DNA of 64,000 nt from an uncultured Lachnospiraceae bacterium (GTDB taxonomy: Bacteria; Bacillota; Clostridia; Lachnospirales; Lachnospiraceae): contig CAMBLG010000002.1 of NCBI GenBank assembly GCA_945868435.1, forward strand, positions 124,001 to 188,000. Reading direction: 5' to 3'. Under the pieces are notes generated by a model. It was not told the origin of the DNA. It did no database searches and saw nothing but the letters and a program-made list of their open reading frames with translations. Positions 1-64,000 of the stretch are shown here, piece after piece. The stretch's first letter is position 1; the number at the start of each line of letters is the position of its first letter. A program made the position numbers and the translations under genes.

Positions 1-7
1 CCAAGGA

Positions 8-78
8 GCAAATCACATTTGCGTATGCCTTCGGCATAGCGATTTGCGTAGGCAATGATTCCACTACGTGAAATCATT
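8..78 (-). other. Two hairpins in the rpoA-rplQ spacer
   Basis: A nested hairpin has outer arms at 8-14 and 41-47 (GCAAATC/GATTTGC) and inner arms at 24-29 and 33-38 (TATGCC/GGCATA). A second pairs 54-60 with 72-78 (AATGATT/AATCATT). They follow the rpoA stop codon on the minus strand. No T-run follows, so processing or mRNA protection is more likely than termination. Confidence 0.5.
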
Positions 79-79
79 A

Positions 80-1039
80 CTATTCCTCTCCCTGATTTAA
101 CTGTAATCCCAATTCCTTAAGCTTTGCTAACACTTCTTCCAAAGACTTACGTCCCAGATTACGAACCTTCATCATATCCTCAGGAGTACGGTTGATCAAC
201 TCAGCAACTGTGTTGATTCCAGCTCTCTTCAGACAGTTATATGAACGAACAGACAGCTCAAGTTCATCGATATTCATCTCAAGAACCTTCTCCTGTGCAT
301 CGTTCTCCTTCTCAACCATAACCTCAGCCTGCTGAGCGGCATCGGACAGATCAATAAACAGATTCAAGTGCTCGCTAAGCACCTTGGCAGCAAGGCTGAC
401 AGCCTCGTCTGGCTCTAAGGTTCCATTGGTATATACATCCAATGTAAGCTTATCGAAATCGGTAACCTGGCCGACACGAGTATTCTCTACGGTCAGATTT
501 ACACGATCGACTGGAGTGTAGATGGAATCAACAGCGATCACACCGATTGGTGTGTCGTCAGACTTGTTCTTGTCTGCGCTGATATATCCTCTACCCTTCG
601 TGATAGTGAGCTCCATATATAACTTGCAATCAGCACCGCCGTTCAGGTGTGCGATTACGAGTTCCGGATTCATAATCTCGATATCCGAATCAACCTGGAT
701 ATCTGCAGCTGTAACAACGCCTTCACCTTCGAATTCAATGTAAGCAACTTTTGGTTCATTTGTAGAACTGTTGTTACGGATTGCAAGATTCTTGATGTTC
801 ATGATAATCTCAGTCACATCTTCCTTAACTCCCGGAATGGAACTGAACTCATGCAGAACACCGTCAATCTTAACCTGACTAACAGCTGCTCCCGGAAGAG
901 AAGAAAGCATAATTCTTCTCAGGGAGTTACCAAGTGTTGTTCCGTATCCTCTCTCCAGAGGCTCTACAACAAACTTACCAAATGTTTTGTCTTCTGAAAT
1001 TTCAGCAATCTCAATTTTCGGTTTTTCAAAATCGAACAC
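80..1039 (-). CDS. rpoA: RNA polymerase alpha subunit
   Basis: This is the alpha subunit of RNA polymerase, 319 residues, the usual length. The N-terminal domain (about residues 1-230) dimerises and begins assembly with beta and beta'. The C-terminal domain (about 250-312) binds UP elements and activators and carries the helix-hairpin-helix stretch with [12 protein letters not shown]. It is the last gene visible in the alpha operon, after rpsM, rpsK and rpsD; rplQ should lie just outside the window. A GGAGG site precedes the ATG. A long inverted repeat lies directly upstream at 1085-1160. Confidence 0.98.
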
Positions 1040-1084
1040 TACAAAGTCCCTCCTTCTCGGGTATTGTCTGGCATTATCTATTTC

Positions 1085-1160
1085 GTAACTATTCAGACCC
1101 CCTCCTCATACAAGCATGACGATTCTGATTATCTAATTCTAATGGGTTCTGAATAGTTAC
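1085..1160 (-). other. 13-bp perfect inverted repeat between rpsD and rpoA
   Basis: The arm at 1085-1097 (GTAACTATTCAGA) is exactly complementary to the arm at 1148-1160, and a few G-C pairs can extend the stem inwards. The loop is about 50 bases. In the mRNA this stem ends about 45 bases before the rpoA start. S4, the product of the gene before it, is a known autoregulator of alpha-type operons in other bacteria, so a regulatory or processing role is possible but unproven. Confidence 0.55.
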
Positions 1161-1172
1161 CTATTTCCTATT

Positions 1173-1766
1173 TTACTTAGAATATAACTCGACAATAAGC
1201 ATCTCGTTTACAGGAACATCGATCTGCTCACGTGAAGGTAACTCCTTAACGGTTCCCTGCAGCTTCTCTGCGTCAACATCTAACCACTCTGGAACAAGTC
1301 TTCCACCAGCAACCTCAACGATATCCTTCATGCGCTGGATGCTCTTCTTGCTCTCCTTAACTTCGATAACGTCACCAGCCTTTACCAGATAAGAAGGAAT
1401 GTTAACAACCTTACCGTTTACAGTAATAAACTTGTGATCTACGATCTGTCTTGCTTCCTTTCTTGTTCTTGCGAAACCAAGACGGAATACTACGTTATCA
1501 AGTCTTGACTCAAGCATAGTCATCAGGTTTGGACCGGTTAAGCCCTTCATTCTATCAGCCTTCTCATAATAATTACGGAAAGGCTTCTCAAGTACACCAT
1601 AGATGAACTTTGCCTTCTGCTTCTCACGAAGCTGAAGTCCGTACTCTGAAACCTTCTTGTTGGATCTTGTAAGGTTTCTCTTAGACTTCTTATCATATCC
1701 TAAATAGCTTGGCTCTAAACCAAGGGATCTACATCTTTTCAGTACAGGTACTTTACTAACTGCCAT
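1173..1766 (-). CDS. rpsD: 30S ribosomal protein S4
   Basis: S4 is a primary binder of 16S rRNA that starts assembly of the 30S body; 197 residues. The S4 RNA-binding fold covers about residues 84-150, with the segment [20 protein letters not shown] at its start. The N-terminal region has a single cysteine (residue 12) instead of a four-cysteine zinc cluster, so this is the zinc-free form, as in Bacillus. It lies between rpsK and rpoA. In several bacteria S4 represses translation of its own operon; the structured spacers on either side are candidate sites. Confidence 0.97.
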
Positions 1767-1785
1767 CTTAATCGATACCTCCTAA

Positions 1786-2181
1786 TTAAACTCTTCTACG
1801 CTTTGGTGGACGGCATCCGTTGTGTGGAACCGGAGTCACGTCTCTGATGGAAGTAACCTCAAGACCGCAAGCGGAAAGGGCACGGATAGCTGCCTCTCTT
1901 CCTGAACCTGGTCCCTTTACGAATACGTCAACTGTCTTCAAACCATGAATTAAAGCTGCCTTTGTAGCAGTTTCTGCCGCCATCTGTGCAGCATATGGAG
2001 TAGATTTCTTTGAACCTCTAAATCCAAGACCACCAGCACTTGCCCATGATAAAGCGTTTCCTTCAGTATCTGTAAGTGTAACAATTGTGTTGTTAAAAGA
2101 TGCCTGAATGTGTGCCTGTCCGCGTTCAACGTTTTTCTTTACGCGCTTTTTTGTTGTTTTCTTTGCAACGTTCTTAGCCAT
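1786..2181 (-). CDS. rpsK: 30S ribosomal protein S11
   Basis: S11 is a 131-residue platform protein of the 30S subunit that contacts 16S rRNA near the mRNA exit path. The basic N-terminus (residues 1-20) is followed by the conserved core and the C-terminal segment [17 protein letters not shown], which identifies the family. The start codon has a GGT-type site 8-12 bases upstream. It lies 31 bases after rpsM and 19 before rpsD, in the standard alpha-operon order. Confidence 0.97.
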
Positions 2182-2212
2182 ATCTAAACTAACCTACTTT
2201 CTCTCAAAAAAA

Positions 2213-2581
2213 TTATTTCTTCTTATTAGCAACAGTTCTCTTAGGACCTTTTCTTGTTCTAGCGTTAGTCTTAGTCTTCTGTCCACGAACAGGAAGTCCC
2301 TTTCTGTGACGGATACCACGATAGCATCCGATCTCCTGAAGTCTCTTGATATTCAGAGCGATCTCTCTTCTCAGATCACCTTCTACAGTCTGTGTCTCAT
2401 CAATCACAGCACTGATTCTCTTAACCTCGTCGTCAGTCAGATCGCGAACACGAGTGTCAGGATCTACGTTGGCTGCTTCAAGGATGCGGTTAGCACTTAC
2501 TCTTCCGATTCCGTAGATGTAAGTCAAACCGATTTCTACACGTTTTTCTCTTGGTAAATCTACACCTGCAATACGAGCCAT
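2213..2581 (-). CDS. rpsM: 30S ribosomal protein S13
   Basis: S13 sits in the head of the 30S subunit, contacts the P-site tRNA through its basic tail and forms bridges to the 50S. It has 122 residues: an N-terminal helix-hairpin-helix ([19 protein letters not shown]) and a Lys/Arg-rich C-terminal tail ([12 protein letters not shown]). A GGAGG site lies close to the ATG. It is the first gene after a 400-base spacer that separates it from rpmJ, so its expression may be set separately from the spc genes. Confidence 0.97.
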
Positions 2582-2987
2582 GTGTGTTTACACCTCCATA
2601 AAATTTTCCTGATAATTAATAGTAAAAGGCATATCGCAACAATATACCGCACCCGAACCCGACTCCCATACAGCTACGGTTGCACGTCCTGAAATGTGTG
2701 TATACAAGACCGGATTCCATATTTTACCACACAAAACACCTGCAAATTACTTGCCGGTGCTCTGTCTAAGCAGCCTTCGCATAACGAAGCTCTGCCGTGC
2801 ATGATTCGTACACGCCACTCGGTATTATAGCGTGTATCCAGAAATGCCTCTGTTTTATTATGAACAGCGCAATACTTTGCGCTGCAGCCGCACATAATGA
2901 ATGATTGTGTGAAAATCCTCAGATTCTCACGCTTTCGAAAAGGAATTCCTAACGCACTAAAACAGGGTTATAAATTACAAAATGTAA
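2582..2987 (-). other. Long structured spacer between rpmJ and rpsM
   Basis: About 400 bases without a convincing gene. In the direction of transcription it holds a stem overlapping the rpmJ stop codon (arms 2962-2970 and 2989-2997, followed by TTTT, a weak terminator), an 8-bp hairpin of the form CAGCGCAA-AGTA-TTGCGCTG near 2870-2890, and a loose TATAAT near 2825 with no good -35 box. It may be an attenuating leader of the rpsM-rpsK-rpsD-rpoA part of the operon. A 73-codon reading frame inside has no ribosome binding site and was not accepted. Confidence 0.4.
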
Positions 2988-3101
2988 TTAACCCTGTCTC
3001 TGCTTGTGCTTAGGATTCTCGCAGATAATTCTGATGCTTCCTTTTCTTTTGATGACTTTGCACTTCTCGCAAATAGGCTTAACTGATGATCTTACCTTCA
3101 C
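2988..3101 (-). CDS. rpmJ: 50S ribosomal protein L36
   Basis: L36 is the smallest 50S protein, 37 residues, starting at GTG with an ideal AAAGGAGG site 8 bases upstream. It stabilises a 23S rRNA junction. Cys11, Cys14, Cys27 and His32 form the zinc ribbon, so this is the zinc-containing form. It lies between infA and rpsM, the usual place in Firmicutes. Its stop codon is buried in a strong stem that could act as a weak terminator before rpsM. Confidence 0.96.
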
Positions 3102-3186
3102 AGCAAATCCTCCTTTCTCTATAAAAGCCCTATTTTAGCGGTTTCCCGCCGGTTCTTAGGTACTTTTCCAAAAGTGTCCGTATAAC

Positions 3187-3215
3187 ATTATACACGCGCA
3201 CTTCACGGAAGTCAA
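3187..3215 (-). promoter_or_regulatory. Internal promoter before rpmJ
   Basis: On the minus strand TTGACT (3210-3215) and TATAAT (3187-3192) are separated by exactly 17 bases, a near-consensus vegetative promoter. It lies between the infA stop and rpmJ, so rpmJ and the alpha-operon genes can be transcribed independently of the S10 promoter. Confidence 0.75.
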
Positions 3216-3220
3216 TCTTT

Positions 3221-3439
3221 TTATTTATCTCTCCAAATAATTCTTCCCTTTGTCAGATCGTATGGAGACATCTCAATCGTAACTTTATCTCCCGGAAGGA
3301 TTCGGATAAAGTTCATGCGGAGCTTTCCACTGATGGTTGCCATAATCTGATGACCATTCTCCAGCTCCACCTTGAAAAATGCGTTTGGCAGCTTCTCAAC
3401 TACCACGCCTTCTACTTCGATAACATCTGCCTTTGACAT
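3221..3439 (-). CDS. infA: Translation initiation factor IF-1
   Basis: IF-1 is a 72-residue single-domain protein with the S1/OB fold that blocks the A site of the 30S subunit during initiation. The whole length matches the family, with the typical start [19 protein letters not shown] and the C-terminal segment [17 protein letters not shown] site precedes the ATG. It follows map directly; the KOW-type RNA-binding gene that some clostridia carry between map and infA is absent here. Confidence 0.97.
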
Positions 3440-3471
3440 AACTTTCTTTCCTCCTGTTTTGTCTACTATAT

Positions 3472-4260
3472 TTAAAAGAGATCCAGATATCCGGCCGCCT
3501 TCTCCTCTTCGGTCAGAGACAGAATCTCCGGCTTTCCCTCTGTAATCAGAATCGTGTTCTCATAATGCGCAGATGGCGCTCCATCTTCCGTTACCACCGT
3601 CCACTCATCATCCATCCATTCGACCTCAGACGTTCCGAGGTTGATCATCGGCTCTACCGCCAGAGTCATGCCCGGACGAAGCTTGATTCCCCGTCTCCAC
3701 TGTCTGAAGTTCGGAATTTCAGGATCCTCATGAAGGTGATTACCGATTCCATGTCCGCACAGATCCCGAACAACACCGTAGCCAAAGCTTTCGGCATAGT
3801 CTCCAATTGCTGCGGATATATCGTGGAGATGATTGCCAGCCACAGCCTTCTTCATCCCTTCGAAAAATGACTGGCGGGTTCGTTCAATCAGCAGTTTTGC
3901 TTTCTCACTGATTTCCCCGACCGCAACGGTGCGGGCCGCATCGGAATGATATCCCTTGTAGATAACGCCTGCGTCCAAACTGACAATGTCACCTTCCTGT
4001 ATCAGGCGCTTCTCGCTTGGAATTCCATGCACTACCTCATCATTTACTGATACACAGATAGATGCCGGATAGCCGCAGTAATTCTTAAAGGAAGGGATAC
4101 ACCCATAGCTTCGGATCATCTCTTCTCCCAATCGGTCAATATCCATAGTAGACATTCCCGGTCTGATGTTTTTACCAAGCTCCTGATGCACGGTGGCGAG
4201 AATACGTCCCGCCTCCCTCATCAGTTCAATCTCCTGAGAAGATTTAATTGATACAGACAT
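3472..4260 (-). CDS. map: Methionine aminopeptidase, type I
   Basis: This enzyme removes the N-terminal methionine from new proteins in the cytoplasm. All five metal ligands of the pita-bread fold are in place: Asp96, Asp107, His170, Glu203 and Glu234. At 262 residues it is slightly longer than the usual 250, with a short acidic C-terminal tail. It begins three bases after the adk stop codon, in the standard adk-map-infA order, so it is cotranslated with adk. Confidence 0.96.
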
Positions 4261-4263
4261 GTC

Positions 4264-4923
<660 letters not shown>

Positions 4924-4964
4924 CTAACCAATACATATCTTGCACTTTTTGTAAAGACCATGAA

Positions 4965-4990
4965 TGGAGATACTGATTCCAGTATCTCCA
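4965..4990 (-). other. 11-bp hairpin between secY and adk
   Basis: The arms TGGAGATACTG (4965-4975) and CAGTATCTCCA (4980-4990) are exactly complementary with a 4-base loop. It lies a few bases after the secY stop codon. The following bases are only moderately T-rich, so it may slow or protect the transcript rather than end it. Confidence 0.6.
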
Positions 4991-4998
4991 ATTCATAA

Positions 4999-6315
4999 CT
5001 AGTCATTTAAAAATCCCTTATAATAACGAACTCTCATCTGTGACTCAATCTGCTTTAAGGTCTCGATTACAACACCTACGATAATGATGATAGATGTTCC
5101 ACCGAAAGATACATCAGCCTTGAATACACCGTTGAAGAAGATCGGAATGAATGCAACGATTGCAAGTCCGATCGCTCCGATGAAAACGATATAGCCAAGA
5201 ATCTGATTCAGATAATCGCTCGTTGGCTTACCCGGTCTGATACCAGGTATAAATCCGCCGGCTTTCTTCATATTGTTGGCAATCTCTAACGGATTGAATG
5301 TAATCTGTGTATAGAAATATGCAAACGCAATAATCAAAAGCAGGTATACAAGAAGTCCGATCGTGTAGATTGGCTCCTCCGGATTACACCAGTTAGACTG
5401 GGATAATCCCTTTAAGATTTTACTTCCAATGCCTGTACCATTACCCTTGCCTGCAATGCTTGCAATGATAACCGGTGTCTGCATCAGAGACTGAGCGAAG
5501 ATGACCGGAATAACACCGCCGGTATTTACCTTCAGAGGAATATGTGTAGACTGTCCGCCAACCTGCTTGCGTCCCTGAATTTTCTTGGAATACTGAACCG
5601 GGATTCTTCTCTCAGCCCCCTGCAGTACAACTACAAAGATTACCATGGCAACAATGATAGCAATGATAATCAAGCCGGCGAGAATGCCCTTCGGAACAGA
5701 TTTGGAAGCAATAAACTGCTCCCACAAAGTTGCCATATCCTGTGGAACACGGGAAATAATGTTGATTACCAATACGATAGAGATACCGTTTCCGATCCCC
5801 TTTTCCGTAATGCGCTCACCCATCCACATAAGTACTGCAGAACCGGCAGTGAGCGATGTAACAACCATGATCACAGTCAACGGATCTTCGCTTACCAAAT
5901 AGCCTCCACGATAGAATCCAACCGTCATGGCAATGGCCTCGATCAGACCAAGCGCGATGGTTACGTAACGTGTGATGGAAGCAATTTTCTTTCTTCCTTC
6001 TTCTCCGTCGCGCTGCATCTCTTCCAGCTTCGGAATGGCAATGGTCAGAAGCTGCATAATAATGGAAGCCGTAATGTACGGTGTGATATTCAATGCAAAT
6101 ACAGACATGTTCAGGAATGAGCCACCTGTAATTGCATTAAAGAATCCAAGTCCGTCAGCGGCCTGCTGCTCGAAGAAGCTTTTAAAAACTTCTCCGTCAA
6201 CACCAGGAACCGGAAGCTGGCTTCCTATTCTGATTACAATCAGCATAAAGAAAGTAAACAGGATTCGGTTGCGAATATCCTTTACTTTAAATGCGTTGCG
6301 CAGTGTTTCCAGCAT
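4999..6315 (-). CDS. secY: Preprotein translocase subunit SecY
   Basis: SecY is the channel subunit of the SecYEG translocase in the cytoplasmic membrane. The 438 residues give the expected ten membrane segments, starting near residue 18 (ILFTFFMLIVIRIGSQLPVP), with the family segment PGIRPGKPT near residue 350 in a cytoplasmic loop. Its ATG overlaps the last base of the rplO stop codon, so the two are translationally coupled. It is followed by adk as in most Firmicutes. Confidence 0.97.
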   Translation of the reverse strand: MLETLRNAFKVKDIRNRILFTFFMLIVIRIGSQLPVPGVDGEVFKSFFEQQAADGLGFFNAITGGSFLNMSVFALNITPYITASIIMQLLTIAIPKLEEMQRDGEEGRKKIASITRYVTIALGLIEAIAMTVGFYRGGYLVSEDPLTVIMVVTSLTAGSAVLMWMGERITEKGIGNGISIVLVINIISRVPQDMATLWEQFIASKSVPKGILAGLIIIAIIVAMVIFVVVLQGAERRIPVQYSKKIQGRKQVGGQSTHIPLKVNTGGVIPVIFAQSLMQTPVIIASIAGKGNGTGIGSKILKGLSQSNWCNPEEPIYTIGLLVYLLLIIAFAYFYTQITFNPLEIANNMKKAGGFIPGIRPGKPTSDYLNQILGYIVFIGAIGLAIVAFIPIFFNGVFKADVSFGGTSIIIIVGVVIETLKQIESQMRVRYYKGFLND

Positions 6316-6755
6316 TAGATCACCTCTGCTTTTCCACCAAGAGCCTCAATCTTCTCCTTTGCACTAGCACTAAATGCGTTTGCCTGGACAGTGAGCTTCT
6401 TGGTAAGTTCTCCATTACCGAGAATCTTAACTCCATCTCTAGGGTTCTTAACGACACCAGCCTCAACCAATGTCTCCACAGATACTACTGCATCATTGTC
6501 AAACTTCTCCAGCGCGGAAAGATTGATTCCAACGATTTCCTTAGAGTTTCTGCACTTGAAGCCTCTCTTAGGAAGTCTTCTGTATAATGGCATCTGACCA
6601 CCTTCAAAGCCCGGTCTCGGAGCTCCGGAACGAGCCTTCTGTCCCTTATGACCCTTACCAGCAGTCTTGCCGTTTCCTGAACCGTGTCCACGGCCTCTTC
6701 TGAAATTATCGTTATGCACTGAGCCTTCAGCTGCTTTTAAACTAGATAAATCCAT
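6315..6755 (-). CDS. rplO: 50S ribosomal protein L15
   Basis: L15 is a 146-residue protein that organises the 23S rRNA core late in assembly. The N-terminal 60 residues are Gly/Lys/Arg-rich with the signature [20 protein letters not shown], which threads into rRNA; the C-terminal half is globular. It lies between rpmD and secY and its stop codon overlaps the secY start by one base. Confidence 0.97.
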
Positions 6756-6779
6756 TTTGGCACCTCCTTGTTTTAATGA

Positions 6780-6965
6780 TTAAACCTCTTCTACCTTTAC
6801 GTATGGTGCTACCTTACGAATTGCGCCCTGTGTAGCTGCGTTATCCGGTAACTCAACAGTCTTATTTAACTTGGTTAATCCAAGAGCCTCGATTGTCTTC
6901 TTGTTCTTAGGAACAGCACCAATTGTTGACTTAATAAGTGTTACTTTCACTTTCTTATCTGCCAT
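6780..6965 (-). CDS. rpmD: 50S ribosomal protein L30
   Basis: L30 is a small 50S protein (61 residues) with a ferredoxin-like fold. The segment VTLIKSTIGAVPKNKKTIEALGL is typical of the family. A GGAGG site precedes the ATG. It lies 13 bases after rpsE and 24 before rplO, as in other spc operons. Confidence 0.95.
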   Translation of the reverse strand: MADKKVKVTLIKSTIGAVPKNKKTIEALGLTKLNKTVELPDNAATQGAIRKVAPYVKVEEV

Positions 6966-6978
6966 GACTTGCTCCTCC

Positions 6979-7488
6979 TTAACCTAAGATTTCTTCTACT
7001 GACTTACCACGAAGTCTTGCAACTTCTTCCGGGCTTCTAAGCTGCTTTAAAGCTTCGATTGTTGCAAGCACAACATTCTGCTTGTTGTTAGAGCCCAAGG
7101 ACTTTGTACGGATATTCTGGATACCTGCGATCTCACAAACGGAACGAGCCGGACCACCAGCGATGATACCTGTACCTTCAGGAGACTTCTTTAACAGTAC
7201 AGAAGCACCTGTATATTTTCCTGTTACATCATGTGTAATAGAGTTGTTCTCATCCATCTTAACGGTAATCAGACTCTTGATTGCGTCTTCCTTACCCTTA
7301 CGGATTGCCTCCGGAATCTCGGCAGCCTTGCCAAGACCGGCACCAACATGACCATTCTTGTCACCAACAACAACGAGAGCTGTGAAACGCATGTTACGTC
7401 CACCTTTAACAACCTTTGTTACACGCTTGATGTCAACAACCTGGTCAACCAATTCTAATTGACTAGCATCAATGATTTCACGTTTCAT
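6979..7488 (-). CDS. rpsE: 30S ribosomal protein S5
   Basis: S5 lies at the mRNA entry site of the 30S subunit and affects decoding accuracy. It has 169 residues: a double-stranded RNA-binding domain (about 10-75) followed by the S5 C-terminal fold, with the conserved run [19 protein letters not shown]. It is twelve bases from rplR on one side and thirteen from rpmD on the other, in the standard order. Confidence 0.97.
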
Positions 7489-7500
7489 GTTTGTCTCCTC

Positions 7501-7869
7501 CTAGAAATCTAAACCAGCTTCTCTTGCTGCTTCAGCTAATGCCTGAACCTTACCTGCGTAAATAAAACCACCTCTATCGAAGACAACTGTGGAAATTCCC
7601 TTATCTAAAGCCTTCTTTGCGATTACAGTACCAAGCTTTGCTGCTGCATCGACATTGTTTGTCTTCTCGACCTCTGCCTTCACTTCCTTATCCAGGGTAG
7701 AAGCAGAAACAAGGGTATTGCCAACTGTATCATCAATAATCTGAGCATACATATGGTTATTACTTCTGAATACAGCCAAACGAGGACGCTCTGCTGTACC
7801 AGCAAGATGATTACGCATTCTTCTATGTTTCTTTTCACGAACTACAGTTCTTGACTTTTTACTAACCAT
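7501..7869 (-). CDS. rplR: 50S ribosomal protein L18
   Basis: L18 binds 5S rRNA together with L5 and attaches it to the 50S subunit. It has 122 residues with a basic N-terminal arm ([19 protein letters not shown]) and a conserved C-terminal end ([17 protein letters not shown]). It is preceded by a GGAG site and sits between rplF and rpsE. Confidence 0.97.
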
Positions 7870-7888
7870 TTCTTGTCCACTCCTTTAA

Positions 7889-8428
7889 TTATTTTTTACC
7901 AGTCTTACCAACCTTACGTCTGATAACCTCATCAGCGTACTTGATACCCTTGCCCTTATATGGCTCAGGTCTTCTCTTGTCTCTGATCTCAGCTGCGTAC
8001 TGGCCTACTTTTTCCTTATCGATTCCCTTAATGGTAATCTTGTTATCTTCTACAACTGACTCAAGTCCTTCCGGATCTTCCATCTCAACCGGATGAGAAT
8101 ATCCAAGGTTCAGTGTAAGCTTCTTTCCAGACTTGGATGCTCTATAACCGACACCGTTTACCTCAAGAACCTTTGTGTATCCATCGGTAACACCAACAAC
8201 CATGTTGTTGATCAGTGTTCTTGTCAATCCATGTAAGGATTTCATTTTCTTTAAATCGTTCGGTCTTGTTACTACGATTTCAGAGCCCTCTAACTTGATC
8301 TCCATCTCAGATGGAAGTGTTCTCTCAAGAGTTCCCTTTGGACCTTTTACAGTCACATGATTATTTTCTGCAATCTCAACTGTTACACCAGCCGGAACTG
8401 CGATTGGCATTCTTCCTATACGTGACAT
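7889..8428 (-). CDS. rplF: 50S ribosomal protein L6
   Basis: L6 lies near the GTPase-associated centre of the 50S subunit. It has 179 residues in two similar domains (about 1-80 and 83-170), ending in the conserved [13 protein letters not shown] segment and basic tail. An AAGGAGGTACGGGC site precedes the ATG. The 216-base spacer that separates it from rpsH is unusually long for this operon. Confidence 0.97.
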
Positions 8429-8644
8429 GCCCGTACCTCCTTAATGATTTTAGGTGAATTGTTATATAGTATCTCTGACCTCTGCGGTCAGTTTATACTT
8501 TGAGATAATTTGCTTTCTGGCCCCTACTTTAAACTCTGAAACGAATCCTCGATTCACTTCCTACGCCCATTGCCTCGCATCAGCGAACTTATATGCAATG
8601 TGCTCCTTCCCGTTCATCGAATAGGAAGCCTCCTACATTATAAA
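8429..8644 (-). other. Unusually long rpsH-rplF spacer with hairpin
   Basis: Most gaps in this operon are 10-30 bases; this one is 216. I see no reading frame with a ribosome binding site. One clear hairpin pairs 8475-8480 with 8486-8491 (CTGACC/GGTCAG) about 50 bases before rplF. No promoter was recognised. Confidence 0.4.
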
Positions 8645-9046
8645 TTACCAAACAAATGCAAGAACTTCTCCACCAACCTGAAGCTTTCTTGCTTCCTTAT
8701 CGGTAACGATTCCCTGGTTAGTTGAAAGAATAGCAATTCCTAATCCGCCGAGTACGCTTGGGATCTCATCCTTGCCGGCATATACGCGAAGACCAGGCTT
8801 AGAAATTCTCTTAATACCAGTAATAATCTTCTCGTTCTTGTCTGCACCATACTTTAATGTTACGCGGATAGTCTTGAAGTTACCATCTTCGATGATATCA
8901 TACTTCTCGATGAAACCCTCATCAACAAGGATGCCCGCAATAGCAACCTTGATCTTAGAAGATGGAATATCTACTGTATCATGCTTAGCAGTATTTGCAT
9001 TACGAATTCTTGTAAGCATATCTGCGATTGGATCACTTGTCATCAT
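8645..9046 (-). CDS. rpsH: 30S ribosomal protein S8
   Basis: S8 is a primary 16S rRNA binder that helps fold the central domain of the 30S subunit, and in some bacteria represses the spc operon. It has 133 residues and ends in [10 protein letters not shown], as usual. Two ATG codons stand side by side; the GGAGG site is 11 bases from the first and 14 from the second, so the first is used here. It follows rpsN closely. Confidence 0.96.
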
Positions 9047-9070
9047 GATGTATATTTCCTCCTTTTCGTT

Positions 9071-9256
9071 TTACCAAGAAGCCTTCTTAACTCCTGGGAT
9101 CTGACCTTTATATGCTAATTCACGGAAACATACTCTACAGATTCCGTACTTTCTTAAAACTGAATGTGGACGACCACAAATTCTGCAACGTGTGTATTCT
9201 CTGGTAGAGAATTTTGGTTTACGCTGCTGCTTAACTTTCATACTTGTCTTAGCCAT
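9071..9256 (-). CDS. rpsZ: 30S ribosomal protein S14, zinc-binding type
   Basis: This is the short S14 form (61 residues) that carries a zinc ribbon: Cys24, Cys27, Cys40 and Cys43. It lies in the head of the 30S subunit. Some bacteria also carry a longer zinc-free paralogue used under zinc shortage; none is in this window. It lies between rplE and rpsH, the standard place. Confidence 0.97.
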
Positions 9257-9273
9257 TAAAATTCCCTCCTAAA

Positions 9274-9813
9274 TTATTTAGCGAATGGCATATTGAACAG
9301 AGTCAATAATTCACGTGCTTCCTCGTCCGTCTTTGCAGTTGTAACAAAGATGACATCCATACCACGAACCTTATCTACCTTATCGTACTCAATCTCAGGG
9401 AAGATGATCTGCTCCTTGATACCAAGTGCATAGTTACCTCGTCCGTCAAATGCGTTTGGATTAACGCCTCTGAAGTCACGTACACGAGGTAATGCCAGAT
9501 TGATCAGACGATCCGCAAACTCATACATCTTCTCGCCACGTAAGGTTACCTTACATCCGATCGGCATATTCTCACGAATCTTAAAGTTTGCGATTGCGTT
9601 CTTAGCCTTTGTTGTAACAGCCTTCTGTCCAGTGATTGTCTCCAGATCCTTAACAGCTGCCTCAAGAATCTTTGCGTTCTCCTTAGCTTCGCCAACACCC
9701 ATGTTAACTACGATCTTGTCGAGCTTTGGAATCTCCATTGCGTTCTTGTACCCGAACTTCTTGACCATTGCGTCCTTGATCTCGTTCTCGTACTGTTCTC
9801 TAAGTCTACTCAA
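9274..9813 (-). CDS. rplE: 50S ribosomal protein L5
   Basis: L5 binds 5S rRNA and contacts the P-site tRNA and S13 across the subunit interface. It has 179 residues with the typical core [20 protein letters not shown] (about 31-50) and the central [19 protein letters not shown]. It follows rplX and precedes the S14 gene, with a GGAGG site. Confidence 0.97.
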
Positions 9814-9835
9814 TGTTTTGTCCTCCTCTCTTCAA

Positions 9836-10147
9836 TTAATCGATTACATCGCCTGTTGACTTTGCGAAACGAACCTTCTTATCTCCATCCATCTTGAAGC
9901 CTACGCGAGTAGCCTTACCCTTGTGAAGATACATAACGTTGGAAATGTCAATAGGAGCTTCCTGATGAACGATACCACCCTGCTGGTTAGCCATGCTTGG
10001 CTTTGTATGCTTTGTAACCATGTTGATACCCTCAACAAGAAGTGTATTGTCCTTCTTATTTACGGCAATTACCTTGCCCTCTTTATCCTTATCCTTGCCA
10101 GCGATAACCTTAACCATATCGCCTTTTTTGATCTTCATACTTGCCAT
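9836..10147 (-). CDS. rplX: 50S ribosomal protein L24
   Basis: L24 starts assembly of the 50S subunit by binding the 5' end of 23S rRNA. It has 103 residues; the KOW motif ([20 protein letters not shown]) covers about residues 7-26. It lies 11 bases after rplN and 22 bases before rplE. The 5' end of the reading frame ([10 protein letters not shown]) holds two possible ATG codons; the upstream one has the better AGGAGG spacing. Confidence 0.96.
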
Positions 10148-10158
10148 CTTCGTTCCTC

Positions 10159-10527
10159 CTATAATACTTCTGGAGCCAGAGAAACAATCTTCATGAACTG
10201 CTTCTCACGAAGCTCACGAGCTACTGGTCCAAAGATACGAGTTCCTCTCGGAGTTTTGTCATCCTTGATGATGACTGCTGCGTTCTCATCAAACTTAATA
10301 TAGGAACCATCTTTACGACGGGCACCCTTTACTGAACGAACAACTACGGCCTTTACAACATCGCCCTTTTTAACAACACCGCCTGGTGTTGCATCTTTAA
10401 CAGTAGCAACGATTACATCGCCGATGTTCGCATATCTTCTGGTAGATCCACCCATAACGCGGATAACAAGTAACTCTTTAGCGCCAGTGTTATCTGCGAC
10501 TCTGAGTCTGCTTTCCTGCTGTACCAT
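10159..10527 (-). CDS. rplN: 50S ribosomal protein L14
   Basis: L14 lies at the subunit interface and contacts 16S rRNA in the assembled ribosome. It has 122 residues, the standard length, with the start [20 protein letters not shown] and a typical C-terminal segment ([12 protein letters not shown]). It sits between rpsQ and rplX. Confidence 0.98.
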
Positions 10528-10545
10528 GCTTGTAGCCTCCTTTTA

Positions 10546-10803
10546 TTATTTTGCTCTTTCCATGATCTCTACAAGTCTCCATCTCTTATCCTTAGATAAT
10601 GGTCTTGTCTCCATTACTCTGACAGTATCACCGACCTTAGCATCGTTTGCCTCGTCATGAGCCTTTAACTTGTATGTCTTCTTAACGATCTTGTTGTAAA
10701 GTGGATGTCTCTCGTTATTTCTTACAGCAACAACGATTGTCTTATCCATCTTATCGCTTACAACAACACCAACACGTGTTTTTCTAAGATTTCTTTCTTC
10801 CAC
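10546..10803 (-). CDS. rpsQ: 30S ribosomal protein S17
   Basis: S17 is an early-assembly 30S protein with an OB fold that binds 16S rRNA helix 11 and nearby helices. It has 85 residues; the family segment [16 protein letters not shown] lies at about residues 12-27 and [13 protein letters not shown] near the end. It sits between rpmC and rplN. Confidence 0.97.
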
Positions 10804-10835
10804 GACCGAAGTCTCCTTTCTACTAGGATATTGGA

Positions 10836-11045
10836 TTACTCAGCAACATTCTCTTTCTCAGTGATCACTGTCTGAATTCTAGCGATATTCTTGCGAACCT
10901 CTTTAATTCTTGCAGTGTTATCCAACTGATTTGTTGCGTTCTGGAATCTCAAATTGAAAAGTTCCTTTTTAGCGTCTACCAGCTGTGCCTGTAAATCAGC
11001 AACAGACTGAGCCTTTAATTCTTCTAAATATGCACTAGTTTTCAT
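10836..11045 (-). CDS. rpmC: 50S ribosomal protein L29
   Basis: L29 lies at the polypeptide exit tunnel and helps dock trigger factor and SRP. I start it at the ATG at 11045 (69 residues, [15 protein letters not shown]), which has a GGAAGGCGG site; the upstream ATG at 11072 has none and would add nine odd residues. This start overlaps the rplP stop by 11 bases, suggesting coupled translation. The protein is helical, as expected. Confidence 0.94.
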
Positions 11046-11472
11046 TTGCTGCACCGCCTTCCAAATCTGCACGAGAAACTACTTTACATTTGCAAGGTAA
11101 TTTGTGTGTAGCAAGACGCAGCGCTTCACGAGCTACTTCTTCCTGTACACCGGAAATCTCAAACATTACTCTACCTGGCTTAACAACGGCTACCCAATAC
11201 TCAAGGTTACCCTTTCCTTTACCCATACGAACACCCATAGGCTTCTGAGTAATTGGCTTATCTGGGAAAATCTTGATCCAAACCTTACCACCACGCTTGA
11301 TATGTCTTGTCATAGCAACACGGGCAGCCTCGATCTGATTAGCTTTAATCCAACATGGCTCTAATGCGATGATACCATACTCACCATAAGTGATTGTGTT
11401 ACCTCTTGTAGCCTTACCAGCCATAGAACCACGGAACTGTTTACGATGTTTTACTCTCTTTGGCATTAACAT
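11035..11472 (-). CDS. rplP: 50S ribosomal protein L16
   Basis: L16 lies near the peptidyl-transferase centre and positions the A-site tRNA. The family start is normally [13 protein letters not shown]; here the reading frame begins two codons earlier (MLMPKR). The GGAGGAG site is 10 bases from the first ATG and 16 from the second, so the first start is plausible. The usual Arg-rich and Gly-rich segments are present. It overlaps rpmC at its 3' end. Confidence 0.96.
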
Positions 11473-11474
11473 AA

Positions 11475-12131
11475 TTACTGAGCTCCTCCTTCCTTGTTAC
11501 CCTTTGTAGGAAGCACCTCGCCTTTGTAGATCCATACCTTTACGCCAACCTTGCCGTAAGTTGTATCTGCCTCAGCGAATCCATAATCGATATCTGCACG
11601 AAGTGTCTGAAGCGGAATTGTTCCCTCAGAGTAGAACTCTGTACGAGCCATATCAGCTCCTCCAAGACGTCCGGAACATGATGTCTTGATACCCTTAGCA
11701 CCAGACTTCATTGCGCGTCCCATGCAGGACTTCATTGCTCTACGGAAAGAAACACGGTTCTCAAGCTGTAATGCGATGTTCTCAGCTACTAACTGAGCGT
11801 CGCGGTCCGGTCTCTTAACTTCCTTGATATCTACAACCAGCTTCTTGTCTGTCAGCTTCTGAACGTCAGCCTTGATCTTCTCAATCTCAGCACCGCCCTT
11901 ACCAATTACAACACCCGGCTTAGCTGTGTAAATGATAACCTTAACGCGGTCTGATGCTCTCTCGATCTCAATCTTAGACACACCAGCTGCATATAACTTT
12001 TTCTTTAAAAATGTTCTGATATTGTAATCTTCTACTAAGTAATCAGCGAAATCACCATCTGCATACCACTTAGAATCCCAATCTTTGATAACGCCGACTC
12101 TTAATCCATGAGGATTAACTTTCTGTCCCAT
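11475..12131 (-). CDS. rpsC: 30S ribosomal protein S3
   Basis: S3 is at the mRNA entry tunnel in the 30S head and takes part in unwinding mRNA structure. It has 218 residues: an N-terminal KH domain (about 38-107, with [11 protein letters not shown] as the GxxG loop) and the S3 C-terminal domain. It lies between rplV and rplP and its stop codon lies 3 bases before the rplP start. Confidence 0.97.
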
Positions 12132-12140
12132 GATTGCCTC

Positions 12141-12527
12141 CTATCTTTCATCAAGCACAATTGTAATGTGGCTCATTCTCTTCTCGATTCTGTAAGCTCT
12201 ACCCTGTGCTCTAGGATGAATTCTCTTCATTGTTGGTCCCTTATTTGCGTAGCACTCTGCTACATAAAGGTTCTCTGCCTTCATACCATTGTTGTTCTCA
12301 GCGTTAGCGATGGCTGACTTTAATAACTTCTCTATTACGCTTGAAGCGTATCTTGGGTTGTAGGATACGATAGCAAGTGCTGTCGCTACATCCTTACCAC
12401 GAATTGCATCTAATACGAAGCATGCTTTCTGTACGGACACTCTAGCATAAGATAACTTTGCTGAAGGTCTTGTATCTTTTACTTCGTTTCTCTCTCTTTT
12501 GATCTGGGATCTATGTCCTTTTGCCAT
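12141..12527 (-). CDS. rplV: 50S ribosomal protein L22
   Basis: L22 lines the peptide exit tunnel with its long beta-hairpin. I start at the ATG at 12527 (128 residues, MAKGHRSQIKRERNE): an upstream in-frame ATG at 12545 would translate the AAAGGAGG ribosome binding site itself. The conserved tail segment RAQGRAYRIEKRMSHITIVL is present. It sits between rpsS and rpsC. Changes in the hairpin of this family are known to give macrolide resistance; nothing unusual is seen. Confidence 0.95.
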   Translation of the reverse strand: MAKGHRSQIKRERNEVKDTRPSAKLSYARVSVQKACFVLDAIRGKDVATALAIVSYNPRYASSVIEKLLKSAIANAENNNGMKAENLYVAECYANKGPTMKRIHPRAQGRAYRIEKRMSHITIVLDER

Positions 12528-12551
12528 GACGAAACCTCCTTTCAAGAATTA

Positions 12552-12833
12552 TTATCTTACGCCTGACTTCTTCTCGTCCTTGCCATGTCCTCTGTAAGTT
12601 CTTGTTGCAACGAACTCACCGAGCTTGTGTCCTACCATATCCTCTGTTACATATACCGGGACATGCTTTCTTCCATCGTGAACAGCGATTGTGTGTCCAA
12701 CGAATGAAGGGAAGATTGTAGAACGACGGGACCAAGTCTTGATTACAGACTTGTCACCGGAAGCGTTCATAGCATCTACTTTTTTCAGTAAGCTTGCATC
12801 AGCAAATGGTCCTTTTTTAAGTGAACGTGCCAT
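12552..12833 (-). CDS. rpsS: 30S ribosomal protein S19
   Basis: S19 lies in the 30S head, pairs with S13 and contacts 16S rRNA. It has 93 residues with the invariant start [17 protein letters not shown] and the central [18 protein letters not shown]. Between rplB and rplV, with an AGGAGG site. Confidence 0.97.
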
Positions 12834-12848
12834 TTTTCAACCTCCTAA

Positions 12849-13691
12849 TTATTTGATCGCTCTACCGTCTCTTCTTCTTACGATGAGCTTGTTAGACTGC
12901 TTGTTCTTCTTTCTGGTCTTCAAACCAAGTGCAGGCTTGCCCCATGGTGTACATGGTCCTGGACGACCTACCGGAGCCTTACCTTCACCACCACCGTGTG
13001 GATGGTCATTCGGGTTCATAACAGATCCACGAACTGTCGGACGAACACCCATGTGACGCTTACGACCAGCCTTACCAATATTAACGAGGTTGTGGTCACC
13101 GTTGCCGATAACACCGATTGTTGCTCTACACTGAATTGGAACCATTCTCATCTCGCCTGAAGGAAGACGAAGTGTTGCGTACTTTCCTTCCTTAGCCATA
13201 AGCTGTGCGCTAAGTCCTGCAGAACGAACCATCTGTCCGCCCTTGCCAGGGATCAGCTCGATGTTGTGGATCTGTGTACCAACCGGGATATTCTCAAGTG
13301 GTAAACAGTTACCAACTCTTACCTCTGCCTCCGGTCCGTTCATAACCTTCATTCCGTCGGTCAGTCCTGCCGGTGCAAGGATATATGCCTTCTCACCATC
13401 TGCGTAGCAGATCAGTGCGATGTTAGCGGTTCTGTTCGGATCGTACTCGATACCGATAACAGTTGCCGGAATACCATCTTTTCTTCTCTTGAAATCGATA
13501 ATTCTGTATTTTCTTCTGTTGCCACCACCCTGGTGTCTAACTGTGATCTTACCCTGATTGTTACGACCGGCATTCTTCTTAAGGGAAGTTGTAAGGGACT
13601 TCTCTGGGGTTGTCTTGGTGATCTCAGCGAAATCCGAACCAGTCATATTTCTTCTGGAAGGTGTATATGGGTTATATGTCTTAATTCCCAT
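12849..13691 (-). CDS. rplB: 50S ribosomal protein L2
   Basis: L2 is one of the most conserved 50S proteins, needed for subunit joining and peptidyl-transferase activity. It has 280 residues with an OB fold and an SH3-like domain and the highly conserved C-terminal region [20 protein letters not shown] around residues 215-234. The spacer to rplW (96 bases) is longer than average and holds a small ATGCAT-based hairpin. Confidence 0.98.
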
Positions 13692-13787
13692 TGTTTTTCT
13701 CCTTTCAACATTTTGTTATCACGACCATTGTCATGCATTTTAATGCATAACGCTTTGTTGTATGTCGTATAATTGCTATCTTACGAA

Positions 13788-14087
13788 TTAAAGTCCACTG
13801 AAGATCTCAATGTCCTTGCTGTCCTCTGTCAGCTGAACGATAGCCTTCTTTGTCTTAGCAGTCTTGCCGGTTACCATACCACGTCTCTTGTTCTTGCCTT
13901 CACAATTCATTGTGTTGACTTTCGCAACCTTTGTTCCTTCGAACATCTTCTCAACTGCTTCCTTGATCATGGTCTTGTTTGCTTCCGGATGAACAAGAAA
14001 TGTGTATTTCTTCTCAGCCATAGCTGCCATGCTCTTCTCAGTTACTACTGGTTTGAGGATCACATCATAATACTGTACGTTTGCCAT
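13788..14087 (-). CDS. rplW: 50S ribosomal protein L23
   Basis: L23 lies at the exit tunnel and is the docking site for trigger factor and SRP. It has 99 residues with the family segment [14 protein letters not shown] at the N-terminus and [10 protein letters not shown] in the core. Its ATG overlaps the rplD stop codon by one base (TAATG), so the two are coupled. Confidence 0.96.
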
Positions 14088-14707
14088 TATGCATACACCT
14101 CCTCGATTGTTGCAACAGAGTCCTTAGTGAGAACTACTGTATCATACTTTAACGCATCAAAGACATTCAGCTCGTTGGTCTGAGCGGTCTTAACAGTTGG
14201 GATGTTGGCTGCAGATGCGATTACGTTCGTATCCATGTCGTTCAATACAACAAGTGCCTTCTCAACCTTAAGGTTGTTCATGACCTCAACAAACTTCTTT
14301 GTCTTGATCTCATCAAGCTTCAGCTCGTCAACAACGACCAGCTTACCCTCTGCAACCTTAGAAGTAAGAACTGACTTTAACGCAATTCTCTTCTCCTTCT
14401 TGTTGAGCTTGAATGAGTAATCTCTTGGTACCGGAGCGAATACAACACCGCCGCCAGTCCACTGTGGAGATCTTGTAGAACCCTGTCTTGCATGACCTGT
14501 TCCCTTCTGTCTCCATGGTTTTCTTCCGCCACCGCGAACTTCAGAACGTGTCTTAGCCTTCTGTGTTCCCTGACGATTATTTGCAAGCTGCTGAAGAACA
14601 GCCATATGAACTAAATGCTCATTAATTTCTACGCCGAAAATGGAATCGCTTAACTCGATTGAGCCAACTTCTTTGCCTTCCATATTATAAACAGCTACTT
14701 TAGCCAT
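14087..14707 (-). CDS. rplD: 50S ribosomal protein L4
   Basis: L4 (206 residues) lines the exit tunnel through an extended loop at about residues 45-90, which contains the basic stretch [19 protein letters not shown]. In Escherichia coli free L4 represses its own S10 operon; whether it acts on the long leader found here is unknown. It overlaps rplW by one base. Confidence 0.97.
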
Positions 14708-14736
14708 CGTAAAGTTCCTCCTTTCTTAACTTAGCA

Positions 14737-15420
14737 CTACTTACCAGACTTAACGGTCTCTTTTACTGTGATAAGAGCCTTCTTTGCTCCCGGAACAGCT
14801 CCCTTGATCAGCAGTAAGTTGTTCTCTGCGTCAACTCTTACAACCTCAAGATTCTGAGTTGTAACCTTAACGCTTCCCATGTGACCAGGCATACCCTTGC
14901 CCTTGAATACACGGCTTGGAGAAGAACATGCACCGTTGGAACCCTGATGACGATGGAACTTAGAACCATGAGCCATAGGTCCTCTGTGCTGGCCTAATCT
15001 CTTAATAGCGCCCTGGAAACCTTTACCTTTGGAAATAGCAGATACGTCAACCTTGTCACCTTCTGCGAAGATGTCAGCCTTGATCTCATCTGCAAGCTTA
15101 TACTCGTCGGCATTCTCAAACTTGAACTCGCGAACGAATCTCTTGCCAGATACACCAGCCTTAGCAAAGTGTCCCATCTCAGCCTTGTTGACACCGTGTC
15201 TGTTACGAATCTCTTTCTTACCGTTGGCATCCTTGTTGACTACCTTTTCCTTCTTGTCAACGAAGCCAACCTGTACTGCGCTGTATCCGTCGTTCTCAAC
15301 TGTCTTGATCTGAGTAACAACACATGGACCAGCCTGTAATACAGTAACCGGCACTAAAACGCCGTCTGCATTGAAGATTTGAGTCATTCCGACTTTTGTT
15401 GCTAAAATCGCTTTCTTCAT
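14737..15420 (-). CDS. rplC: 50S ribosomal protein L3
   Basis: L3 starts 50S assembly and reaches into the peptidyl-transferase centre with an extended loop. It has 227 residues. The core signature [20 protein letters not shown] (about 133-152) is present, as is the MPGHMG segment. It follows rpsJ after a 61-base spacer that contains two perfect hairpins. Confidence 0.97.
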
Positions 15421-15445
15421 TTCTTACCTCCTGTTTTCTACAGCG

Positions 15446-15478
15446 GAGCGCCTTGGCGCTCATCCTAGTAACTAGGAT
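15446..15478 (-). other. Tandem perfect hairpins between rpsJ and rplC
   Basis: Two adjacent 7-bp perfect stems: GAGCGCC (15446-15452) with GGCGCTC (15455-15461), and ATCCTAG (15462-15468) with CTAGGAT (15472-15478). They abut each other and begin four bases after the rpsJ stop codon. There is no T-run. They may set mRNA stability or the ratio of S10 to L3. Confidence 0.6.
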
Positions 15479-15481
15479 ATT

Positions 15482-15799
15482 TTACTTGTTTTTCATCTTG
15501 ATATCGATGTAAACACCTGCTGGCATCTCTAAACGAGACAGGGCATCAACCGTCTTCTGGGTTGGTGTAACGATATCGATCAGTCTCTTATGAGTTCTCT
15601 GCTCGAACTGCTCGCGGGAATACTTATACTTGTGAGTAGCTCTTAAGATTGTAACAACTTCCCTTTTAGTAGGAAGAGGTACCGGTCCGCTCACCTGTGA
15701 TCCGTTCTTCTTTACAGTTTCGATGATCTTCTTTGCTGATGAATCAACCAATTCGTGATCATAAGCCTTGAGAGTGATTCTCATTACTTGACTTGCCAT
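15482..15799 (-). CDS. rpsJ: 30S ribosomal protein S10
   Basis: S10 is a 30S head protein that also joins transcription antitermination complexes with NusB and NusG. It has 105 residues with the typical start [19 protein letters not shown] and the C-terminal segment [11 protein letters not shown]. The AAAAGGAGG site lies 12 bases before the ATG. It is the first gene of the ribosomal superoperon and follows a leader of about 340 bases. Confidence 0.98.
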
Positions 15800-16137
15800 A
15801 AAAAAAGTCGCCTCCTTTTCGCACTTTTAAATAGTACGACAAGCGGTGACTGTACACATTCCCGTGTGTGTCATTGCGGTAAGGTGCCACGAAGTGGCGG
15901 ATTCCTTATCGCCCTCTTCGTAGTATGGTGTACATACTGACAGATTCCTTATGGCCACATCGTGACCACTCTCTGTCCTACGCATCCCTCGCAGTACTTC
16001 ACACGTTGTTTCTACCTCTGGTAGACCGTATTGTTTGTACAGTGACTTGTCGTCAGTTTCCTAACTTGACATTCGCTCCACGGAAAACCTGCCACGAAGG
16101 CAGCAACCTCACGCTTCTCAGCTATCATGCCACAGCA
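15800..16137 (-). promoter_or_regulatory. Structured leader of the S10 operon
   Basis: The roughly 340-base untranslated leader has a long-range closing stem in two parts. 16036-16053 and 15836-15856 pair as ACGACAAG/CTTGTCGT and ACTGTACA/TGTACAGT, with a small internal loop. The enclosed 180 bases contain more hairpins, for example GCCAC-TTC-GTGGC near 15886-15898 and ACACAC/GTGTGT near 15855-15872. The closing stem ends about 20 bases before the rpsJ ribosome binding site. This shape fits a ribosomal-protein autoregulatory leader, but I cannot match it to a named family. Confidence 0.6.
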
Positions 16138-16143
16138 ACGCTT

Positions 16144-16172
16144 ATTATACATGGTCATTCCAGAAAATGCAA
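16144..16172 (-). promoter_or_regulatory. S10 operon promoter
   Basis: Minus strand TTGCAT (16167-16172), 17 bases, TATAAT (16144-16149). This is a strong vegetative promoter that reads into the rpsJ leader. Confidence 0.8.
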
Positions 16173-16199
16173 GTACTTTTTTATTTTTTTAACAAATCA

Positions 16200-16232
16200 G
16201 GCGAAAACACTGCATCTAGCAGCGCTTCCGCC
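16200..16232. terminator. Hairpin between the S10 promoter and a gene remnant
   Basis: GGCG (16200-16203) pairs with CGCC (16229-16232), and the inner arms AAAACACTGC and GCAGCGCTT pair with G-U wobbles. A T-run (CTTCTTTTT) follows on the plus strand only. It lies right after the stop codon of the minus-strand remnant at 16243, so it is probably the old terminator of that gene. Confidence 0.45.
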
Positions 16233-16242
16233 CTTCTTTTTA

Positions 16243-16392
16243 TTATTTCACAGTAATTTTCTTTGTGCCGGAAAAACTTCCATAATATTTTGTACTACCA
16301 ATCTGTTTGTAGGAACGCACACGAATGTAATAAGTCCCTTTCGAACGATAAACACTATAATTCTTATCGGATGTGGTATAGCTATCATATGA
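16243..16392 (-). pseudogene. C-terminal remnant of a cell-surface (Fn3-like) protein
   Basis: An open stretch of about 49 codons bounded upstream by a stop encodes the end of a fibronectin type III-like repeat, with the pattern TYYIRVRSYKQIGSTKYY followed by FSGTKKITVK and a stop. Such C-terminal ends are typical of large secreted Lachnospiraceae proteins. There is no start codon or ribosome binding site, so it is a fossil left by a deletion or insertion between the S10 promoter and the toxin-antitoxin pair. Confidence 0.55.
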
Positions 16393-16451
16393 CTAGCGAT
16401 GTCTATTGTATTATACCTTGAAAATATTTGCAAGGGCTTTTGTGCATGCTA

Positions 16452-16480
16452 TTGACGTACAGGAAATCGTACCATATAAT
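16452..16480 (+). promoter_or_regulatory. Promoter of the yefM-yoeB operon
   Basis: Plus strand TTGACG (16452-16457), 17 bases, TATAAT (16475-16480), a near-consensus promoter 35 bases before the antitoxin start. Confidence 0.75.
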
Positions 16481-16501
16481 ATTAAGTACAGAAAGCAGTA
16501 C
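16457..16501. promoter_or_regulatory. Likely antitoxin operator: two GTAC-N8-GTAC repeats
   Basis: GTAC occurs at 16457, 16469, 16486 and 16498, giving two 16-base blocks (GTACAGGAAATCGTAC and GTACAGAAAGCAGTAC) that flank the -10 box. The Escherichia coli YefM operator is known to use palindromes with a TGTACA core, so these blocks are the likely site where the YefM-YoeB complex represses its own promoter. Confidence 0.6.
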
Positions 16502-16515
16502 AAGGAGGAGATTCT

Positions 16516-16776
16516 ATGCTGGCAGTAAATTATACAAATCTTCGCGACAACATGAAGGGGTATTTTGATCGGGTTGCCGAAGACAAAGAAACTCTCATTG
16601 TCACACGGAAAGACGAAAACATGGTCATCATGTCACAAAGTTCCTACGACAGCTTAATGGAAACACTACATCTCGTCAGTAATCAGGCAAATTACGATCA
16701 TCTGATGACTTCCATCCGACAGCACAAAGAAGGAAAAGGTGTTGTCCATGAACTGATTGGTGATTACAATGAATAA
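16516..16776 (+). CDS. yefM: Antitoxin, YefM/Phd family
   Basis: This 86-residue protein neutralises the YoeB-type toxin encoded next to it. The N-terminal Phd/YefM fold (about 1-55), with the typical start VNYTNLRDNMKGYFDRVAED, binds DNA. The C-terminal part (about 56-86), which would be unfolded alone, should wrap the toxin. An AAGGAGGAG site precedes the ATG. Its stop codon overlaps the toxin start by 8 bases, which ties toxin synthesis to that of the antitoxin. The upstream GTAC repeats suggest autorepression. Confidence 0.92.
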   Translation: MLAVNYTNLRDNMKGYFDRVAEDKETLIVTRKDENMVIMSQSSYDSLMETLHLVSNQANYDHLMTSIRQHKEGKGVVHELIGDYNE

Positions 16777-17029
16777 AATTTGGACAGACGCAGCCTGGGA
16801 GGATTATCTCTATTGGCAAACACAAGACAAGAAGACACTGAAACGTATCAATAAATTACTCTTAGATATTGAGAGAAACGGAAATATGCATGGAATTGGA
16901 AAACCCGAACCACTTCAGTATGACCTACAGGGATATTTTAGCCGACGCATTGATGACCAGAACCGGCTTGTATATGTAGTTGATGATGCAGGCCTAAATA
17001 TTATTTCCTGCAGATACCATTACGAATAA
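16769..17029 (+). CDS. yoeB: Toxin mRNA interferase, YoeB family
   Basis: YoeB toxins enter the ribosomal A site and cut mRNA. I start at the ATG at 16769 (86 residues, MNKIWTDAAWEDYLYW), which matches the family. The active-site residues are present one position later than in the Escherichia coli protein: Glu47, Arg66, His84 and the C-terminal Tyr85. No inactivating change is seen, so the toxin should be active. The stop codon is only 14 bases before a methyltransferase start, suggesting one transcript for all three genes. Confidence 0.93.
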   Translation: MNKIWTDAAWEDYLYWQTQDKKTLKRINKLLLDIERNGNMHGIGKPEPLQYDLQGYFSRRIDDQNRLVYVVDDAGLNIISCRYHYE

Positions 17030-17043
17030 AAAGGAGTACACAT

Positions 17044-17928
17044 ATGTGGTTAGCAGATAGATGGAATGACTATGAAGTAATCGACTGCTCCAAAGGCGAA
17101 AAGCTGGAGCGCTGGGACAGGTATATCCTGGTACGACCGGATCCACAGGTCATCTGGGATACCCCCAAAAAGGAAAAGGGCTGGAAGCGCATGAACGGAC
17201 ATTATCACCGCAGCGCCAAGGGCGGCGGGGAGTGGGAATTTTTTGATCTTCCTCAGGAATGGACCATCCATTACACACTTCCCATCGGAAAAGATCTTAC
17301 TTTCCATTTGAAGCCTTTCAGTTTCAAGCATACCGGGCTCTTCCCGGAACAGGCAGCCAACTGGGACTGGTTTTCACAGCTCATCAAGGCCGAGACAGAC
17401 CAGGGACACGAGATCAAAGTTTTAAATCTGTTCGCCTACACCGGCGGTGCAACACTTGCTGCGGCTGCCGCTGGCGCCCACGTTACTCACGTAGATGCAT
17501 CGAAGGGCATGGTCACATGGGCAAAAGAAAATGCGATATCCTCCGGGTTGGGTGATGCCCCCATCCGTTGGCTCGTTGACGACTGTGTCAAATTTGTGGA
17601 ACGCGAGATTCGTCGTGGCAACCGCTACGATGCGATCATTATGGATCCTCCTTCTTACGGCCGCGGCCCGAAGGGCGAGATCTGGAAGATCGAGGAAAGT
17701 GTCTATCCGCTGGTACAGCTTTGCCAGCAAATTCTCACGGACAATCCGCTTTTCTTCTTAATTAATTCTTACACCACAGGATTGCAGCCAGCCGTGCTTT
17801 CCTATATGATGAGCACCGTGCTGAAACCATATAAGGGATCTGTCACAGCAGCCGAGATCGGTCTGCCTGTATCCTCCAATGGCTTGGTGTTGCCTTGCGG
17901 CGCAAGCGGAAGATTTCAAAAGGGGTAG
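17044..17928 (+). CDS. Class I SAM-dependent methyltransferase, RlmI/RlmK-like
   Basis: A 294-residue Rossmann-fold methyltransferase. The SAM-binding motif I is VLNLFAYTGGATLAAAAAG (about residues 126-144); motif IV is DPPSYGRG (about 199-206). It belongs to the group that includes the 23S rRNA methyltransferases RlmI and RlmK, but it lacks the N-terminal PUA domain of RlmI, so the exact target is unknown. It has its own AAAGGAG site and follows the toxin gene by 14 bases; a terminator hairpin starts inside its last codons. Confidence 0.8.
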   Translation: MWLADRWNDYEVIDCSKGEKLERWDRYILVRPDPQVIWDTPKKEKGWKRMNGHYHRSAKGGGEWEFFDLPQEWTIHYTLPIGKDLTFHLKPFSFKHTGLFPEQAANWDWFSQLIKAETDQGHEIKVLNLFAYTGGATLAAAAAGAHVTHVDASKGMVTWAKENAISSGLGDAPIRWLVDDCVKFVEREIRRGNRYDAIIMDPPSYGRGPKGEIWKIEESVYPLVQLCQQILTDNPLFFLINSYTTGLQPAVLSYMMSTVLKPYKGSVTAAEIGLPVSSNGLVLPCGASGRFQKG

Positions 17929-17946
17929 CTCATAAGAGCTGCCCCT
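17921..17946. terminator. Bidirectional terminator between methyltransferase and MATE gene
   Basis: The arms AGGGGTAGCTC (17921-17931) and GAGCTGCCCCT (17936-17946) form an 11-bp stem with an ATAA loop and contain the methyltransferase stop codon. T-rich stretches follow in both directions. It serves two convergent genes. Confidence 0.7.
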
Positions 17947-17966
17947 CTGATTTTGCTTTGTATACA

Positions 17967-19289
17967 CTAGTCCCGAATCAGCCCCTTGCTGCGCCACTTA
18001 CCGCTCCGCCAACGCAGGAACATTCCCACCGCGCGGACACACTCGTCTGCCGCAAGACCGATATACGCGCCTACCGCCAAAAGTCCCATGCGGATTCCAA
18101 ACAGATAGGTTCCGCCCACTGCACAAAGGAACATAAAAATTGCTCCCATGACCACCGGAAAGACAGCATCGCCACTGGTCTTTAACGCGTTTCCATAAAC
18201 CAGGTTCATCACACGTCCCATCTCAAGAAAAATGTCAATGTAAAGAAGCCGCTGTACTAAAGCAATCATTTGCGGATTGTCCGTAAACAATTGCATAATC
18301 CAGCCGGCGCCAAGGGCAAAGACAGCCTCCACACACGCTGCAACAATCACTCCGATGATAGCCGCCTTTTTCGTTCCGCGGTCACACTCGTCATACTCGT
18401 TTGCGCCAATCCTCCAGCCTGTCATAATCGCGTTGGCCTGTGCCAGCGCGGCTCCCACGCAGTAAGAAAAGTTCGTAATCTGCGCCGTGTAGGAACGGGC
18501 AGTTACATTCAGCCCCTCTGCGTCCATTTGATTCAAAAAGCGAATTACAAGTGTCATTGCCACATTGTACAGTGCAGACTCAAAAGCTGACGGCAGACCA
18601 ATCTTGATAATCTGCCCCAGGACCTTCCGATTCTCAATACGTTCCGGATTGTTCTTTGCCTTGACCAGAACTGCTCCCATAACTGTCACAAGCAGAAGAT
18701 TGACCGCTCGTGAAATTACCGTTGCAAAAGCGACTCCCTGCACGCCCATATCGAGAACGAACAAAAATACCGCATTCAATCCCAGATTGATGATATTTCC
18801 AAGAATAGAAGCATACAACGGCTGCTTGGAAAAACCAAAGGCCCGCAGATAACTTGAAAAAATCGGAATCAATGCATTGAGAAAGCATGCACCTCCAACC
18901 GTCCGCAGATAAATTGAGGCCGGTGCCTGAAGTGCATCCGCGACACCCACAATTTCCAGGACCTTTCCGGAACAGGTAAAAAGGAAAATGGACATACCGA
19001 TTCCAAGCACCGCGTTAAAGGCAAGACCAAGCTGTCTCGCCTGATAGGCAACTCCGTCCCTCCCCGCGCCGATGTTCTGCGTCATAACAGCAACCATTCC
19101 CGACGAGATAATCGAGAACATGATGATAAATATTCCAATGTATGTATTGGCAGTTCCAACCGCACCCACGGCCTGATCTCCCACGGATGAAAGCATCAGC
19201 GTGTCGATCATTCCCGCCAGCATATATAGTAATGTCTCCAGACAGATTGGAACAAAAAGCTGTGTCAGCGTTTTTCTGTTTTCCTTCAT
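17967..19289 (-). CDS. MATE family efflux protein
   Basis: A 440-residue integral membrane protein with about twelve segments in two similar halves, typical of the MATE (multidrug and toxin extrusion) family, which export cations or drugs using an Na+ or H+ gradient. The N-terminal half begins LFVPICLETLLYMLAGMIDT with the family MLSSVGDQAVGAVG stretch. It is divergent from an AraC-type regulator that may control it. A TATAAT lies at 19337-19342 on the minus strand, but no clear -35 box accompanies it. The substrate cannot be told from sequence. Confidence 0.9.
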   Translation of the reverse strand: MKENRKTLTQLFVPICLETLLYMLAGMIDTLMLSSVGDQAVGAVGTANTYIGIFIIMFSIISSGMVAVMTQNIGAGRDGVAYQARQLGLAFNAVLGIGMSIFLFTCSGKVLEIVGVADALQAPASIYLRTVGGACFLNALIPIFSSYLRAFGFSKQPLYASILGNIINLGLNAVFLFVLDMGVQGVAFATVISRAVNLLLVTVMGAVLVKAKNNPERIENRKVLGQIIKIGLPSAFESALYNVAMTLVIRFLNQMDAEGLNVTARSYTAQITNFSYCVGAALAQANAIMTGWRIGANEYDECDRGTKKAAIIGVIVAACVEAVFALGAGWIMQLFTDNPQMIALVQRLLYIDIFLEMGRVMNLVYGNALKTSGDAVFPVVMGAIFMFLCAVGGTYLFGIRMGLLAVGAYIGLAADECVRAVGMFLRWRSGKWRSKGLIRD

Positions 19290-19548
19290 GCGATTTCCTC
19301 CTGTGTCCGATCTTTCTATCTTGTCACTCGTTTTCCATTATATGAGTACACGCCAAGTTATGTACTGTTTACATTTTACTCCCTTATATCAAAAAATACT
19401 TGCATTTTTTCCACAAGAAATTGCACTATTTCTACTTCACATGTACTAAATTATAAGATATACTTTTGTAGATGATTACCCTGTTCTGACATAGGGAAAA
19501 TACCATTACCCAATATGGAACCATAGATGTATAGAAGGGAGAAAACGA

Positions 19549-20400
19549 ATGTATCTGGAATTGAAGGAAAACAAACCCCACGGAACAAAAGAATACCCTT
19601 ACACCCAGTACCACCTTTACCGTTTCACCCACGCCTTCCAGATTCCGGTTCATTGGCATGATGAATTAGAAATTATCTATGTCCGCAAAGGGCCACTGCA
19701 GGTCATGGTAGATGGCGAAATGTATGTTGGAAAAGCACAATCAATTTTTATTGTGAATCCCGGACAGCTTCACCTCATGAGTGCGACGCATCCTCCTGTG
19801 GATTACTACACTCTGCTTTTTCCGCTGGAGTTCATCTCCTTTCAGACAGAAGACGCACTGGAACAAAAATTGCTTTTTCCACTGCGCAATCACAGCATGA
19901 CTTTCGTGACCGAACTTCCACGGAATGAGCTTGGTCAAAGCTGTTGTGCGCTTCTGGATCAACTCATTGCCCTCAACGAAAAAACGGATGCCGAAAAACA
20001 GATCGGCACCCGCATTTTACTGTTGCAATTGATTCAGTTATTGGTTCAGAACCGGCTCGTTACACGAACCGGCACCGGAAGTCCACTGGGCATTCAAAAA
20101 GAACTGCTGTCCTACATCCAACAGAATTACACCGGACATATCACGCTCCCAGAGCTTTCTGAGCATTTTCATCTGTCGGAAAAGTACATCTCCCGGTATT
20201 TTAAAGAGCATTTTCACCTGACGCTCTCGCAGTATATCAACTACCTGCGGCTCTCTCAGGCTAAGCATCTCCTGGAAAATACCGGTCTGCCCGTAACCGA
20301 GGTGGCTCTGCGCTGCGGATTTTCCAACGTGAGTTATTTTATCCGCAACTTTAAGAAGGCCTTTGGCATCGCACCGCTTCAGTACCGCAACCAGTTGTGA
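19549..20400 (+). CDS. AraC family transcriptional regulator
   Basis: A 283-residue regulator with an N-terminal cupin-type sensing domain (about 20-160; HWHDELEIIYVRKGPLQV is typical of the AraC_binding fold) and a C-terminal double helix-turn-helix domain (about 183-283, with the conserved GFSNVSYFIRNFKKAFG). Such proteins usually sense a sugar or small molecule. It is read away from the MATE gene, its most likely target. A GAAGGGAG site precedes the ATG. Confidence 0.92.
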   Translation: MYLELKENKPHGTKEYPYTQYHLYRFTHAFQIPVHWHDELEIIYVRKGPLQVMVDGEMYVGKAQSIFIVNPGQLHLMSATHPPVDYYTLLFPLEFISFQTEDALEQKLLFPLRNHSMTFVTELPRNELGQSCCALLDQLIALNEKTDAEKQIGTRILLLQLIQLLVQNRLVTRTGTGSPLGIQKELLSYIQQNYTGHITLPELSEHFHLSEKYISRYFKEHFHLTLSQYINYLRLSQAKHLLENTGLPVTEVALRCGFSNVSYFIRNFKKAFGIAPLQYRNQL

Positions 20401-20409
20401 TAGCCCCCC

Positions 20410-22941
20410 CTACTCTGCAATCCGCATTCGTTCCACCACGCTGCGCTTATGCAGGCTTCGGCTGGCAAGATACGGAATCACAGCAGCGAGTATGATCAGC
20501 ACCGGAAGGCATGCAAGAAGCGGCACAATTGTTGGTTGATAGGTGAAAAACCAGATGTCTCCTGCCAATCCCTCGATCAGAAATCTTCCCATGAGGCAAT
20601 TTGCAGCAATGGCAAAAACCATGGTGAAGATGGCATAGCATACGCCCTCCCACACAAGCATGTGCGCCAACTGACGCTCTGTCATGCCCACGGCCTCCAT
20701 CATAGCAAATTCCTGCTGCCTTGCCAACATTCCGGTCACGATGGCATTGATGAAATTCAAAATTCCAATCAAAGCCAGAACCGCGGCCAAAGCGCCTCCC
20801 ACGAGATAAAACATATTGATATAATCCCGAAACTCCTGCAGATAGGTTTCTCTGGATACATAGGACAGATTTCCGGATTGTTCCACGTACTGTTTTACAG
20901 CCTGCTCCACATTTGCCATCTGATCCGGTTCCACCGTCAGCACACTGTAAAGGGCGCCCTTATCGGAAGCTGTATCCAATACATCTGCTGCCGGGACACA
21001 AACGTCCGCTCCTATGGTACTGTAGCGCTGCGTCTGCAGCGGGTAGGCAAGTTCTGCCACCGCCATGACCTCGTAGGTTTTCTCTGTTCCATCTTCCATC
21101 TGAAGCGTAATGGAATCCCCCACGTGATAGCAGTCCATCCGCCCCTCATCCTCTCCATATGCAATCAGCTGCGAACTGTATACAATGGCATACTTTCCCG
21201 TAGCGAACTCCTTAGGATCAAGCGTGCCCTCGTAGACCGTCATAAAATCCAGCGCAAATTCATCTACTCCATAAATGGTGCAATTCATGCGTCTGGCTTC
21301 TTTATAGTAGGACACTTCCTCCTCCAGATAGGCCGGAATCTGCCCATTGTCTTCAAACTGCTGCAGCATCTTTCGGACATCCTCCGTTATGGGAAGATAC
21401 GAGGCACACCAGTAAACATTGTGCTGTGTCACGCCGTCCAGACTGTCGAAAAACGCACGATCCTTTTCACTCACCCCATTGTAATTCACGGACATGGATG
21501 CGTGGTTATACACGGAAGAATCCTGAATACTGAAATCCCCCACAATACTGTTGGCAATGTATTTATCTGCGTCAAAGCCCCGCACAATGGTACAACCCCC
21601 ATTCACCAGAAGCAGGGAAAGAGACAGAGACAGAACCACAACCACGATTTTCTTTCTGTTCCTTCCAAGTCCTGCCCAGGCCATTCCAAAAGTCGTAATT
21701 CGCCGGCTTTTCCTGTGACTTTTTCCTTTATCCGCGTGCTCCGTGTAGGAAACCGCTTCCACCGGCGACACCTTTGCCGCAACCCGGCAGGGCTTGCTGC
21801 TGCTGATCCACACCGTTATGACGGTAAACAGAATCGCCCCCACATAAATCCATGGACTCACAGAAAAAATGTAGCTCGATTCCTGCATGGTAAGCGTTCC
21901 GGCAATGACCGGAAACAACCCCTTCGCCAACAGCGTTCCGATCAGAAGCCCCAGTGGAATCCCAATTGCGCAGAAGAACATTGCCTGGTTGCGAACAATG
22001 CGCTTTAATTGCTTTCCGGTAGTTCCAACCGTCTTAAGCAGCCCGTAGCTGTGAATATCCGCCACAACATTGATATAGAAAATGTTATAGATGATCAGAT
22101 AGCCCGCCAGAAGAATCAATAGCAGCCCTCCGCCCAGCAAAAGCATGGACGTTGAATCAACGGTGCTGGTGGTATAGGCCCAGTTGACCCCAACCATAGT
22201 GTTTTTCATGTCAAAGCCATTACGCTCCAGCAGCGCATTCGTCTGCCCTTCGATATCAAAGCTGCTGCGGAAATTGAAATCGATCTGCCAATAGCCGGTA
22301 TACATATCCTCGTTCTCATAACTGGGCACAGACGGCGTGGGGGCCACCTCATCCGCAAATTCCCGGGATACAAAACACTCCTGTGCCATGGACACCGGAT
22401 CTCCTTCCCAGAACCCGCACAGGGTAAACTCATAGTACGCCGATTCCGTTCCGATCTGGAGAATCAGTCTTACTGTCTGCCCAAGCTCATGAGAAATTCC
22501 CAGGGCATCCAGAACCATAGTGCTCATGGCAATATCCATCTTCTCCTTCGGCATCGTTCCCGTGGTGGGGAAACAGAACATTTCTGCGGCATTCTCATCC
22601 GTGGCATAATTTACCTCGGTCTGCAGATCCTTCAATTCCTCATTTTGCGCCATGCCAACTGTAATCCGATAGGATGCATCCACCACCTTCGGGTCATTCT
22701 GAATTTTCTCGTAATCCTCCGGCAGTCCGCACTTGATGCCCGCCATGGAGGATCCGCCCACCTGGCGCATGGTGGAATTCTGAAAAGAAGCATTCAAGCT
22801 CATTGCCACGGAAAAAAGCGTGGTAAACATGGTCGCCGTCAAAAGAATTGCAAGCAAAATCACCGTATGCTTTTTCTTATTCTCGCGAATGGATGCCCAG
22901 GCGATTTTGCGGATAACCGCACGGTTTTTCACTCTACGCAT
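20410..22941 (-). CDS. ABC transporter permease, FtsX-type
   Basis: A permease of 843 residues with two MacB/FtsX-like halves: one membrane helix near residue 30, a large outer domain, three helices around 270-400, a fourth helix near 435 that opens the second half, another outer domain, and three C-terminal helices (about 720-835). Such permeases with a separate ATPase often remove antimicrobial peptides or act in cell-envelope work. I use the ATG at 22941 rather than the upstream GTG at 22950; it overlaps the ATPase gene by 8 bases. A two-component system lies directly upstream. Confidence 0.88.
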   Translation of the reverse strand: MRRVKNRAVIRKIAWASIRENKKKHTVILLAILLTATMFTTLFSVAMSLNASFQNSTMRQVGGSSMAGIKCGLPEDYEKIQNDPKVVDASYRITVGMAQNEELKDLQTEVNYATDENAAEMFCFPTTGTMPKEKMDIAMSTMVLDALGISHELGQTVRLILQIGTESAYYEFTLCGFWEGDPVSMAQECFVSREFADEVAPTPSVPSYENEDMYTGYWQIDFNFRSSFDIEGQTNALLERNGFDMKNTMVGVNWAYTTSTVDSTSMLLLGGGLLLILLAGYLIIYNIFYINVVADIHSYGLLKTVGTTGKQLKRIVRNQAMFFCAIGIPLGLLIGTLLAKGLFPVIAGTLTMQESSYIFSVSPWIYVGAILFTVITVWISSSKPCRVAAKVSPVEAVSYTEHADKGKSHRKSRRITTFGMAWAGLGRNRKKIVVVVLSLSLSLLLVNGGCTIVRGFDADKYIANSIVGDFSIQDSSVYNHASMSVNYNGVSEKDRAFFDSLDGVTQHNVYWCASYLPITEDVRKMLQQFEDNGQIPAYLEEEVSYYKEARRMNCTIYGVDEFALDFMTVYEGTLDPKEFATGKYAIVYSSQLIAYGEDEGRMDCYHVGDSITLQMEDGTEKTYEVMAVAELAYPLQTQRYSTIGADVCVPAADVLDTASDKGALYSVLTVEPDQMANVEQAVKQYVEQSGNLSYVSRETYLQEFRDYINMFYLVGGALAAVLALIGILNFINAIVTGMLARQQEFAMMEAVGMTERQLAHMLVWEGVCYAIFTMVFAIAANCLMGRFLIEGLAGDIWFFTYQPTIVPLLACLPVLIILAAVIPYLASRSLHKRSVVERMRIAE

Positions 22942-23617
22942 GACAATCACCGCCTTTTACGATCCGACCGTCCTCAATACGGATGATGCGGTCTGCCATC
23001 TGGGCAATTTCCTCGTTGTGGGTAATCATCACGATGGTCTGGTTAAACTGCTGCCCGGTAACCTTCAACAGGCCGAGGACATCCTGACTGGTCTGGGAAT
23101 CCAGATTCCCTGTTGGCTCATCCGCCAGAAGGATGGCCGGCTTTGTGGCCAGTGCGCGGGCAATTGCTACACGCTGCTGCTGTCCGCCGGACAACTGGCT
23201 CGGCATGCTGTCGGTCTTATCCGCAAGCCCTAATGTGTCAATAATATTCTTTACATATGCCTCGTCCACTGCATTGCCGTCCAGCTCAATGGGCAGCACA
23301 ATATTCTCATAGACGTTTAAGACCGGGACAAGGTTAAATGCCTGAAACACGAAACCGATTTTTCTTCTGCGAAAAATCGTCAAGGCCTCGTTATTCAGGG
23401 TGAAGATATCTTTGTCATCCACATACACCTTGCCCTCCGTTGGACGGTCGAGCCCTCCCAGCATATGTAAAAGGGTGGACTTGCCGCTTCCGCTGGTCCC
23501 CACGATTGCCACAAACTCGCCCTGATTCACGCACAGATCCACACCATCCAGTGCCCGCACCTGTTTCTCCCCGGTTCCGTAATATTTCTTCAAACCACTG
23601 GTTTTCAATACTTCCAT
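22934..23617 (-). CDS. ABC transporter ATP-binding protein, MacB/LolD type
   Basis: A 227-residue ATPase that powers the FtsX-type permease encoded after it. Walker A is [11 protein letters not shown] (about residues 40-50), the signature [16 protein letters not shown] (about 141-156), Walker [13 protein letters not shown] (about 162-173), and the switch histidine lies in MITHNEEIA. The family matches LolD, MacB and the BceA group. Upstream, near the end of the kinase gene, three direct repeats may bind the response regulator. Confidence 0.94.
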
Positions 23618-23689
23618 GTCGTATTCTCCTCTCTCAGTTTCTGCAATTCTACAATTACTTTATCAGAGAAATCTTGCGACACGCTTTCC

Positions 23690-23713
23690 AGAATCTAACA
23701 GAATTGTAAGAAT
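23690..23713 (-). promoter_or_regulatory. Tandem direct repeats before the ABC ATPase gene
   Basis: AGAAT occurs on the plus strand at 23690, 23700 and 23709, that is every 9-10 bases, within related flanks (ATTCT on the coding strand). OmpR-type response regulators commonly bind such helical-turn direct repeats, and one is encoded upstream. The site overlaps the 3' end of the kinase gene. Confidence 0.4.
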
Positions 23714-24564
23714 TACCGACGGGGCAAAAAGACCAGGAACCGGCTTCCTTCTCCCGGCTTTGAGACAACCTTAATATAACCGCCCTGACCCTCGATAATC
23801 TGTCGTGCCAGATAGAGCCCCACACCGATCCCCTCCTGATCATGCACATTTCTCCCCCGGTAAAAGCGGGAAAAAATGCGTGGAATCTCATCCTCCGGAA
23901 TTCCAATTCCACAATCCGCAATCTCAATTCCCCGAAACATCTCATATGCAAACAGGCTCACCGACACCTGACTCCCCACCGGCGAATACTTAAGCGCATT
24001 GTCCAATATATTGCCTACCGCCTCTGTGGTCCACTTCTCATCAAAGAAGGCTGTCACCGTCTCATCACACGTCGCATCCGGACAAATGATAACCTGTTGC
24101 GCCTCTGCCCGCTCCGCCCCTGCATCGCATACCTTTTGCGCCAGTTCCGACAAACTTTGCTCCCGGGGCAAAAACTGAAACACACCGGATTCCAGACGGG
24201 ACGTCTTAACCAGCGCCTCAATCAAAAATTCCAGCTTGTTGGAATACGTTAGGATTTCCTCTACCATACCACGACTTTTATCATTCAATTCCTGTTCCTG
24301 CAAAAGCTGGGCATACAGTTGAATATTGGCAAGAGGGGTTCTGGTCTGATGGGAAATATCCGTCACCAGCTCCTTGACCTGGGTGCGCTCTGCTTCCACC
24401 TTCTGCGCAGAAAGCTTTGACGAAGTGAGATAGCGTTTCCACTTCACTTCCAGCTTAGACAGCTCGCTCTCATCATAATCCGACTCCTCAAATCGTCCGG
24501 CAATGGCATCATCCAGCATCTGATTGATTCTCTCATATTCCCTGCGCCGCATTAAATGTCTCAT
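23713..24564 (-). CDS. Sensor histidine kinase without membrane segments
   Basis: A kinase of 283 residues. The phosphorylated histidine lies in TDISHQTRTPLANI (His72 from this start). Later come the N box NILDNALKYS, G1 DCGIGIPEDEI, F box FSRFYRG and G2 GIGVGLYLAR. There is no hydrophobic segment at all, so it is a soluble sensor or takes its signal from a partner, possibly the FtsX-type transporter. The ATG at 24564 overlaps the regulator stop codon as ATGA and has a GGAGG site; a GTG lies four codons further upstream. Confidence 0.9.
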   Translation of the reverse strand: MRHLMRRREYERINQMLDDAIAGRFEESDYDESELSKLEVKWKRYLTSSKLSAQKVEAERTQVKELVTDISHQTRTPLANIQLYAQLLQEQELNDKSRGMVEEILTYSNKLEFLIEALVKTSRLESGVFQFLPREQSLSELAQKVCDAGAERAEAQQVIICPDATCDETVTAFFDEKWTTEAVGNILDNALKYSPVGSQVSVSLFAYEMFRGIEIADCGIGIPEDEIPRIFSRFYRGRNVHDQEGIGVGLYLARQIIEGQGGYIKVVSKPGEGSRFLVFLPRR

Positions 24565-25217
24565 TCTGCCCTCCACACATATCCGATTCCATATACAGTC
24601 TGGATGTACTTCTTTCCTCCTGTCTCCAGTTTATCCCGAAGCCGTTTGACCGTGACAGACAACGCATTTTCATCCACAAATTCTGCATCCTGCCACACGT
24701 AATCCAACAGCCTCTCCCGGCTCATGGTCTGCCCTGCATTTTCCACCAGAATATAGAGTAACCTCTGTTCCGTCTTGCTGAGTTCCACCTTTTCGCCATC
24801 TCTCCGAAAATCCATATGTACAAAATCAAGGGTCAGGTCCCCGGTGCGATAAACCTGTCCCGCTTCCTTCTGCCTCTTTAAAATCTTCTCCACGCGAACC
24901 CGGAGCACCATGAGACTGAAGGGTTTCGTCATGTAATCCTGGGCTCCCAGCTCCAGTCCCGACACCTCATCCATCTCACTGTCATTGGCTGTTAGAATCA
25001 ACACCGGGACACCAGAGCTTTCCCGCAGTTTTCTCAAGAATACAAGGCCATTGCCATCCGGCAGGTTAATGTCCAGAATGATCAGATCCATCTGTTCGAT
25101 ATTCCGCACTTCGCCGAGGGAATAAAAGGGATAAAAGACATAATCCTCCCGCTTCAGCGCCAGCTCAATCCCCTTATTCAACCCAATATCATCCTCAATG
25201 ATAGCAATTTTCGTCAT
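24561..25217 (-). CDS. Response regulator, OmpR/PhoB family
   Basis: A 218-residue regulator. The receiver domain (1-115) has Asp9/Asp10, the phosphate acceptor Asp49, Thr76 and Lys98. The C-terminal winged helix (about 125-218) ends in YIQTVYGIGYVWRAE. It is paired with the soluble kinase encoded next and is likely to control the ABC transporter downstream. Confidence 0.95.
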   Translation of the reverse strand: MTKIAIIEDDIGLNKGIELALKREDYVFYPFYSLGEVRNIEQMDLIILDINLPDGNGLVFLRKLRESSGVPVLILTANDSEMDEVSGLELGAQDYMTKPFSLMVLRVRVEKILKRQKEAGQVYRTGDLTLDFVHMDFRRDGEKVELSKTEQRLLYILVENAGQTMSRERLLDYVWQDAEFVDENALSVTVKRLRDKLETGGKKYIQTVYGIGYVWRAE

Positions 25218-25245
25218 ACACCCTCCACTAGCTTCTCTCTATATA

Positions 25246-25276
25246 GCAAAAATGCACGCCGCATGAGGGCGCGCAT
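25246..25276 (-). terminator. Terminator after corA
   Basis: On the minus strand ATGCGCGCC pairs with GGCGTGCAT and is followed by TTTTTGC. The arms are 25252-25260 and 25268-25276. Confidence 0.7.
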
Positions 25277-25287
25277 CTAATCGGCTG

Positions 25288-26229
25288 TTACAGAATTCGT
25301 TTTTTTCTGAGCCACAGCAAAAGCAGCACACAGACTACCACAATGAGTCCGCATACGATTGCAAAACCGTGGGCCGTATTGGCAAGGGGAACCCACTGGG
25401 AATTCAGGTTCATTCCATAGATTCCGGAGATAACGGTGGGAATAGCCATGATGAGCGTAATAACCGTCAGTGACTTCATGATACTGTTCATTCGATTATC
25501 AATGACCGATGACAACAGCTCTCTTGTACCATTGATGATATCACGATAAATCGTAGTCATCTCAATCGCCTGCCGGTTCTCCACAATCACATCATCCAGA
25601 AGCTCCTTGTCCTCCGGGTACTGCTCCAATCTCTTATAGCGGGTCAACCGGTCCAAAACCACATCGTTGGCGCGCAGCGAAGTGGCAAAGTATACCAGCG
25701 TTGACTCCAGTTCATGGAGCGCGATCAGATCCACTTCCTCCGTGTCGTCCCCGACACGTTCCTCGATCTCAGTACGCATTTTATCGATGATACGCAGATC
25801 GCTCTGATATAGCACGGCGATGCGATACAAAATCTGATATACAAAACGAAGTTTTTTCTTCGTGCTGAACTCTTTTACCCGATTGTTGAGAAATGCCTGC
25901 AGCACCGGTGTCTCCTCCGTACACACCGTAACAATCTCATCGGAGGTGAGAATAATGCCCAGCGGCACTGTCGTATAGGATTCCTTGTCATGACGGATCT
26001 CAATGGAAGGAATATCCACGATGATCAACGTATAGCCATCCTCCAACTCGATACGGGAGCTCTCTTCCTCATCGAGAGCGGCAAGCACATCTTCTATATC
26101 CACATTGAGCATGTCCGCCACCATCTGGCCCTCCGAGACACTGGGATTCACCATCTGGATCCATACGCCATCCTGTATAGTATTTTCCTCGTGAATGCGT
26201 TTGTCGTCAGTCTTATAGTACTTAACCAC
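25288..26229 (-). CDS. corA: CorA family divalent cation channel
   Basis: CorA proteins let Mg2+ (or Co2+, Ni2+) into the cell. The product has 313 residues, mostly a cytoplasmic funnel with a long helix, then two C-terminal membrane helices. The pore motif is present as YGMN in SGIYGMNLNSQW. I start at GTG 26229, which has an ideal AAAGGAGG site seven bases upstream; the ATG at 26268 has none. The gene stands alone with its own terminator. Confidence 0.9.
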   Translation of the reverse strand: MVKYYKTDDKRIHEENTIQDGVWIQMVNPSVSEGQMVADMLNVDIEDVLAALDEEESSRIELEDGYTLIIVDIPSIEIRHDKESYTTVPLGIILTSDEIVTVCTEETPVLQAFLNNRVKEFSTKKKLRFVYQILYRIAVLYQSDLRIIDKMRTEIEERVGDDTEEVDLIALHELESTLVYFATSLRANDVVLDRLTRYKRLEQYPEDKELLDDVIVENRQAIEMTTIYRDIINGTRELLSSVIDNRMNSIMKSLTVITLIMAIPTVISGIYGMNLNSQWVPLANTAHGFAIVCGLIVVVCVLLLLWLRKKRIL

Positions 26230-26298
26230 GTCATTCCCTCCTTTCGTGCCTCCATGCAGCAATGTCATACTAAGTATAGCATTCTTCGGTCAATCGGT

Positions 26299-27435
26299 CT
26301 AGATAACACTGAAGAGTTTTCCTACCAGACTCTTGTTGCGGATCATCGACAAATTGTTGACGAAGATTACATCATCTACATTTTTCTCCTGTGCGAGTTC
26401 GGAGATACTTCCCTTCCAATACCGATAGTCCACCACATAAATGGTCTGATAGTGATCCACCAGGAACGGAACAAATGCATTTCCAAAGGATTCCTTCACC
26501 ACAATGCAGCTGCTGCCATCGGTGAGTTCCTTATTCTCAATCTCGGTGATCGGATTATCTCCTGCAATAAAACAGCTGTACTTAAGTCCTGCGGCTGCTT
26601 TGGATTCATCAAAAATGACTTTGCTGTCATACTCCACACCCCGGGAGTCCGTCACGTGCATAATGGCATCCATGTTTGGATGATAGGCTGTCACCACGTC
26701 CGCATTGGCTTTCAGCGTTGCATTTGCGTTGGTGTCATTGTAGAAAGAGCCCAAAAAGCCATCGAACTCTGAGGTCTCATAGCTATCCAACGCTTCCGGC
26801 GTAATCCCCTTCACCTCGCAGAAGTCCTCATAGGCATAGTAAGCGCCAAGAGCCGTCCAATGATGATCGGTTCTGAAATAAATATATTCATTCCTGTTGG
26901 TCATCAGCGAATCATAGATATCCACGGTCTTCACCGTCTCATCCATTTTTGCCTGTATACTGCTCATGGCCTCACGCTGATCGCTGGATTTGATCTGATC
27001 CCGCAGATTATCCGGGAAGGTGATGCCCGATCCAAGGGGAATTAATATATCATATACATCTGCTTTCTGATCCAATGCAGCTGCCACTTTATTAACTGCC
27101 AGGGCATAATTATCCGCAATGGCATCGGAATACGTGTACAGCTCGTAGGCTGCATCTCCCACGATCACAACGCTTCCAAAGTCCTCAATTTTCTCATCCG
27201 AAACAATTTCCGGATACTGCGGCTCAGGAATTTGTTCTTCTGTAACCTCTGTACCGCCGGACACCTCTGTTCCCCCCAGTGCTTCGGTGCCTGCTCCCAG
27301 ATCCTGTCCCTGCGTCTCCTCTGCGCCTGACAGATTTTCTGTATTTTGATTCTCTTTATCGTTTCCACAGCCGGAAAGTGCGCTGACCGCAAGGATTGCA
27401 GCGAGTGCGGCTGCGGTGATTTTCTTCTTCGTCAT
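26299..27435 (-). CDS. DHHW family lipoprotein, first copy
   Basis: A 378-residue lipoprotein: a signal peptide ends in the lipobox LSGC (Cys23), followed by a Gln/Glu/Gly/Thr-rich linker (about 25-75). The DHHW motif lies in YFRTDHHWTALGAYYAYEDF (about 188-207). DHHW proteins are related to the AlgX/AlgJ group that works with MBOAT acyltransferases to acylate exported polymers. It is the last gene of a DUF4358-MBOAT-DHHW-DHHW set and lies after a 520-base spacer filled with repeats. Confidence 0.85.
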   Translation of the reverse strand: MTKKKITAAALAAILAVSALSGCGNDKENQNTENLSGAEETQGQDLGAGTEALGGTEVSGGTEVTEEQIPEPQYPEIVSDEKIEDFGSVVIVGDAAYELYTYSDAIADNYALAVNKVAAALDQKADVYDILIPLGSGITFPDNLRDQIKSSDQREAMSSIQAKMDETVKTVDIYDSLMTNRNEYIYFRTDHHWTALGAYYAYEDFCEVKGITPEALDSYETSEFDGFLGSFYNDTNANATLKANADVVTAYHPNMDAIMHVTDSRGVEYDSKVIFDESKAAAGLKYSCFIAGDNPITEIENKELTDGSSCIVVKESFGNAFVPFLVDHYQTIYVVDYRYWKGSISELAQEKNVDDVIFVNNLSMIRNKSLVGKLFSVI

Positions 27436-27474
27436 AAACTGATTCCTCCATTTTCATAAAAGTTGTTCTTGATG

Positions 27475-27627
27475 CGCTCAGCCGGGTACGAAATTTTTTC
27501 ATCATGCTCTGAATCTGCACCGCCCCCGATTTCAAGCAGTTGGCTGAGATGTGCGCTATTTACTTATGTGTATGGAACGGCGGTGCTGTCGTCCCATTCT
27601 TCAAAGATTTGTACACCGCTCTGAGCG
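27475..27627. repeat. Intergenic palindromic repeat A, copy 1
   Basis: A 153-bp element with imperfect terminal inverted repeats of about 22 bases, beginning CGCTCAG and ending CTGAGCG. Inner arms GCACCGCC and GGCGGTGC also pair. A second copy, about 88 percent identical by eye with one indel, lies at 35680-35831. Both lie just upstream of a minus-strand gene in the same orientation. No target-site duplication is visible. Confidence 0.75.
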
Positions 27628-27762
27628 ATTACATTCCAGTATAGTCAACAGGATACATGCGTAGCGCCTCGGAATGTGACAGTTTTGTCTACAGTTCCGA
27701 ATATCGAGCGAGTGAATATTGTCTGTGTATATGGGTTCCGCAGGCACATATCTATTTTGTGA

Positions 27763-27902
27763 AAGCTCAGAATCGACAGTACCAGAGTTCCATTATACCA
27801 CGGGAACAGCGTAAACGATACAAATGTCCGTAATCTGCCCGGAATCGCTTCTGGTACGAACTCGATTCTGACTTGAACAAAATACGGTATGCGACTGCGG
27901 AA
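27763..27902. repeat. Intergenic repeat B, copy 1, with inverted partner
   Basis: The 54 bases at 27849-27902 match 38106-38159 at 45 of 54 positions with no gap. In this copy a partly matching inverted stretch lies at 27763-27786, so the region can fold back: AAGCTCAGAATCGA pairs with TCGATTCTGACTT. Between the arms a TATAAT (minus strand, near 27793) is seen without a good -35 box. The rest of the 520-base spacer (27628-27762) holds no gene that I can support. Confidence 0.55.
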
Positions 27903-27958
27903 GTTTCACACATTGTTCAATCGATTACTGAACTCTTACACCATGGTCGAAGCAACTA

Positions 27959-29122
27959 TCACATGCCCCCATTGAGCTTATACAGATTCTTATCGGATAT
28001 AAAGTTGGAGATATTATAGAGCACCAGCACATCCGTGATGTCATGCTCCGCAAGATAACTTTCCATATCCCCATTGTAATACCGAAGATCAACCATGTAA
28101 ATATTGTCATACTGATTCAGGATTAACGGCACGAAGGAATTGGCGAAGGAATCCTTCACCACCAGAAGATTCCGCCCCGTCTCCTGCTGCGGGCTGCCCT
28201 CGATATGCACCTGACCGTAATTGCCTCCAAAGAAAAAGGCATACTTATCCTTCTCCGCCAGCTTGGTAACATCGTAAATGACACCCGGTTCTTTCTCATC
28301 CACCGTAACCTTGCATGCGTTCACCGCGTCCATGCTTTCGCCGGCCGGCGTGTAGATCCAGATGCTGTCGTAAGCGGAGTCCACATTCAGGATCTTGGAA
28401 TACAGACTTCCACGGAAATCCTCTGCCACTATGTTCTGCTCTAAGCTATCCTTCGACACAGCGGTCATGCCTGTTGTCTCACACCATTTCTCATAGGCAA
28501 TATATGCGCCCTCCGTGGTCCAGTGGTGATCTGTCCGGTAGTAGATATACGCATCACTTTTCGCGCAAAGTTCCTCACGCACATCGACGAAATTGTAATC
28601 CTGCATCGCATTCTGCACCTGTTCGATGTAAGCACTCTGATCGAAAAGGCGGGCGTTTTTCGGAAGCTTATCCTCCATCACAAGACCTGAGGTCGGCACA
28701 AGAAGAAAGCTTAAGCGGTCTTTGGAAATGGTGTCCGATGCCACATCAAAGTAATCCTGTACCGCCACAATATTTCTCTGCACCTGGGAATCATCCACAT
28801 CCTCAGGCACGATCTTCTCAAAATCATAGCCGTCTTTTCCGACATAGGCACCACCGATATCCGTGTTGCCTGCCGATTTCTGCACAGCAGTCTTGACCGT
28901 GATCCACCGGTCTCTGCCCCAGATCTGGTCCCGCAAATATTCCTCCAGTTTTTCCTGAAAACGTCCGTCAAGCACATCCTCCCAAGAAAATTCCGGAGCC
29001 TCTGCAAGATATCGATTCTCATTGGGTGAAAATTCCCGATCCTTTTGTAGAAAACCGGCGGCGGAAATTCCCACAACAAAAGCGATGAAACAGATTGTAA
29101 TTACCAATCGCATGTTCTTCAT
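27959..29122 (-). CDS. DHHW family protein, second copy
   Basis: A 387-residue protein with an N-terminal hydrophobic signal or anchor (about 5-24, RLVITICFIAFVVGISAAG) and no lipobox. The DHHW motif occurs in YYRTDHHWTTEGAYIAYEKW (about 195-214). It is related to the lipoprotein encoded downstream but is clearly diverged. It lies twelve bases after the MBOAT gene and is likely to act with it in acyl transfer outside the membrane. Confidence 0.85.
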   Translation of the reverse strand: MKNMRLVITICFIAFVVGISAAGFLQKDREFSPNENRYLAEAPEFSWEDVLDGRFQEKLEEYLRDQIWGRDRWITVKTAVQKSAGNTDIGGAYVGKDGYDFEKIVPEDVDDSQVQRNIVAVQDYFDVASDTISKDRLSFLLVPTSGLVMEDKLPKNARLFDQSAYIEQVQNAMQDYNFVDVREELCAKSDAYIYYRTDHHWTTEGAYIAYEKWCETTGMTAVSKDSLEQNIVAEDFRGSLYSKILNVDSAYDSIWIYTPAGESMDAVNACKVTVDEKEPGVIYDVTKLAEKDKYAFFFGGNYGQVHIEGSPQQETGRNLLVVKDSFANSFVPLILNQYDNIYMVDLRYYNGDMESYLAEHDITDVLVLYNISNFISDKNLYKLNGGM

Positions 29123-29134
29123 AGCATAAACCTT

Positions 29135-30583
29135 CTAAAATCTAAAATATAGGAACGGATTGTAGCTGTCCCCCACCAAAAACGCGTAAGATAAGAAAAG
29201 CAGTACCAGCATAATCGCCGGTTTTACAATCATAAGACCGCGGGACTGTTCCACTGCCACATAAATACTTCCCTCGTGATCCACCGCATCCGCGCTCTTT
29301 TTTCTAAGCTTTCCAATCCAGGCCCGATGATCCATGGAGCAAAGCACGAGCACAATGAGAAGTACGGCATTGCAGGACAGAAAATACCAGAAATCCGAAT
29401 TGACGCCGGCCACTCCGATGCCAAACATTGCCTTCAGAAAACGGGTAAGCTGACTCATGTCCGTCTGTGCAAAAATCGCCCAGCCAATCACCACCAAAAA
29501 CAGACTGTATACGTGTCCGATCCACGCCGGAAGTTTCTCTATGAGTTTGAGCAGGAACAGCTTCTCGATGATCAAAAGTACTCCGTAATACAAACCCCAA
29601 AGAACGAAATTCCAGTTTGCTCCATGCCACAGTCCGGTGAGCATCCACACGATCAGCAGATTGAGCACCTGCCTTGGCAGTCCCTTACGGTTTCCCCCCA
29701 GCGGAATATAGACATACTCCCGAAACCAGGAACTGAGGGAGATGTGCCAGCGCCGCCAGAACTCGGTGATACTTTTAGCCATATATGGGAAATTAAAATT
29801 CTCCAGGAAATGGAACCCAAACATGCGTCCCAGACCGATGGCCATATCCGAATAACCGGAAAAGTCAAAATAAATCTGGAAGCTGTATGCAATGGCTCCA
29901 AGCCATGCCGTTGCAGTCGTCAGCTCATTCATCCGTGAAATCGTATCCCACAGGCCTCCGATCTGATTGGCAAGAAGCACCTTTTTCGCCAGACCAATTG
30001 CAAACCGGAATGCACCCTCTGAGAAATCCGTAAGCCCCACTTTGCGCTGCGACAGTTCGTTTGCAATGGTCTTATACTGCACGATCGGTCCCGCAATCAA
30101 CTGCGGAAAAAGCACAACATAGGTAGCAAAATCCAGTATGTTATGCTGCGCCTCCACCTGTCCCCGGTACACATCAATGGTGTAGGACATGGTCTGAAAG
30201 GTGTAGAACGATATACCAATGGGCAACGCAATATGAAGCAGGGACAACCCTGCTCCTGTTATGGAATTGATATTGTCGATCACGAAATCCGCATACTTAA
30301 AAAAGCCGAGGATCCCGAGATTCCCGCATATATCGACAACGAGGGTGGCCTTCATCTTACCCCGGCTGCCCTTCTTTTTAAAATATTCAATTAACCGGCC
30401 GTTTGTATAATCGAATACCGTGGAAAAAAGCATAATGAGCACGTACACCGGCTCACCCCACGCATAGAATATCAGACTGGCAACGAGAAGCACCAGATTA
30501 CGGATTCTCGCAGGACTGATGTAATACAAAAATAATACAATCGGCAAAAACGCACATAAAAAGACGAAGCTGCTGAATACCAT
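29135..30583 (-). CDS. MBOAT family O-acyltransferase, AlgI-like
   Basis: A 482-residue membrane protein with about eleven helices. MBOAT proteins such as AlgI and DltB carry an acyl group across or along the membrane to modify an exported polymer. The conserved WRRWHISLSSWFREYVYIPL (about 268-287) and the catalytic-type histidine in LTGLWHGANWNFVLWG (about 316-331) are present. Its partners are the DHHW proteins downstream and the DUF4358 lipoprotein upstream, whose stop codon ends one base before this start. The polymer modified is not known. Confidence 0.92.
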   Translation of the reverse strand: MVFSSFVFLCAFLPIVLFLYYISPARIRNLVLLVASLIFYAWGEPVYVLIMLFSTVFDYTNGRLIEYFKKKGSRGKMKATLVVDICGNLGILGFFKYADFVIDNINSITGAGLSLLHIALPIGISFYTFQTMSYTIDVYRGQVEAQHNILDFATYVVLFPQLIAGPIVQYKTIANELSQRKVGLTDFSEGAFRFAIGLAKKVLLANQIGGLWDTISRMNELTTATAWLGAIAYSFQIYFDFSGYSDMAIGLGRMFGFHFLENFNFPYMAKSITEFWRRWHISLSSWFREYVYIPLGGNRKGLPRQVLNLLIVWMLTGLWHGANWNFVLWGLYYGVLLIIEKLFLLKLIEKLPAWIGHVYSLFLVVIGWAIFAQTDMSQLTRFLKAMFGIGVAGVNSDFWYFLSCNAVLLIVLVLCSMDHRAWIGKLRKKSADAVDHEGSIYVAVEQSRGLMIVKPAIMLVLLFLSYAFLVGDSYNPFLYFRF

Positions 30584-30584
30584 G

Positions 30585-31043
30585 TTATTTGAACGCTTTC
30601 TCTATAATTTCTTCGGCCTTGTCCGGATCTCCTGACACGCACAGAATCACATACTTGCCTCTCTGCTCAAGTACCGCATTTTCCACCCGCTTGGTCTCCT
30701 CCGGAATATAATCCCGGAAGGACTCTGCCTGGTCATCCAGATACGCCTGCACATGCTCCATCTGCTTTCGCGCAGTCTCCTCGTCCGGTGTGTCAAAGAC
30801 AGCCACCTCTTCTGCTGTGGATCCGCTTCCCATATACAGAGAAGTTGTCACATCATCCTCCAGATCGAAGTAGACGCTGGCCAGCTCCACACCCATAGCT
30901 TGAAGCTGATCATCATATGTGATCTCGGTTGCCAAAGAATCTGCAAGCGCCTGCGCGTCAATCTCTTTTACCGTATTGCTTCCACATCCTGCCGCAAACA
31001 AGGCAAGTGCTGCAAGAACTGCAGTCAATCCTGATTTTTTCAT
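30585..31043 (-). CDS. DUF4358 domain lipoprotein
   Basis: A 152-residue lipoprotein (from MKKSGLTAVLAALALFAAGC) with lipobox AAGC. The rest matches the DUF4358 type: an acidic domain with DPDKAEEIIEKAF at the end. I start at 31043 because the ATG six codons earlier would translate the AAAGGAG site. It is the first gene of the MBOAT cluster, with the MBOAT start one base after its stop codon. The function is unknown, but the position suggests a role in polymer acylation. Confidence 0.85.
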   Translation of the reverse strand: MKKSGLTAVLAALALFAAGCGSNTVKEIDAQALADSLATEITYDDQLQAMGVELASVYFDLEDDVTTSLYMGSGSTAEEVAVFDTPDEETARKQMEHVQAYLDDQAESFRDYIPEETKRVENAVLEQRGKYVILCVSGDPDKAEEIIEKAFK

Positions 31044-31164
31044 GCCATAATCTCCTTTCAATTGAACTCAAATCTTCTGAGCCCAGTGTATACCCCAACT
31101 GCAACATTGTAAATATATCCCGGCTATTATTCAGATATTCTTAAGCTCTTCTTAACTATTACAA

Positions 31165-32259
31165 CTAATCGCTAATACCTGCATACTTCTCGCTCTGTAC
31201 GCGAATCAATTCTGCATCGTCAAAATAGTTAATACGCATTGCACGCTTCACTTCAGACAGGGTCTGCGCCGCAACCTTACGGGCCGCATCACTGCCCTGT
31301 TTCAAAACGTCATATACCGCAGGAATATCCTTTTCCAGCTCTGCTCTGCGCGCACGGATCGGAGAGAGCTCCTCCTGCAACACATTGTTCAAGAACTTCT
31401 TGATCTTGACATCCCCTAATCCGCCTCTTTGATAGTGTTCCTTCAATTCGTCCAAATTATGATACTCCGGCAGATATTCTGCAAAATGCTGCTCATTGCT
31501 GAAGGCATCCAGATACGTGAATACACAATTGCCCTCAATATGTCCCGGATCAGACACCTGAATATGCTCCGGATCCGTGTACATACTCATAACCTTCTTC
31601 TTCACATCTTCCTCGGTATCTGCCAGATAAATGCAGTTGCCGAGGGACTTGCTCATCTTCTGCTTTCCGTCGATACCCGGCAGTCTCATACATGCCTGAT
31701 TCTCCGGCAGAAGTACCTCCGGCTCCACCAGGACCTCGTCGTAGATCGAATTAAACTTGCGCACGATCTCACGGGTCTGCTCGATCATCGGAAGCTGATC
31801 CTCGCCCACCGGAACCACGGTGGCCTTGAAGGCTGTAATATCCGCCGCCTGACTGATTGGATATGTGAAAAAGCCCACCGGAATACTGGTCTCGAAGCCT
31901 CGCATCTGAATCTCAGACTTTACGGTTGGATTTCTCTGCAAACGGGAAACCGTAACCAGATTGGAATAGAAAAAGGTCAGCTCCGTCAGCTCGGAAATCT
32001 GAGACTGGATAAACAGGTTGGACTTCGTCGGATCCAATCCGCAGGACATGTAATCCAGTGCCACCTCGATAATATTCTGGCGAACTTTCTCCGGATTCTC
32101 AAAGTTATCCGTAAGTGCCTGTGCATCTGCGATCATAATAAATATCTTATCGAACTCGCCGGAATTCTGAAGTTCCACTCTTCTCCGCAAAGAGCCAACG
32201 TAATGTCCCACATGCAGTCTTCCGGTTGGTCTGTCACCTGTCAATATAATCTTCTCCAT
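31165..32259 (-). CDS. trpS: Tryptophanyl-tRNA synthetase
   Basis: TrpS charges tRNA-Trp. It has 364 residues from the ATG at 32259, which follows a GAGGAGG site. The HIGH motif is HVGH in [18 protein letters not shown] (about 6-23); KMSKS is exact in [11 protein letters not shown]. It belongs to the longer family form common in clostridia. No T-box precedes it; a vegetative promoter lies at 32329-32357. Confidence 0.95.
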
Positions 32260-32328
32260 GATTTCCTCCTCTATTCTATGAAATGCGATTCTCACATTTC
32301 CTATTTTAAATGCTACGTACCCAGATTT

Positions 32329-32357
32329 AATTTAGCAAATCACACTCTCTATGTCAA
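32329..32357 (-). promoter_or_regulatory. trpS promoter
   Basis: Minus strand TTGACA (32352-32357), 17 bases, TAAATT (32329-32334). The -35 box is perfect. It lies between the end of xth and trpS. Confidence 0.65.
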
Positions 32358-32375
32358 CAGAGCCCGCAAAAATGC

Positions 32376-33128
32376 TCAGTGGATCTGCAACTCTACCGGG
32401 CAGTGGTCCGAGCCCAAAATATCCGTGTGAATACTTGCGCTGTCCATGCGCTCCGCAAGCTCCTCCGACACAAGGAAATAGTCAATACGCCATCCCGCAT
32501 TCTTCGCCCTCGCCTGAAAGCGGTACGACCACCAGCTGTATATGCCTTCCGCATCCGGATAAAAATAGCGGAAACTGTCCACGAAACCGCTGTCCAGAAG
32601 TTCCGTCATTTTGGCGCGCTCCTCGTCCGTAAAGCCTGCATTTTGCCGATTGGTTTTCGGATTCTTCAAATCGATTTCCTTGTGGGCTACATTCATATCG
32701 CCGCAGACGATCACACCCTTCTTCTCCTTGAGCGCCAGCAGATACGCACGGAACGCATTTTCCCACTCCATGCGGTAATCCAAGCGCTTCAACTCGTTCT
32801 GGGAATTCGGCGTATATACCGTCACCAGATAGAACTCCTCAAATTCCAGCGTGATCACACGGCCTTCGTGATCGTGCTCCTCCACGCCGATTCCATAGGT
32901 GACGGAAAGAGGCGTTTTCTTTGTGAAAACCGCTGTTCCGGAATAGCCCTTCTTCTCTGCATAATTCCAGTACTGCTCATATCCCGGCAGGTCCAGATCG
33001 ATCTGTCCCTCCTGAAGCTTTGTCTCCTGCAGACAGAATACGTCCGCATCCAGCTTCTTGAAGTCCTCCATAAAATTCTTCTGCACACAGGCTCTTAAGC
33101 CATTCACATTCCATGATACCAGCTTCAT
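32376..33128 (-). CDS. xth: Exodeoxyribonuclease III / AP endonuclease
   Basis: This enzyme cuts DNA at abasic sites and removes nucleotides from 3' ends. The family motifs are in order: MKLVSWNVNGLRA at the start, the metal ligand in FCLQETKL, GDMNVAH, and SDHCPVEL at the C-terminus. From the ATG at 33128 the product has 250 residues; it has a GGAAGGAG site, while the upstream ATG at 33167 has none. It is the last gene of a run from an acetyltransferase through rsmH and dus. Confidence 0.94.
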   Translation of the reverse strand: MKLVSWNVNGLRACVQKNFMEDFKKLDADVFCLQETKLQEGQIDLDLPGYEQYWNYAEKKGYSGTAVFTKKTPLSVTYGIGVEEHDHEGRVITLEFEEFYLVTVYTPNSQNELKRLDYRMEWENAFRAYLLALKEKKGVIVCGDMNVAHKEIDLKNPKTNRQNAGFTDEERAKMTELLDSGFVDSFRYFYPDAEGIYSWWSYRFQARAKNAGWRIDYFLVSEELAERMDSASIHTDILGSDHCPVELQIH

Positions 33129-33176
33129 CGCATGTCTCCTTCCACAACTCGTTCTCTCTTCCCGCATCGCATATTT

Positions 33177-34112
33177 TTACTGCTGCTTCAGTTCCTGTTC
33201 CCGAAGCAGTTCCCGCACTGCCTGCTCGTAATCGGCGATATGATTTGCCTTTTTGATCCGCTTCAGGTATCGCTCCGAATTGGTAAAGCAGGCTCCCATA
33301 TACACCCAGATCTCCTTCATCTTGTAGAGAATGACCCGCTCCCCGCCGGACATCTTCGTACTGTAATCCGACAGGAGTGTCTCCACAAACGCCTCCAGGG
33401 TGTCCTTATCAACCGGCGCTTCTCCCCGCAGACGCCGGATAAGATTCGGGTCTGCAATGAGACCCCGGCCCAGCATCACCCGCTCTATTCCCGACACCTG
33501 TTCCTGCACACGAAAAAGCGACTCCGGTGAGTTGATATCTCCGTTGTAACAGAGCGGCACATCCAGCATCTCCTGCGCCAGCGTAAACGTGTGGGGCCGC
33601 GCAGGTGCTTTGTAAAAATCCTTCTGCAATCGTGTATGAATGATCAGCTCCTTGATGGGGTACTTCTCATATATGCGAAGAATATTCTCCCACTCCTCCT
33701 CGTGGGAGATTCCAATCCGCGTCTTGATGGACACTGCAATCGGGCTTTTTTCATAGACTTCCTGTAAAAAAGCATCCAGTTCCTCCGGCACCGCAAGAAA
33801 ACCGGAGCCCCGGTGCTTGGATACCACCGTTCCCGACGGGCAGCCCAGATTCAGGTTGACCTCCTCATAGCCCATTTCCTTCAGTGTGCCTGCAATCGCA
33901 ACAAACTCCTCCACCTTGTTGGACAGGATCTGCGGGATGAGCGTGATCCCCTCGTTATTCTCCGGCAACACCTCATTTCTCTCCCTGCTGCTCAAATGCA
34001 TGCTTGCAAGAAAAGGCGTGTAATAGCGGTCAATCCCTCCAATATAGCGCGCAAAGGCATTGCGGTAAATATAGGTTGTAATTCCCTCCATGGGAGCAAG
34101 ATCGTACTGCAT
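33177..34112 (-). CDS. dus: tRNA-dihydrouridine synthase family protein
   Basis: Dus enzymes reduce uridine in tRNA using FMN and NADPH. The product has 311 residues with the start YDLAPMEGITTYIYRNAFAR and the active cysteine in NLNLGCPSGTV (about Cys94), as in the family. The C-terminal helical domain is complete. It lies 21 bases after the rsmH-like gene, in an apparent RNA-modification operon. Which uridine it modifies cannot be told by eye. Confidence 0.9.
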   Translation of the reverse strand: MQYDLAPMEGITTYIYRNAFARYIGGIDRYYTPFLASMHLSSRERNEVLPENNEGITLIPQILSNKVEEFVAIAGTLKEMGYEEVNLNLGCPSGTVVSKHRGSGFLAVPEELDAFLQEVYEKSPIAVSIKTRIGISHEEEWENILRIYEKYPIKELIIHTRLQKDFYKAPARPHTFTLAQEMLDVPLCYNGDINSPESLFRVQEQVSGIERVMLGRGLIADPNLIRRLRGEAPVDKDTLEAFVETLLSDYSTKMSGGERVILYKMKEIWVYMGACFTNSERYLKRIKKANHIADYEQAVRELLREQELKQQ

Positions 34113-34133
34113 GATTTTTCCCTCTTCGTTCTC

Positions 34134-35183
34134 TTATGCCATCCTCGCCCAGCGCAGCTTCGTGGATCTGGCTCTGCCGTTGCTTCTGCACTCCTCCGCC
34201 GACGGACGGATCACATCTCTGGAAATCTCCGCAAAGATTCCCTCTTTGTGATAGCGGGCAAACGCCTTTTTCACAAGGCGGTCCTCCCCGGAATGAAAGG
34301 TCAGGATTGCCACTCTTCCGCCCGGTGCCAGCGCATGGGGCAGTGCCTCCAAAAATGCCTCCAACACCTCAAATTCACTGTTCACATCAATACGCAGCGC
34401 CTGGAATGTCCTCTGACAGGTCTTCTTGACGATATCCTTTTTCTCCCGATTCTCCGGAAGAAACATAAGACTCCGCTCAATCACTGCCGCCAGCTCTGTG
34501 GTGGTATCAATTCTGCCACCGCTGCGGTAGGTTCTGATGATCTCATTTGCAATCTGCTCCGCGTAGGGTTCATCGGAATTTTCCACCAGCATTCCCTCAA
34601 TTTCTTCCCGGCTTAGCTCCCTCAGACGCTCTGCGGCTGACAGGCCATGCTCCGGGTCAAGACGCAGATCCAACGGGCCCTCCACCTTATATGAAAACCC
34701 TCGCTTCGGATCATCGATCTGCATGGATGACACACCCAGATCTGCCAGCATGAAATCAAAAGGTCCATACTGCCTTGCCACGGTTTCCAGATTGGCAAAA
34801 TTCTGTTGCAGGATGGTCAAAATCTCCTCGCCGTAGCCTGCGGAGGCCAGACGCTCTTTTGTCTTCACGATTTCAATGGGGTCCACGTCCAGCGCATACA
34901 TATGCCCCTGTCCGCCCAACTGCTCCAGCATCTTCCTCGTATGGCCACCATAGCCCAGTGTCGCATCCAGTCCCTTCTGTCCCGGCTGAATCTGCAGGAA
35001 ATCCAGAATCTCTTTCACCATAATAGAGATGTGCATGCCCGCAGGCGTACTGCCCTTGCTGATGACTTTCGCCACTGTATCCGCATATCGTTCCGGGTCG
35101 TGTTCCTTATATTTTTCCTCGAAGGTCCTGGGGTGTGTTCCCTTATAGCGGACTCTTCTTTTATGCTCCGTCTGTTCCGGCAT
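34134..35183 (-). CDS. rsmH: RsmH/MraW-type rRNA methyltransferase, extended N-terminus
   Basis: RsmH methylates N4 of C1402 in 16S rRNA. The SAM motif GLDATLGYGGHTRKML (about 73-88) and the later FLPENREKKDIVKKTCQRTF and GGRVAILTFHSGEDRLVKK segments are typical. The 349 residues exceed the usual 310 by an extra basic stretch at the N-terminus (about residues 1-48). The usual mra/dcw neighbours (mraZ, ftsL, pbp) are absent; it lies instead between an acetyltransferase and dus. It may therefore be a second RsmH copy. Confidence 0.85.
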   Translation of the reverse strand: MPEQTEHKRRVRYKGTHPRTFEEKYKEHDPERYADTVAKVISKGSTPAGMHISIMVKEILDFLQIQPGQKGLDATLGYGGHTRKMLEQLGGQGHMYALDVDPIEIVKTKERLASAGYGEEILTILQQNFANLETVARQYGPFDFMLADLGVSSMQIDDPKRGFSYKVEGPLDLRLDPEHGLSAAERLRELSREEIEGMLVENSDEPYAEQIANEIIRTYRSGGRIDTTTELAAVIERSLMFLPENREKKDIVKKTCQRTFQALRIDVNSEFEVLEAFLEALPHALAPGGRVAILTFHSGEDRLVKKAFARYHKEGIFAEISRDVIRPSAEECRSNGRARSTKLRWARMA

Positions 35184-35184
35184 C

Positions 35185-35643
35185 CTACGCCTCCTCGTCC
35201 TTGTCCATCTCTTTCGTCATCAGGAAATACTCGGAGACCTCATAGCCATTCTTCTTGTAGGAAGCAACCGCCGCCTCGTTCTCCTTCTCCACTTCCAGCT
35301 TAAATCGCACCGCGTCTTTGTATTTCTGTTCCAGAAATGCAAAATATTCTCCGGCATAGCCTTTTCCTCTGCTGCCTTCCTTGAAATACAGGTCCTCTAT
35401 CCAGATGCAAAGTCCGCCGTACTCTGTGGTGTAACTCTTCGCAATCATGGAGTAGCCGATGACTTCTCCTTCTTCTTCAAAAATGTATCCCTCCACAAAG
35501 GGCAGATCCGACAGACAGTCTGCAATGTCTCTGCGCAGTACCGCGTCGGAGGATTTGTGTATCAATGCCGGGGAGTCGTAAAATGCGCGCATCATTTCGA
35601 AGACAGCGGTTTCGTCTTCCCGTCTCATGGTTCTTATGTTCAT
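35185..35643 (-). CDS. GNAT family acetyltransferase
   Basis: A 152-residue acetyltransferase with the acetyl-CoA binding pattern near GSRGKGYAGEYFAFLEQ (about 84-100). It is closest in form to RimI/Eis-like small GNAT proteins; the substrate is unknown. The rsmH-like gene starts one base after its stop codon, so the two are cotranslated. Repeat A copy 2 lies immediately upstream. Confidence 0.85.
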   Translation of the reverse strand: MNIRTMRREDETAVFEMMRAFYDSPALIHKSSDAVLRRDIADCLSDLPFVEGYIFEEEGEVIGYSMIAKSYTTEYGGLCIWIEDLYFKEGSRGKGYAGEYFAFLEQKYKDAVRFKLEVEKENEAAVASYKKNGYEVSEYFLMTKEMDKDEEA

Positions 35644-35679
35644 GTTATAGGTCCTTTCTTGATTTACATCGTTTATATA

Positions 35680-35831
35680 CGCTCAGCCGGGTACGAAATT
35701 TTTCATCATGCTCCGAATCAGCACCGCCCCCGGTTTCAGACAGTTGACTGAGATATACGCAATTCGCTTTCATGCATGGCACGGCGGTGCTGTCGTCCCA
35801 TTCTTCAAAAATTTGTACACCGCTCTGAGCG
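35680..35831. repeat. Intergenic palindromic repeat A, copy 2
   Basis: A 152-bp copy of the element at 27475-27627, with the same ends (CGCTCAG ... CTGAGCG) and inner arms. Most differences lie in a central 20-base stretch, which would be a loop, while both long arms are conserved. It lies between two acetyltransferase genes, about 40 bases before the start of the downstream one, on the same strand relation as copy 1. Confidence 0.75.
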
Positions 35832-35848
35832 AGTAGACATCGACAATG

Positions 35849-36391
35849 TCACCTAATCAGACTGTACTGAGCGTGATCCCTCCACTGGCCCTGCAGGAAG
35901 AGATGGTCGTGACTGATGCCTTCGTAGCAGAAACCGGCTCTTCGAAGCAGCTTCGCGCTGGGCGCATTGTCCGGCAGCGCCCACGCCATGATCCGGTGGA
36001 GACCGACTTCTGTAAAAATCAGATCCGTCACTTTATTCAGCGCCTCCAGCGCATATCCTCTATGTTGGAAGGCACTGGAAAACTTGTAACCGATCTCACA
36101 GCAGGAGAAAACGCCCCTCTGGATATCGTGGAAACAGATGGTGCCGATAATCTGCCCCGGGTTCTCCTTCCGGTATACATAGAATCGGACGCAGGTACCC
36201 TTCACCGCCGCATTGTATTCATACGCCGCAATCTGTTTTTGCTTTTCTACCGTATAAAAATCCTGAATACGGTCGGGCTCATATTTCTCGAATAATTCCT
36301 TATCCCGCAGGTAAAAGTCAAGCACCTGCGCGGCCTCATCCGGTTTGATCACCTTGAGGATCAGCCGGTCCGTCTGATATTCAAAAAACAT
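35849..36391 (-). CDS. GNAT family acetyltransferase, RimJ/RimL type
   Basis: A 180-residue acetyltransferase of the RimJ/RimL/SpeG group, typified by TDRLILKVIKPDEAAQVLDF at the start, a YKFSSAFQHRGYALEALNKV segment at the acetyl-CoA site and GLHRIMAWALPDNAPSAKLL. Likely substrates are N-terminal amines or small molecules. It is divergent from tadA. No other neighbours give a clue. Confidence 0.88.
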   Translation of the reverse strand: MFFEYQTDRLILKVIKPDEAAQVLDFYLRDKELFEKYEPDRIQDFYTVEKQKQIAAYEYNAAVKGTCVRFYVYRKENPGQIIGTICFHDIQRGVFSCCEIGYKFSSAFQHRGYALEALNKVTDLIFTEVGLHRIMAWALPDNAPSAKLLRRAGFCYEGISHDHLFLQGQWRDHAQYSLIR

Positions 36392-36547
36392 ATTTTCTTC
36401 CTTTTCTGCTGAAAATGATGTAATATTGATGTATGGGTAAAACGCCCAAAATCGTTCCTGTTTGCAGGGTAAGAGTTCCGGCTTATTCCCCTGCGCACAA
36501 TACTATGATACCCAAATGTGCTTCAAGCACTCCGGAGAGTAAAAACC

Positions 36548-37036
36548 ATGTTGACACCTGACGAAAAATATATGAAAGCAGCGCTTGCCCAGGCCAAAAA
36601 AGCCTATGCCATCGATGAGGTTCCCATTGGGTGCGTCATTGTCCAGAACGGAAAAATTATTGCCAGAGGCTACAACCGCCGCAACACCGATAAGAATGCA
36701 CTTGCTCACGCAGAACTGGCAGCGATCCGCAAAGCGAGCAAAAAGACCGGAGACTGGCGTCTCGAGGATTGTACCATGTATGTAACTCTAGAGCCCTGCC
36801 AGATGTGCGCCGGAGCAATTGTCCAGTGCAGACTGCAACGGGTCGTAATCGCCACCATGAATCCCAAGGCCGGATGCGCCGGTTCCATCCTGAATCTGCT
36901 CCAAATGCAGCAGTTCAACCATCAGGTAGAAATAACCCGGGGCGTTCTCGAAGAAGAATGCGCCGGCATGCTCTCACAGTTTTTCCGGGAGCTCCGCGAA
37001 AAGAAAAAAGCTAAACCAAAGGCTTCCCAGGACTGA
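36548..37036 (+). CDS. tadA: tRNA-specific adenosine deaminase
   Basis: TadA deaminates A34 to inosine in tRNA-Arg(ACG). It has 162 residues from the ATG at 36548, which follows a CGGAGAG site; the zinc-site motifs are HAE in ALAHAELAAI and PCxxC in PCQMCAGAI. The divergent upstream region contains a stem GCAGGG...CCCTGC. Its stop codon lies inside the terminator stem. SRP RNA often lies near this gene in Firmicutes, but I find none here. Confidence 0.95.
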   Translation: MLTPDEKYMKAALAQAKKAYAIDEVPIGCVIVQNGKIIARGYNRRNTDKNALAHAELAAIRKASKKTGDWRLEDCTMYVTLEPCQMCAGAIVQCRLQRVVIATMNPKAGCAGSILNLLQMQQFNHQVEITRGVLEEECAGMLSQFFRELREKKKAKPKASQD

Positions 37037-37056
37037 TTCAGTCCCCGGAAGCCTTT
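37018..37056 (+). terminator. Terminator of tadA
   Basis: GGCTTCC (37021-37027) pairs with GGAAGCC (37047-37053), with GGACT/AGTCC inside, followed by TTTCTCT. The stem starts within the last codons of tadA. Confidence 0.75.
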
Positions 37057-37084
37057 CTCTGTATGATCTCATTCACACGCGACA

Positions 37085-38023
37085 CTAATCTAACTGAACA
37101 AATGCAGCATAGTTGCCACTCTGCATGTTCGCCGCATCATAATACCCATCATCCATATATCCCATATAGTAGGTATCATGTGGTTCAAACTCCGATGAAT
37201 CCTCCCCTACCAGGTATTCGTTGTGCAGAATCAGGCAGCACAGATTCTCCTTCGTGTAGAAGTCACTGTCCGAATTGCGCTCATAGTAATCCTCCAGCTC
37301 CTGCTCTGTCACACCCAAGTCTGCAAGGTCCTCCGTAATATACTTCTGTGCAGCGCTTCCCATATATACATCATAGGTTCCGGAATAGTAGTTGTCATTG
37401 TGGTCACTGTCATCCTGATACCAGAGATAGCTTCCATCATCATAAAAATAAATTGCAGAACTGTCTCCGCACTGGAAGCTGTGGTCTTCAAACGGGTTCT
37501 CACTGGTTGTTCCGGCTGTGCCATCGAAACCATCAAAATTACCGTTTTCGATTTCCTCCAGACGCTCCTCCAGCCATTGCTCCAGTTCCCGCTCATCCAT
37601 ATCCTTGATTTCATCATAGGCCACGCCTGCGAAAATCACACACATCAGCATGTAAATTCCGATCAGCACGCCAAATACGGAAGTCACAATTCCACCGATG
37701 GCCAGACCATACTTGGACTCCTTACGGCACAGCGCAACGATGCCAAGGATAATACCAATGATACCAAAAAGGGAACCACCCACACAGCACAATGTCATAG
37801 AAAGAATTCCGATGATCAGAGCGGCAATACCAAAACCGCATCCCTTTTCCGGTTTCTGCGGCTGCCCATATGGTGACCCCTGATTCGGGGCCATATATGG
37901 ATTGTTGTATCCGCCGTTGTTTGGATTATAGCCATTTCCCTGATAATAATTGCCATTGTTCGGATTATATGTTCCATTACTGTTGGAATTATACCCGTTA
38001 TCCTGATTGTAATTGTTATCCAT
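37085..38023 (-). CDS. DUF4190-type membrane protein with Asn/Tyr/Gly-rich N-terminus
   Basis: A 312-residue protein in three parts. Residues 1-60 are low complexity, rich in Asn, Tyr, Gly and Pro. Residues about 62-130 hold two membrane segments separated by a short loop, a DUF4190-like pattern (LIIGILSMTLCCVGGSLFGI). The remaining 180 residues are acidic and would face the outside. No catalytic motif is seen. Such proteins are common in Gram-positive genomes and have no assigned role. Repeat B copy 2 lies upstream. Confidence 0.75.
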   Translation of the reverse strand: MDNNYNQDNGYNSNSNGTYNPNNGNYYQGNGYNPNNGGYNNPYMAPNQGSPYGQPQKPEKGCGFGIAALIIGILSMTLCCVGGSLFGIIGIILGIVALCRKESKYGLAIGGIVTSVFGVLIGIYMLMCVIFAGVAYDEIKDMDERELEQWLEERLEEIENGNFDGFDGTAGTTSENPFEDHSFQCGDSSAIYFYDDGSYLWYQDDSDHNDNYYSGTYDVYMGSAAQKYITEDLADLGVTEQELEDYYERNSDSDFYTKENLCCLILHNEYLVGEDSSEFEPHDTYYMGYMDDGYYDAANMQSGNYAAFVQLD

Positions 38024-38105
38024 TATGATCCCCTTTCGTATCCGATTCGTTTACATACTCTATATATGTCAATTATTTTTCATATGTAAATCTATCCAAA
38101 ACCAA

Positions 38106-38159
38106 TTCCGGTACAGACTCGATTCTGATTTGAACAAACTACGATATGCGGCCGCAGAA
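38106..38159. repeat. Intergenic repeat B, copy 2
   Basis: Fifty-four bases that match 27849-27902 at 45 positions without gaps. It lies about 80 bases upstream of the DUF4190-type gene, again in the same orientation relative to the downstream minus-strand gene. The inverted partner seen in copy 1 is missing here. Confidence 0.55.
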
Positions 38160-38232
38160 CATCCCCTTATTTATACATATGTTTCAGTATACCATATATA
38201 ATCCACAAAAAACATGGTTCCTTATTACTAGC

Positions 38233-39873
38233 TTATAACTCGCCTGTCACGCCGATTACCACGTCCCCTGACTCCTGCACATCCCCCACGCAATAATTAT
38301 TACGACTGAGTTTCTTCACGCGGTACAGCATATCATCCGCCACATGCATGAAATCCCACATACGGGTTTTGTCCTGCGGTATTCCCCAGCACAAGCCCTG
38401 CGACACTGTCACGATTGGCAACGCCCTGGAAAATGCGTGCTCCATCTCCAGATCCATTACCCGTTTCTTTGTCTCACCCGCAAGGGCTACCGCCTGTTCG
38501 CGGTTCTTTCCCTCGTAGATCATTACAAATTCATCCCCACCGTAACGGGCACAAAAGCCATCATTCTCGTCAGCTATTCCTTTGAGCACCGCGGCAATCC
38601 GCCTCAGACAGTTATCGCCCGCCTGATGACCGTAATTATCATTATACTCCTTGAAATAATCCACATCCAAAATCTCAACCGTAAGCGGTAGGCTGTTATC
38701 GTCCGCGTGGGTAAAAATCGAATCGGAATAGTCGTTCAATCGGGAGCGATTAGCGATCCGGGTCAGCGAATCCATCTCAGATTTTTCCTGCAAAATGCGG
38801 TTCTCCTTCTCAACCTTCTCCTTGGCACGGTTCACCCACTCCAGATTGCGGCGCATATTAATCATATTGTTAATAATGCTTCGCGTCTCATTTTCCATCA
38901 ATTCAGACAACTCATAATGCAGGCCCGCCGCCTTCAGATACTCTGCGTTTTCCCCGTACTTGCGGTAATACTTCATCTTGAGAGAAATCACCCGAAGGTG
39001 AAGATTGATAATGCTGAAATCCTTGATCAGTGGTTCCATCGTCTCGATCACATGCCAGAAGGACTCATCCCGCTCTGCCTCCAACAGCACAAGACAATAA
39101 TCGTAAAAATCATCGAACATATCCAGAATCGTCAAATTCTCCGGCAGGATCTCATCCAACTGACCAATGCAGGCATCCCGCTCCGCCGGCAGCCCCATGC
39201 GATGATAATAAATCGTCTCATTGCAATAGATTGCCAGATGATCCAGCGTATCCCCGTATTCCCAATGCTCTCTATGTATGATTTCCAAATATCGCTTTGC
39301 TGCATTCAGGTTTTCCTGCATGACATGCGTCTTGATCAAATTGCTGTAGATGCAAAACATATATCGGTGATAGGACGCAAGCCCCGTATTCGAACGCACA
39401 TAGGCTGCCGCTTTTTCCAGGTACGTCTGGGCTTCCTCATACCGCCCACAGGAAATATTCAACACTGCAAGATTTACCTGAAAAAGCACAGTCAGATCCG
39501 ACAGATTGTACGCGCGGCAATAATTTAATCCATTCAGATAATAATCCAATGCAATCGGCGCGTTTCCACGATTCATTGCCGTAATTCCCAAATAGTTGTA
39601 GCAGCGCGCCACATACTCCCACTCCTCCGCCTGGTTCAGATTGGACAAGGCTTTGCCCATGACCTCGAAGAAATGTGTTCCATCATTCAGACCATAGTAA
39701 GTCTCGCCCATATAATAATAGCCAAACCCTATCAGCTTATGATCTGTATTTTTCTCTCCATATTCAATAATGTCCCTGCAATACTTCAAAGTAAGCTCTG
39801 CATTTTTTCCTGTGTTCTCCAGCACCTGGCTGACCCACTGCTGCACCATATCGTTGTACTCGTAAAAATCCAT
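38233..39873 (-). CDS. Diguanylate cyclase with TPR-like sensor region
   Basis: A 546-residue cytoplasmic protein. The first 360 residues are helical with TPR-like repeats (several YNYLGITAMNRGN-type units), then a coiled coil (about 358-385) leads into a GGDEF domain with the intact active site RYGGDEF, so c-di-GMP synthesis is expected. The start at 39873 has an AAAGGAGG site. There is no membrane segment, so the signal is probably internal or a bound protein. Confidence 0.9.
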   Translation of the reverse strand: MDFYEYNDMVQQWVSQVLENTGKNAELTLKYCRDIIEYGEKNTDHKLIGFGYYYMGETYYGLNDGTHFFEVMGKALSNLNQAEEWEYVARCYNYLGITAMNRGNAPIALDYYLNGLNYCRAYNLSDLTVLFQVNLAVLNISCGRYEEAQTYLEKAAAYVRSNTGLASYHRYMFCIYSNLIKTHVMQENLNAAKRYLEIIHREHWEYGDTLDHLAIYCNETIYYHRMGLPAERDACIGQLDEILPENLTILDMFDDFYDYCLVLLEAERDESFWHVIETMEPLIKDFSIINLHLRVISLKMKYYRKYGENAEYLKAAGLHYELSELMENETRSIINNMINMRRNLEWVNRAKEKVEKENRILQEKSEMDSLTRIANRSRLNDYSDSIFTHADDNSLPLTVEILDVDYFKEYNDNYGHQAGDNCLRRIAAVLKGIADENDGFCARYGGDEFVMIYEGKNREQAVALAGETKKRVMDLEMEHAFSRALPIVTVSQGLCWGIPQDKTRMWDFMHVADDMLYRVKKLSRNNYCVGDVQESGDVVIGVTGEL

Positions 39874-39910
39874 CGTGAGCCTCCTTTCGAAAAGGCAGTT
39901 CCATCTCAGC

Positions 39911-39938
39911 AAAAAAGGCTTCCCTCCATCGGGGAAGC
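39911..39938 (-). terminator. Terminator after the SpoIIQ-like gene
   Basis: On the minus strand GCTTCCC pairs with GGGAAGC (arms 39932-39938 and 39918-39924) and is followed by C and six T. It separates the spoIIQ-like gene from the GGDEF gene. Confidence 0.75.
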
Positions 39939-39974
39939 ACTTTTTATTGTATCAAAATTTCCGGTCCTGTCAAC

Positions 39975-40754
39975 CTAATCCAACGTGTCCATGATCTGCT
40001 CCGGCAGGTAGTCAGAAGGGTTGACCGGGGCTCCATCCTTCTGCAATTCAAAGTATACATTTGAGCCCTCAACCGAATAATATTTGGTCGGCTCACTCAC
40101 ATATCCCACAACCTGACCTGCTTCCAGCGTATCACCCACATCAAAGTTCAGTTCCTTGAGCTGACCGTAGATGGCAACATATCCATCTCCCAGATCCTGC
40201 TTCACCGTACAGCCGGTCTCCTCACTGTTGTAGATCTCAATAATCTTTCCCCGGGCCGCAGCATACACCTTATCGTTTACCTGTCCTGCAATGACCAGCG
40301 CGGGGTTGCAACGATACTGCTCCAGCGTCGGGAAAAATATGGTGGAATCCATGCTGTAATCCAGAAGAACCTCTCCCTCCACCGGCCAGATCAGCCCATT
40401 CTCCGGCTGAAAATGCAGTGTCTCCGCGGTTGTCGCCACAACCTTCTCATCTGCGGAATCGCTGTTCTTCTCGTCCGCCTTGGAATCCTCCTGATCCGCC
40501 TTGGCCGTGTCCACCTGCGCCTCGATCTCCGGCTCTTTCTCCGGTGTCGTCACCTGCGTTTGTGCCACCGTGTTATTGGTCTGTGGCTCCAGTTCATTGG
40601 ATGCAGCAGACAACTCCTGTGTCTCCTCTATCATCTGCTCCTGTTGCGCCAGTTCTCGTTTCTCCTGCGTTTTCTCTGTCGCATATACACTTACAAAGCC
40701 GATTGCCCCTGCAACCAGACAGGCAACGGCAGCTACATACTGTTGTTTCTTCAT
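39975..40754 (-). CDS. spoIIQ: SpoIIQ-like protein, degenerate M23 peptidase fold
   Basis: A 259-residue protein with one membrane segment near the N-terminus (about 5-24), an acidic linker (about 30-115), and a LytM/M23 domain. The metal-binding HxxxD and HxH residues of active M23 enzymes are missing: the first site reads NPALVIAGQV and the second YGQL, so it should be inactive. Bacillus SpoIIQ has the same fold and role, binding SpoIIIAH across the engulfed forespore. A promoter matching the sigma-F -10 pattern lies 36 bases upstream, which supports this identity. Confidence 0.7.
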   Translation of the reverse strand: MKKQQYVAAVACLVAGAIGFVSVYATEKTQEKRELAQQEQMIEETQELSAASNELEPQTNNTVAQTQVTTPEKEPEIEAQVDTAKADQEDSKADEKNSDSADEKVVATTAETLHFQPENGLIWPVEGEVLLDYSMDSTIFFPTLEQYRCNPALVIAGQVNDKVYAAARGKIIEIYNSEETGCTVKQDLGDGYVAIYGQLKELNFDVGDTLEAGQVVGYVSEPTKYYSVEGSNVYFELQKDGAPVNPSDYLPEQIMDTLD

Positions 40755-40789
40755 CGGGCTTACCTCCATCATCAATTAGTCTTTGATGA

Positions 40790-40819
40790 CAGTATTTCCA
40801 GTCCCGGTGAATTTATTCA
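40790..40819 (-). promoter_or_regulatory. Sigma-F-like forespore promoter
   Basis: On the minus strand GGAAATACTG (40790-40799) fits the sigma-F -10 consensus GGnRAnAHTR at every defined position, and TGAATA (40814-40819) lies 14 bases upstream as a -35 element (GYWTA or sigma-G TGAATA-like). It sits 35 bases before the spoIIQ-like start. Confidence 0.5.
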
Positions 40820-40841
40820 TTATGTTTTGTTCTCCATGCCT

Positions 40842-40914
40842 GTTCAGCCGCGTCCATTAACATGCCTTTGCCATGCTTGCATGGCACGACATCTTTAATT
40901 GTGCATAGCTGAAC
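40842..40914. other. Nested inverted repeat at the end of rsmA
   Basis: The outer arms GTTCAGC (40842-40848) and GCTGAAC (40908-40914) enclose the perfect stem TGCCATGC-TT-GCATGGCA (40869-40886). The element overlaps the last codons of rsmA. There is no T-run. Confidence 0.45.
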
Positions 40915-41773
40915 TGTTAAAAATTATGTTACTGAGTTCCGCAAACTGGCTTAGAGTCAGCGCCTCACCGCGTACGTTGGCCGGAACGCCAAGTTCCTCG
41001 ATGCACGCCGCCAGTTCCTCCTTCGTGAGGGAAAAAGCGCCGTAATTCGCGAGTCCGTTGGCCAGAGTCTTGCGCCTCTGGTTAAAGGATGCGCGGATGA
41101 CCTGGAACAACAATTTTTCGCTTTGTACTTCCACCGGCGGCTTCTCGTGGCGAGTCAGACGAATGACTGCGCTGCCCACCTTCGGCTGCGGCATAAAACA
41201 GCTCGGCGGCACATTGACCACAATTTCCGGCTTCGCATAATACTGCACGGCAAGCGACAGCGCGCCATAATCCTTGGTTCCCGGTCCCACCTGCATACGG
41301 TCCGCCACTTCCTTCTGCACCATGATAGTAATGCTGTCAATGGGCACATGACTCTCAAAAAGTCCCATGATGATGGGCGTCGTAATATAGTATGGCAGAT
41401 TGGCAACCACCTTAATCGGGTTCCCTCCGTTGCGCTCCTTGGCAAGCTTACAGATGTCGACTTTCAATATATCTTCATTCAGCACTTCCACATTATTATA
41501 TGCAGATAATGTGTCCGAAAGAATCGGAATCAGATTCGTGTCGATCTCCACCGCCACAACTTCTCTGGCAGCCTCGCACAGATATTGCGTCATGGTCCCG
41601 ATTCCCGGCCCGATCTCCAGTACAAAATCGTCTTTGGTGATATTCGCCGCGTCTATGATCTCCTCCAGGACTCCCGGATTGATCAAAAAGTTTTGTCCGA
41701 ATTTTTTTTGAAAATTAAAATGGTATTTCTGCAATACCTCGATTGTATTTTTAGAGTTTCCTAATGATGCCAT
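40895..41773 (-). CDS. rsmA: 16S rRNA dimethyladenosine transferase
   Basis: RsmA (KsgA) dimethylates A1518 and A1519 of 16S rRNA. It has 292 residues. The SAM motif I is VLEIGPGIGTMTQYL (about 54-68) and the catalytic motif NLPYYI occurs near residue 125. The C-terminal helical domain is complete. It is divergent from an AIM24-type gene. A nested inverted repeat overlaps its 3' end. Confidence 0.96.
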   Translation of the reverse strand: MASLGNSKNTIEVLQKYHFNFQKKFGQNFLINPGVLEEIIDAANITKDDFVLEIGPGIGTMTQYLCEAAREVVAVEIDTNLIPILSDTLSAYNNVEVLNEDILKVDICKLAKERNGGNPIKVVANLPYYITTPIIMGLFESHVPIDSITIMVQKEVADRMQVGPGTKDYGALSLAVQYYAKPEIVVNVPPSCFMPQPKVGSAVIRLTRHEKPPVEVQSEKLLFQVIRASFNQRRKTLANGLANYGAFSLTKEELAACIEELGVPANVRGEALTLSQFAELSNIIFNSSAMHN

Positions 41774-42034
41774 TCTATGCCATAACCTCTGTCAACTTAT
41801 TCTTCTCCAACCTGCTTTAAGCACATGCTTACCATTGTTTCTGCTTCAACTATTATACCCTCTCATGCACATTTTCACAACCGACTTTTTCTAATTGAAA
41901 TTGTCATGAAATTGTCAAGTTTGCTTCTAGTCTGAATTCCCTATTTTCATACAGTTTGTCCTCATGCTATGATGAATGCGAGAGTATCATGAAACGCAGA
42001 GGACTGCGGCCTCTGCACACGAAGGAGGGACGTT
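41774..42034 (+). promoter_or_regulatory. Divergent spacer with extended -10 promoter
   Basis: The plus-strand TGCTATGAT (TATGAT at 41968-41973) is an extended -10 element with a weak -35 (TTTCAT) 17 bases upstream; it would transcribe the AIM24-type gene. A small stem GCAGAGG/CCTCTGC lies in the leader. The remaining bases toward rsmA show no clear promoter. Confidence 0.4.
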
Positions 42035-42715
42035 ATGAATTATACAATTGAAGGTGAACCATTACCGGCTGTCATCTGTAACTTAGAGGATGGCGAGACC
42101 ATGATCACAGAGAAGGGCGCCATGTCCTGGATGTCTCCGAACATGCAGATGGAGACCACTTCCAACGGCGGCATCGGCAAAATGTTCGGCCGCGCTTTTT
42201 CCGGTGAGAGCATGTTTGTAAACCGTTACACAGCGAGAAACGGAAACGGACTGATCGCATTTGCATCCAGCTTCCCGGGTTCCATCCGCGCATTCAACAT
42301 CGCACCGGGTCAGGAGATCATCGCACAGAAGAGTGCTTTTCTGGCATCTACTGCCGGCGTTGAGCTGTCCGTATTTTTCCAGAAACGCGTTGCCAGCGGA
42401 TTTTTCGGCGGTGAAGGCTTCATCATGCAGAAGCTTTCCGGCAACGGCGTCGTATTCCTGGAGTTCGACGGTTACATCAAAGAGTACGAGCTTGCTCCGG
42501 GCCAGCAGATCATCATCGATACCGGATATCTGGCTGCGATGACTCCAACCTGCTCCGTCGAAATCCAGACGGTTCCGGGTGTGAAAAACATCCTGTTCGG
42601 CGGTGAGGGCTTATTCAACACCGTTGTAGCCGGACCGGGACGCATATGGCTGCAGAGCATGCCGGTTACACAGCTTGCAGGCGCAATCCGCCCATACATT
42701 CCTACCGGGAACTAA
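42035..42715 (+). CDS. TIGR00266/AIM24 family protein
   Basis: A 226-residue protein of the AIM24 (TIGR00266) family, built of three repeats around Gly-rich strands (for example FFGGEGFIMQKLSGNGVVFL). No membrane segment or signal is present. The family is widespread but has no known enzyme activity. A GAAGGAGGG site precedes the ATG. The last 14 bases overlap the convergent tatD gene. Confidence 0.85.
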   Translation: MNYTIEGEPLPAVICNLEDGETMITEKGAMSWMSPNMQMETTSNGGIGKMFGRAFSGESMFVNRYTARNGNGLIAFASSFPGSIRAFNIAPGQEIIAQKSAFLASTAGVELSVFFQKRVASGFFGGEGFIMQKLSGNGVVFLEFDGYIKEYELAPGQQIIIDTGYLAAMTPTCSVEIQTVPGVKNILFGGEGLFNTVVAGPGRIWLQSMPVTQLAGAIRPYIPTGN

Positions 42716-43484
42716 TTCGTGAAAAAAGGCGGCAGGCATTGTCCTCCGTCACCCGCTCTACATCCTCCGGTGTCACACCCTTAATCTCCGCAATCTTTGC
42801 GATTACATATGGAATGTTGGAAGAATCGTTCCGCGTTCCGCGGTGTGGCTCCGGAGCCATGTATGGGCAATCCGTTTCCAGCAAAATCCGTTCCAACGGC
42901 AGCGCCTCTACAGTGCGCACCAGCTTCTTCGCATTTTTAAAGGTGACAACTCCACCTACTCCAATATAATATCCCATTTTTACAAATTCCAACGCCATTT
43001 CCGGAGAATAGGAATAACAGTGAATTACTCCCGAAATTTCATCCCCGTGGTTTTCCCGCATTACGCGCATGGTGTCCTCCGCGGCTTCTCGTGAGTGAAT
43101 GATTACCGGAAGAGATACTTCCCTCGCCAGGTCCAGTTGGCGCTTGAACCAATAACGCTGGTTCGCCTGCACATCCGGCTCTTTATCCCAGTAATAATCC
43201 AGACCAATCTCCCCCACTGCCACCACCTTGGGATTTGCTGTCTGTGCTGTCAGCCAGGCAAAGGTCTCCTCATTCAGACAATCGATATCGCTGGGGTGCA
43301 CACCTGCTGCCGCATAGATAAAATCATGATTGTCGGCAAGGGCAAGCGTAGTCCGTGTGGATTCAATGGACGCACCGACATTGATGATCGGGCTGACTCC
43401 GCCGGCTCTTACCCGCGCAATGGTCTCCTCCCGGTCCTCATCAAATCGTTCATCATCATAATGGGCATGGGTTTCAAAAATCAT
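42702..43484 (-). CDS. tatD: TatD family metal-dependent deoxyribonuclease
   Basis: A 260-residue TIM-barrel hydrolase. The metal ligands include HAHYDD at residues 5-10, Glu in GEIGLDYYWD, His in IIHSREA, His in GVIHCYSY and Asp in LETDCPY. I start at 43484 behind a GGAGGAG site. TatD enzymes cut DNA ends and may act in repair or DNA turnover. Its 3' end overlaps the convergent gene. Confidence 0.93.
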   Translation of the reverse strand: MIFETHAHYDDERFDEDREETIARVRAGGVSPIINVGASIESTRTTLALADNHDFIYAAAGVHPSDIDCLNEETFAWLTAQTANPKVVAVGEIGLDYYWDKEPDVQANQRYWFKRQLDLAREVSLPVIIHSREAAEDTMRVMRENHGDEISGVIHCYSYSPEMALEFVKMGYYIGVGGVVTFKNAKKLVRTVEALPLERILLETDCPYMAPEPHRGTRNDSSNIPYVIAKIAEIKGVTPEDVERVTEDNACRLFSRISSR

Positions 43485-43601
43485 AATGGACTCCTCCTGT
43501 ATCTCCAGTAGCAATTTTTAACATAGTAACACAGAACACCACTGTTTTACAATTAGTATTAGATATGATACATTGATGCTATACAAGGAAAGGAGAAGCA
43601 T

Positions 43602-44525
43602 ATGAAACACCTTACTTTAAAGCAGACAAACACTACGATTCCTGCAATTGCAATTGGCTGCATGCGCATCGACAACATGGAGCCTCAGGCTCTTGCAGCT
43701 CATATTCAGTTCTGCGTGGAGCAGGGCCTGAACTTTTTCGATCACGCAGACATCTATGGGGGCGGGAAATGTGAGGAGAACTTCGCCAGAGCATTGGCGC
43801 TCACCTCTCTTCGGCGGGAGGATCTGTTCCTTCAATCCAAATGCGGCATTGTGCCCGGCGTCATGTATGACTTTTCCAAGGAACACATCCTTTCTTCCGT
43901 AGACGGAATACTGAAACGGCTGAACACCGAGTATCTTGACGCGCTGGTACTTCATCGGCCGGATGCCCTCATGGAACCGGAGGAAGTTGCAGAAGCCTTT
44001 GACGCATTGGAGTCCAGTGGAAAGGTGCGGCATTTTGGCGTGTCCAATCACAAGCCCATGCAGATTGAACTCCTGAAAAAATGCGTCAGACAGCCTCTGG
44101 AGATCAATCAGATGCAGTTCTCGCTTCCATTCTCCAACATGATCGCGAACGGTCTGGAGACCAACATGGTGACGGATGGCGCCATCGACCGGGATGACAG
44201 TATTTTAGAGTACATCCGCCTTCACGACATGACGATGCAGGCCTGGTCTCCATTCCAGTATGGCTTTTTCGAAGGCGTGTTTGTGGGAAACCGGGAAAAG
44301 TTTCCCAAGCTGAACAACGAACTGGATGCGCTGGCAGAGAAATACAGCGTCACTCCTTCCGGTATTGCAACTGCGTGGATCCTTCGCCATCCGGCGGGCA
44401 TCCAGATGATTGCCGGGACAACCAACCGGACGCATCTGCAGGAGATTATCGACGGCGCAAATGTTACGCTGACGCGGGAAGAATGGTATCGGTTGTACCT
44501 GTCCGCCGGACATATACTGCCATGA
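43602..44525 (+). CDS. Aldo/keto reductase, YdhF-like
   Basis: A 307-residue NADPH-dependent reductase with a TIM barrel. The catalytic Asp and Tyr are in FDHADIYGGGKCEENFARAL (about 46-65), Lys in FLQSKCGI, and His in LVLHRPDAL. It resembles the YdhF oxidoreductase subgroup. The substrate is not predictable. It has a GGAAAGGAG site and ends before a strong terminator. Confidence 0.9.
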   Translation: MKHLTLKQTNTTIPAIAIGCMRIDNMEPQALAAHIQFCVEQGLNFFDHADIYGGGKCEENFARALALTSLRREDLFLQSKCGIVPGVMYDFSKEHILSSVDGILKRLNTEYLDALVLHRPDALMEPEEVAEAFDALESSGKVRHFGVSNHKPMQIELLKKCVRQPLEINQMQFSLPFSNMIANGLETNMVTDGAIDRDDSILEYIRLHDMTMQAWSPFQYGFFEGVFVGNREKFPKLNNELDALAEKYSVTPSGIATAWILRHPAGIQMIAGTTNRTHLQEIIDGANVTLTREEWYRLYLSAGHILP

Positions 44526-44575
44526 CAATGGTGTTTCCACGAATGAGCGCATACAGAAGCGACATATGATAATAC

Positions 44576-44611
44576 AAAAATTCCTGCCCATAAATATGGA
44601 CAGGAATTTTT
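44576..44611. terminator. Strong bidirectional terminator
   Basis: AAAATTCCTG (44577-44586) pairs with CAGGAATTTT (44601-44610), with CCA/TGG inside, flanked by A and T runs. It can end both the aldo/keto reductase and the convergent 70-residue gene. Confidence 0.8.
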
Positions 44612-44632
44612 ATTGTTTATTCCCTTACTCTT

Positions 44633-44845
44633 TTACAACCCGGCAGTCATTTTCCGGTCAATCCAGGTCATCAGGGTCTCGGAGCGGACAGCCAGTGCCT
44701 CGCACTCTGCCTCCCAAGCCTCATACTCCTTGCTGTTCTCGTCCTTCGGCTCTTTCTCCTCCAGCTCTTCCATTTTGTGGTTCAGCTCGTCGAACGCCTT
44801 GCGGATATCCTCCAAAGAGGACTGTTCAGTCACTACATTATACAT
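44633..44845 (-). CDS. Small acidic coiled-coil protein
   Basis: A 70-residue hypothetical protein, mostly helical and acidic (LEDIRKAFDELNHKMEELEE), so probably a short coiled coil. It has a GAGGG ribosome binding site and ends at the bidirectional terminator. It follows the NUDIX gene by 65 bases. I recognise no family. Confidence 0.6.
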   Translation of the reverse strand: MYNVVTEQSSLEDIRKAFDELNHKMEELEEKEPKDENSKEYEAWEAECEALAVRSETLMTWIDRKMTAGL

Positions 44846-44910
44846 ATATTATCCCTCTTCCTATTATTTTTTCGGAAAAATGTTCTATCATTTCCCCGAT
44901 ACATACAAAC

Positions 44911-45453
44911 TTACATAAAACGCTCCAGCATATGCAGTTCTTCGATATCAATGCAGTTAGGAATCGTATTCTCCAGCACTGCATTCTTACAGGCGTCAAA
45001 CTCCATCCACATAACGCTGTCGATTTCTTCCTTCTGGACGACAAACTCCTCCGCCTCCTTGTCCAGCCAAAGCAAATACACTCTGCTGACCTGACGGTCG
45101 TGGAATGGCTCTCCATGGAAATTCCCATCCATGCCCAGCTTTTTCAAACCGCAATCAATCAACTGATCTGCCGCAATGTCCACGCCCAGTTCTTCCTTCA
45201 GCTCCCGAAGCGCAGAGGGAATATAATCCACTCCTGCAGGAATATGTCCGGCACTGGAAATATCATAGCAGCCCGGAAAGGAATCCTTATCCATGCAACG
45301 CTTCTGAAGAAGGATCTCAATCTGTCCATGTTTTTTGCGAACGATCCACACATGGGCAGTACGATGAAGCGCGCCCCGCCGATGTGCCTCCGTTCTCTCA
45401 ATCGTCTCGCCTGTCGGGTTTCCCTGCTCGTCTACAATATCAAAATATTCCAT
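44911..45453 (-). CDS. NUDIX hydrolase
   Basis: A 180-residue NUDIX protein similar in form to the IPP-isomerase-like subgroup (DEQGNPTGETIERTEAHRRG at the start). The box reads GHIPAGVDYIPSALRELKEELGV in two parts: the REuxEExGu half is intact, while the first Glu of the pattern is Val. The metal-binding glutamates of the helix remain, so it may still hydrolyse a nucleoside diphosphate derivative. A GGGAGG site precedes it. Confidence 0.85.
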   Translation of the reverse strand: MEYFDIVDEQGNPTGETIERTEAHRRGALHRTAHVWIVRKKHGQIEILLQKRCMDKDSFPGCYDISSAGHIPAGVDYIPSALRELKEELGVDIAADQLIDCGLKKLGMDGNFHGEPFHDRQVSRVYLLWLDKEAEEFVVQKEEIDSVMWMEFDACKNAVLENTIPNCIDIEELHMLERFM

Positions 45454-45534
45454 ACGTATCCTCCCGATTTGTATACCTCAGGTCCGTCGCTGTATCCTCC
45501 AGCAGACTGCCCGATTTGAAATCGAATCCATCCA

Positions 45535-47529
45535 CTAGCAGATTTCTGCACCGCTTGGCATATCCTTTTCCGGCTTCATCAACGCAAGATTGCCTTCTGC
45601 GTCCTCTGCACACAGCAGCATACCTTCTGACAGAACACCTGCCAGCTTTGCCGGCTTCAAGTTCACCAGAACCATCACCTTCTTGCCAACCATCTCTTCC
45701 GGGGTATAGTATTTACGGATTCCCGATACAATCTGCTTTACCTGACTTCCGATCTTCACCTGGGAGCAGAGAAGCTTCTTGGACTTTTCCACTGCCTCAC
45801 ATGCAATAATCTCTCCAACCTGGAATTGCATTTTTCCAAAATCATCAAAGCTGATTTCTTCCTTTGGCTCGATATCGACCACAGCTTCGTCAGCTGCTGT
45901 CTCCGGCTCGATGCCAAGACGCTTCTGCTCTGCCTCGTACTCCGCCTTCTGGGCAGCCTGAATGGCCTCTACCTTCGGCATAATCTCCTTGGCATCCAGT
46001 CTTGCAAACAGAATCTCCGGTGTCTCTGTCACTTTGGTTCCACTGACATACAGACCAAACTGATCCAGCTTATCGTAATCACGCAGCTCTGTGCAAAGCT
46101 GTGCCACGATCTTCTCTGCTGTTTCCGGCAAAAATGAGTGAAGCAGGCTTGCGCCGATGGTGATAGCTTCGGTCAGATTATACAATACCTCTGCGAGACG
46201 GTCCTGTCCGGTCTCGTCCTTTGCCAGTACCCATGGCGTTGTCTCGTCAATATATTTGTTGCAGCGGCGGAACAGTGCAAATACTTCTGAGATGGCATCT
46301 GCCACACGCAGCTTCTCCATCTTCTCTGCCACGCGATCTCTGGTCTGGGTTACGACAGCCTTCAGATCCTCATCCACCGCATCGGTCACCCCGGTGCTCT
46401 TCACGATGCCGCCAAAATATTTGTTACTCATGGATACGGTACGGTTCACCAGATTACCGAGAATATTGGCAAGATCGGAATTAAACCGCTCGATCACCAG
46501 ATCCCAGGTGATCACACCATCGTTCTCAAACGGCATCTCATGCAGTACAAAATAACGGGTGGCATCCACGCCAAACAGATCTACCATATCGTCGGCGTAG
46601 ATTACATTGCCCTTGGACTTGCTCATCTTATCCCCTCCCTGCAGTAGCCACGGATGTCCAAACACCTGCTTCGGCAGCGGAAGACCCAACGCCATCAAAA
46701 AGATCGGCCAGTAGATTGTGTGAAAACGCACAATGTCTTTTCCAATCAGGTGCAGATCTGCAGGCCAGTTCTTTTTGAACAGCTCTGTGGAGCCGTCCGG
46801 ATCATACCCGATCTTCGTGATATAGTTGGTCAGAGCATCCAGCCATACATACACCACATGCTTTGGATCAAAGTCCACCGGAATTCCCCAGTTGAAGGAG
46901 GTTCTGGATACACACAGATCCTGAAGTCCCGGCAAAAGGAAGTTGTTCATCATCTCATTTTTGCGGGAAACCGGCTGAATGAAATCATCATGCGTATTAA
47001 TGTATTCGATCAAACGGTCTGCATACTTGCTCATCTTGAAGAAATACGCTTCTTCTTTGGCAGGCTTTACCTCTCTTCCGCAGTCCGGACACTTGCCGTC
47101 CACCAGCTGGGACTCTGTCCAGAAGGACTCACAGGGCGTACAGTACAGTCCTTCATAGGAGCTCTTGTAGATATCTCCCTGATCATATAATTTCTTGAAG
47201 ATTTTTTTCACGCATTTTTCATGGTCCTCATCTGTTGTGCGGACGAAACTGTCATAGGAGGCATTTACCAGATCCCAGATGCGCTTTACTTCTCCAGCCA
47301 CTTCATCCACATACTCCTTCGGGGTAATGCCGATGGCTTCTGCCTTCTCCTGAATCTTCTGGCCATGTTCGTCCGTTCCTGTCTGGAAATAGACATCATA
47401 GCCCTCTGCCCTCTTATATCTTGCGATAGCATCCGCAAGAATAATCTCATAGGTATTACCTATATGCGGCTTGCCTGATGTGTAGGCAATGGCCGTAGTC
47501 ATATAAAATTTTCCCTTATTTTTCGCCAT
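45535..47529 (-). CDS. metG: Methionyl-tRNA synthetase with tRNA-binding domain
   Basis: MetG charges tRNA-Met. From the ATG at 47529 (AAAGGAG site) the product has 664 residues. HIGH appears as KPHIGN, KMSKS as GGDKMSKSKGN, and the zinc knuckle uses CTPC and CPDC. The C-terminal Trbp111/EMAP-II-type tRNA-binding domain covers about 565-664. A T-box leader lies upstream, so expression should rise when uncharged tRNA-Met accumulates. Confidence 0.96.
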   Translation of the reverse strand: MAKNKGKFYMTTAIAYTSGKPHIGNTYEIILADAIARYKRAEGYDVYFQTGTDEHGQKIQEKAEAIGITPKEYVDEVAGEVKRIWDLVNASYDSFVRTTDEDHEKCVKKIFKKLYDQGDIYKSSYEGLYCTPCESFWTESQLVDGKCPDCGREVKPAKEEAYFFKMSKYADRLIEYINTHDDFIQPVSRKNEMMNNFLLPGLQDLCVSRTSFNWGIPVDFDPKHVVYVWLDALTNYITKIGYDPDGSTELFKKNWPADLHLIGKDIVRFHTIYWPIFLMALGLPLPKQVFGHPWLLQGGDKMSKSKGNVIYADDMVDLFGVDATRYFVLHEMPFENDGVITWDLVIERFNSDLANILGNLVNRTVSMSNKYFGGIVKSTGVTDAVDEDLKAVVTQTRDRVAEKMEKLRVADAISEVFALFRRCNKYIDETTPWVLAKDETGQDRLAEVLYNLTEAITIGASLLHSFLPETAEKIVAQLCTELRDYDKLDQFGLYVSGTKVTETPEILFARLDAKEIMPKVEAIQAAQKAEYEAEQKRLGIEPETAADEAVVDIEPKEEISFDDFGKMQFQVGEIIACEAVEKSKKLLCSQVKIGSQVKQIVSGIRKYYTPEEMVGKKVMVLVNLKPAKLAGVLSEGMLLCAEDAEGNLALMKPEKDMPSGAEIC

Positions 47530-47549
47530 TGTTAATCTCCTTTTCTCTT

Positions 47550-47835
47550 GATACAAAAAGCTCTCATCTCCTGTTACAGAAGACGAGAGCTCTATCCCGT
47601 GTTACCACTTCTCTTCACTGCAAGCCAAAGGCTGCAGCCTCATTATCCGCTATAACAGGCGGTCCTGTCAGAATCTTACCGTTCACGGCTCAACCCCGCC
47701 ACTCCAAAGCCATCTTCCATCTGCTCTCCCCTATTCCCTCTCAGCATATGGCGCGCGCCACGCGGGAATCTCTCTGTAAGGTTCCACTCAGATGTACTAT
47801 CTTTTTCCTCGTGTTTTGCTATTCTTATTATACAG
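47550..47835 (-). promoter_or_regulatory. T-box leader of metG
   Basis: The minus strand carries the T-box core GTGGTAACACGG (around 47597-47610) followed by a terminator: AGCTCTC...GAGAGCT and TTTTT at 47556-47592. A TATAAT lies at 47827-47832. ATG triplets at 47718-47720 and 47711-47713 on the 3' side of the presumed stem I are candidate methionine specifiers. In this family uncharged tRNA pairs with the leader and prevents termination. Confidence 0.85.
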
Positions 47836-47934
47836 CTCTGTTCATAAACTGTTTACAACATTTTAACCGATTCATTTCAATTTGTAAAGAGCCTGCCCGC
47901 TTCAACAACAGAATATACGCGTTTTCGCATGCTT

Positions 47935-48924
47935 CTACCGCATCGCTGCATAAACGACATAGATCACATAGAGTACAACCATAACCAGACCTTCGCCCTT
48001 GTCGATGCGCTTTTTCGTCCATGCAAAAAGCCAGATAAGCAGGCTGAATACAACCAGCACACAAATATCGATCAGATCCTCCATGTGAAACGGAATCGGG
48101 CTTATGGAGGAAGCGATACCAAGGATCATCAGAATGTTTGCCACATTGGATCCAATGGCATTTCCCAAAGCCATATCCACTTCTTTTTTCTTTGCGGCAA
48201 CTACGGAAGTTACCAGTTCCGGAAGCGATGTTCCCAACGCCACAATGGTAAGTCCCACAAGCGTCTGGCTCATGCCGAAGCTGGTGGCGATATTTACCGC
48301 ACTGTCCACGACCACATCTCCACCGATCATGATCCCCACTGCACCGATTATGATGAACAGGATACTCTTCGGGACCGACATGATCTTTATTTCTTCCGCC
48401 TCAGCAACGACCTCACTGCTGTTCTCATTTCCCGCTTTTCTCGCTTTCATTGCGGTATAAATCATAAAACCGAGAAATGCGATGTAGAGCAGAAGAAGAA
48501 TGATTCCATCCACGTGCCCCAGACTCATGGAACCCATGTAACCCAATACAAGCAGCAAAAGCGCACAGATGACGGAAAACGGAAGGTCTCTTCTTACCAC
48601 ATCCTTCTGTACCGCAACCGGGGTCAGTATCGCACATACGCCGATGACAACCATAAGATTAAAGATGTTGGATCCCAGCACATTGCTGATAGCCAGCGCA
48701 TTGTTGTTGGTCACAGATGCCGTTATCGACACTGCCGCTTCCGGCAAAGACGTTCCGATGGCTACAATGGTAAGTCCAATGACAATGGATGGAACCTTCA
48801 GCTTCTTGGCAATGCTGGAGCTTCCTTCTACAAACAGATCGGCGCCTTTTACCAGGAAAACAAAACCGATGATCAAACATACAATTGCCAGTGGCAGTGG
48901 ACCGTTGGTGATAAAATCTGACAT
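47935..48924 (-). CDS. Ca2+/cation antiporter, CaCA/YrbG family
   Basis: A 329-residue membrane protein with about ten helices in two inverted halves, each with an ion-binding repeat: GTSLPEAAVS (about 56-65) and GTSLPELVTS (about 217-226). It exchanges Ca2+ or a related cation for Na+, H+ or K+. It stands alone between metG and mntP. No regulatory signal was recognised. Confidence 0.9.
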   Translation of the reverse strand: MSDFITNGPLPLAIVCLIIGFVFLVKGADLFVEGSSSIAKKLKVPSIVIGLTIVAIGTSLPEAAVSITASVTNNNALAISNVLGSNIFNLMVVIGVCAILTPVAVQKDVVRRDLPFSVICALLLLVLGYMGSMSLGHVDGIILLLLYIAFLGFMIYTAMKARKAGNENSSEVVAEAEEIKIMSVPKSILFIIIGAVGIMIGGDVVVDSAVNIATSFGMSQTLVGLTIVALGTSLPELVTSVVAAKKKEVDMALGNAIGSNVANILMILGIASSISPIPFHMEDLIDICVLVVFSLLIWLFAWTKKRIDKGEGLVMVVLYVIYVVYAAMR

Positions 48925-49026
48925 ACTCTCTCTCCTTTTTCATTGATAATGGTAACTTGTTGCGATTATTCGAAGCTTTCCTTTTGCTCATATATGGGGC
49001 GGTGCCTCTAAATAGTACCAAATTAT

Positions 49027-49602
49027 TTAAAATGTTAATATTCCTAGGTGCTCAAGCAATATTTTGATTCCGATTACGACAAGGATGATGCCCCCTGCGA
49101 TCTCCGCTTTCTTTTTGTAACGCGTACCAAAATAATTGCCCATGGCAACACCGGCAATCGACAACACGAACGTCGTAACTCCGATGATCACAATTGCCTC
49201 AATAATCGGAGTGTCCAAAAATGCGAAGGTGATTCCCACCGCAAGGGCATCGATACTGGTGGCAATGGCCAAAAGCAGCATCTCTTTATGGTTCAACGGC
49301 GGATCCTTCTCTCTGATCTCCTGCACGTCTTCATCCTTCACAGCCTCGATAATCATCCTGCCTCCGATAAATACCAGCAGCACAAACGCGATCCAGTGAT
49401 CAACGGATGTGATATACTGTTGGAACCGGATTCCCAACAGCCATCCAACAAAAGGCATCAGCGCCTGAAATCCACCAAAATACAGACCAATCACAACTGC
49501 CTGCTTTTTGTTCACTTTCTCCATGGCAAGCCCCTTGCAGACCGACACCGCAAATGCATCCATGGCAAGTCCGATTCCGATCAAAAATAATTCGATACCC
49601 AT
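49027..49602 (-). CDS. mntP: Manganese efflux protein MntP
   Basis: MntP exports Mn2+ when it is in excess. From the ATG at 49602 (AAAAAGGAG site) it has 191 residues with six helices in two repeats, including GIGLAMDAFAVSVCKG and LLLAIATSIDALAVGI with the family Asp residues. The yybP-ykoY leader directly upstream, which senses Mn2+, supports this assignment. Confidence 0.93.
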   Translation of the reverse strand: MGIELFLIGIGLAMDAFAVSVCKGLAMEKVNKKQAVVIGLYFGGFQALMPFVGWLLGIRFQQYITSVDHWIAFVLLVFIGGRMIIEAVKDEDVQEIREKDPPLNHKEMLLLAIATSIDALAVGITFAFLDTPIIEAIVIIGVTTFVLSIAGVAMGNYFGTRYKKKAEIAGGIILVVIGIKILLEHLGILTF

Positions 49603-49636
49603 TTTCTTCAGTTCTCCTTTTTCGCATCGGTTCCAT

Positions 49637-49697
49637 AAAAAAAGACCCACGTATGCACACACTTCCCGCATAAGAAGTTATGTACATACATGAGTCT
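49637..49697 (-). terminator. Expression-platform terminator of the Mn2+ riboswitch
   Basis: On the minus strand AGACTCATGTATGTACA pairs with TGTGTGCATACGTGGGTCT (with bulges), followed by seven T. It lies between the aptamer and mntP and would be disrupted when Mn2+ binds. Confidence 0.75.
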
Positions 49698-49699
49698 CA

Positions 49700-49800
49700 T
49701 TCTTTAAGGCTTGCCAGGTCAAGCGACCGGGTTTGTTGACAAACCACACTGTGTAAAACAATTCGTGCGAACTACTCCCCCACGTAAGGGTTATTCTGTT
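49700..49800 (-). promoter_or_regulatory. yybP-ykoY (Mn2+) riboswitch of mntP
   Basis: The minus strand holds the conserved GGGGAGTAG segment and, further on, the GCTTGACCTGGCAAGC segment that define the family. Its terminator lies at 49637-49697 and its promoter at 49834-49863. In Firmicutes this class turns on Mn2+ export genes. Confidence 0.85.
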
Positions 49801-49833
49801 AGAATCCAATACTTGCATCAATCAAGTAGGATT

Positions 49834-49863
49834 ACTATAGCAGACGGGGGCTCGGTTAGTCAA
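49834..49863 (-). promoter_or_regulatory. mntP promoter
   Basis: Minus strand TTGACT (49858-49863), 18 bases, TATAGT (49834-49839). Confidence 0.65.
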
Positions 49864-49889
49864 TGCTAATTTTCCCATATTCTACCTGA

Positions 49890-50138
49890 TTATTCTATTG
49901 TAAATGTCGCAGTTCCATCCGCAATTCCATCTGCAGTCATGGTAACGGTATGAGATCCGGCGGACATACCGGTTACATCTACCCATATTACATAGACACC
50001 ATCGCCATTGATTCCCATATCAAAAGACGGCTGTACTTCTGCCCCATCTACTGTAATGGTATATGTCTTACCATCCAGTTCCGGATTGCAGCAAAGATAT
50101 AGTGTTCCATTCTCAGCCCATGGTTCCCATGCAAACAT
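49890..50138 (-). CDS. Possible remnant of an extracellular Ig-like domain
   Basis: An 82-residue reading frame with the look of a bacterial Ig-like or carbohydrate-binding repeat (TYTITVDGAEVQPSFDMG and GSHTVTMTADGI). There is no signal peptide, although the family would be exported. The GAGGGA near the start is too close to the ATG for a good ribosome binding site, and the frame stays open for about 20 codons upstream. It is probably the tail of a lost surface protein, or a short protein driven by the leader before it. Confidence 0.35.
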   Translation of the reverse strand: MFAWEPWAENGTLYLCCNPELDGKTYTITVDGAEVQPSFDMGINGDGVYVIWVDVTGMSAGSHTVTMTADGIADGTATFTIE

Positions 50139-50164
50139 TCCCTCAACTTTAATATGGATACCGA

Positions 50165-50511
50165 TAAAAATGAGTAATAAATTAGCACCATCCGAATCTT
50201 CTACATCGGATGGTGCTAAATCTCTTCATTGTCCACTGGACTATACCTCTCTTTACTTTTCTCTTGTACATTCAACTTCTTCCGTTCTCTATCGTGGCCT
50301 TTGGACTGGCTTTGTATTCGATCAATGATTACTATTCAAAACTCCATCCTGTTCCTCTTCTTATCTTCTGCCACTAGTTTCTTGAATTGAATGTGGTGCT
50401 TGGGTTGCTTCTTACCTTAACTTATGTTCCCTTTGGACCGTACCTCCTGTTCTTAAATTTCATCTCGGGATCTTGTCTTTCCCTTTCTTTGTTTTCTCTT
50501 GTTTTGTTGTT
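50165..50511 (-). ncRNA. Purine-rich candidate RNA with promoter and terminator
   Basis: On the minus strand TTGACA (50541-50546) and TATATT (50518-50523) are 17 bases apart. The transcript would start near 50511 and run about 340 bases, very rich in A and G, to a perfect 14-bp stem (TTAGCACCATCCGA at 50182-50195 with TCGGATGGTGCTAA at 50206-50219), then a T-rich tail. It contains only very short reading frames, one of 29 codons ending inside the stem. It could be a small RNA or an attenuated leader of the 82-residue frame that follows. I recognise no known family. Confidence 0.45.
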
Positions 50512-50517
50512 GAATTT

Positions 50518-50546
50518 AATATATCACTCAATTATTCTTTTGTCAA
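50518..50546 (-). promoter_or_regulatory. Promoter of the candidate RNA
   Basis: TTGACA (50541-50546), 17 bases, TATATT (50518-50523) on the minus strand, in a very AT-rich context. Confidence 0.55.
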
Positions 50547-50667
50547 CATATTTTTTAAAAATATTTTCGCTTTTTTTATTCTATCTTTTTTTATATTTGA
50601 ATTCCCGTTATTGTCTGACACTTTATGCAAACTTGGGCAATTCTCTTCTGTTGCGTTAAGCGATTAG

Positions 50668-50722
50668 CCTATTTCCTATATTTGCTATATTTACTCTATT
50701 TACTATTTTTACCTATTTTACA
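50668..50722. repeat. Short AT-rich tandem repeats beside the array
   Basis: Six to seven imperfect copies of CTATTTAC-like 8-10-base units (such as CTATATTTGC, TCTATTTAC and CTATTTTAC) run up to the 82-bp array. They may be bent or melt-prone DNA. No coding sense. Confidence 0.5.
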
Positions 50723-50744
50723 AATCTAGGTGACCATGCAATGC

Positions 50745-51437
50745 GGGTCTGGGAGACGATTTCTTTCTCTGAGACCCGCGGCTTGTCCTATTTTCTCATT
50801 TTTCTTTGCCCCAGGTACTGAGCCTCGGGTCTCTGTGAACATTTTTGTCCCTGAGACCCACAATCCGGCCTTATTCTTTATTTTTCCTTGGACCCGATGC
50901 TTCAGCTCGGGTCTCTGCGAACATTTTTATCCCTGAGACCCGTGGCTTGTCCTATTTCCTCATTTTTCTTTGGTCTGAGTACTGAGCCTCGGGTCTCTGC
51001 GAACATTTTTGTCCCTGAGACCCACGGCCGGACCTCATTCTTTATTTTTCCTTGGTCCGGGTGATTCGGCTCGGGTCTCTGCAAACATTTCTGTCCCTGA
51101 GACCCACGGCCGGACCTCATTCTTTATTTTTCTTTGACCCAGGTACTGAGCCTCGGGTCTCTGTGAACATTTTTGTCCCTGAGACCCACAATCCGGCCTT
51201 ATTCTTTATTTTTCCTTGGTCTGGGTGATTCGCCTCGGGTCTCTGTGAACATTTTTGTCCCTAAGACCCACAATCCGGCCTTATTCTTCATTTTTCTTTG
51301 GCCTGAGCACTGAGCCTCGGGTCTCTGCGAACATTTTTATCCCTGAGACCCGTGGCCGGACCTCATTCTTTATTTTTCCTTGGACCAGATGCTTCAGCTC
51401 GGGTCTCTGCAAACATTTTTCTTCTCCGAGACCCGCG
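50745..51437. repeat. Nine-copy tandem array of an 82-bp hairpin unit
   Basis: GGGTCT starts at 50745, 50827, 50909, 50991, 51073, 51155, 51237, 51319 and 51401, exactly 82 bases apart with no slip. Each full unit begins with an inverted repeat GGGTCTC...GAGACCC (7-bp stem, about 19-base loop) and continues with a T-rich linker such as CTTTATTTTTCCTTGG. The linkers alternate strictly between two types, so the true unit is a 164-bp dimer. The first and last copies diverge. As 82 is not a multiple of three it cannot code for a repeat protein. The function is unknown. Confidence 0.9.
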
Positions 51438-51549
51438 ACCGCCAAACGGACCAATACATTGTGTGCATTGTGCAGCCTCTTTATATACTATATTACAAAC
51501 ATCTTTATTAATTTGAATCTCATAGCCTCAAAACTTATAGATTAGAAAA

Positions 51550-51594
51550 TATATGAAAAGCCCCTGCACAGCAATTCTCCTGCCGTACAGAGGC
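51550..51594 (-). terminator. Terminator after the YhfC-type gene
   Basis: On the minus strand GCCTCTG-TAC-GGCA pairs with TGCT-GTG-CAGGGGC and is followed by TTTTCATATATTTTC. It lies about 190 bases past the stop codon. The bases between 51595 and 51779 show no gene. Confidence 0.6.
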
Positions 51595-51779
51595 CACACA
51601 TAAAATCAATATCGGATAAACCTATAGTTCTACACGGAACCGAGCAAATGCAATACTCTTTCGCATCGAACGACTATTTCAAAGCATTTGGCCACGCCGT
51701 TTCTATACCAACGGAAACTGCTTGTTTCTCCATTTTAATGGTATCTTGCTCAGACACCACCAAAATCGTTCAACTCGCT

Positions 51780-52622
51780 TTAGTTCGCGGCTCCCTCATC
51801 CACAACCGGTGCCTCAGCTTCCACTTCAAATCCTACAACATCCCAATTCTTTCTGCACAAAGATATGGTAAGCGCCACAACCCCCGCGACCAGAACGGCC
51901 AGCATAACCTCAACCAATACAAGGTTCAGATAATTTGCCGCTATAACCGTGGCAAAGTCTACGCCTGCATGAATTGCAAAGGCCAAAAACCAATAGCGCT
52001 TCTTTCCAAGCTTTACCGCTTGGAATACAAGAACGGACAGTGCAATATGAAGCGTAACAGCAACGATTCTCTCGATTCCGCTGAGGAAAAACTGATAGGA
52101 TGGCGTCGTCCACAAGGCGGAAAGCTGTGTAAGTGTAGCCTCCTTTGTAGCCTGATCCAGCGCTCCCAGACTCGCTTCCAACGTTCCCGCATTGATCATA
52201 ATCGAGGTTACCAGATTGCTGACACTGGCAAGTCCCACAATAAGAATTGCCTCAATTCCGCCATGTCCCACGCCATACATCAACGCATTGGGAAGATTCA
52301 GCTGCTTTTTCATGGCAAAACGCATTGCCACGAAACGTCCGACTTCTTCAAATAAACCAGCTGCAAGACCTCCATACAGACCATAGATCCATATATTTCC
52401 GGTAATGCGTTCTCCGCCAACGCCCAAAACGACCGCATGCAGAATCTGCTCCAGTACCATCGCAAACAGGAAAAATGTCGCAGCGCCAATCACCGCCATA
52501 GCCATCCTCGCCTTCGTCTTCTTGTGTACGACAATCAACAATACCACCGGTAGCGCAATACTGATGCAAAGCGAAAAGATAATTCCCGCAAACGTTCCAG
52601 CTCCAACATGTCCGATTTCCAT
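51780..52622 (-). CDS. YhfC family glutamic-type intramembrane protease
   Basis: A 280-residue membrane protein with seven to eight helices. The paired glutamates and Arg in GLFEEVGRF (about 104-112 in the longer frame), GHGGIEAIL and HAGVDF match the YhfC (DUF2324) family, relatives of the CAAX/PrsW-like membrane proteases. I start at 52622, behind AAAGGGG; an ATG at 52661 is possible. The tail is acidic. The substrate is unknown. The 82-bp array lies beyond its terminator. Confidence 0.82.
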   Translation of the reverse strand: MEIGHVGAGTFAGIIFSLCISIALPVVLLIVVHKKTKARMAMAVIGAATFFLFAMVLEQILHAVVLGVGGERITGNIWIYGLYGGLAAGLFEEVGRFVAMRFAMKKQLNLPNALMYGVGHGGIEAILIVGLASVSNLVTSIMINAGTLEASLGALDQATKEATLTQLSALWTTPSYQFFLSGIERIVAVTLHIALSVLVFQAVKLGKKRYWFLAFAIHAGVDFATVIAANYLNLVLVEVMLAVLVAGVVALTISLCRKNWDVVGFEVEAEAPVVDEGAAN

Positions 52623-52751
52623 AACTCCAATCCCCTTTCTTTGAATATCGGCCCTCTGCATCTTCTTTCCGCAGAATTGTCCTACTCATTCTACCATAAG
52701 GCACATCACAAACACCGGAAAGATGAATGCATGAACAAATAGAAGATACCT

Positions 52752-53069
52752 TTACTGTACCACATACTTCACCGCAGTGCCATATGCGATTACTTCCGCT
52801 GCTCCGGACATCACCTGGGAGCTGCCGTATTTTACACCGATGACGGCGTCTGCACCCATTTCCTTTGCCTCATCCACCATGCGTTTTACCGCAATCTGGC
52901 GCGCCTCGTTGAGCATCTGGGTATAACCCACGATCTCACCGCCCACCAATGTCTTCATCCCTGCCATAAAATCATGGCCGACATTCTTGGTCTGTACGAC
53001 CGTTCCCTTTACAATTCCCAGTGCCTCAATTTCCTGTCCCGGAATGTACTCAATACTTAGAAGCTTCAT
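52752..53069 (-). CDS. YbjQ family (UPF0145) protein
   Basis: A 105-residue protein of the YbjQ/UPF0145 family, once called heavy-metal-binding, with the typical EYIPGQEIEALGIVKGTVVQ start and GADAVIGVKYGS core. The family forms a pentamer and has no proven enzyme activity. It overlaps the membrane-anchored MerR gene by 20 bases and is likely to be its partner or target. Confidence 0.9.
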   Translation of the reverse strand: MKLLSIEYIPGQEIEALGIVKGTVVQTKNVGHDFMAGMKTLVGGEIVGYTQMLNEARQIAVKRMVDEAKEMGADAVIGVKYGSSQVMSGAAEVIAYGTAVKYVVQ

Positions 53070-53691
53070 CCTCTTCTCCTCCTTTGATTTCCTTCATTCT
53101 TCCAATGATTGCCGCCACAATGCAGATAATCACAATAGCAGGCAGTCCTAACAAAATGATATTGACAATCACCGGGATTTTCTCGATCGTGTTCATCCAC
53201 GCGATGGCAGCGATCGATGCTGCCAGAATAAGAATCATAACAATGCCCGGGATGATGGCCCCCATCAGCTTTTTCCTGCGTCTGTCTGTCTTCTCCACAT
53301 CCATAAAGCTCTTTCCCTCCTTTTCCATGGACTCTACCTGATTCAGATAGTTTTCTGTGTCAAGGTTCTGTAAGGTGACATGACTGGCGATGATCTGCTC
53401 GCTGATGTCCTGCATTTTCGCCAGGTTCTCTTTCTGGCGCTCCAGTTCATCCAGATGCCGGTCCAGGCAGTCATCCAGATGAATACTTCCCTGGAAAATG
53501 CGTTTGATCTCCTCAATCGGCACACCGAGCTTTCGAAGAAGCTTAATCTGCATCAGTCGGTCGACATCTGCCTGCCCGTATTCCCGGTATCCATTCTCCG
53601 CCCGATCCGGTGCCAAAAGCCCCTGTTCTTCATAGAAGCGGATATTTTTCTTCGTAATGCCCACCAGCTCTTCCACATATTTGATCTTCAT
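53050..53691 (-). CDS. MerR family regulator with two C-terminal membrane segments
   Basis: A 213-residue regulator. The N-terminal helix-turn-helix (1-70, with IRFYEEQGLLAPDR) matches MerR. A coiled-coil linker (about 75-125) is followed by two hydrophobic segments (about 142-165 and 173-195). This suggests a membrane-bound activator that reads a membrane or envelope signal. It starts at the operon head, and a 19-bp-spaced MerR-type operator lies upstream, so it controls itself and the ybjQ-type gene. Confidence 0.88.
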   Translation of the reverse strand: MKIKYVEELVGITKKNIRFYEEQGLLAPDRAENGYREYGQADVDRLMQIKLLRKLGVPIEEIKRIFQGSIHLDDCLDRHLDELERQKENLAKMQDISEQIIASHVTLQNLDTENYLNQVESMEKEGKSFMDVEKTDRRRKKLMGAIIPGIVMILILAASIAAIAWMNTIEKIPVIVNIILLGLPAIVIICIVAAIIGRMKEIKGGEEDEASKY

Positions 53692-53734
53692 ATCAATGTC
53701 ACGATTCCTTTCCCCTTTTCACTCCTACGGCCCT

Positions 53735-53765
53735 TTTATACAGCTTCCACAAGGTGGAAGGTCAA
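53735..53765 (-). promoter_or_regulatory. MerR-type promoter with 19-bp spacer and dyad
   Basis: Minus strand TTGACC (53760-53765) and TATAAA (53735-53740) are 19 bases apart, the overlong spacing that MerR activators correct. The spacer contains the palindrome CTTCCAC-aag-GTGGAAG (53744-53760). This is the classic layout of a MerR operator. Confidence 0.8.
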
Positions 53766-53833
53766 GCTTTTTCTCACATTTCGTGTAACTCCATACATAT
53801 AATTATAGAGGATTTCTCCAATAAAAGATAGCG

Positions 53834-53868
53834 CGAAAAAAGAGCCGCCATGGATAATGACGGCTCTC
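53834..53868 (-). terminator. Terminator of tyrS
   Basis: On the minus strand AGAGCCG pairs with CGGCTCT (arms 53861-53867 and 53841-53847) and is followed by six T. Confidence 0.75.
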
Positions 53869-53878
53869 CCAATTGTTT

Positions 53879-55105
53879 CTATTTTGCAACGACCTTGGCA
53901 AACTTCTTTTTGCCGCGCTTTACGACCTTGCCATCACCGGCAAAATCATCCAGCTTGTAGCTTACCGCAATGTCAGTCACCTTGTCTCCATCTACCGTAA
54001 CACCTCCCTGCTGTACTGCACGGCGTGCCTCGGAACGGCTCTCACACAGACCTGCCTTCACCAGAACGGCCATGATATCCATGTCGCGCTCCGCGAAATC
54101 CTCTGCGGTCACTTCTACAGTCGGCATGTTGGCAGAATCACCGGAACCGGAGAACAGTGCATGGGAAGCTTCCTTCGCTTTCTCGGCCTCCTCCTCTCCA
54201 TGAACCAGCTTCGTAAGCTCGTATGCCAGGATTTCCTTCGCCTCGTTGAGCTGTGCGCCCTCCCAGCTATCCATCTTCTCAATTTCTTCCAGTGGGAGGA
54301 AGGTTAACATACGAATGCATTTTAACACATCTGCGTCAGCCACATTTCTCCAGTACTGGAAAAACTCGAATGGTGAAGTCTTGTTGGGATCAAGCCATAC
54401 TGCATTGCCTGCTGTCTTTCCCATCTTATTGCCTTGCGAATCTGTGAGCAGTGTAATCGTCATGGCGTGGGCATCTTTGCCCAGCTTGCGGCGGATCAAC
54501 TCCGTTCCACCAAGCATATTGCTCCACTGGTCATCCCCACCAAACTGCATGTTACAGCCGTATTTCTGAAACAGCATATAGAAATCGTAGCTCTGCATGA
54601 TCATGTAATTGAATTCGAGGAAGCTCAAGCCTTTCTCCATACGCTGCTTATAGCACTCCGCTCTAAGCATATTGTTGACGCTAAAGCATGCACCGACTTC
54701 TCTGAGCAGTTCCACATAGTTCAGCTTCAACAACCAGTCCGCATTGTTGACCATCATTGCTTTACCCTCACCAAAATCGATGAACCTCTCCATCTGCTGC
54801 TTGAAGCATTCAGCATTATGATCGATGTCTTCTCTTGTCAGCATCTTACGCATATCCGTCCTGCCGGAAGGATCGCCAATCATCGTGGTACCCCCACCAA
54901 TCAGGGCGATCGGCTTGTTTCCAGCCATCTGTAGACGCTTCATCAGTGTCAATGCCATGAAATGTCCCGCTGTCAACGAATCCGCAGTACAATCAAAGCC
55001 GATGTAAAACGTGGCCTTTCCCTCGTTAATCATGTTCTTGATTTCTTCCTCATTGGTTACCTGTGCGATCAGTCCGCGGGCAACCAGTTCATCATATAAA
55101 GTCAT
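53879..55105 (-). CDS. tyrS: Tyrosyl-tRNA synthetase
   Basis: TyrS charges tRNA-Tyr. I start at 55105 (408 residues, MTLYDELVARGLIAQV) behind a GGAGG site; the frame stays open upstream only because it runs into the T-box terminator. The HIGH-like motif is LTAGH, KMSKS appears as NKMGKTAGN, and an S4-type domain (RRAVQQGGVTVDGDK) is at the C-terminus. A T-box with a UAC specifier controls it. Confidence 0.95.
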   Translation of the reverse strand: MTLYDELVARGLIAQVTNEEEIKNMINEGKATFYIGFDCTADSLTAGHFMALTLMKRLQMAGNKPIALIGGGTTMIGDPSGRTDMRKMLTREDIDHNAECFKQQMERFIDFGEGKAMMVNNADWLLKLNYVELLREVGACFSVNNMLRAECYKQRMEKGLSFLEFNYMIMQSYDFYMLFQKYGCNMQFGGDDQWSNMLGGTELIRRKLGKDAHAMTITLLTDSQGNKMGKTAGNAVWLDPNKTSPFEFFQYWRNVADADVLKCIRMLTFLPLEEIEKMDSWEGAQLNEAKEILAYELTKLVHGEEEAEKAKEASHALFSGSGDSANMPTVEVTAEDFAERDMDIMAVLVKAGLCESRSEARRAVQQGGVTVDGDKVTDIAVSYKLDDFAGDGKVVKRGKKKFAKVVAK

Positions 55106-55124
55106 AATAAATCCTCCTGTTCTT

Positions 55125-55472
55125 TTTGAAGAAAAACAAACCCCCCGTCCTGCATAAGGACGAGGGGGGATATCTCGTGTTACCACCTTAATTCGCACAC
55201 CGCTCGCGCGATGCACCTCCGAGAGAGTCCGATAACTCTCCAGCCGCTATAACGTGCGCCACTCCGTTGCCGCCTACTAAAATTCCTTCGTTCGGAGCAA
55301 AGCTCGGGGATGTATTCCCTGTAATGCATCTTCGATGCATTACCCTGCCTACAGTGCTTCTGCACCACCTGAATCTGCTTCCCACGCACCTCTCATCAAC
55401 CGGTTACTTTCTGTCTGTTCCACAAATTGGTACTTGTTCCCGTCACAGCCTGTGTCTGCTTCAATTGAACCT
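55125..55472 (-). promoter_or_regulatory. T-box leader of tyrS
   Basis: The minus strand has the T-box core GGTGGTAACACGAG (55173-55190), then a strong terminator: the stem at 55141-55169 (CCCCCC-CGTCC paired with GGACG-GGGGGG) followed by a T-rich tail. On the 3' side of stem I the triplet TAC (55312-55314) lies in GGGAATACATCC, the usual place of a tyrosine specifier. Uncharged tRNA-Tyr should prevent termination. Confidence 0.88.
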
Positions 55473-55502
55473 ATTATATCCACGAAAACCGCGATTTGTC
55501 AA
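55473..55502 (-). promoter_or_regulatory. tyrS promoter
   Basis: Minus strand TTGACA (55497-55502), 18 bases, TATAAT (55473-55478), a consensus promoter ahead of the T-box leader. Confidence 0.8.
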
Positions 55503-55574
55503 CTGAAAAATCCCTATTCAGAGGATTCTGCGCAACAATTCTGCTACGCCCCGGCAACACCAGTCACTTCCATA

Positions 55575-56369
55575 CTATCCGAGGATTGCCTTATCGTTGG
55601 CAAACTCCTCACCGCTCTCCTCCTCAAACTTGTGAAGTAGCTCGGCAACGGTAAGCTTTTTTTTCTCCTCACCGCGAATGTCCAGAATAATCCGACCATC
55701 CATCATCATAATCAGACGATTGCCATGCGCGATGGCATCCTTCATGTTGTGGGTGATCATCAGTGTGGTCAAATGGTCGCGGTTGACGATCATATCCGTA
55801 GTCTCCAGCACCTTGGCTGCAGTCTTCGGATCCAGAGCAGCCGTATGCTCATCCAGAAGCAAAAGCTTCGGTTTTTTCAAGGTAGCCATAAGAAGCGTAA
55901 GCGCCTGACGCTGTCCACCGGACAACAGACCAACCTTGGAGGTCATTCGGTCCTCCAGACCAAGCCCCAGTGTGGCCAGCATCTCACGATACTGCTGCCG
56001 TTCTTTCTCCTTAATCCCCTTGCGCAGAGTCCGGCTTTCGCCGCGGCGCATGGCAAGGGCCAGATTCTCCTCAATCTCCATGGTCGCCGCTGTTCCGGTC
56101 ATCGGATCCTGGAATACGCGGCCGAGGAATTTGGCGCGCTTGTACTCCGGCAGCTTTGTGACATCAATTCCATCAATCACAATAGAGCCGTTGTCCACCG
56201 GCCATGTGCCCGCGATCGCGTTCAACATGGTAGACTTTCCCGCACCGTTTCCACCGATTACCGTAACAAAATCTCCGTCTTCAAGCGTCAGCGACAGATT
56301 ACGTAAAGCCGTCTTCTCATTGACGGTTCCCACATTGAAGGTCTTATAAATATTGTTCATCTGTAACAT
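55575..56369 (-). CDS. ABC importer ATP-binding protein, TrpXYZ type
   Basis: A 264-residue ATPase. Walker A is GGNGAGKSTML (about 38-48), the signature LLSGGQRQALTLLM (about 144-157), Walker B LLLLDEHTAALD (about 167-178). Together with the permease and lipoprotein upstream it forms an importer of the type that includes the streptococcal tryptophan/tyrosine carriers. It ends the operon, just after the tyrS promoter region. Confidence 0.88.
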   Translation of the reverse strand: MLQMNNIYKTFNVGTVNEKTALRNLSLTLEDGDFVTVIGGNGAGKSTMLNAIAGTWPVDNGSIVIDGIDVTKLPEYKRAKFLGRVFQDPMTGTAATMEIEENLALAMRRGESRTLRKGIKEKERQQYREMLATLGLGLEDRMTSKVGLLSGGQRQALTLLMATLKKPKLLLLDEHTAALDPKTAAKVLETTDMIVNRDHLTTLMITHNMKDAIAHGNRLIMMMDGRIILDIRGEEKKKLTVAELLHKFEEESGEEFANDKAILG

Positions 56370-56370
56370 A

Positions 56371-57303
56371 TTATTCGTCCTCCTTTGCAGTCTCGCCTAT
56401 CTTTTTGGGCTTGTTGAAATAACGGCCTTTCCAATACGGAACTGCGAGGAATATCGCAACCACAAGCGCCTGGAACAGCTTCAACAGGTTTGTGTCCACA
56501 CCGAACCAGATAACAATCTGGAGAACGATGAAATAAATAACTCCACCCAAAGCCACTGCCAGCAGTTTTGTGGCAAAATTCTTGAAGATTCTTCCAAAAA
56601 TCGCCTCACCAATGATAACGGCTGCAAGACCGATTACAATGGCGCCTTTTCCCATGTTGATATCGGCAAATCCCTGATACTGTCCCAACAATGCACTTGC
56701 AAGTGAGACAAGTCCATTGGAAATCATAAGTCCAAGCACCTTGTTAAAGTTGGTGTTAATTCCCTGAGCTCTGGCCATGTTCTCGTTACAGCCGGTGGCA
56801 CGAATACTGCTTCCCAGCTCTGTTCCGAAGAACCAGTATAAGATTGCGATAATCACCAGGATAAACAATACAATGACCAAAATAGTATTCTTGTCCTGAA
56901 TGGCATTCTTGACATACCGGAGTGATACCAACAGGTCGTACTTATCCACGTTGATGGCCTGATTGGACTTTCCCATGATTTTCAAGTTGACTCCCCACAG
57001 GCCCAGCTGTGTCAAAATACCTGCAAGAATCGCCGGGATCCCCATAACGGTATGGAAAATTCCGGTGGCAAGTCCCACCAGCATTCCGGCAATGGTCGCC
57101 ACAAGCATAGCGGTCCACACATTGGCTCCGCCCTGCATCATCATAATGCAGACGGCTGCACCGGTACACATTGTGCCATCCACCGACAAGTCCGCAATAT
57201 CCAAAATACGAAAGGTGATGTACACACCGATCGCCATAATTCCCCAAATAAGCCCCTGCGCCACTGCTCCCGGCAAAGCGACTATCAAGTTGCTAATATC
57301 CAT
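56371..57303 (-). CDS. ABC importer permease, TrpXYZ type
   Basis: A 310-residue permease with about nine helices of the BPD_transp_2 type (LivH/TrpY-like). It begins ISNLIVALPGAVAQGLIWGI, has VDGTMCTGAAVC in the second helix pair, and its stop codon is one base before the ATPase start. The transport pocket cannot be inferred by eye. Confidence 0.87.
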   Translation of the reverse strand: MDISNLIVALPGAVAQGLIWGIMAIGVYITFRILDIADLSVDGTMCTGAAVCIMMMQGGANVWTAMLVATIAGMLVGLATGIFHTVMGIPAILAGILTQLGLWGVNLKIMGKSNQAINVDKYDLLVSLRYVKNAIQDKNTILVIVLFILVIIAILYWFFGTELGSSIRATGCNENMARAQGINTNFNKVLGLMISNGLVSLASALLGQYQGFADINMGKGAIVIGLAAVIIGEAIFGRIFKNFATKLLAVALGGVIYFIVLQIVIWFGVDTNLLKLFQALVVAIFLAVPYWKGRYFNKPKKIGETAKEDE

Positions 57304-57324
57304 GATTTCCTCCCCGAGTTCTGC

Positions 57325-58302
57325 TTACTCGATTGCTTCATAACCTTCAGGAACTGCGATACCAAGTTCGTCACAGATGTCCTTATTGTACTTCTTTACA
57401 AAGTTCGGTGCGTACTCGATTGGCATCTCCTCAATCTTTGACTCGCCTTTCAGGATCTTAGCTGCCATCTTACCGGTTGCCACACCAAGATCATAGTAGC
57501 TGATGGAAAGTGTTGCCACACCACAGCCTGCACAGATTCCCTCTTCTCCTGCTACAACCGGAACCTTCGCCGGCATGCAGACATTACGGATGATCTCTGT
57601 GTTGTTGGCACATGTATTGTCTGTCGGAACATAGATCACATCACTGTTTTCTGCTGCCTGCGTCACAACTGCAGACAGATCATTAGAATCGGAAAATGCG
57701 TAGTACTCGCAGGTATATCCCTTCTCCTCCAGGAAGCCCTTTACGGTATCAACCTGATACTGAGAATTAGCCTCTGCAGAGCAGTACAGTAAACCGATAT
57801 TCTTTGCATCCGGAAACAGCTCCTGAACCATGTCAGCCTGTCCATCCAGCGGAGCAAGATCGGAAGTTCCGGAAATATTCTTTCCAACAGTACCGTTAAA
57901 GTCGTCAATCTCCAGTGCAACACCATACTCCGTTACAGAAGTTCCGAGAATCGGAATTGTGTCTGTACCTGCTGCAGCAGCCTGCAGTGCAGGAGTTGCA
58001 TTTGCAAGAATCAAATCTACATTGGCAGATACAAATCCATTCACGATGGTGGCACAGGTATTCGGATCGTTCTGTGCGTTCTGCTCGTCAAATGTCACAT
58101 TCTCCTCACCCAGTTCCTCAACCAGCGCATCCTTAAAGCCCTGTGTTGCTGCATCCAGCGCGTCATGCTGTACCAGCTGGCAGATACCTACCGTATACTT
58201 GCCGTCGGATCCTGAACCAGATCCTGAATCTGAGGAACCACAGGCTCCAAGGGAAAGAACCATTGCTGTTGCCATAAGAACAGATAAAATTTTCTTTTTC
58301 AT
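57325..58302 (-). CDS. ABC substrate-binding lipoprotein, TrpX type
   Basis: A 325-residue lipoprotein: signal peptide with lipobox LGAC (MKKKILSVLMATAMVLSLGAC), a Ser/Gly linker, then a two-lobed binding domain of the ABC_sub_bind family (IPILGTSVTEYG, and YVPTDNTCANNTEIIRN around the hinge). The family includes TrpX and TyrX. Start at 58302 behind GGAG. The position near tyrS hints at tyrosine or tryptophan. A promoter lies at 58380-58408. Confidence 0.87.
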   Translation of the reverse strand: MKKKILSVLMATAMVLSLGACGSSDSGSGSGSDGKYTVGICQLVQHDALDAATQGFKDALVEELGEENVTFDEQNAQNDPNTCATIVNGFVSANVDLILANATPALQAAAAGTDTIPILGTSVTEYGVALEIDDFNGTVGKNISGTSDLAPLDGQADMVQELFPDAKNIGLLYCSAEANSQYQVDTVKGFLEEKGYTCEYYAFSDSNDLSAVVTQAAENSDVIYVPTDNTCANNTEIIRNVCMPAKVPVVAGEEGICAGCGVATLSISYYDLGVATGKMAAKILKGESKIEEMPIEYAPNFVKKYNKDICDELGIAVPEGYEAIE

Positions 58303-58379
58303 AATTTTTCTCCTTTTCTTTTTCCTAAACCGCTCATACCAACGCTTCAACGCGTTGCAGAGTTAACACTGTAATAAAA

Positions 58380-58408
58380 ATTAAACCATGTTTATAGGGA
58401 AATGTCAA
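58380..58408 (-). promoter_or_regulatory. Promoter of the ABC importer operon
   Basis: Minus strand TTGACA (58403-58408), 17 bases, TTTAAT (58380-58385). A second TTGACA lies further upstream. Confidence 0.6.
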
Positions 58409-58530
58409 GGAAACGTAAACTGCATATATTTTTCCATACTTTTTTGTCAATAGATGTACGCAAATTAGTACACAAAAATGCGTCTGAATTGTTCACAAAC
58501 TTTCCCGAATTTTTTTATAAGATTCGTGCA

Positions 58531-58568
58531 TTGACCGGTCGCAGTTATACATGTTAATGTTTTAACGA
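58531..58568 (+). promoter_or_regulatory. Promoter with Rex-like operator
   Basis: Plus strand TTGACC (58531-58536), 17 bases, TTAATG (58554-58559). The site ATGTTAATGTTTTAACGA (58551-58568) matches the Rex consensus TTGTTAAnnnnTTAACAA at 12 of 14 defined bases and covers the -10 box. Rex would block transcription when NADH is low. Confidence 0.55.
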
Positions 58569-58649
58569 GTAGGGGACTTGGGGGTATTTGGGGGAAAACA
58601 ATACTTCCACAACTTATATTATATTACTGAAAACTAGGAGGATATTACA

Positions 58650-59873
58650 ATGGCAAGATTTACACTTCCAAGAGACATTTATCACGGAAAAGGCTCTCTC
58701 GAGGCACTTAAGACCTTCGAAGGAAAACGCGCAATCATCTGTGTCGGCGGCGGTTCCATGAAGCGCTTCGGATTTTTGGATCGCGCAATCGACTACCTGA
58801 AGGAAGCCGGTATGGAGGTTGAGGTATTCGAGGGTATTGAGCCGGATCCTTCCGTTGAGACCGTTATGAAGGGTGCAGAGGCTATGGCTAAATTCCAGCC
58901 TGACTGGATCATCGCCATGGGCGGTGGCTCACCGATCGACGCTGCCAAGGCTATGTGGATCAAGTACGAGTATCCGGACTGCACCTTTGAAGATATGTGT
59001 AAGGTTTTCGGTCTTCCGAAGCTGCGCACCAAGGCTCACTTCTGTGCAATTTCTTCTACTTCCGGAACTGCTACAGAGGTAACCGCATTTTCTATCATTA
59101 CCAATTATCAGGATCGCATCAAGTATCCGATCGCTGATTTCGAGATTACTCCTGATGTGGCAATCGTTGATCCTGAACTGGCTGCTACCATGCCTCAGAA
59201 GCTGGTTGCACACACCGGTATGGACGCTATGACCCATGCAATCGAGGCCTATGTTTCTACCGCGAACTGCGATTACACCGATCCACTGGCGATCCACGCC
59301 ATCGAGATGATCATGAAAGATCTCGTTCCTTCTTACAACGGTGACACAGAAGCCCGTTACAGCATGCACAACGCACAGTGTTTGGCTGGTATGGCATTCT
59401 CCAATGCTTTACTGGGTATCGTTCACTCCATGGCTCACAAGACCGGTGCTGCCTTCGAAGATCTCGGCGCACACATCATCCACGGTGCTGCCAACGCAAT
59501 GTATCTGCCAAAGGTTATCGCATACAATGCCAAGGATGAGACTGCTAAAAAGCGTTACGGCGTGATCGTTGACTACATGGGCATTGCTGACAAGAGCGCT
59601 TCCGATGACGACAAGGTTGCTGCATTGATCGCTTATCTGCGCAAGATGAACGACGATCTGAACATTCCACACTGCATCAAGAATTATGGTGCTGACAGCT
59701 ATCCGACCGAGAACGGCTTTGTTCCTGAGGATGTCTTCTTAGAGAGATTGCCGGAGATTGCTGCCAATGCTATTCTGGATGCATGTACCGGCTCCAATCC
59801 ACGTATTCCTACCCAGGAAGAGATGGAGAAGCTGCTGAAGTGCTGCTACTACGATACTGAGGTTGATTTCTAA
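58650..59873 (+). CDS. Iron-containing alcohol dehydrogenase
   Basis: A 407-residue Fe-dependent NAD(P)H alcohol dehydrogenase of the BdhA/YqhD-like group. The nucleotide motif GGGSPIDAAK lies at 91-100, and the metal-binding His/Asp cluster is in HTGMDAMTHAIEAYVS and VHSMAHKTGA. Such enzymes make ethanol or butanol and reoxidise NADH. A likely Rex operator and an AGGAGG site precede it, and it ends in a strong terminator. Confidence 0.93.
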   Translation: MARFTLPRDIYHGKGSLEALKTFEGKRAIICVGGGSMKRFGFLDRAIDYLKEAGMEVEVFEGIEPDPSVETVMKGAEAMAKFQPDWIIAMGGGSPIDAAKAMWIKYEYPDCTFEDMCKVFGLPKLRTKAHFCAISSTSGTATEVTAFSIITNYQDRIKYPIADFEITPDVAIVDPELAATMPQKLVAHTGMDAMTHAIEAYVSTANCDYTDPLAIHAIEMIMKDLVPSYNGDTEARYSMHNAQCLAGMAFSNALLGIVHSMAHKTGAAFEDLGAHIIHGAANAMYLPKVIAYNAKDETAKKRYGVIVDYMGIADKSASDDDKVAALIAYLRKMNDDLNIPHCIKNYGADSYPTENGFVPEDVFLERLPEIAANAILDACTGSNPRIPTQEEMEKLLKCCYYDTEVDF

Positions 59874-59900
59874 TTGAATTTCTTTTGAATGCAATACATA

Positions 59901-59928
59901 CAGGCGCGGCATCTGCCGCGCCTGTTTT
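59901..59928 (+). terminator. Terminator of the alcohol dehydrogenase gene
   Basis: CAGGCGCGGC (59901-59910) and GCCGCGCCTG (59915-59924) form a perfect 10-bp stem with loop ATCT, followed by TTTT. Confidence 0.85.
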
Positions 59929-59946
59929 ATTCTGTTTGCTCTTCGG

Positions 59947-60090
59947 TCAGGCTCCTTGTTTTAGTTCGTCAGAGAACTGTTTGGGCAAATTTTTACGCTG
60001 TTCCCTGCCCAAAAGCGCCTTTATTCCACATCCAACCGGGCCGCCCAATACTAAAACGGAAAATAAAATCATTGCTAAAATTTCATCCAT
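59947..60090 (-). CDS. 47-residue membrane protein
   Basis: A small protein with an ideal AAGGAGG site ten bases before the ATG. Residues about 4-24 (ILAMILFSVLVLGGPVGCG) form one membrane segment, followed by a basic tail (KALLGREQRKNLPKQF). It is read after the MarR gene and carries a MarR-like palindrome both before it and within its last codons. I recognise no family, but the ribosome binding site and the operator repeats support it as real. Confidence 0.65.
   Translation of the reverse strand: MDEILAMILFSVLVLGGPVGCGIKALLGREQRKNLPKQFSDELKQGA
59960..59979. promoter_or_regulatory. MarR-like palindrome, site 3
   Basis: TTAGTTCGTCAGAGAACTGT lies inside the 3' end of the small membrane protein gene. 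It matches the other two palindromes in the half sites AGTTC and GAACT. Confidence 0.45.
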
Positions 60091-60102
60091 AATGGCACCT
60101 CC

Positions 60103-60122
60103 TTAGTTCGCTAGTGAACTTT
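60103..60122. promoter_or_regulatory. MarR-like palindrome, site 2
   Basis: TTAGTTCGCTAGTGAACTTT between the MarR gene and the small protein gene. AGTTC and GAACT flank a 6-base centre. It matches the site at the marR promoter closely. Confidence 0.55.
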
Positions 60123-60134
60123 CGTTGTAAAAAA

Positions 60135-60569
60135 TTATTCTCCTAACTCCTGATTTATATTTTGATTCATCTTGCGAATGACTTTTTTCACAACCTCTAA
60201 GTCATCCCGACTTATTCCTCTCTGCATGATGTCTCTGCATTCTTCATATACATGAACAACCTGGCCGATCACTTCCTCCGACCGCTCCGTTAAGCTAATG
60301 TGTAACACCCGGTGATCACTGTCATCCTCACTGATCCGGATAAATCCCTTGGATCGTAAATTGTCAATGGATTTGGAGATGTGGGCTTTCGACAAATGCT
60401 TCTTCTGTATAATACCTTTTGCCGTATCGATGGTTTTCTCACTATGTAAAAAAACCAGAATATCCAATTCTACAGGGCGTAAATCACACTCCTGTATAAT
60501 TGGTTCCACCTTCTTGGCCATCAACTTCTTTAATTGTGCACCTGACATTACAAGATCGTTTGTTTCCAT
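60135..60569 (-). CDS. MarR family transcriptional regulator
   Basis: A 144-residue winged-helix regulator. The recognition helix and wing cover about 35-95 (ILVFLHSEKTIDTAKGIIQK and AHISKSIDNLRSKGFIRISE). Members often respond to small aromatic or lipid-like ligands. It has a strong promoter with a palindrome over the start site, so it should repress itself. It is read together with the 47-residue protein. Confidence 0.93.
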   Translation of the reverse strand: METNDLVMSGAQLKKLMAKKVEPIIQECDLRPVELDILVFLHSEKTIDTAKGIIQKKHLSKAHISKSIDNLRSKGFIRISEDDSDHRVLHISLTERSEEVIGQVVHVYEECRDIMQRGISRDDLEVVKKVIRKMNQNINQELGE

Positions 60570-60582
60570 ATCTTCCCCGCAA

Positions 60583-60602
60583 TTAGTTCGCTAAGAAACT
60601 TT
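60583..60602. promoter_or_regulatory. MarR-like palindrome, site 1 (marR promoter)
   Basis: TTAGTTCGCTAAGAAACTTT begins about eight bases downstream of the -10 box of the marR promoter and covers the likely start point of transcription. Confidence 0.6.
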
Positions 60603-60610
60603 CCAAGTAC

Positions 60611-60639
60611 AGTATAGCGCCGTTTCCTCCAGTTGTCAA
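60611..60639 (-). promoter_or_regulatory. marR promoter
   Basis: Minus strand TTGACA (60634-60639), 17 bases, TATACT (60611-60616). Confidence 0.75.
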
Positions 60640-60651
60640 GCATGATATTTT

Positions 60652-61698
60652 CTACTGGAAATAGGCATCCAGACCATCTGCAATTCCCTGTACAATCTGC
60701 CATTGGTATTCCTCTGTCGCCATCTTCTGGTCCTCCGTGGGATTGGTCATGTATCCCATCTCAACAATAGTTACCGGAACCTGGCACCAGTTAATTCCGC
60801 TCATGGTGTCGGTCTCCCAGACATACTCCTTGTGGCAGCCGGTGGATGCACACAGCCCGTCCAAAACCAGCTCCGAAAGCCGCTTGCTATCTGCCGCAAG
60901 AGACGCATTATACGGATTTTCCGTAGTCTGACAAATGGTCATCGCACCGTTAACTGACGAGTTTTCCGAGCCGTTGGCGTGAATGCGGATAAACGCGTCC
61001 GCATTGGCATCGTTGGCAACCTGCGCCCGCTCACTGTTGCTGATGTTGACATCGTTGGAGGTTCTTATCATGACCACCTCATAACCGCGATCCGTCAATT
61101 CCTGCTCCAGTTTCAGGGCAACCATGAGTGTCAGCTCATACTCGGCGAGCCCGCTGGACACACCGCTGGTTCCGCTGGATACCTTGGCCTTCATTTCCGT
61201 AGATCCCGGTCCGATTGGTTCCTTCTCGCTATTTCCCTGTTTCTGATGTCCTGCATCGATTGCAATCACGTAGCCGGAAGGAAGCTCGTCTTCCGTCACC
61301 AGATATTGACTTGCAACATAGTAGATTGCTCCGTCAATCTGTACCTGTGACCATTCTCCGCACTCTCCCACCTTCTCCACTGCATCCCGCCGGTTGAGCG
61401 TCATTACAATGTCTGACTCCGTGCTTGGTTCTGTGCGCACATTCACCTTTTCAGAGGCATACAGTGTTACCGGTTCAAAGACCTCGGCCGCATCCCCTTC
61501 CTGGGTGTCTTCAACTTCCGTGGATGTCTCAGTCTCCTGCTGCGTGTCCTCTCCACCGGCTTCGGTAATCGGCTCTGACGCCTGTACATCGCTATTGGGC
61601 ACACTCTGTTCCCCACTGCAGCCGACGCACAATGCAAGCAAAAGCAGAATTACCGGTATCAAACGCATTTTCTTATGGAAAACCTTCTTCATTCGCAT
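60652..61698 (-). CDS. N-acetylmuramoyl-L-alanine amidase lipoprotein with SH3 domain
   Basis: A lipoprotein of about 348 residues that cuts the bond between peptide and glycan in peptidoglycan. Signal and lipobox VGC (near residue 27), a Thr/Glu/Gln-rich linker, a bacterial SH3 domain (about 83-136) and an Amidase_3 domain (about 145-348). The zinc ligands are in [24 protein letters not shown] and the catalytic Glu in VEMGYM. I start at 61698, where AAAGGA is well spaced. It runs into the region of the marR promoter. Confidence 0.9.
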
Positions 61699-61744
61699 AT
61701 CTTTCATCCTTTCTCAGGCGTGATCTCTATCCTAACGAATGCCG

Positions 61745-62476
61745 TCAATCGTGTCTCTCATCCCAATTGGTATAGCACTCACAAAAGCGCGCAGAGAAGG
61801 ACGGCTCCTCTCCCGCCACATACAGATGCGCCGTGCTGCCGAATTCATTGACACGGAAGGATGCAATTCCCTCCCGACGCTCCTCTGTGTAGATGCTGGT
61901 CACAGAAGTCGGCGCAGCGCAAAACCCGTGCCACAAAAGCATCGGTGATATGTTCAACAAATGACTGAGCAGCACACACTCCACACCAAAATGGCAGAAC
62001 AGAACAATCGTGTCATTGTTGGGTTTCACAACCCGATAGTACAGTCCTTCCCGCTCATAGCCATAGCGTTTCAGCAATGCGTCCATTTCCTTGCACACCC
62101 ACTCATACTGTTCTCTGACGTTTCCATCCTGCATGACCTTGGTATCCATCCAAGTACTGACATCATAATATTTCGGCTCCTTAGTCATATCCTGCGGCAG
62201 CCAATCCCAGCAGATCATTTCGCGGTCAGCGACATCCGGCCTGTAGATCTGCGCCGCAAATTCCCGCAGCCAGTCGCAGGTCGTTGCAGTGCGATGCATT
62301 TTCTCCAACGTACAGCTGGCAGTGTCCTGCGCCCTCCCCAGCGGAGAGACATAGAAGTCTTTCACATCCATCTTTGCAATGCGTTCTGCCACAAGGCGCG
62401 CCTCTTTCCAACCGGTTTCCGTCAAGGTATCCAGCTCATAATTTGGATCCCCATGTCTTACAATCACAATTCTCAT
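61745..62476 (-). CDS. Histidine phosphatase family protein
   Basis: A 243-residue phosphatase of the phosphoglycerate-mutase superfamily. The RHG motif is IVIVRHGDPNYELD (His8), with YVSPLGRAQDTASC next and the second catalytic His in LFCHFGVECVL. It may act on a phosphosugar or nucleotide. It stands between the amidase and yaaA genes with short spacers. Confidence 0.88.
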   Translation of the reverse strand: MRIVIVRHGDPNYELDTLTETGWKEARLVAERIAKMDVKDFYVSPLGRAQDTASCTLEKMHRTATTCDWLREFAAQIYRPDVADREMICWDWLPQDMTKEPKYYDVSTWMDTKVMQDGNVREQYEWVCKEMDALLKRYGYEREGLYYRVVKPNNDTIVLFCHFGVECVLLSHLLNISPMLLWHGFCAAPTSVTSIYTEERREGIASFRVNEFGSTAHLYVAGEEPSFSARFCECYTNWDERHD

Positions 62477-62530
62477 GGATCACTCCTGTTTCTTTTCATA
62501 TATACTCTGCCACACCATGGCTGCACACTC

Positions 62531-63280
62531 TCAAGAATTCACCCGCTCAAACACATACTCCGACTCCGAGGACAGTTCCTCCCGAAACACATACCCCAGG
62601 CGGTCAAAGCCCTGTATTTGCGTCGGATTCTCAATCTGCTTTTCCGCCATATAGCGCACCATCTCACCTCTGGCCATCTTGGCGTATGTACCCTTGGTCA
62701 CCAGCTTGTCTCCGGACTTTTCACAGAATGTTATGGTAATATACCGGTCTTTCTCCGTGAGAAAGCGCTCGATGCATTTTGCATATTCCTTGGATGCGAG
62801 GTTGATAATAATTCCGCTCTCGTCTCTCACCGCTTCGTACAGCCGGCTTCCCCAGAACGCATACAAATCCTTGCAGCCGCCCACCGATGCCTTTGCCTGC
62901 ATCTCCAACCGATACGGCGTCACTCCGTCCATGGGCTTAAGAACTCCGTAAAAGGCGGACAGGATCCGCAAATGCTCCTGCACATAATCCAACTGCCCTT
63001 TTTCAAAAATAGCCGGTGCCATGTACTGATAAGCAATCCCTTCGTAAGACAGAACCGCAGGCGTCAGTCCACAACACAGATCCATGTGCTCCAACCGCTC
63101 AAAGTTCTGCTCCGCGATCTTATCATTGCATCCCCACAGCTTTTGTAATTCTGTGTGGGATTTGCCTCTTAACCATGCGAGAATCTCCGCCGTCTGCTCC
63201 ATAAAGCAAGGGACACCGATGTGATTCAGACTGTCCACATCCGCCTTCATCTTCTTGGCTGGCGATAAAATGATTTTCAT
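62531..63280 (-). CDS. yaaA: Peroxide stress protein YaaA
   Basis: A 249-residue DUF328/YaaA protein, typified by the start MKIILSPAKKMK and the later DYVQEHLRILSAFYGVLKPM. In Escherichia coli YaaA lowers free iron during peroxide stress. It overlaps the peroxiredoxin gene by four bases, so the two are cotranslated and fit one oxidative-stress unit. Confidence 0.92.
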   Translation of the reverse strand: MKIILSPAKKMKADVDSLNHIGVPCFMEQTAEILAWLRGKSHTELQKLWGCNDKIAEQNFERLEHMDLCCGLTPAVLSYEGIAYQYMAPAIFEKGQLDYVQEHLRILSAFYGVLKPMDGVTPYRLEMQAKASVGGCKDLYAFWGSRLYEAVRDESGIIINLASKEYAKCIERFLTEKDRYITITFCEKSGDKLVTKGTYAKMARGEMVRYMAEKQIENPTQIQGFDRLGYVFREELSSESEYVFERVNS

Positions 63281-63732
63281 TCCAGCTCACCCAGCATGTT
63301 TTCCGGATCATCCGCAGCCTTTACCTTATCATTAGCTTTGATGATGATGCCATTCTCATCGATTAGATACGTGGTGCGGACAACGCCCATGGATACCTTT
63401 CCACAGGTTTTCTTTTCCTTCCACACATCGTAGGCTTTAATTGCCACCAGCTCCGGGTCTGAGAGAATGGTAAATGCAAGGTTATTCTTCTCCTCAAATT
63501 TCTTATGTGATGCGACTGTGTCCTTGCTGATTCCGATTACAACTGCGCCTTTTTCCATAAACTGCGGATACCGCTCGGAAAATCCGCAGGCCTGCTTCGT
63601 ACAGCCGGAGGTATGATCCTTGGGGTAAAAGTATAAGATGATCTTCTTTCCCTTAAACTCCTCCAATGTACGAATTGTACCATTCTGATCCGGCAGCGAA
63701 ATGGCCGGTGCTTTTGTTCCTACCTCTAACAT
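63277..63732 (-). CDS. bcp: Thioredoxin-dependent peroxiredoxin, Bcp/PrxQ
   Basis: A 151-residue peroxiredoxin. The peroxidatic Cys44 and the resolving Cys49 are in DHTSGCTKQACGFSERY. It reduces peroxides with thioredoxin. The four-base overlap with yaaA points to a joint peroxide response. Confidence 0.95.
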   Translation of the reverse strand: MLEVGTKAPAISLPDQNGTIRTLEEFKGKKIILYFYPKDHTSGCTKQACGFSERYPQFMEKGAVVIGISKDTVASHKKFEEKNNLAFTILSDPELVAIKAYDVWKEKKTCGKVSMGVVRTTYLIDENGIIIKANDKVKAADDPENMLGELE

Positions 63733-63814
63733 CTGATGTCCTCCTAATATTTGAACAGCCGTCCATGCAGAACTTCCCTTCCACCAATGGTCTTACACAT
63801 TCTGTCTTTCAACC

Positions 63815-64000
63815 TTATTGACAAATTTTCAGGCTGTCTTCCTCAATTTTGCAGGGCAAAAATACAATCTCCACGCCTGCCTGCCTCGCTTCCTCCAGGG
63901 CCACCCCAAACGCCGGATGTGTCTCTGCATTGGCCCGCACCTCATGAATGCCTTCCATCTGTATCACAAAGGCCAGCATACAGTGATAGCCTTCGTCTAC
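63815..64000 (-). CDS. sfsA: Sugar fermentation stimulation protein SfsA, partial
   Basis: The last 61 codons of a gene that continues past the end of the window. The segment THPAFGVALEEARQAGVEIV matches the C-terminus of SfsA, a nuclease-like DNA-binding protein with an uncertain role. The start is not in the window. Confidence 0.85.
   Translation of the reverse strand, partial: VDEGYHCMLAFVIQMEGIHEVRANAETHPAFGVALEEARQAGVEIVFLPCKIEEDSLKICQ

Follow-up and report, generated by a model that had tools for sequence, protein, structure and literature searches.

Phased arrays of short inverted-repeat units in Lachnospiraceae are linked to a family of nuclease-like proteins, both by physical proximity and by co-occurrence in genomes, and the half-sites from which the units are built differ between homologues of these proteins. 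For the array in the window (the whole 64-kb stretch of DNA analyzed here), the explanation that we favor, with some but not strong confidence, is that the array consists of duplex binding sites of a cognate nuclease-like protein, the two forming a repeat-nuclease duo. The cognate of the window array is very likely P0001, whose gene lies on a different contig of the source genome.

The array in the window and its surroundings

The array is made up of nine inverted-repeat units of the form GGGTCT-N21(22)-AGACCC, each 33 to 34 bp long. The features referred to below are as follows.

50745..51434, no strand: array of nine dyad units, period 82 bp, equal to 8 helical turns (TRF and pattern search)
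50745..50777, no strand: unit 1, edge unit with divergent core, GGGTCTG...GAGACCC
51401..51434, no strand: unit 9, edge unit of 34 bp with divergent core
51556..51594, minus strand: candidate intrinsic terminator of the yhfC-type gene, a hairpin then TTTT, seen by eye
51780..52661, minus strand: YhfC intramembrane metalloprotease gene (PF10086, from Pfam), which reads into the array
G000:C26:25097-25855, outside the window: gene of P0001, the candidate cognate protein of 253 aa, which adjoins a GGGTCT array

The units start at 50745, 50827, 50909, 50991, 51073, 51155, 51237, 51319, and 51401, and each of the eight steps between them measures exactly 82 bp, in agreement with the first-pass annotation of this DNA, which had reported GGGTCT nine times at 82-base steps without insertion or deletion. 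The span that it gave, 50745 to 51437, was right at its start, but the last unit finishes at 51434, and the 7-bp arms (GGGTCTC...GAGACCC) that it ascribed to seven inner units are present in six of them and not in the seventh, as unit 7 terminates in TAAGACCC; what all nine units have in common is 6 bp per arm. TRF recovers the 82-bp period, together with its multiples, at a score of 649 and 78% matches (78 to 87% over whole units). A repeat protein, which the annotation had discounted, was likewise rejected here for the window array. Adjoining the array, at 50669 to 50721, TRF also finds a short AT-rich tandem repeat with a 27-bp or 9-bp unit.

The closest neighbors that could be assigned to a Pfam family are the genes encoding YhfC and, at 49027 to 49671 on the minus strand, MntP. 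The yhfC-type gene is not thought to be part of the array system, and its candidate terminator sits between the gene and the array. A conserved noncoding stretch at 50160 to 50530 (minus strand), with a terminator-like hairpin at its end, also lies beside yhfC in the congeneric genome G448 (locus L088, about 1030 to 1440), and the hairpins of the two genomes differ by changes that look compensatory. This stretch has no Rfam family and is possibly an undescribed small RNA. A tie between the array and this neighboring candidate RNA was rejected, as the RNA is kept in G448 without the array, which is absent there at the homologous place; the sequences are too diverged to show borders. Beside another yhfC of the same genus (L093 in G017), there is a TGGGCG palindrome array of 71 to 72 bp spacing at about 1097 to 1418, on the opposite side of yhfC from the window array. 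An Rfam scan of the window gave a sole match above the gathering score, an S10-Clostridia ribosomal protein leader at 16047 to 16127 (minus strand, 94.7 bits), and none at the array.

GGGTCT arrays are dispersed in the source genome and recur in relatives

The window array had been described as an orphan, and this description does not hold. The pattern GGGTCTN{20,22}AGACCC occurs 83 times in the source genome (G000), and 77 of these units fall within the 18 dispersed arrays that we examined, the remaining 6 being unplaced. Chance is excluded, because the reversed-pattern control gave 0 matches against these 83 and the pattern has 0 matches outside the array in the 64-kb window. Spacings in the source-genome arrays are 81 to 82, 91 to 93, 103, and 114 bp. 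The cores of different arrays resemble one another more than shuffled cores do (mean best likeness of 14.0 out of 21 positions versus 9.2), and therefore some arrays at least are related copies. Arrays are found at the ends of contigs C1, C4, C7, C23, and C26, so draft assemblies probably under-count them.

By crude ORF calling, every array with a visible neighbor (16 of the 18) is located on the downstream side of a gene and always in the same strand orientation, with the sense strand of the gene reading toward the array being the purine-rich strand of the array in 16 of 16 cases. A tie to the function of the neighboring genes was rejected, given that the 30 proteins flanking the 18 arrays have unrelated Pfam families (4 have none); they include flagellin, MFS transporters, a GlgB-like enzyme, a RecD2-like helicase, and Fe-hydrogenase.

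Among 39 relatives besides the source genome, GGGTCT units number 14 in G021, which is of the same genus, 1 in each of two genomes, and 0 in the others; across 397 Lachnospiraceae genomes (source included), three have at least three units (80, 22, and 5). When a two-unit pattern was searched in 84,980 species genomes, 19 stretches matched, 17 of them in Lachnospiraceae metagenome-assembled genomes (MAGs), and the Caldiserica and Streptomyces matches (L055 and L056) were discounted as either chance matches or repeats of another kind. The same pattern has no match in viral contigs. Several of the elements in Lachnospiraceae MAGs are themselves palindromic, with four units at 81-51-81 bp, and their cores and linkers are unlike between copies. 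It is the half-sites and the distances that persist across genomes while cores and linkers diverge.

Spacings follow the DNA helix and the arms change without compensation

Unit spacings overall fall into classes of 51 to 53, 62 to 64, 70 to 75, 80 to 84, 91 to 93, 103 to 106, and 114 bp. The 158 spacings of 62 arrays cluster at 51 to 53, 69 to 72, 80 to 83, 91 to 93, 103, and 114 bp; with each array contributing a single value per class (n = 85, leaving out five spacings of 131 to 134 bp), R reaches 0.85 at 10.2 bp, against 0.37 for the largest of 5,000 nulls, and the phasing computed on distinct integers alone has a p of 0.0008. These statistics omit L102, L103, and L106, which are duplicates, and L118, L122, L145, and L157, which are weak. 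The class means fit 10.44 bp per step, and the spacings of the independent held-out set (n = 44) give their maximum, R of 0.80, at 10.45 bp (largest of 3,000 nulls, 0.48); they add classes at 61.5 to 64 and 73 to 75 bp, with 44.5, 95.5, and 123 bp lying outside. It is clear from these results that the spacings are quantized at about 10.4 bp, which is one helical turn, and it follows from the measured phasing that the unit centers of the GGGTCT group lie at approximately whole turns from one another at 10.2 to 10.3 bp per turn. Six arrays from a nine-locus set are mutually in phase and about 0.2 turn off the main set, which counts against our main reading.

Of 159 distinct units in the GGGTCT group, 129 have intact arms. 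The 30 changed units, some of which may be out of register, are altered in one arm only in 24 cases, in both arms without pairing in 5, and in both arms with pairing in 1. At positions 15, 16, and 17 of the 33-bp unit, A/T accounts for 80, 94, and 98% of bases, compared with 26 to 79% at positions 7 to 14, which fits a dimer site with a deformable A/T center. These observations bear directly on a structural RNA, one of the options in the first-pass annotation, under which the array would be a hairpin-rich transcript or a 3' UTR element. Inverted repeats and the fixed strand orientation behind genes in the source genome are what such an element would show, but the arms are non-compensatory (24 of 30 one-sided and 1 of 30 paired), the spacings track the helical repeat of DNA, and Rfam offers no match, and we regard this reading as very improbable. 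The other options listed in that annotation, a protein-binding array or a mobile remnant, come close to the evidence.

An array of the TACGGTT type, a sister type of GGGTCT, occupies the same place in two congeneric species (G067 and G386), with flanks 95% and 80% identical. Copy number and sequence differ between the two orthologous arrays, and the 50- to 53-bp register is kept; this result comes from one region pair, another pair that we compared having given no alignment. Neither insertion borders nor target duplications were found around arrays, which weighs against the main reading. The first-pass annotation had proposed that random, non-compensatory stem changes and a lack of conserved position would point to a neutral minisatellite. 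The changes are indeed non-compensatory, but different genomes retain the half-sites and the phase, and position gives a divided answer, with the TACGGTT array holding its place in two congeners and the array at the window locus missing from G448. Homogenized units within arrays and the copy-number difference between the orthologous arrays are compatible with a minisatellite; set against these are half-sites and distances common to genomes in which cores and linkers diverge, the phasing, and the linkage to a protein family, and we give this explanation next to no credence.

The main rival to our reading is a nucleoid or boundary function, in which a protein would wrap or bridge phased arrays behind genes, acting via supercoil or transcription insulation, with the nuclease-like domain being incidental or regulatory. 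The helical phasing, the A/T-rich centers, the register maintained at the orthologous place, and the downstream position and fixed orientation of all 16 source-genome arrays with a visible neighbor would all suit such a role in chromosome architecture. However, arrays are patchy between genomes and come in many half-site types, and the proteins described below have nearly invariant nuclease motifs and exist as several diverged copies per genome, so that we consider this rival unlikely.

A family of nuclease-like proteins adjoins the arrays

Comparison of the ORFs near arrays across genomes revealed one recurrent protein without a Pfam family, located 53 to 85 bp from arrays in three genomes (source included), with 50 to 54% identity among its representatives; the other cross-genome match was a single locus pair sharing two proteins at 0.8 to 4 kb from arrays. 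The source genome has one intact copy of the gene, encoding P0001, besides two fragments (G000:C6:14176-14604, L219; G000:C35:481-591, L222). A GGGTCT array starts 53 bp past the P0001 gene, and contig C26 ends within it. As contig C23 opens with the same 27 bases as are found at the array end of C26, the array next to P0001 may continue on C23.

P0001 has matches in 8 of 11 genomes searched and none in G448 and G436, which are congeners, or in G454 (SIG298); G454 has arrays despite this, which is at odds with the main reading. Profile A2, constructed from 18 homologues, matches 143 of 397 sampled Lachnospiraceae genomes, with 1 to 7 matches each among those listed. In a sample of 398 genomes from across the phylum, A2 is matched over its full length in Lachnospiraceae only (5 genomes, source included), and the matches outside this family are partial and mostly within larger ORFs.

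Members are about 253 aa in total, with an N-terminal part of about 130 aa, which probably binds DNA, followed by a C-terminal PD-(D/E)XK-like domain. The PDC-S68 models are matched by 18 of 18 members and PDC-S69 by 16 of 18, the match lying at the C terminus in member 1, for which it was mapped. HEAT_CxxC_PDDEXK is matched by 11 of 18, with a best E value of 3e-8. The motifs RSKSE (49/52), PDF (51/52), and EHxG (49/52) are nearly invariant. No canonical lysine of motif III was found by eye, and a profile search for a relative in the PDB gave none. Model matches and conserved acidic motifs point to membership in the PD-(D/E)XK superfamily.

Of eight relatives in viral contigs, seven match from residue 134 onward only, and L163 is nearly full-length at 28% identity; seven plasmid relatives reach a coverage of at most 64%; and three relatives lie on "phage" scaffolds that carry no annotation, with coverage of 96% and 81% for two of the three. 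The repeat score was passed by 1 of 11 viral and phage loci (L166, at 3.0, with widely spaced copies). A viral origin was rejected, as viral contigs lack the two-unit pattern and the relatives in them are mostly partial. A role in defense or self-recognition, in which the nuclease would attack invading DNA while the arrays titrate, store, or mark, draws on the C-terminal domain shared with PDC-S68 and PDC-S69 and on the divergence of specificity between homologues. The likeness is, however, limited to that domain, and the absence of the two-unit pattern from viral contigs also argues against it; we judge this role improbable.

Arrays and proteins are linked across loci

The linkage between protein and palindromes was quantified with a detector that calls at least two inverted repeats of 26 to 44 bp with a common 6-base arm, at least two of them within 260 bp. 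Of 52 homologue loci, 33 were positive; four homologue fragments and two duplicates had been removed from this set, and L127, a frame without nuclease motifs, was kept in it (it is omitted from the protein tree). With settings unchanged, 7 of 9 further homologue loci were positive. In a held-out test with settings fixed beforehand, 38 of 60 homologue loci were positive, compared with none of 20 loci picked at random in genomes that bear homologues and none of 60 shuffles (Fisher p 1.5e-7); the 22 of 60 held-out loci at which no array was detected count against the main reading. An earlier form of the detector, without the distance rule, called a single shuffle out of 174 and one yhfC locus out of 14, the latter being L093, which looks like a real array. 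Five of 29 pattern-fetched loci were positive, and 5 of 5 of these were in homologue-positive genomes. About two thirds of the members examined adjoin arrays, mostly with half-sites other than GGGTCT. Outside Lachnospiraceae, 1 of 18 single-domain loci was positive (L216 in G602, at 1852 to 1962); here two TTAACC palindromes, separated by 70 bp, lie close to a sequence that the profile matches with its N-terminal part only.

At 29 held-out loci the arrays lie upstream of the gene only, at 3 they lie downstream only, and 6 loci have them on either side. This bias leaves room for autoregulation atop other roles, and it counts against the main reading in that an operator would also yield it. It is nonetheless quite improbable, in our judgment, that the arrays are autoregulatory operators only, controlling the linked gene while the other copies are chance leftovers, as most source-genome arrays are far from the gene, G260 has CCGACT units at several places, and at P0001 and L103 the GGGTCT array comes after the gene, on its downstream side.

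Half-sites are diverse and track the proteins imperfectly

Across 75 labeled loci there are 61 different outer 6-mers, some of which are register shifts of each other, and examples of half-sites are GGGTCT, TGGGCAAG, CCGACT, TACGGTT, and CGTGGGCC. Loose chaining, with shifts and one mismatch allowed, reduces the 61 to 20 groups, one of which holds 50 loci. For the labels, the weak loci L118, L122, L145, and L157 were dropped and L111 was added by hand. In the protein tree, TACGGTT-flanked proteins cluster together with a support of 89, and the two CCGACT-flanked proteins share a starred clade that also contains L122 and L148. The proteins flanked by GGGTCT are split over the tree instead of making up a single clade, a point against the main reading.

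At least three TACGGTT units are found in 6 of 397 genomes (29, 26, 19, 11, 11, and 3 units; control at most 2). All nine genomes with at least three GGGTCT or TACGGTT units are homologue-positive (Fisher p 9e-5, with the threshold of three units having been chosen after the counts were seen). In 20 genomes, CCGACT units number 28 in G260 and 5 in G455, both of which have CCGACT-flanked homologues, 3 in G452, 1 in G327, and 0 in the other 16. In G452 no CCGACT-flanked homologue was seen, and G453 has 0 units even though its L122 protein sits in the CCGACT clade; both cases run counter to the main reading. The match between motif and protein is therefore strong but not perfect.

A proposed repeat-nuclease duo

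Under the explanation that we favor, the nine units in the window would be double-stranded DNA sites for one protein, each 33-bp unit acting as a dyad in which two GGGTCT half-sites face each other across the A/T-rich center. As the units are close to whole helical turns apart, bound protein would align on one face of the helix. Protein dimers may bind each unit at its two arms and act cooperatively from unit to unit, with nicking or cutting in the A/T-rich middle and repair from neighboring or sister copies. Such repair could multiply units in tandem, homogenize them, and seed related arrays elsewhere, and the outcome would be a selfish or domesticated duo, somewhat like REP-RAYT. Binding, dimerization, cutting, and repair-driven spread are steps that we infer. 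More tentatively, and with doubts that outweigh our confidence, we suggest that this is a new selfish or domesticated system, in which a small PD-(D/E)XK-like nuclease builds, homogenizes, and spreads its own phased duplex-target arrays by cutting between half-sites and copying existing arrays, and in which specificity has diverged repeatedly within one bacterial family, as suggested by the number of different outer 6-mers among the labeled loci.

If true, this has several implications. About a third of Lachnospiraceae genomes, going by the 143 of 397 sampled, would carry an apparently undescribed repeat-protein system, and these are abundant gut bacteria. The system would be a second, unrelated solution to the job done by REP-RAYT and would provide many natural proteins, each paired with its own recognition sequence, and the origin and persistence of dispersed bacterial repeats would become testable.

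Comparison with known systems

The first-pass annotation knew of no described element of this shape, and we likewise found none in open-access literature, the search having covered neither preprints nor most subscription papers. The arrays resemble CRISPR in that a partly palindromic unit recurs in regular direct repetition, but cores and linkers here repeat within the array, with a period of 82 bp and conserved arms of 6 bp. A CRISPR, which that annotation had also dismissed, was rejected, as the window array does not consist of near-identical repeats with unique spacers. With PDC-S68 and PDC-S69, candidate phage defense proteins of PADLOC, the proteins here share the C-terminal PD-(D/E)XK-like domain; the PDC-S68 models, however, have about 1200 to 1270 positions against about 250 aa here, and only the last 125 or so residues match (member 1).

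The Ssn GIY-YIG nucleases of Neisseria have their own repeats and act on single strands, and they resemble the present family as small nucleases with a genome-dispersed cognate repeat. Their nuclease fold differs from it by motif, and we know of no phased arrays for them.

The closest parallel in the way the system works is with REP/BIME sequences and RAYTs, which are short palindromes scattered over intergenic DNA and dedicated nuclease genes often flanked by their own repeats, in matched pairs (PMC3733652, PMC8266576), the RAYTs being HUH (Y1) enzymes that act on folded single-stranded REP (PMC8266576). A RAYT system as such was rejected, as 7 of 10 genomes with arrays, source included, lack any match to Y1_Tnp (PF01797); the three with matches are G021, G067, and G455. 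Nor do the units have the form of a REP hairpin of 20 to 40 bp with a GTAG tag; no tag is visible by eye in the listed units, which are dyads with 6-bp arms and about 21 bp between them. The protein here is PD-(D/E)XK-like, arm changes are non-compensatory, and the arrays are helically phased, all of which set the system apart from REP-RAYT. What the two have in common, as a likeness of working and not of membership, is a gene flanked by cognate repeats that are also dispersed through the genome.
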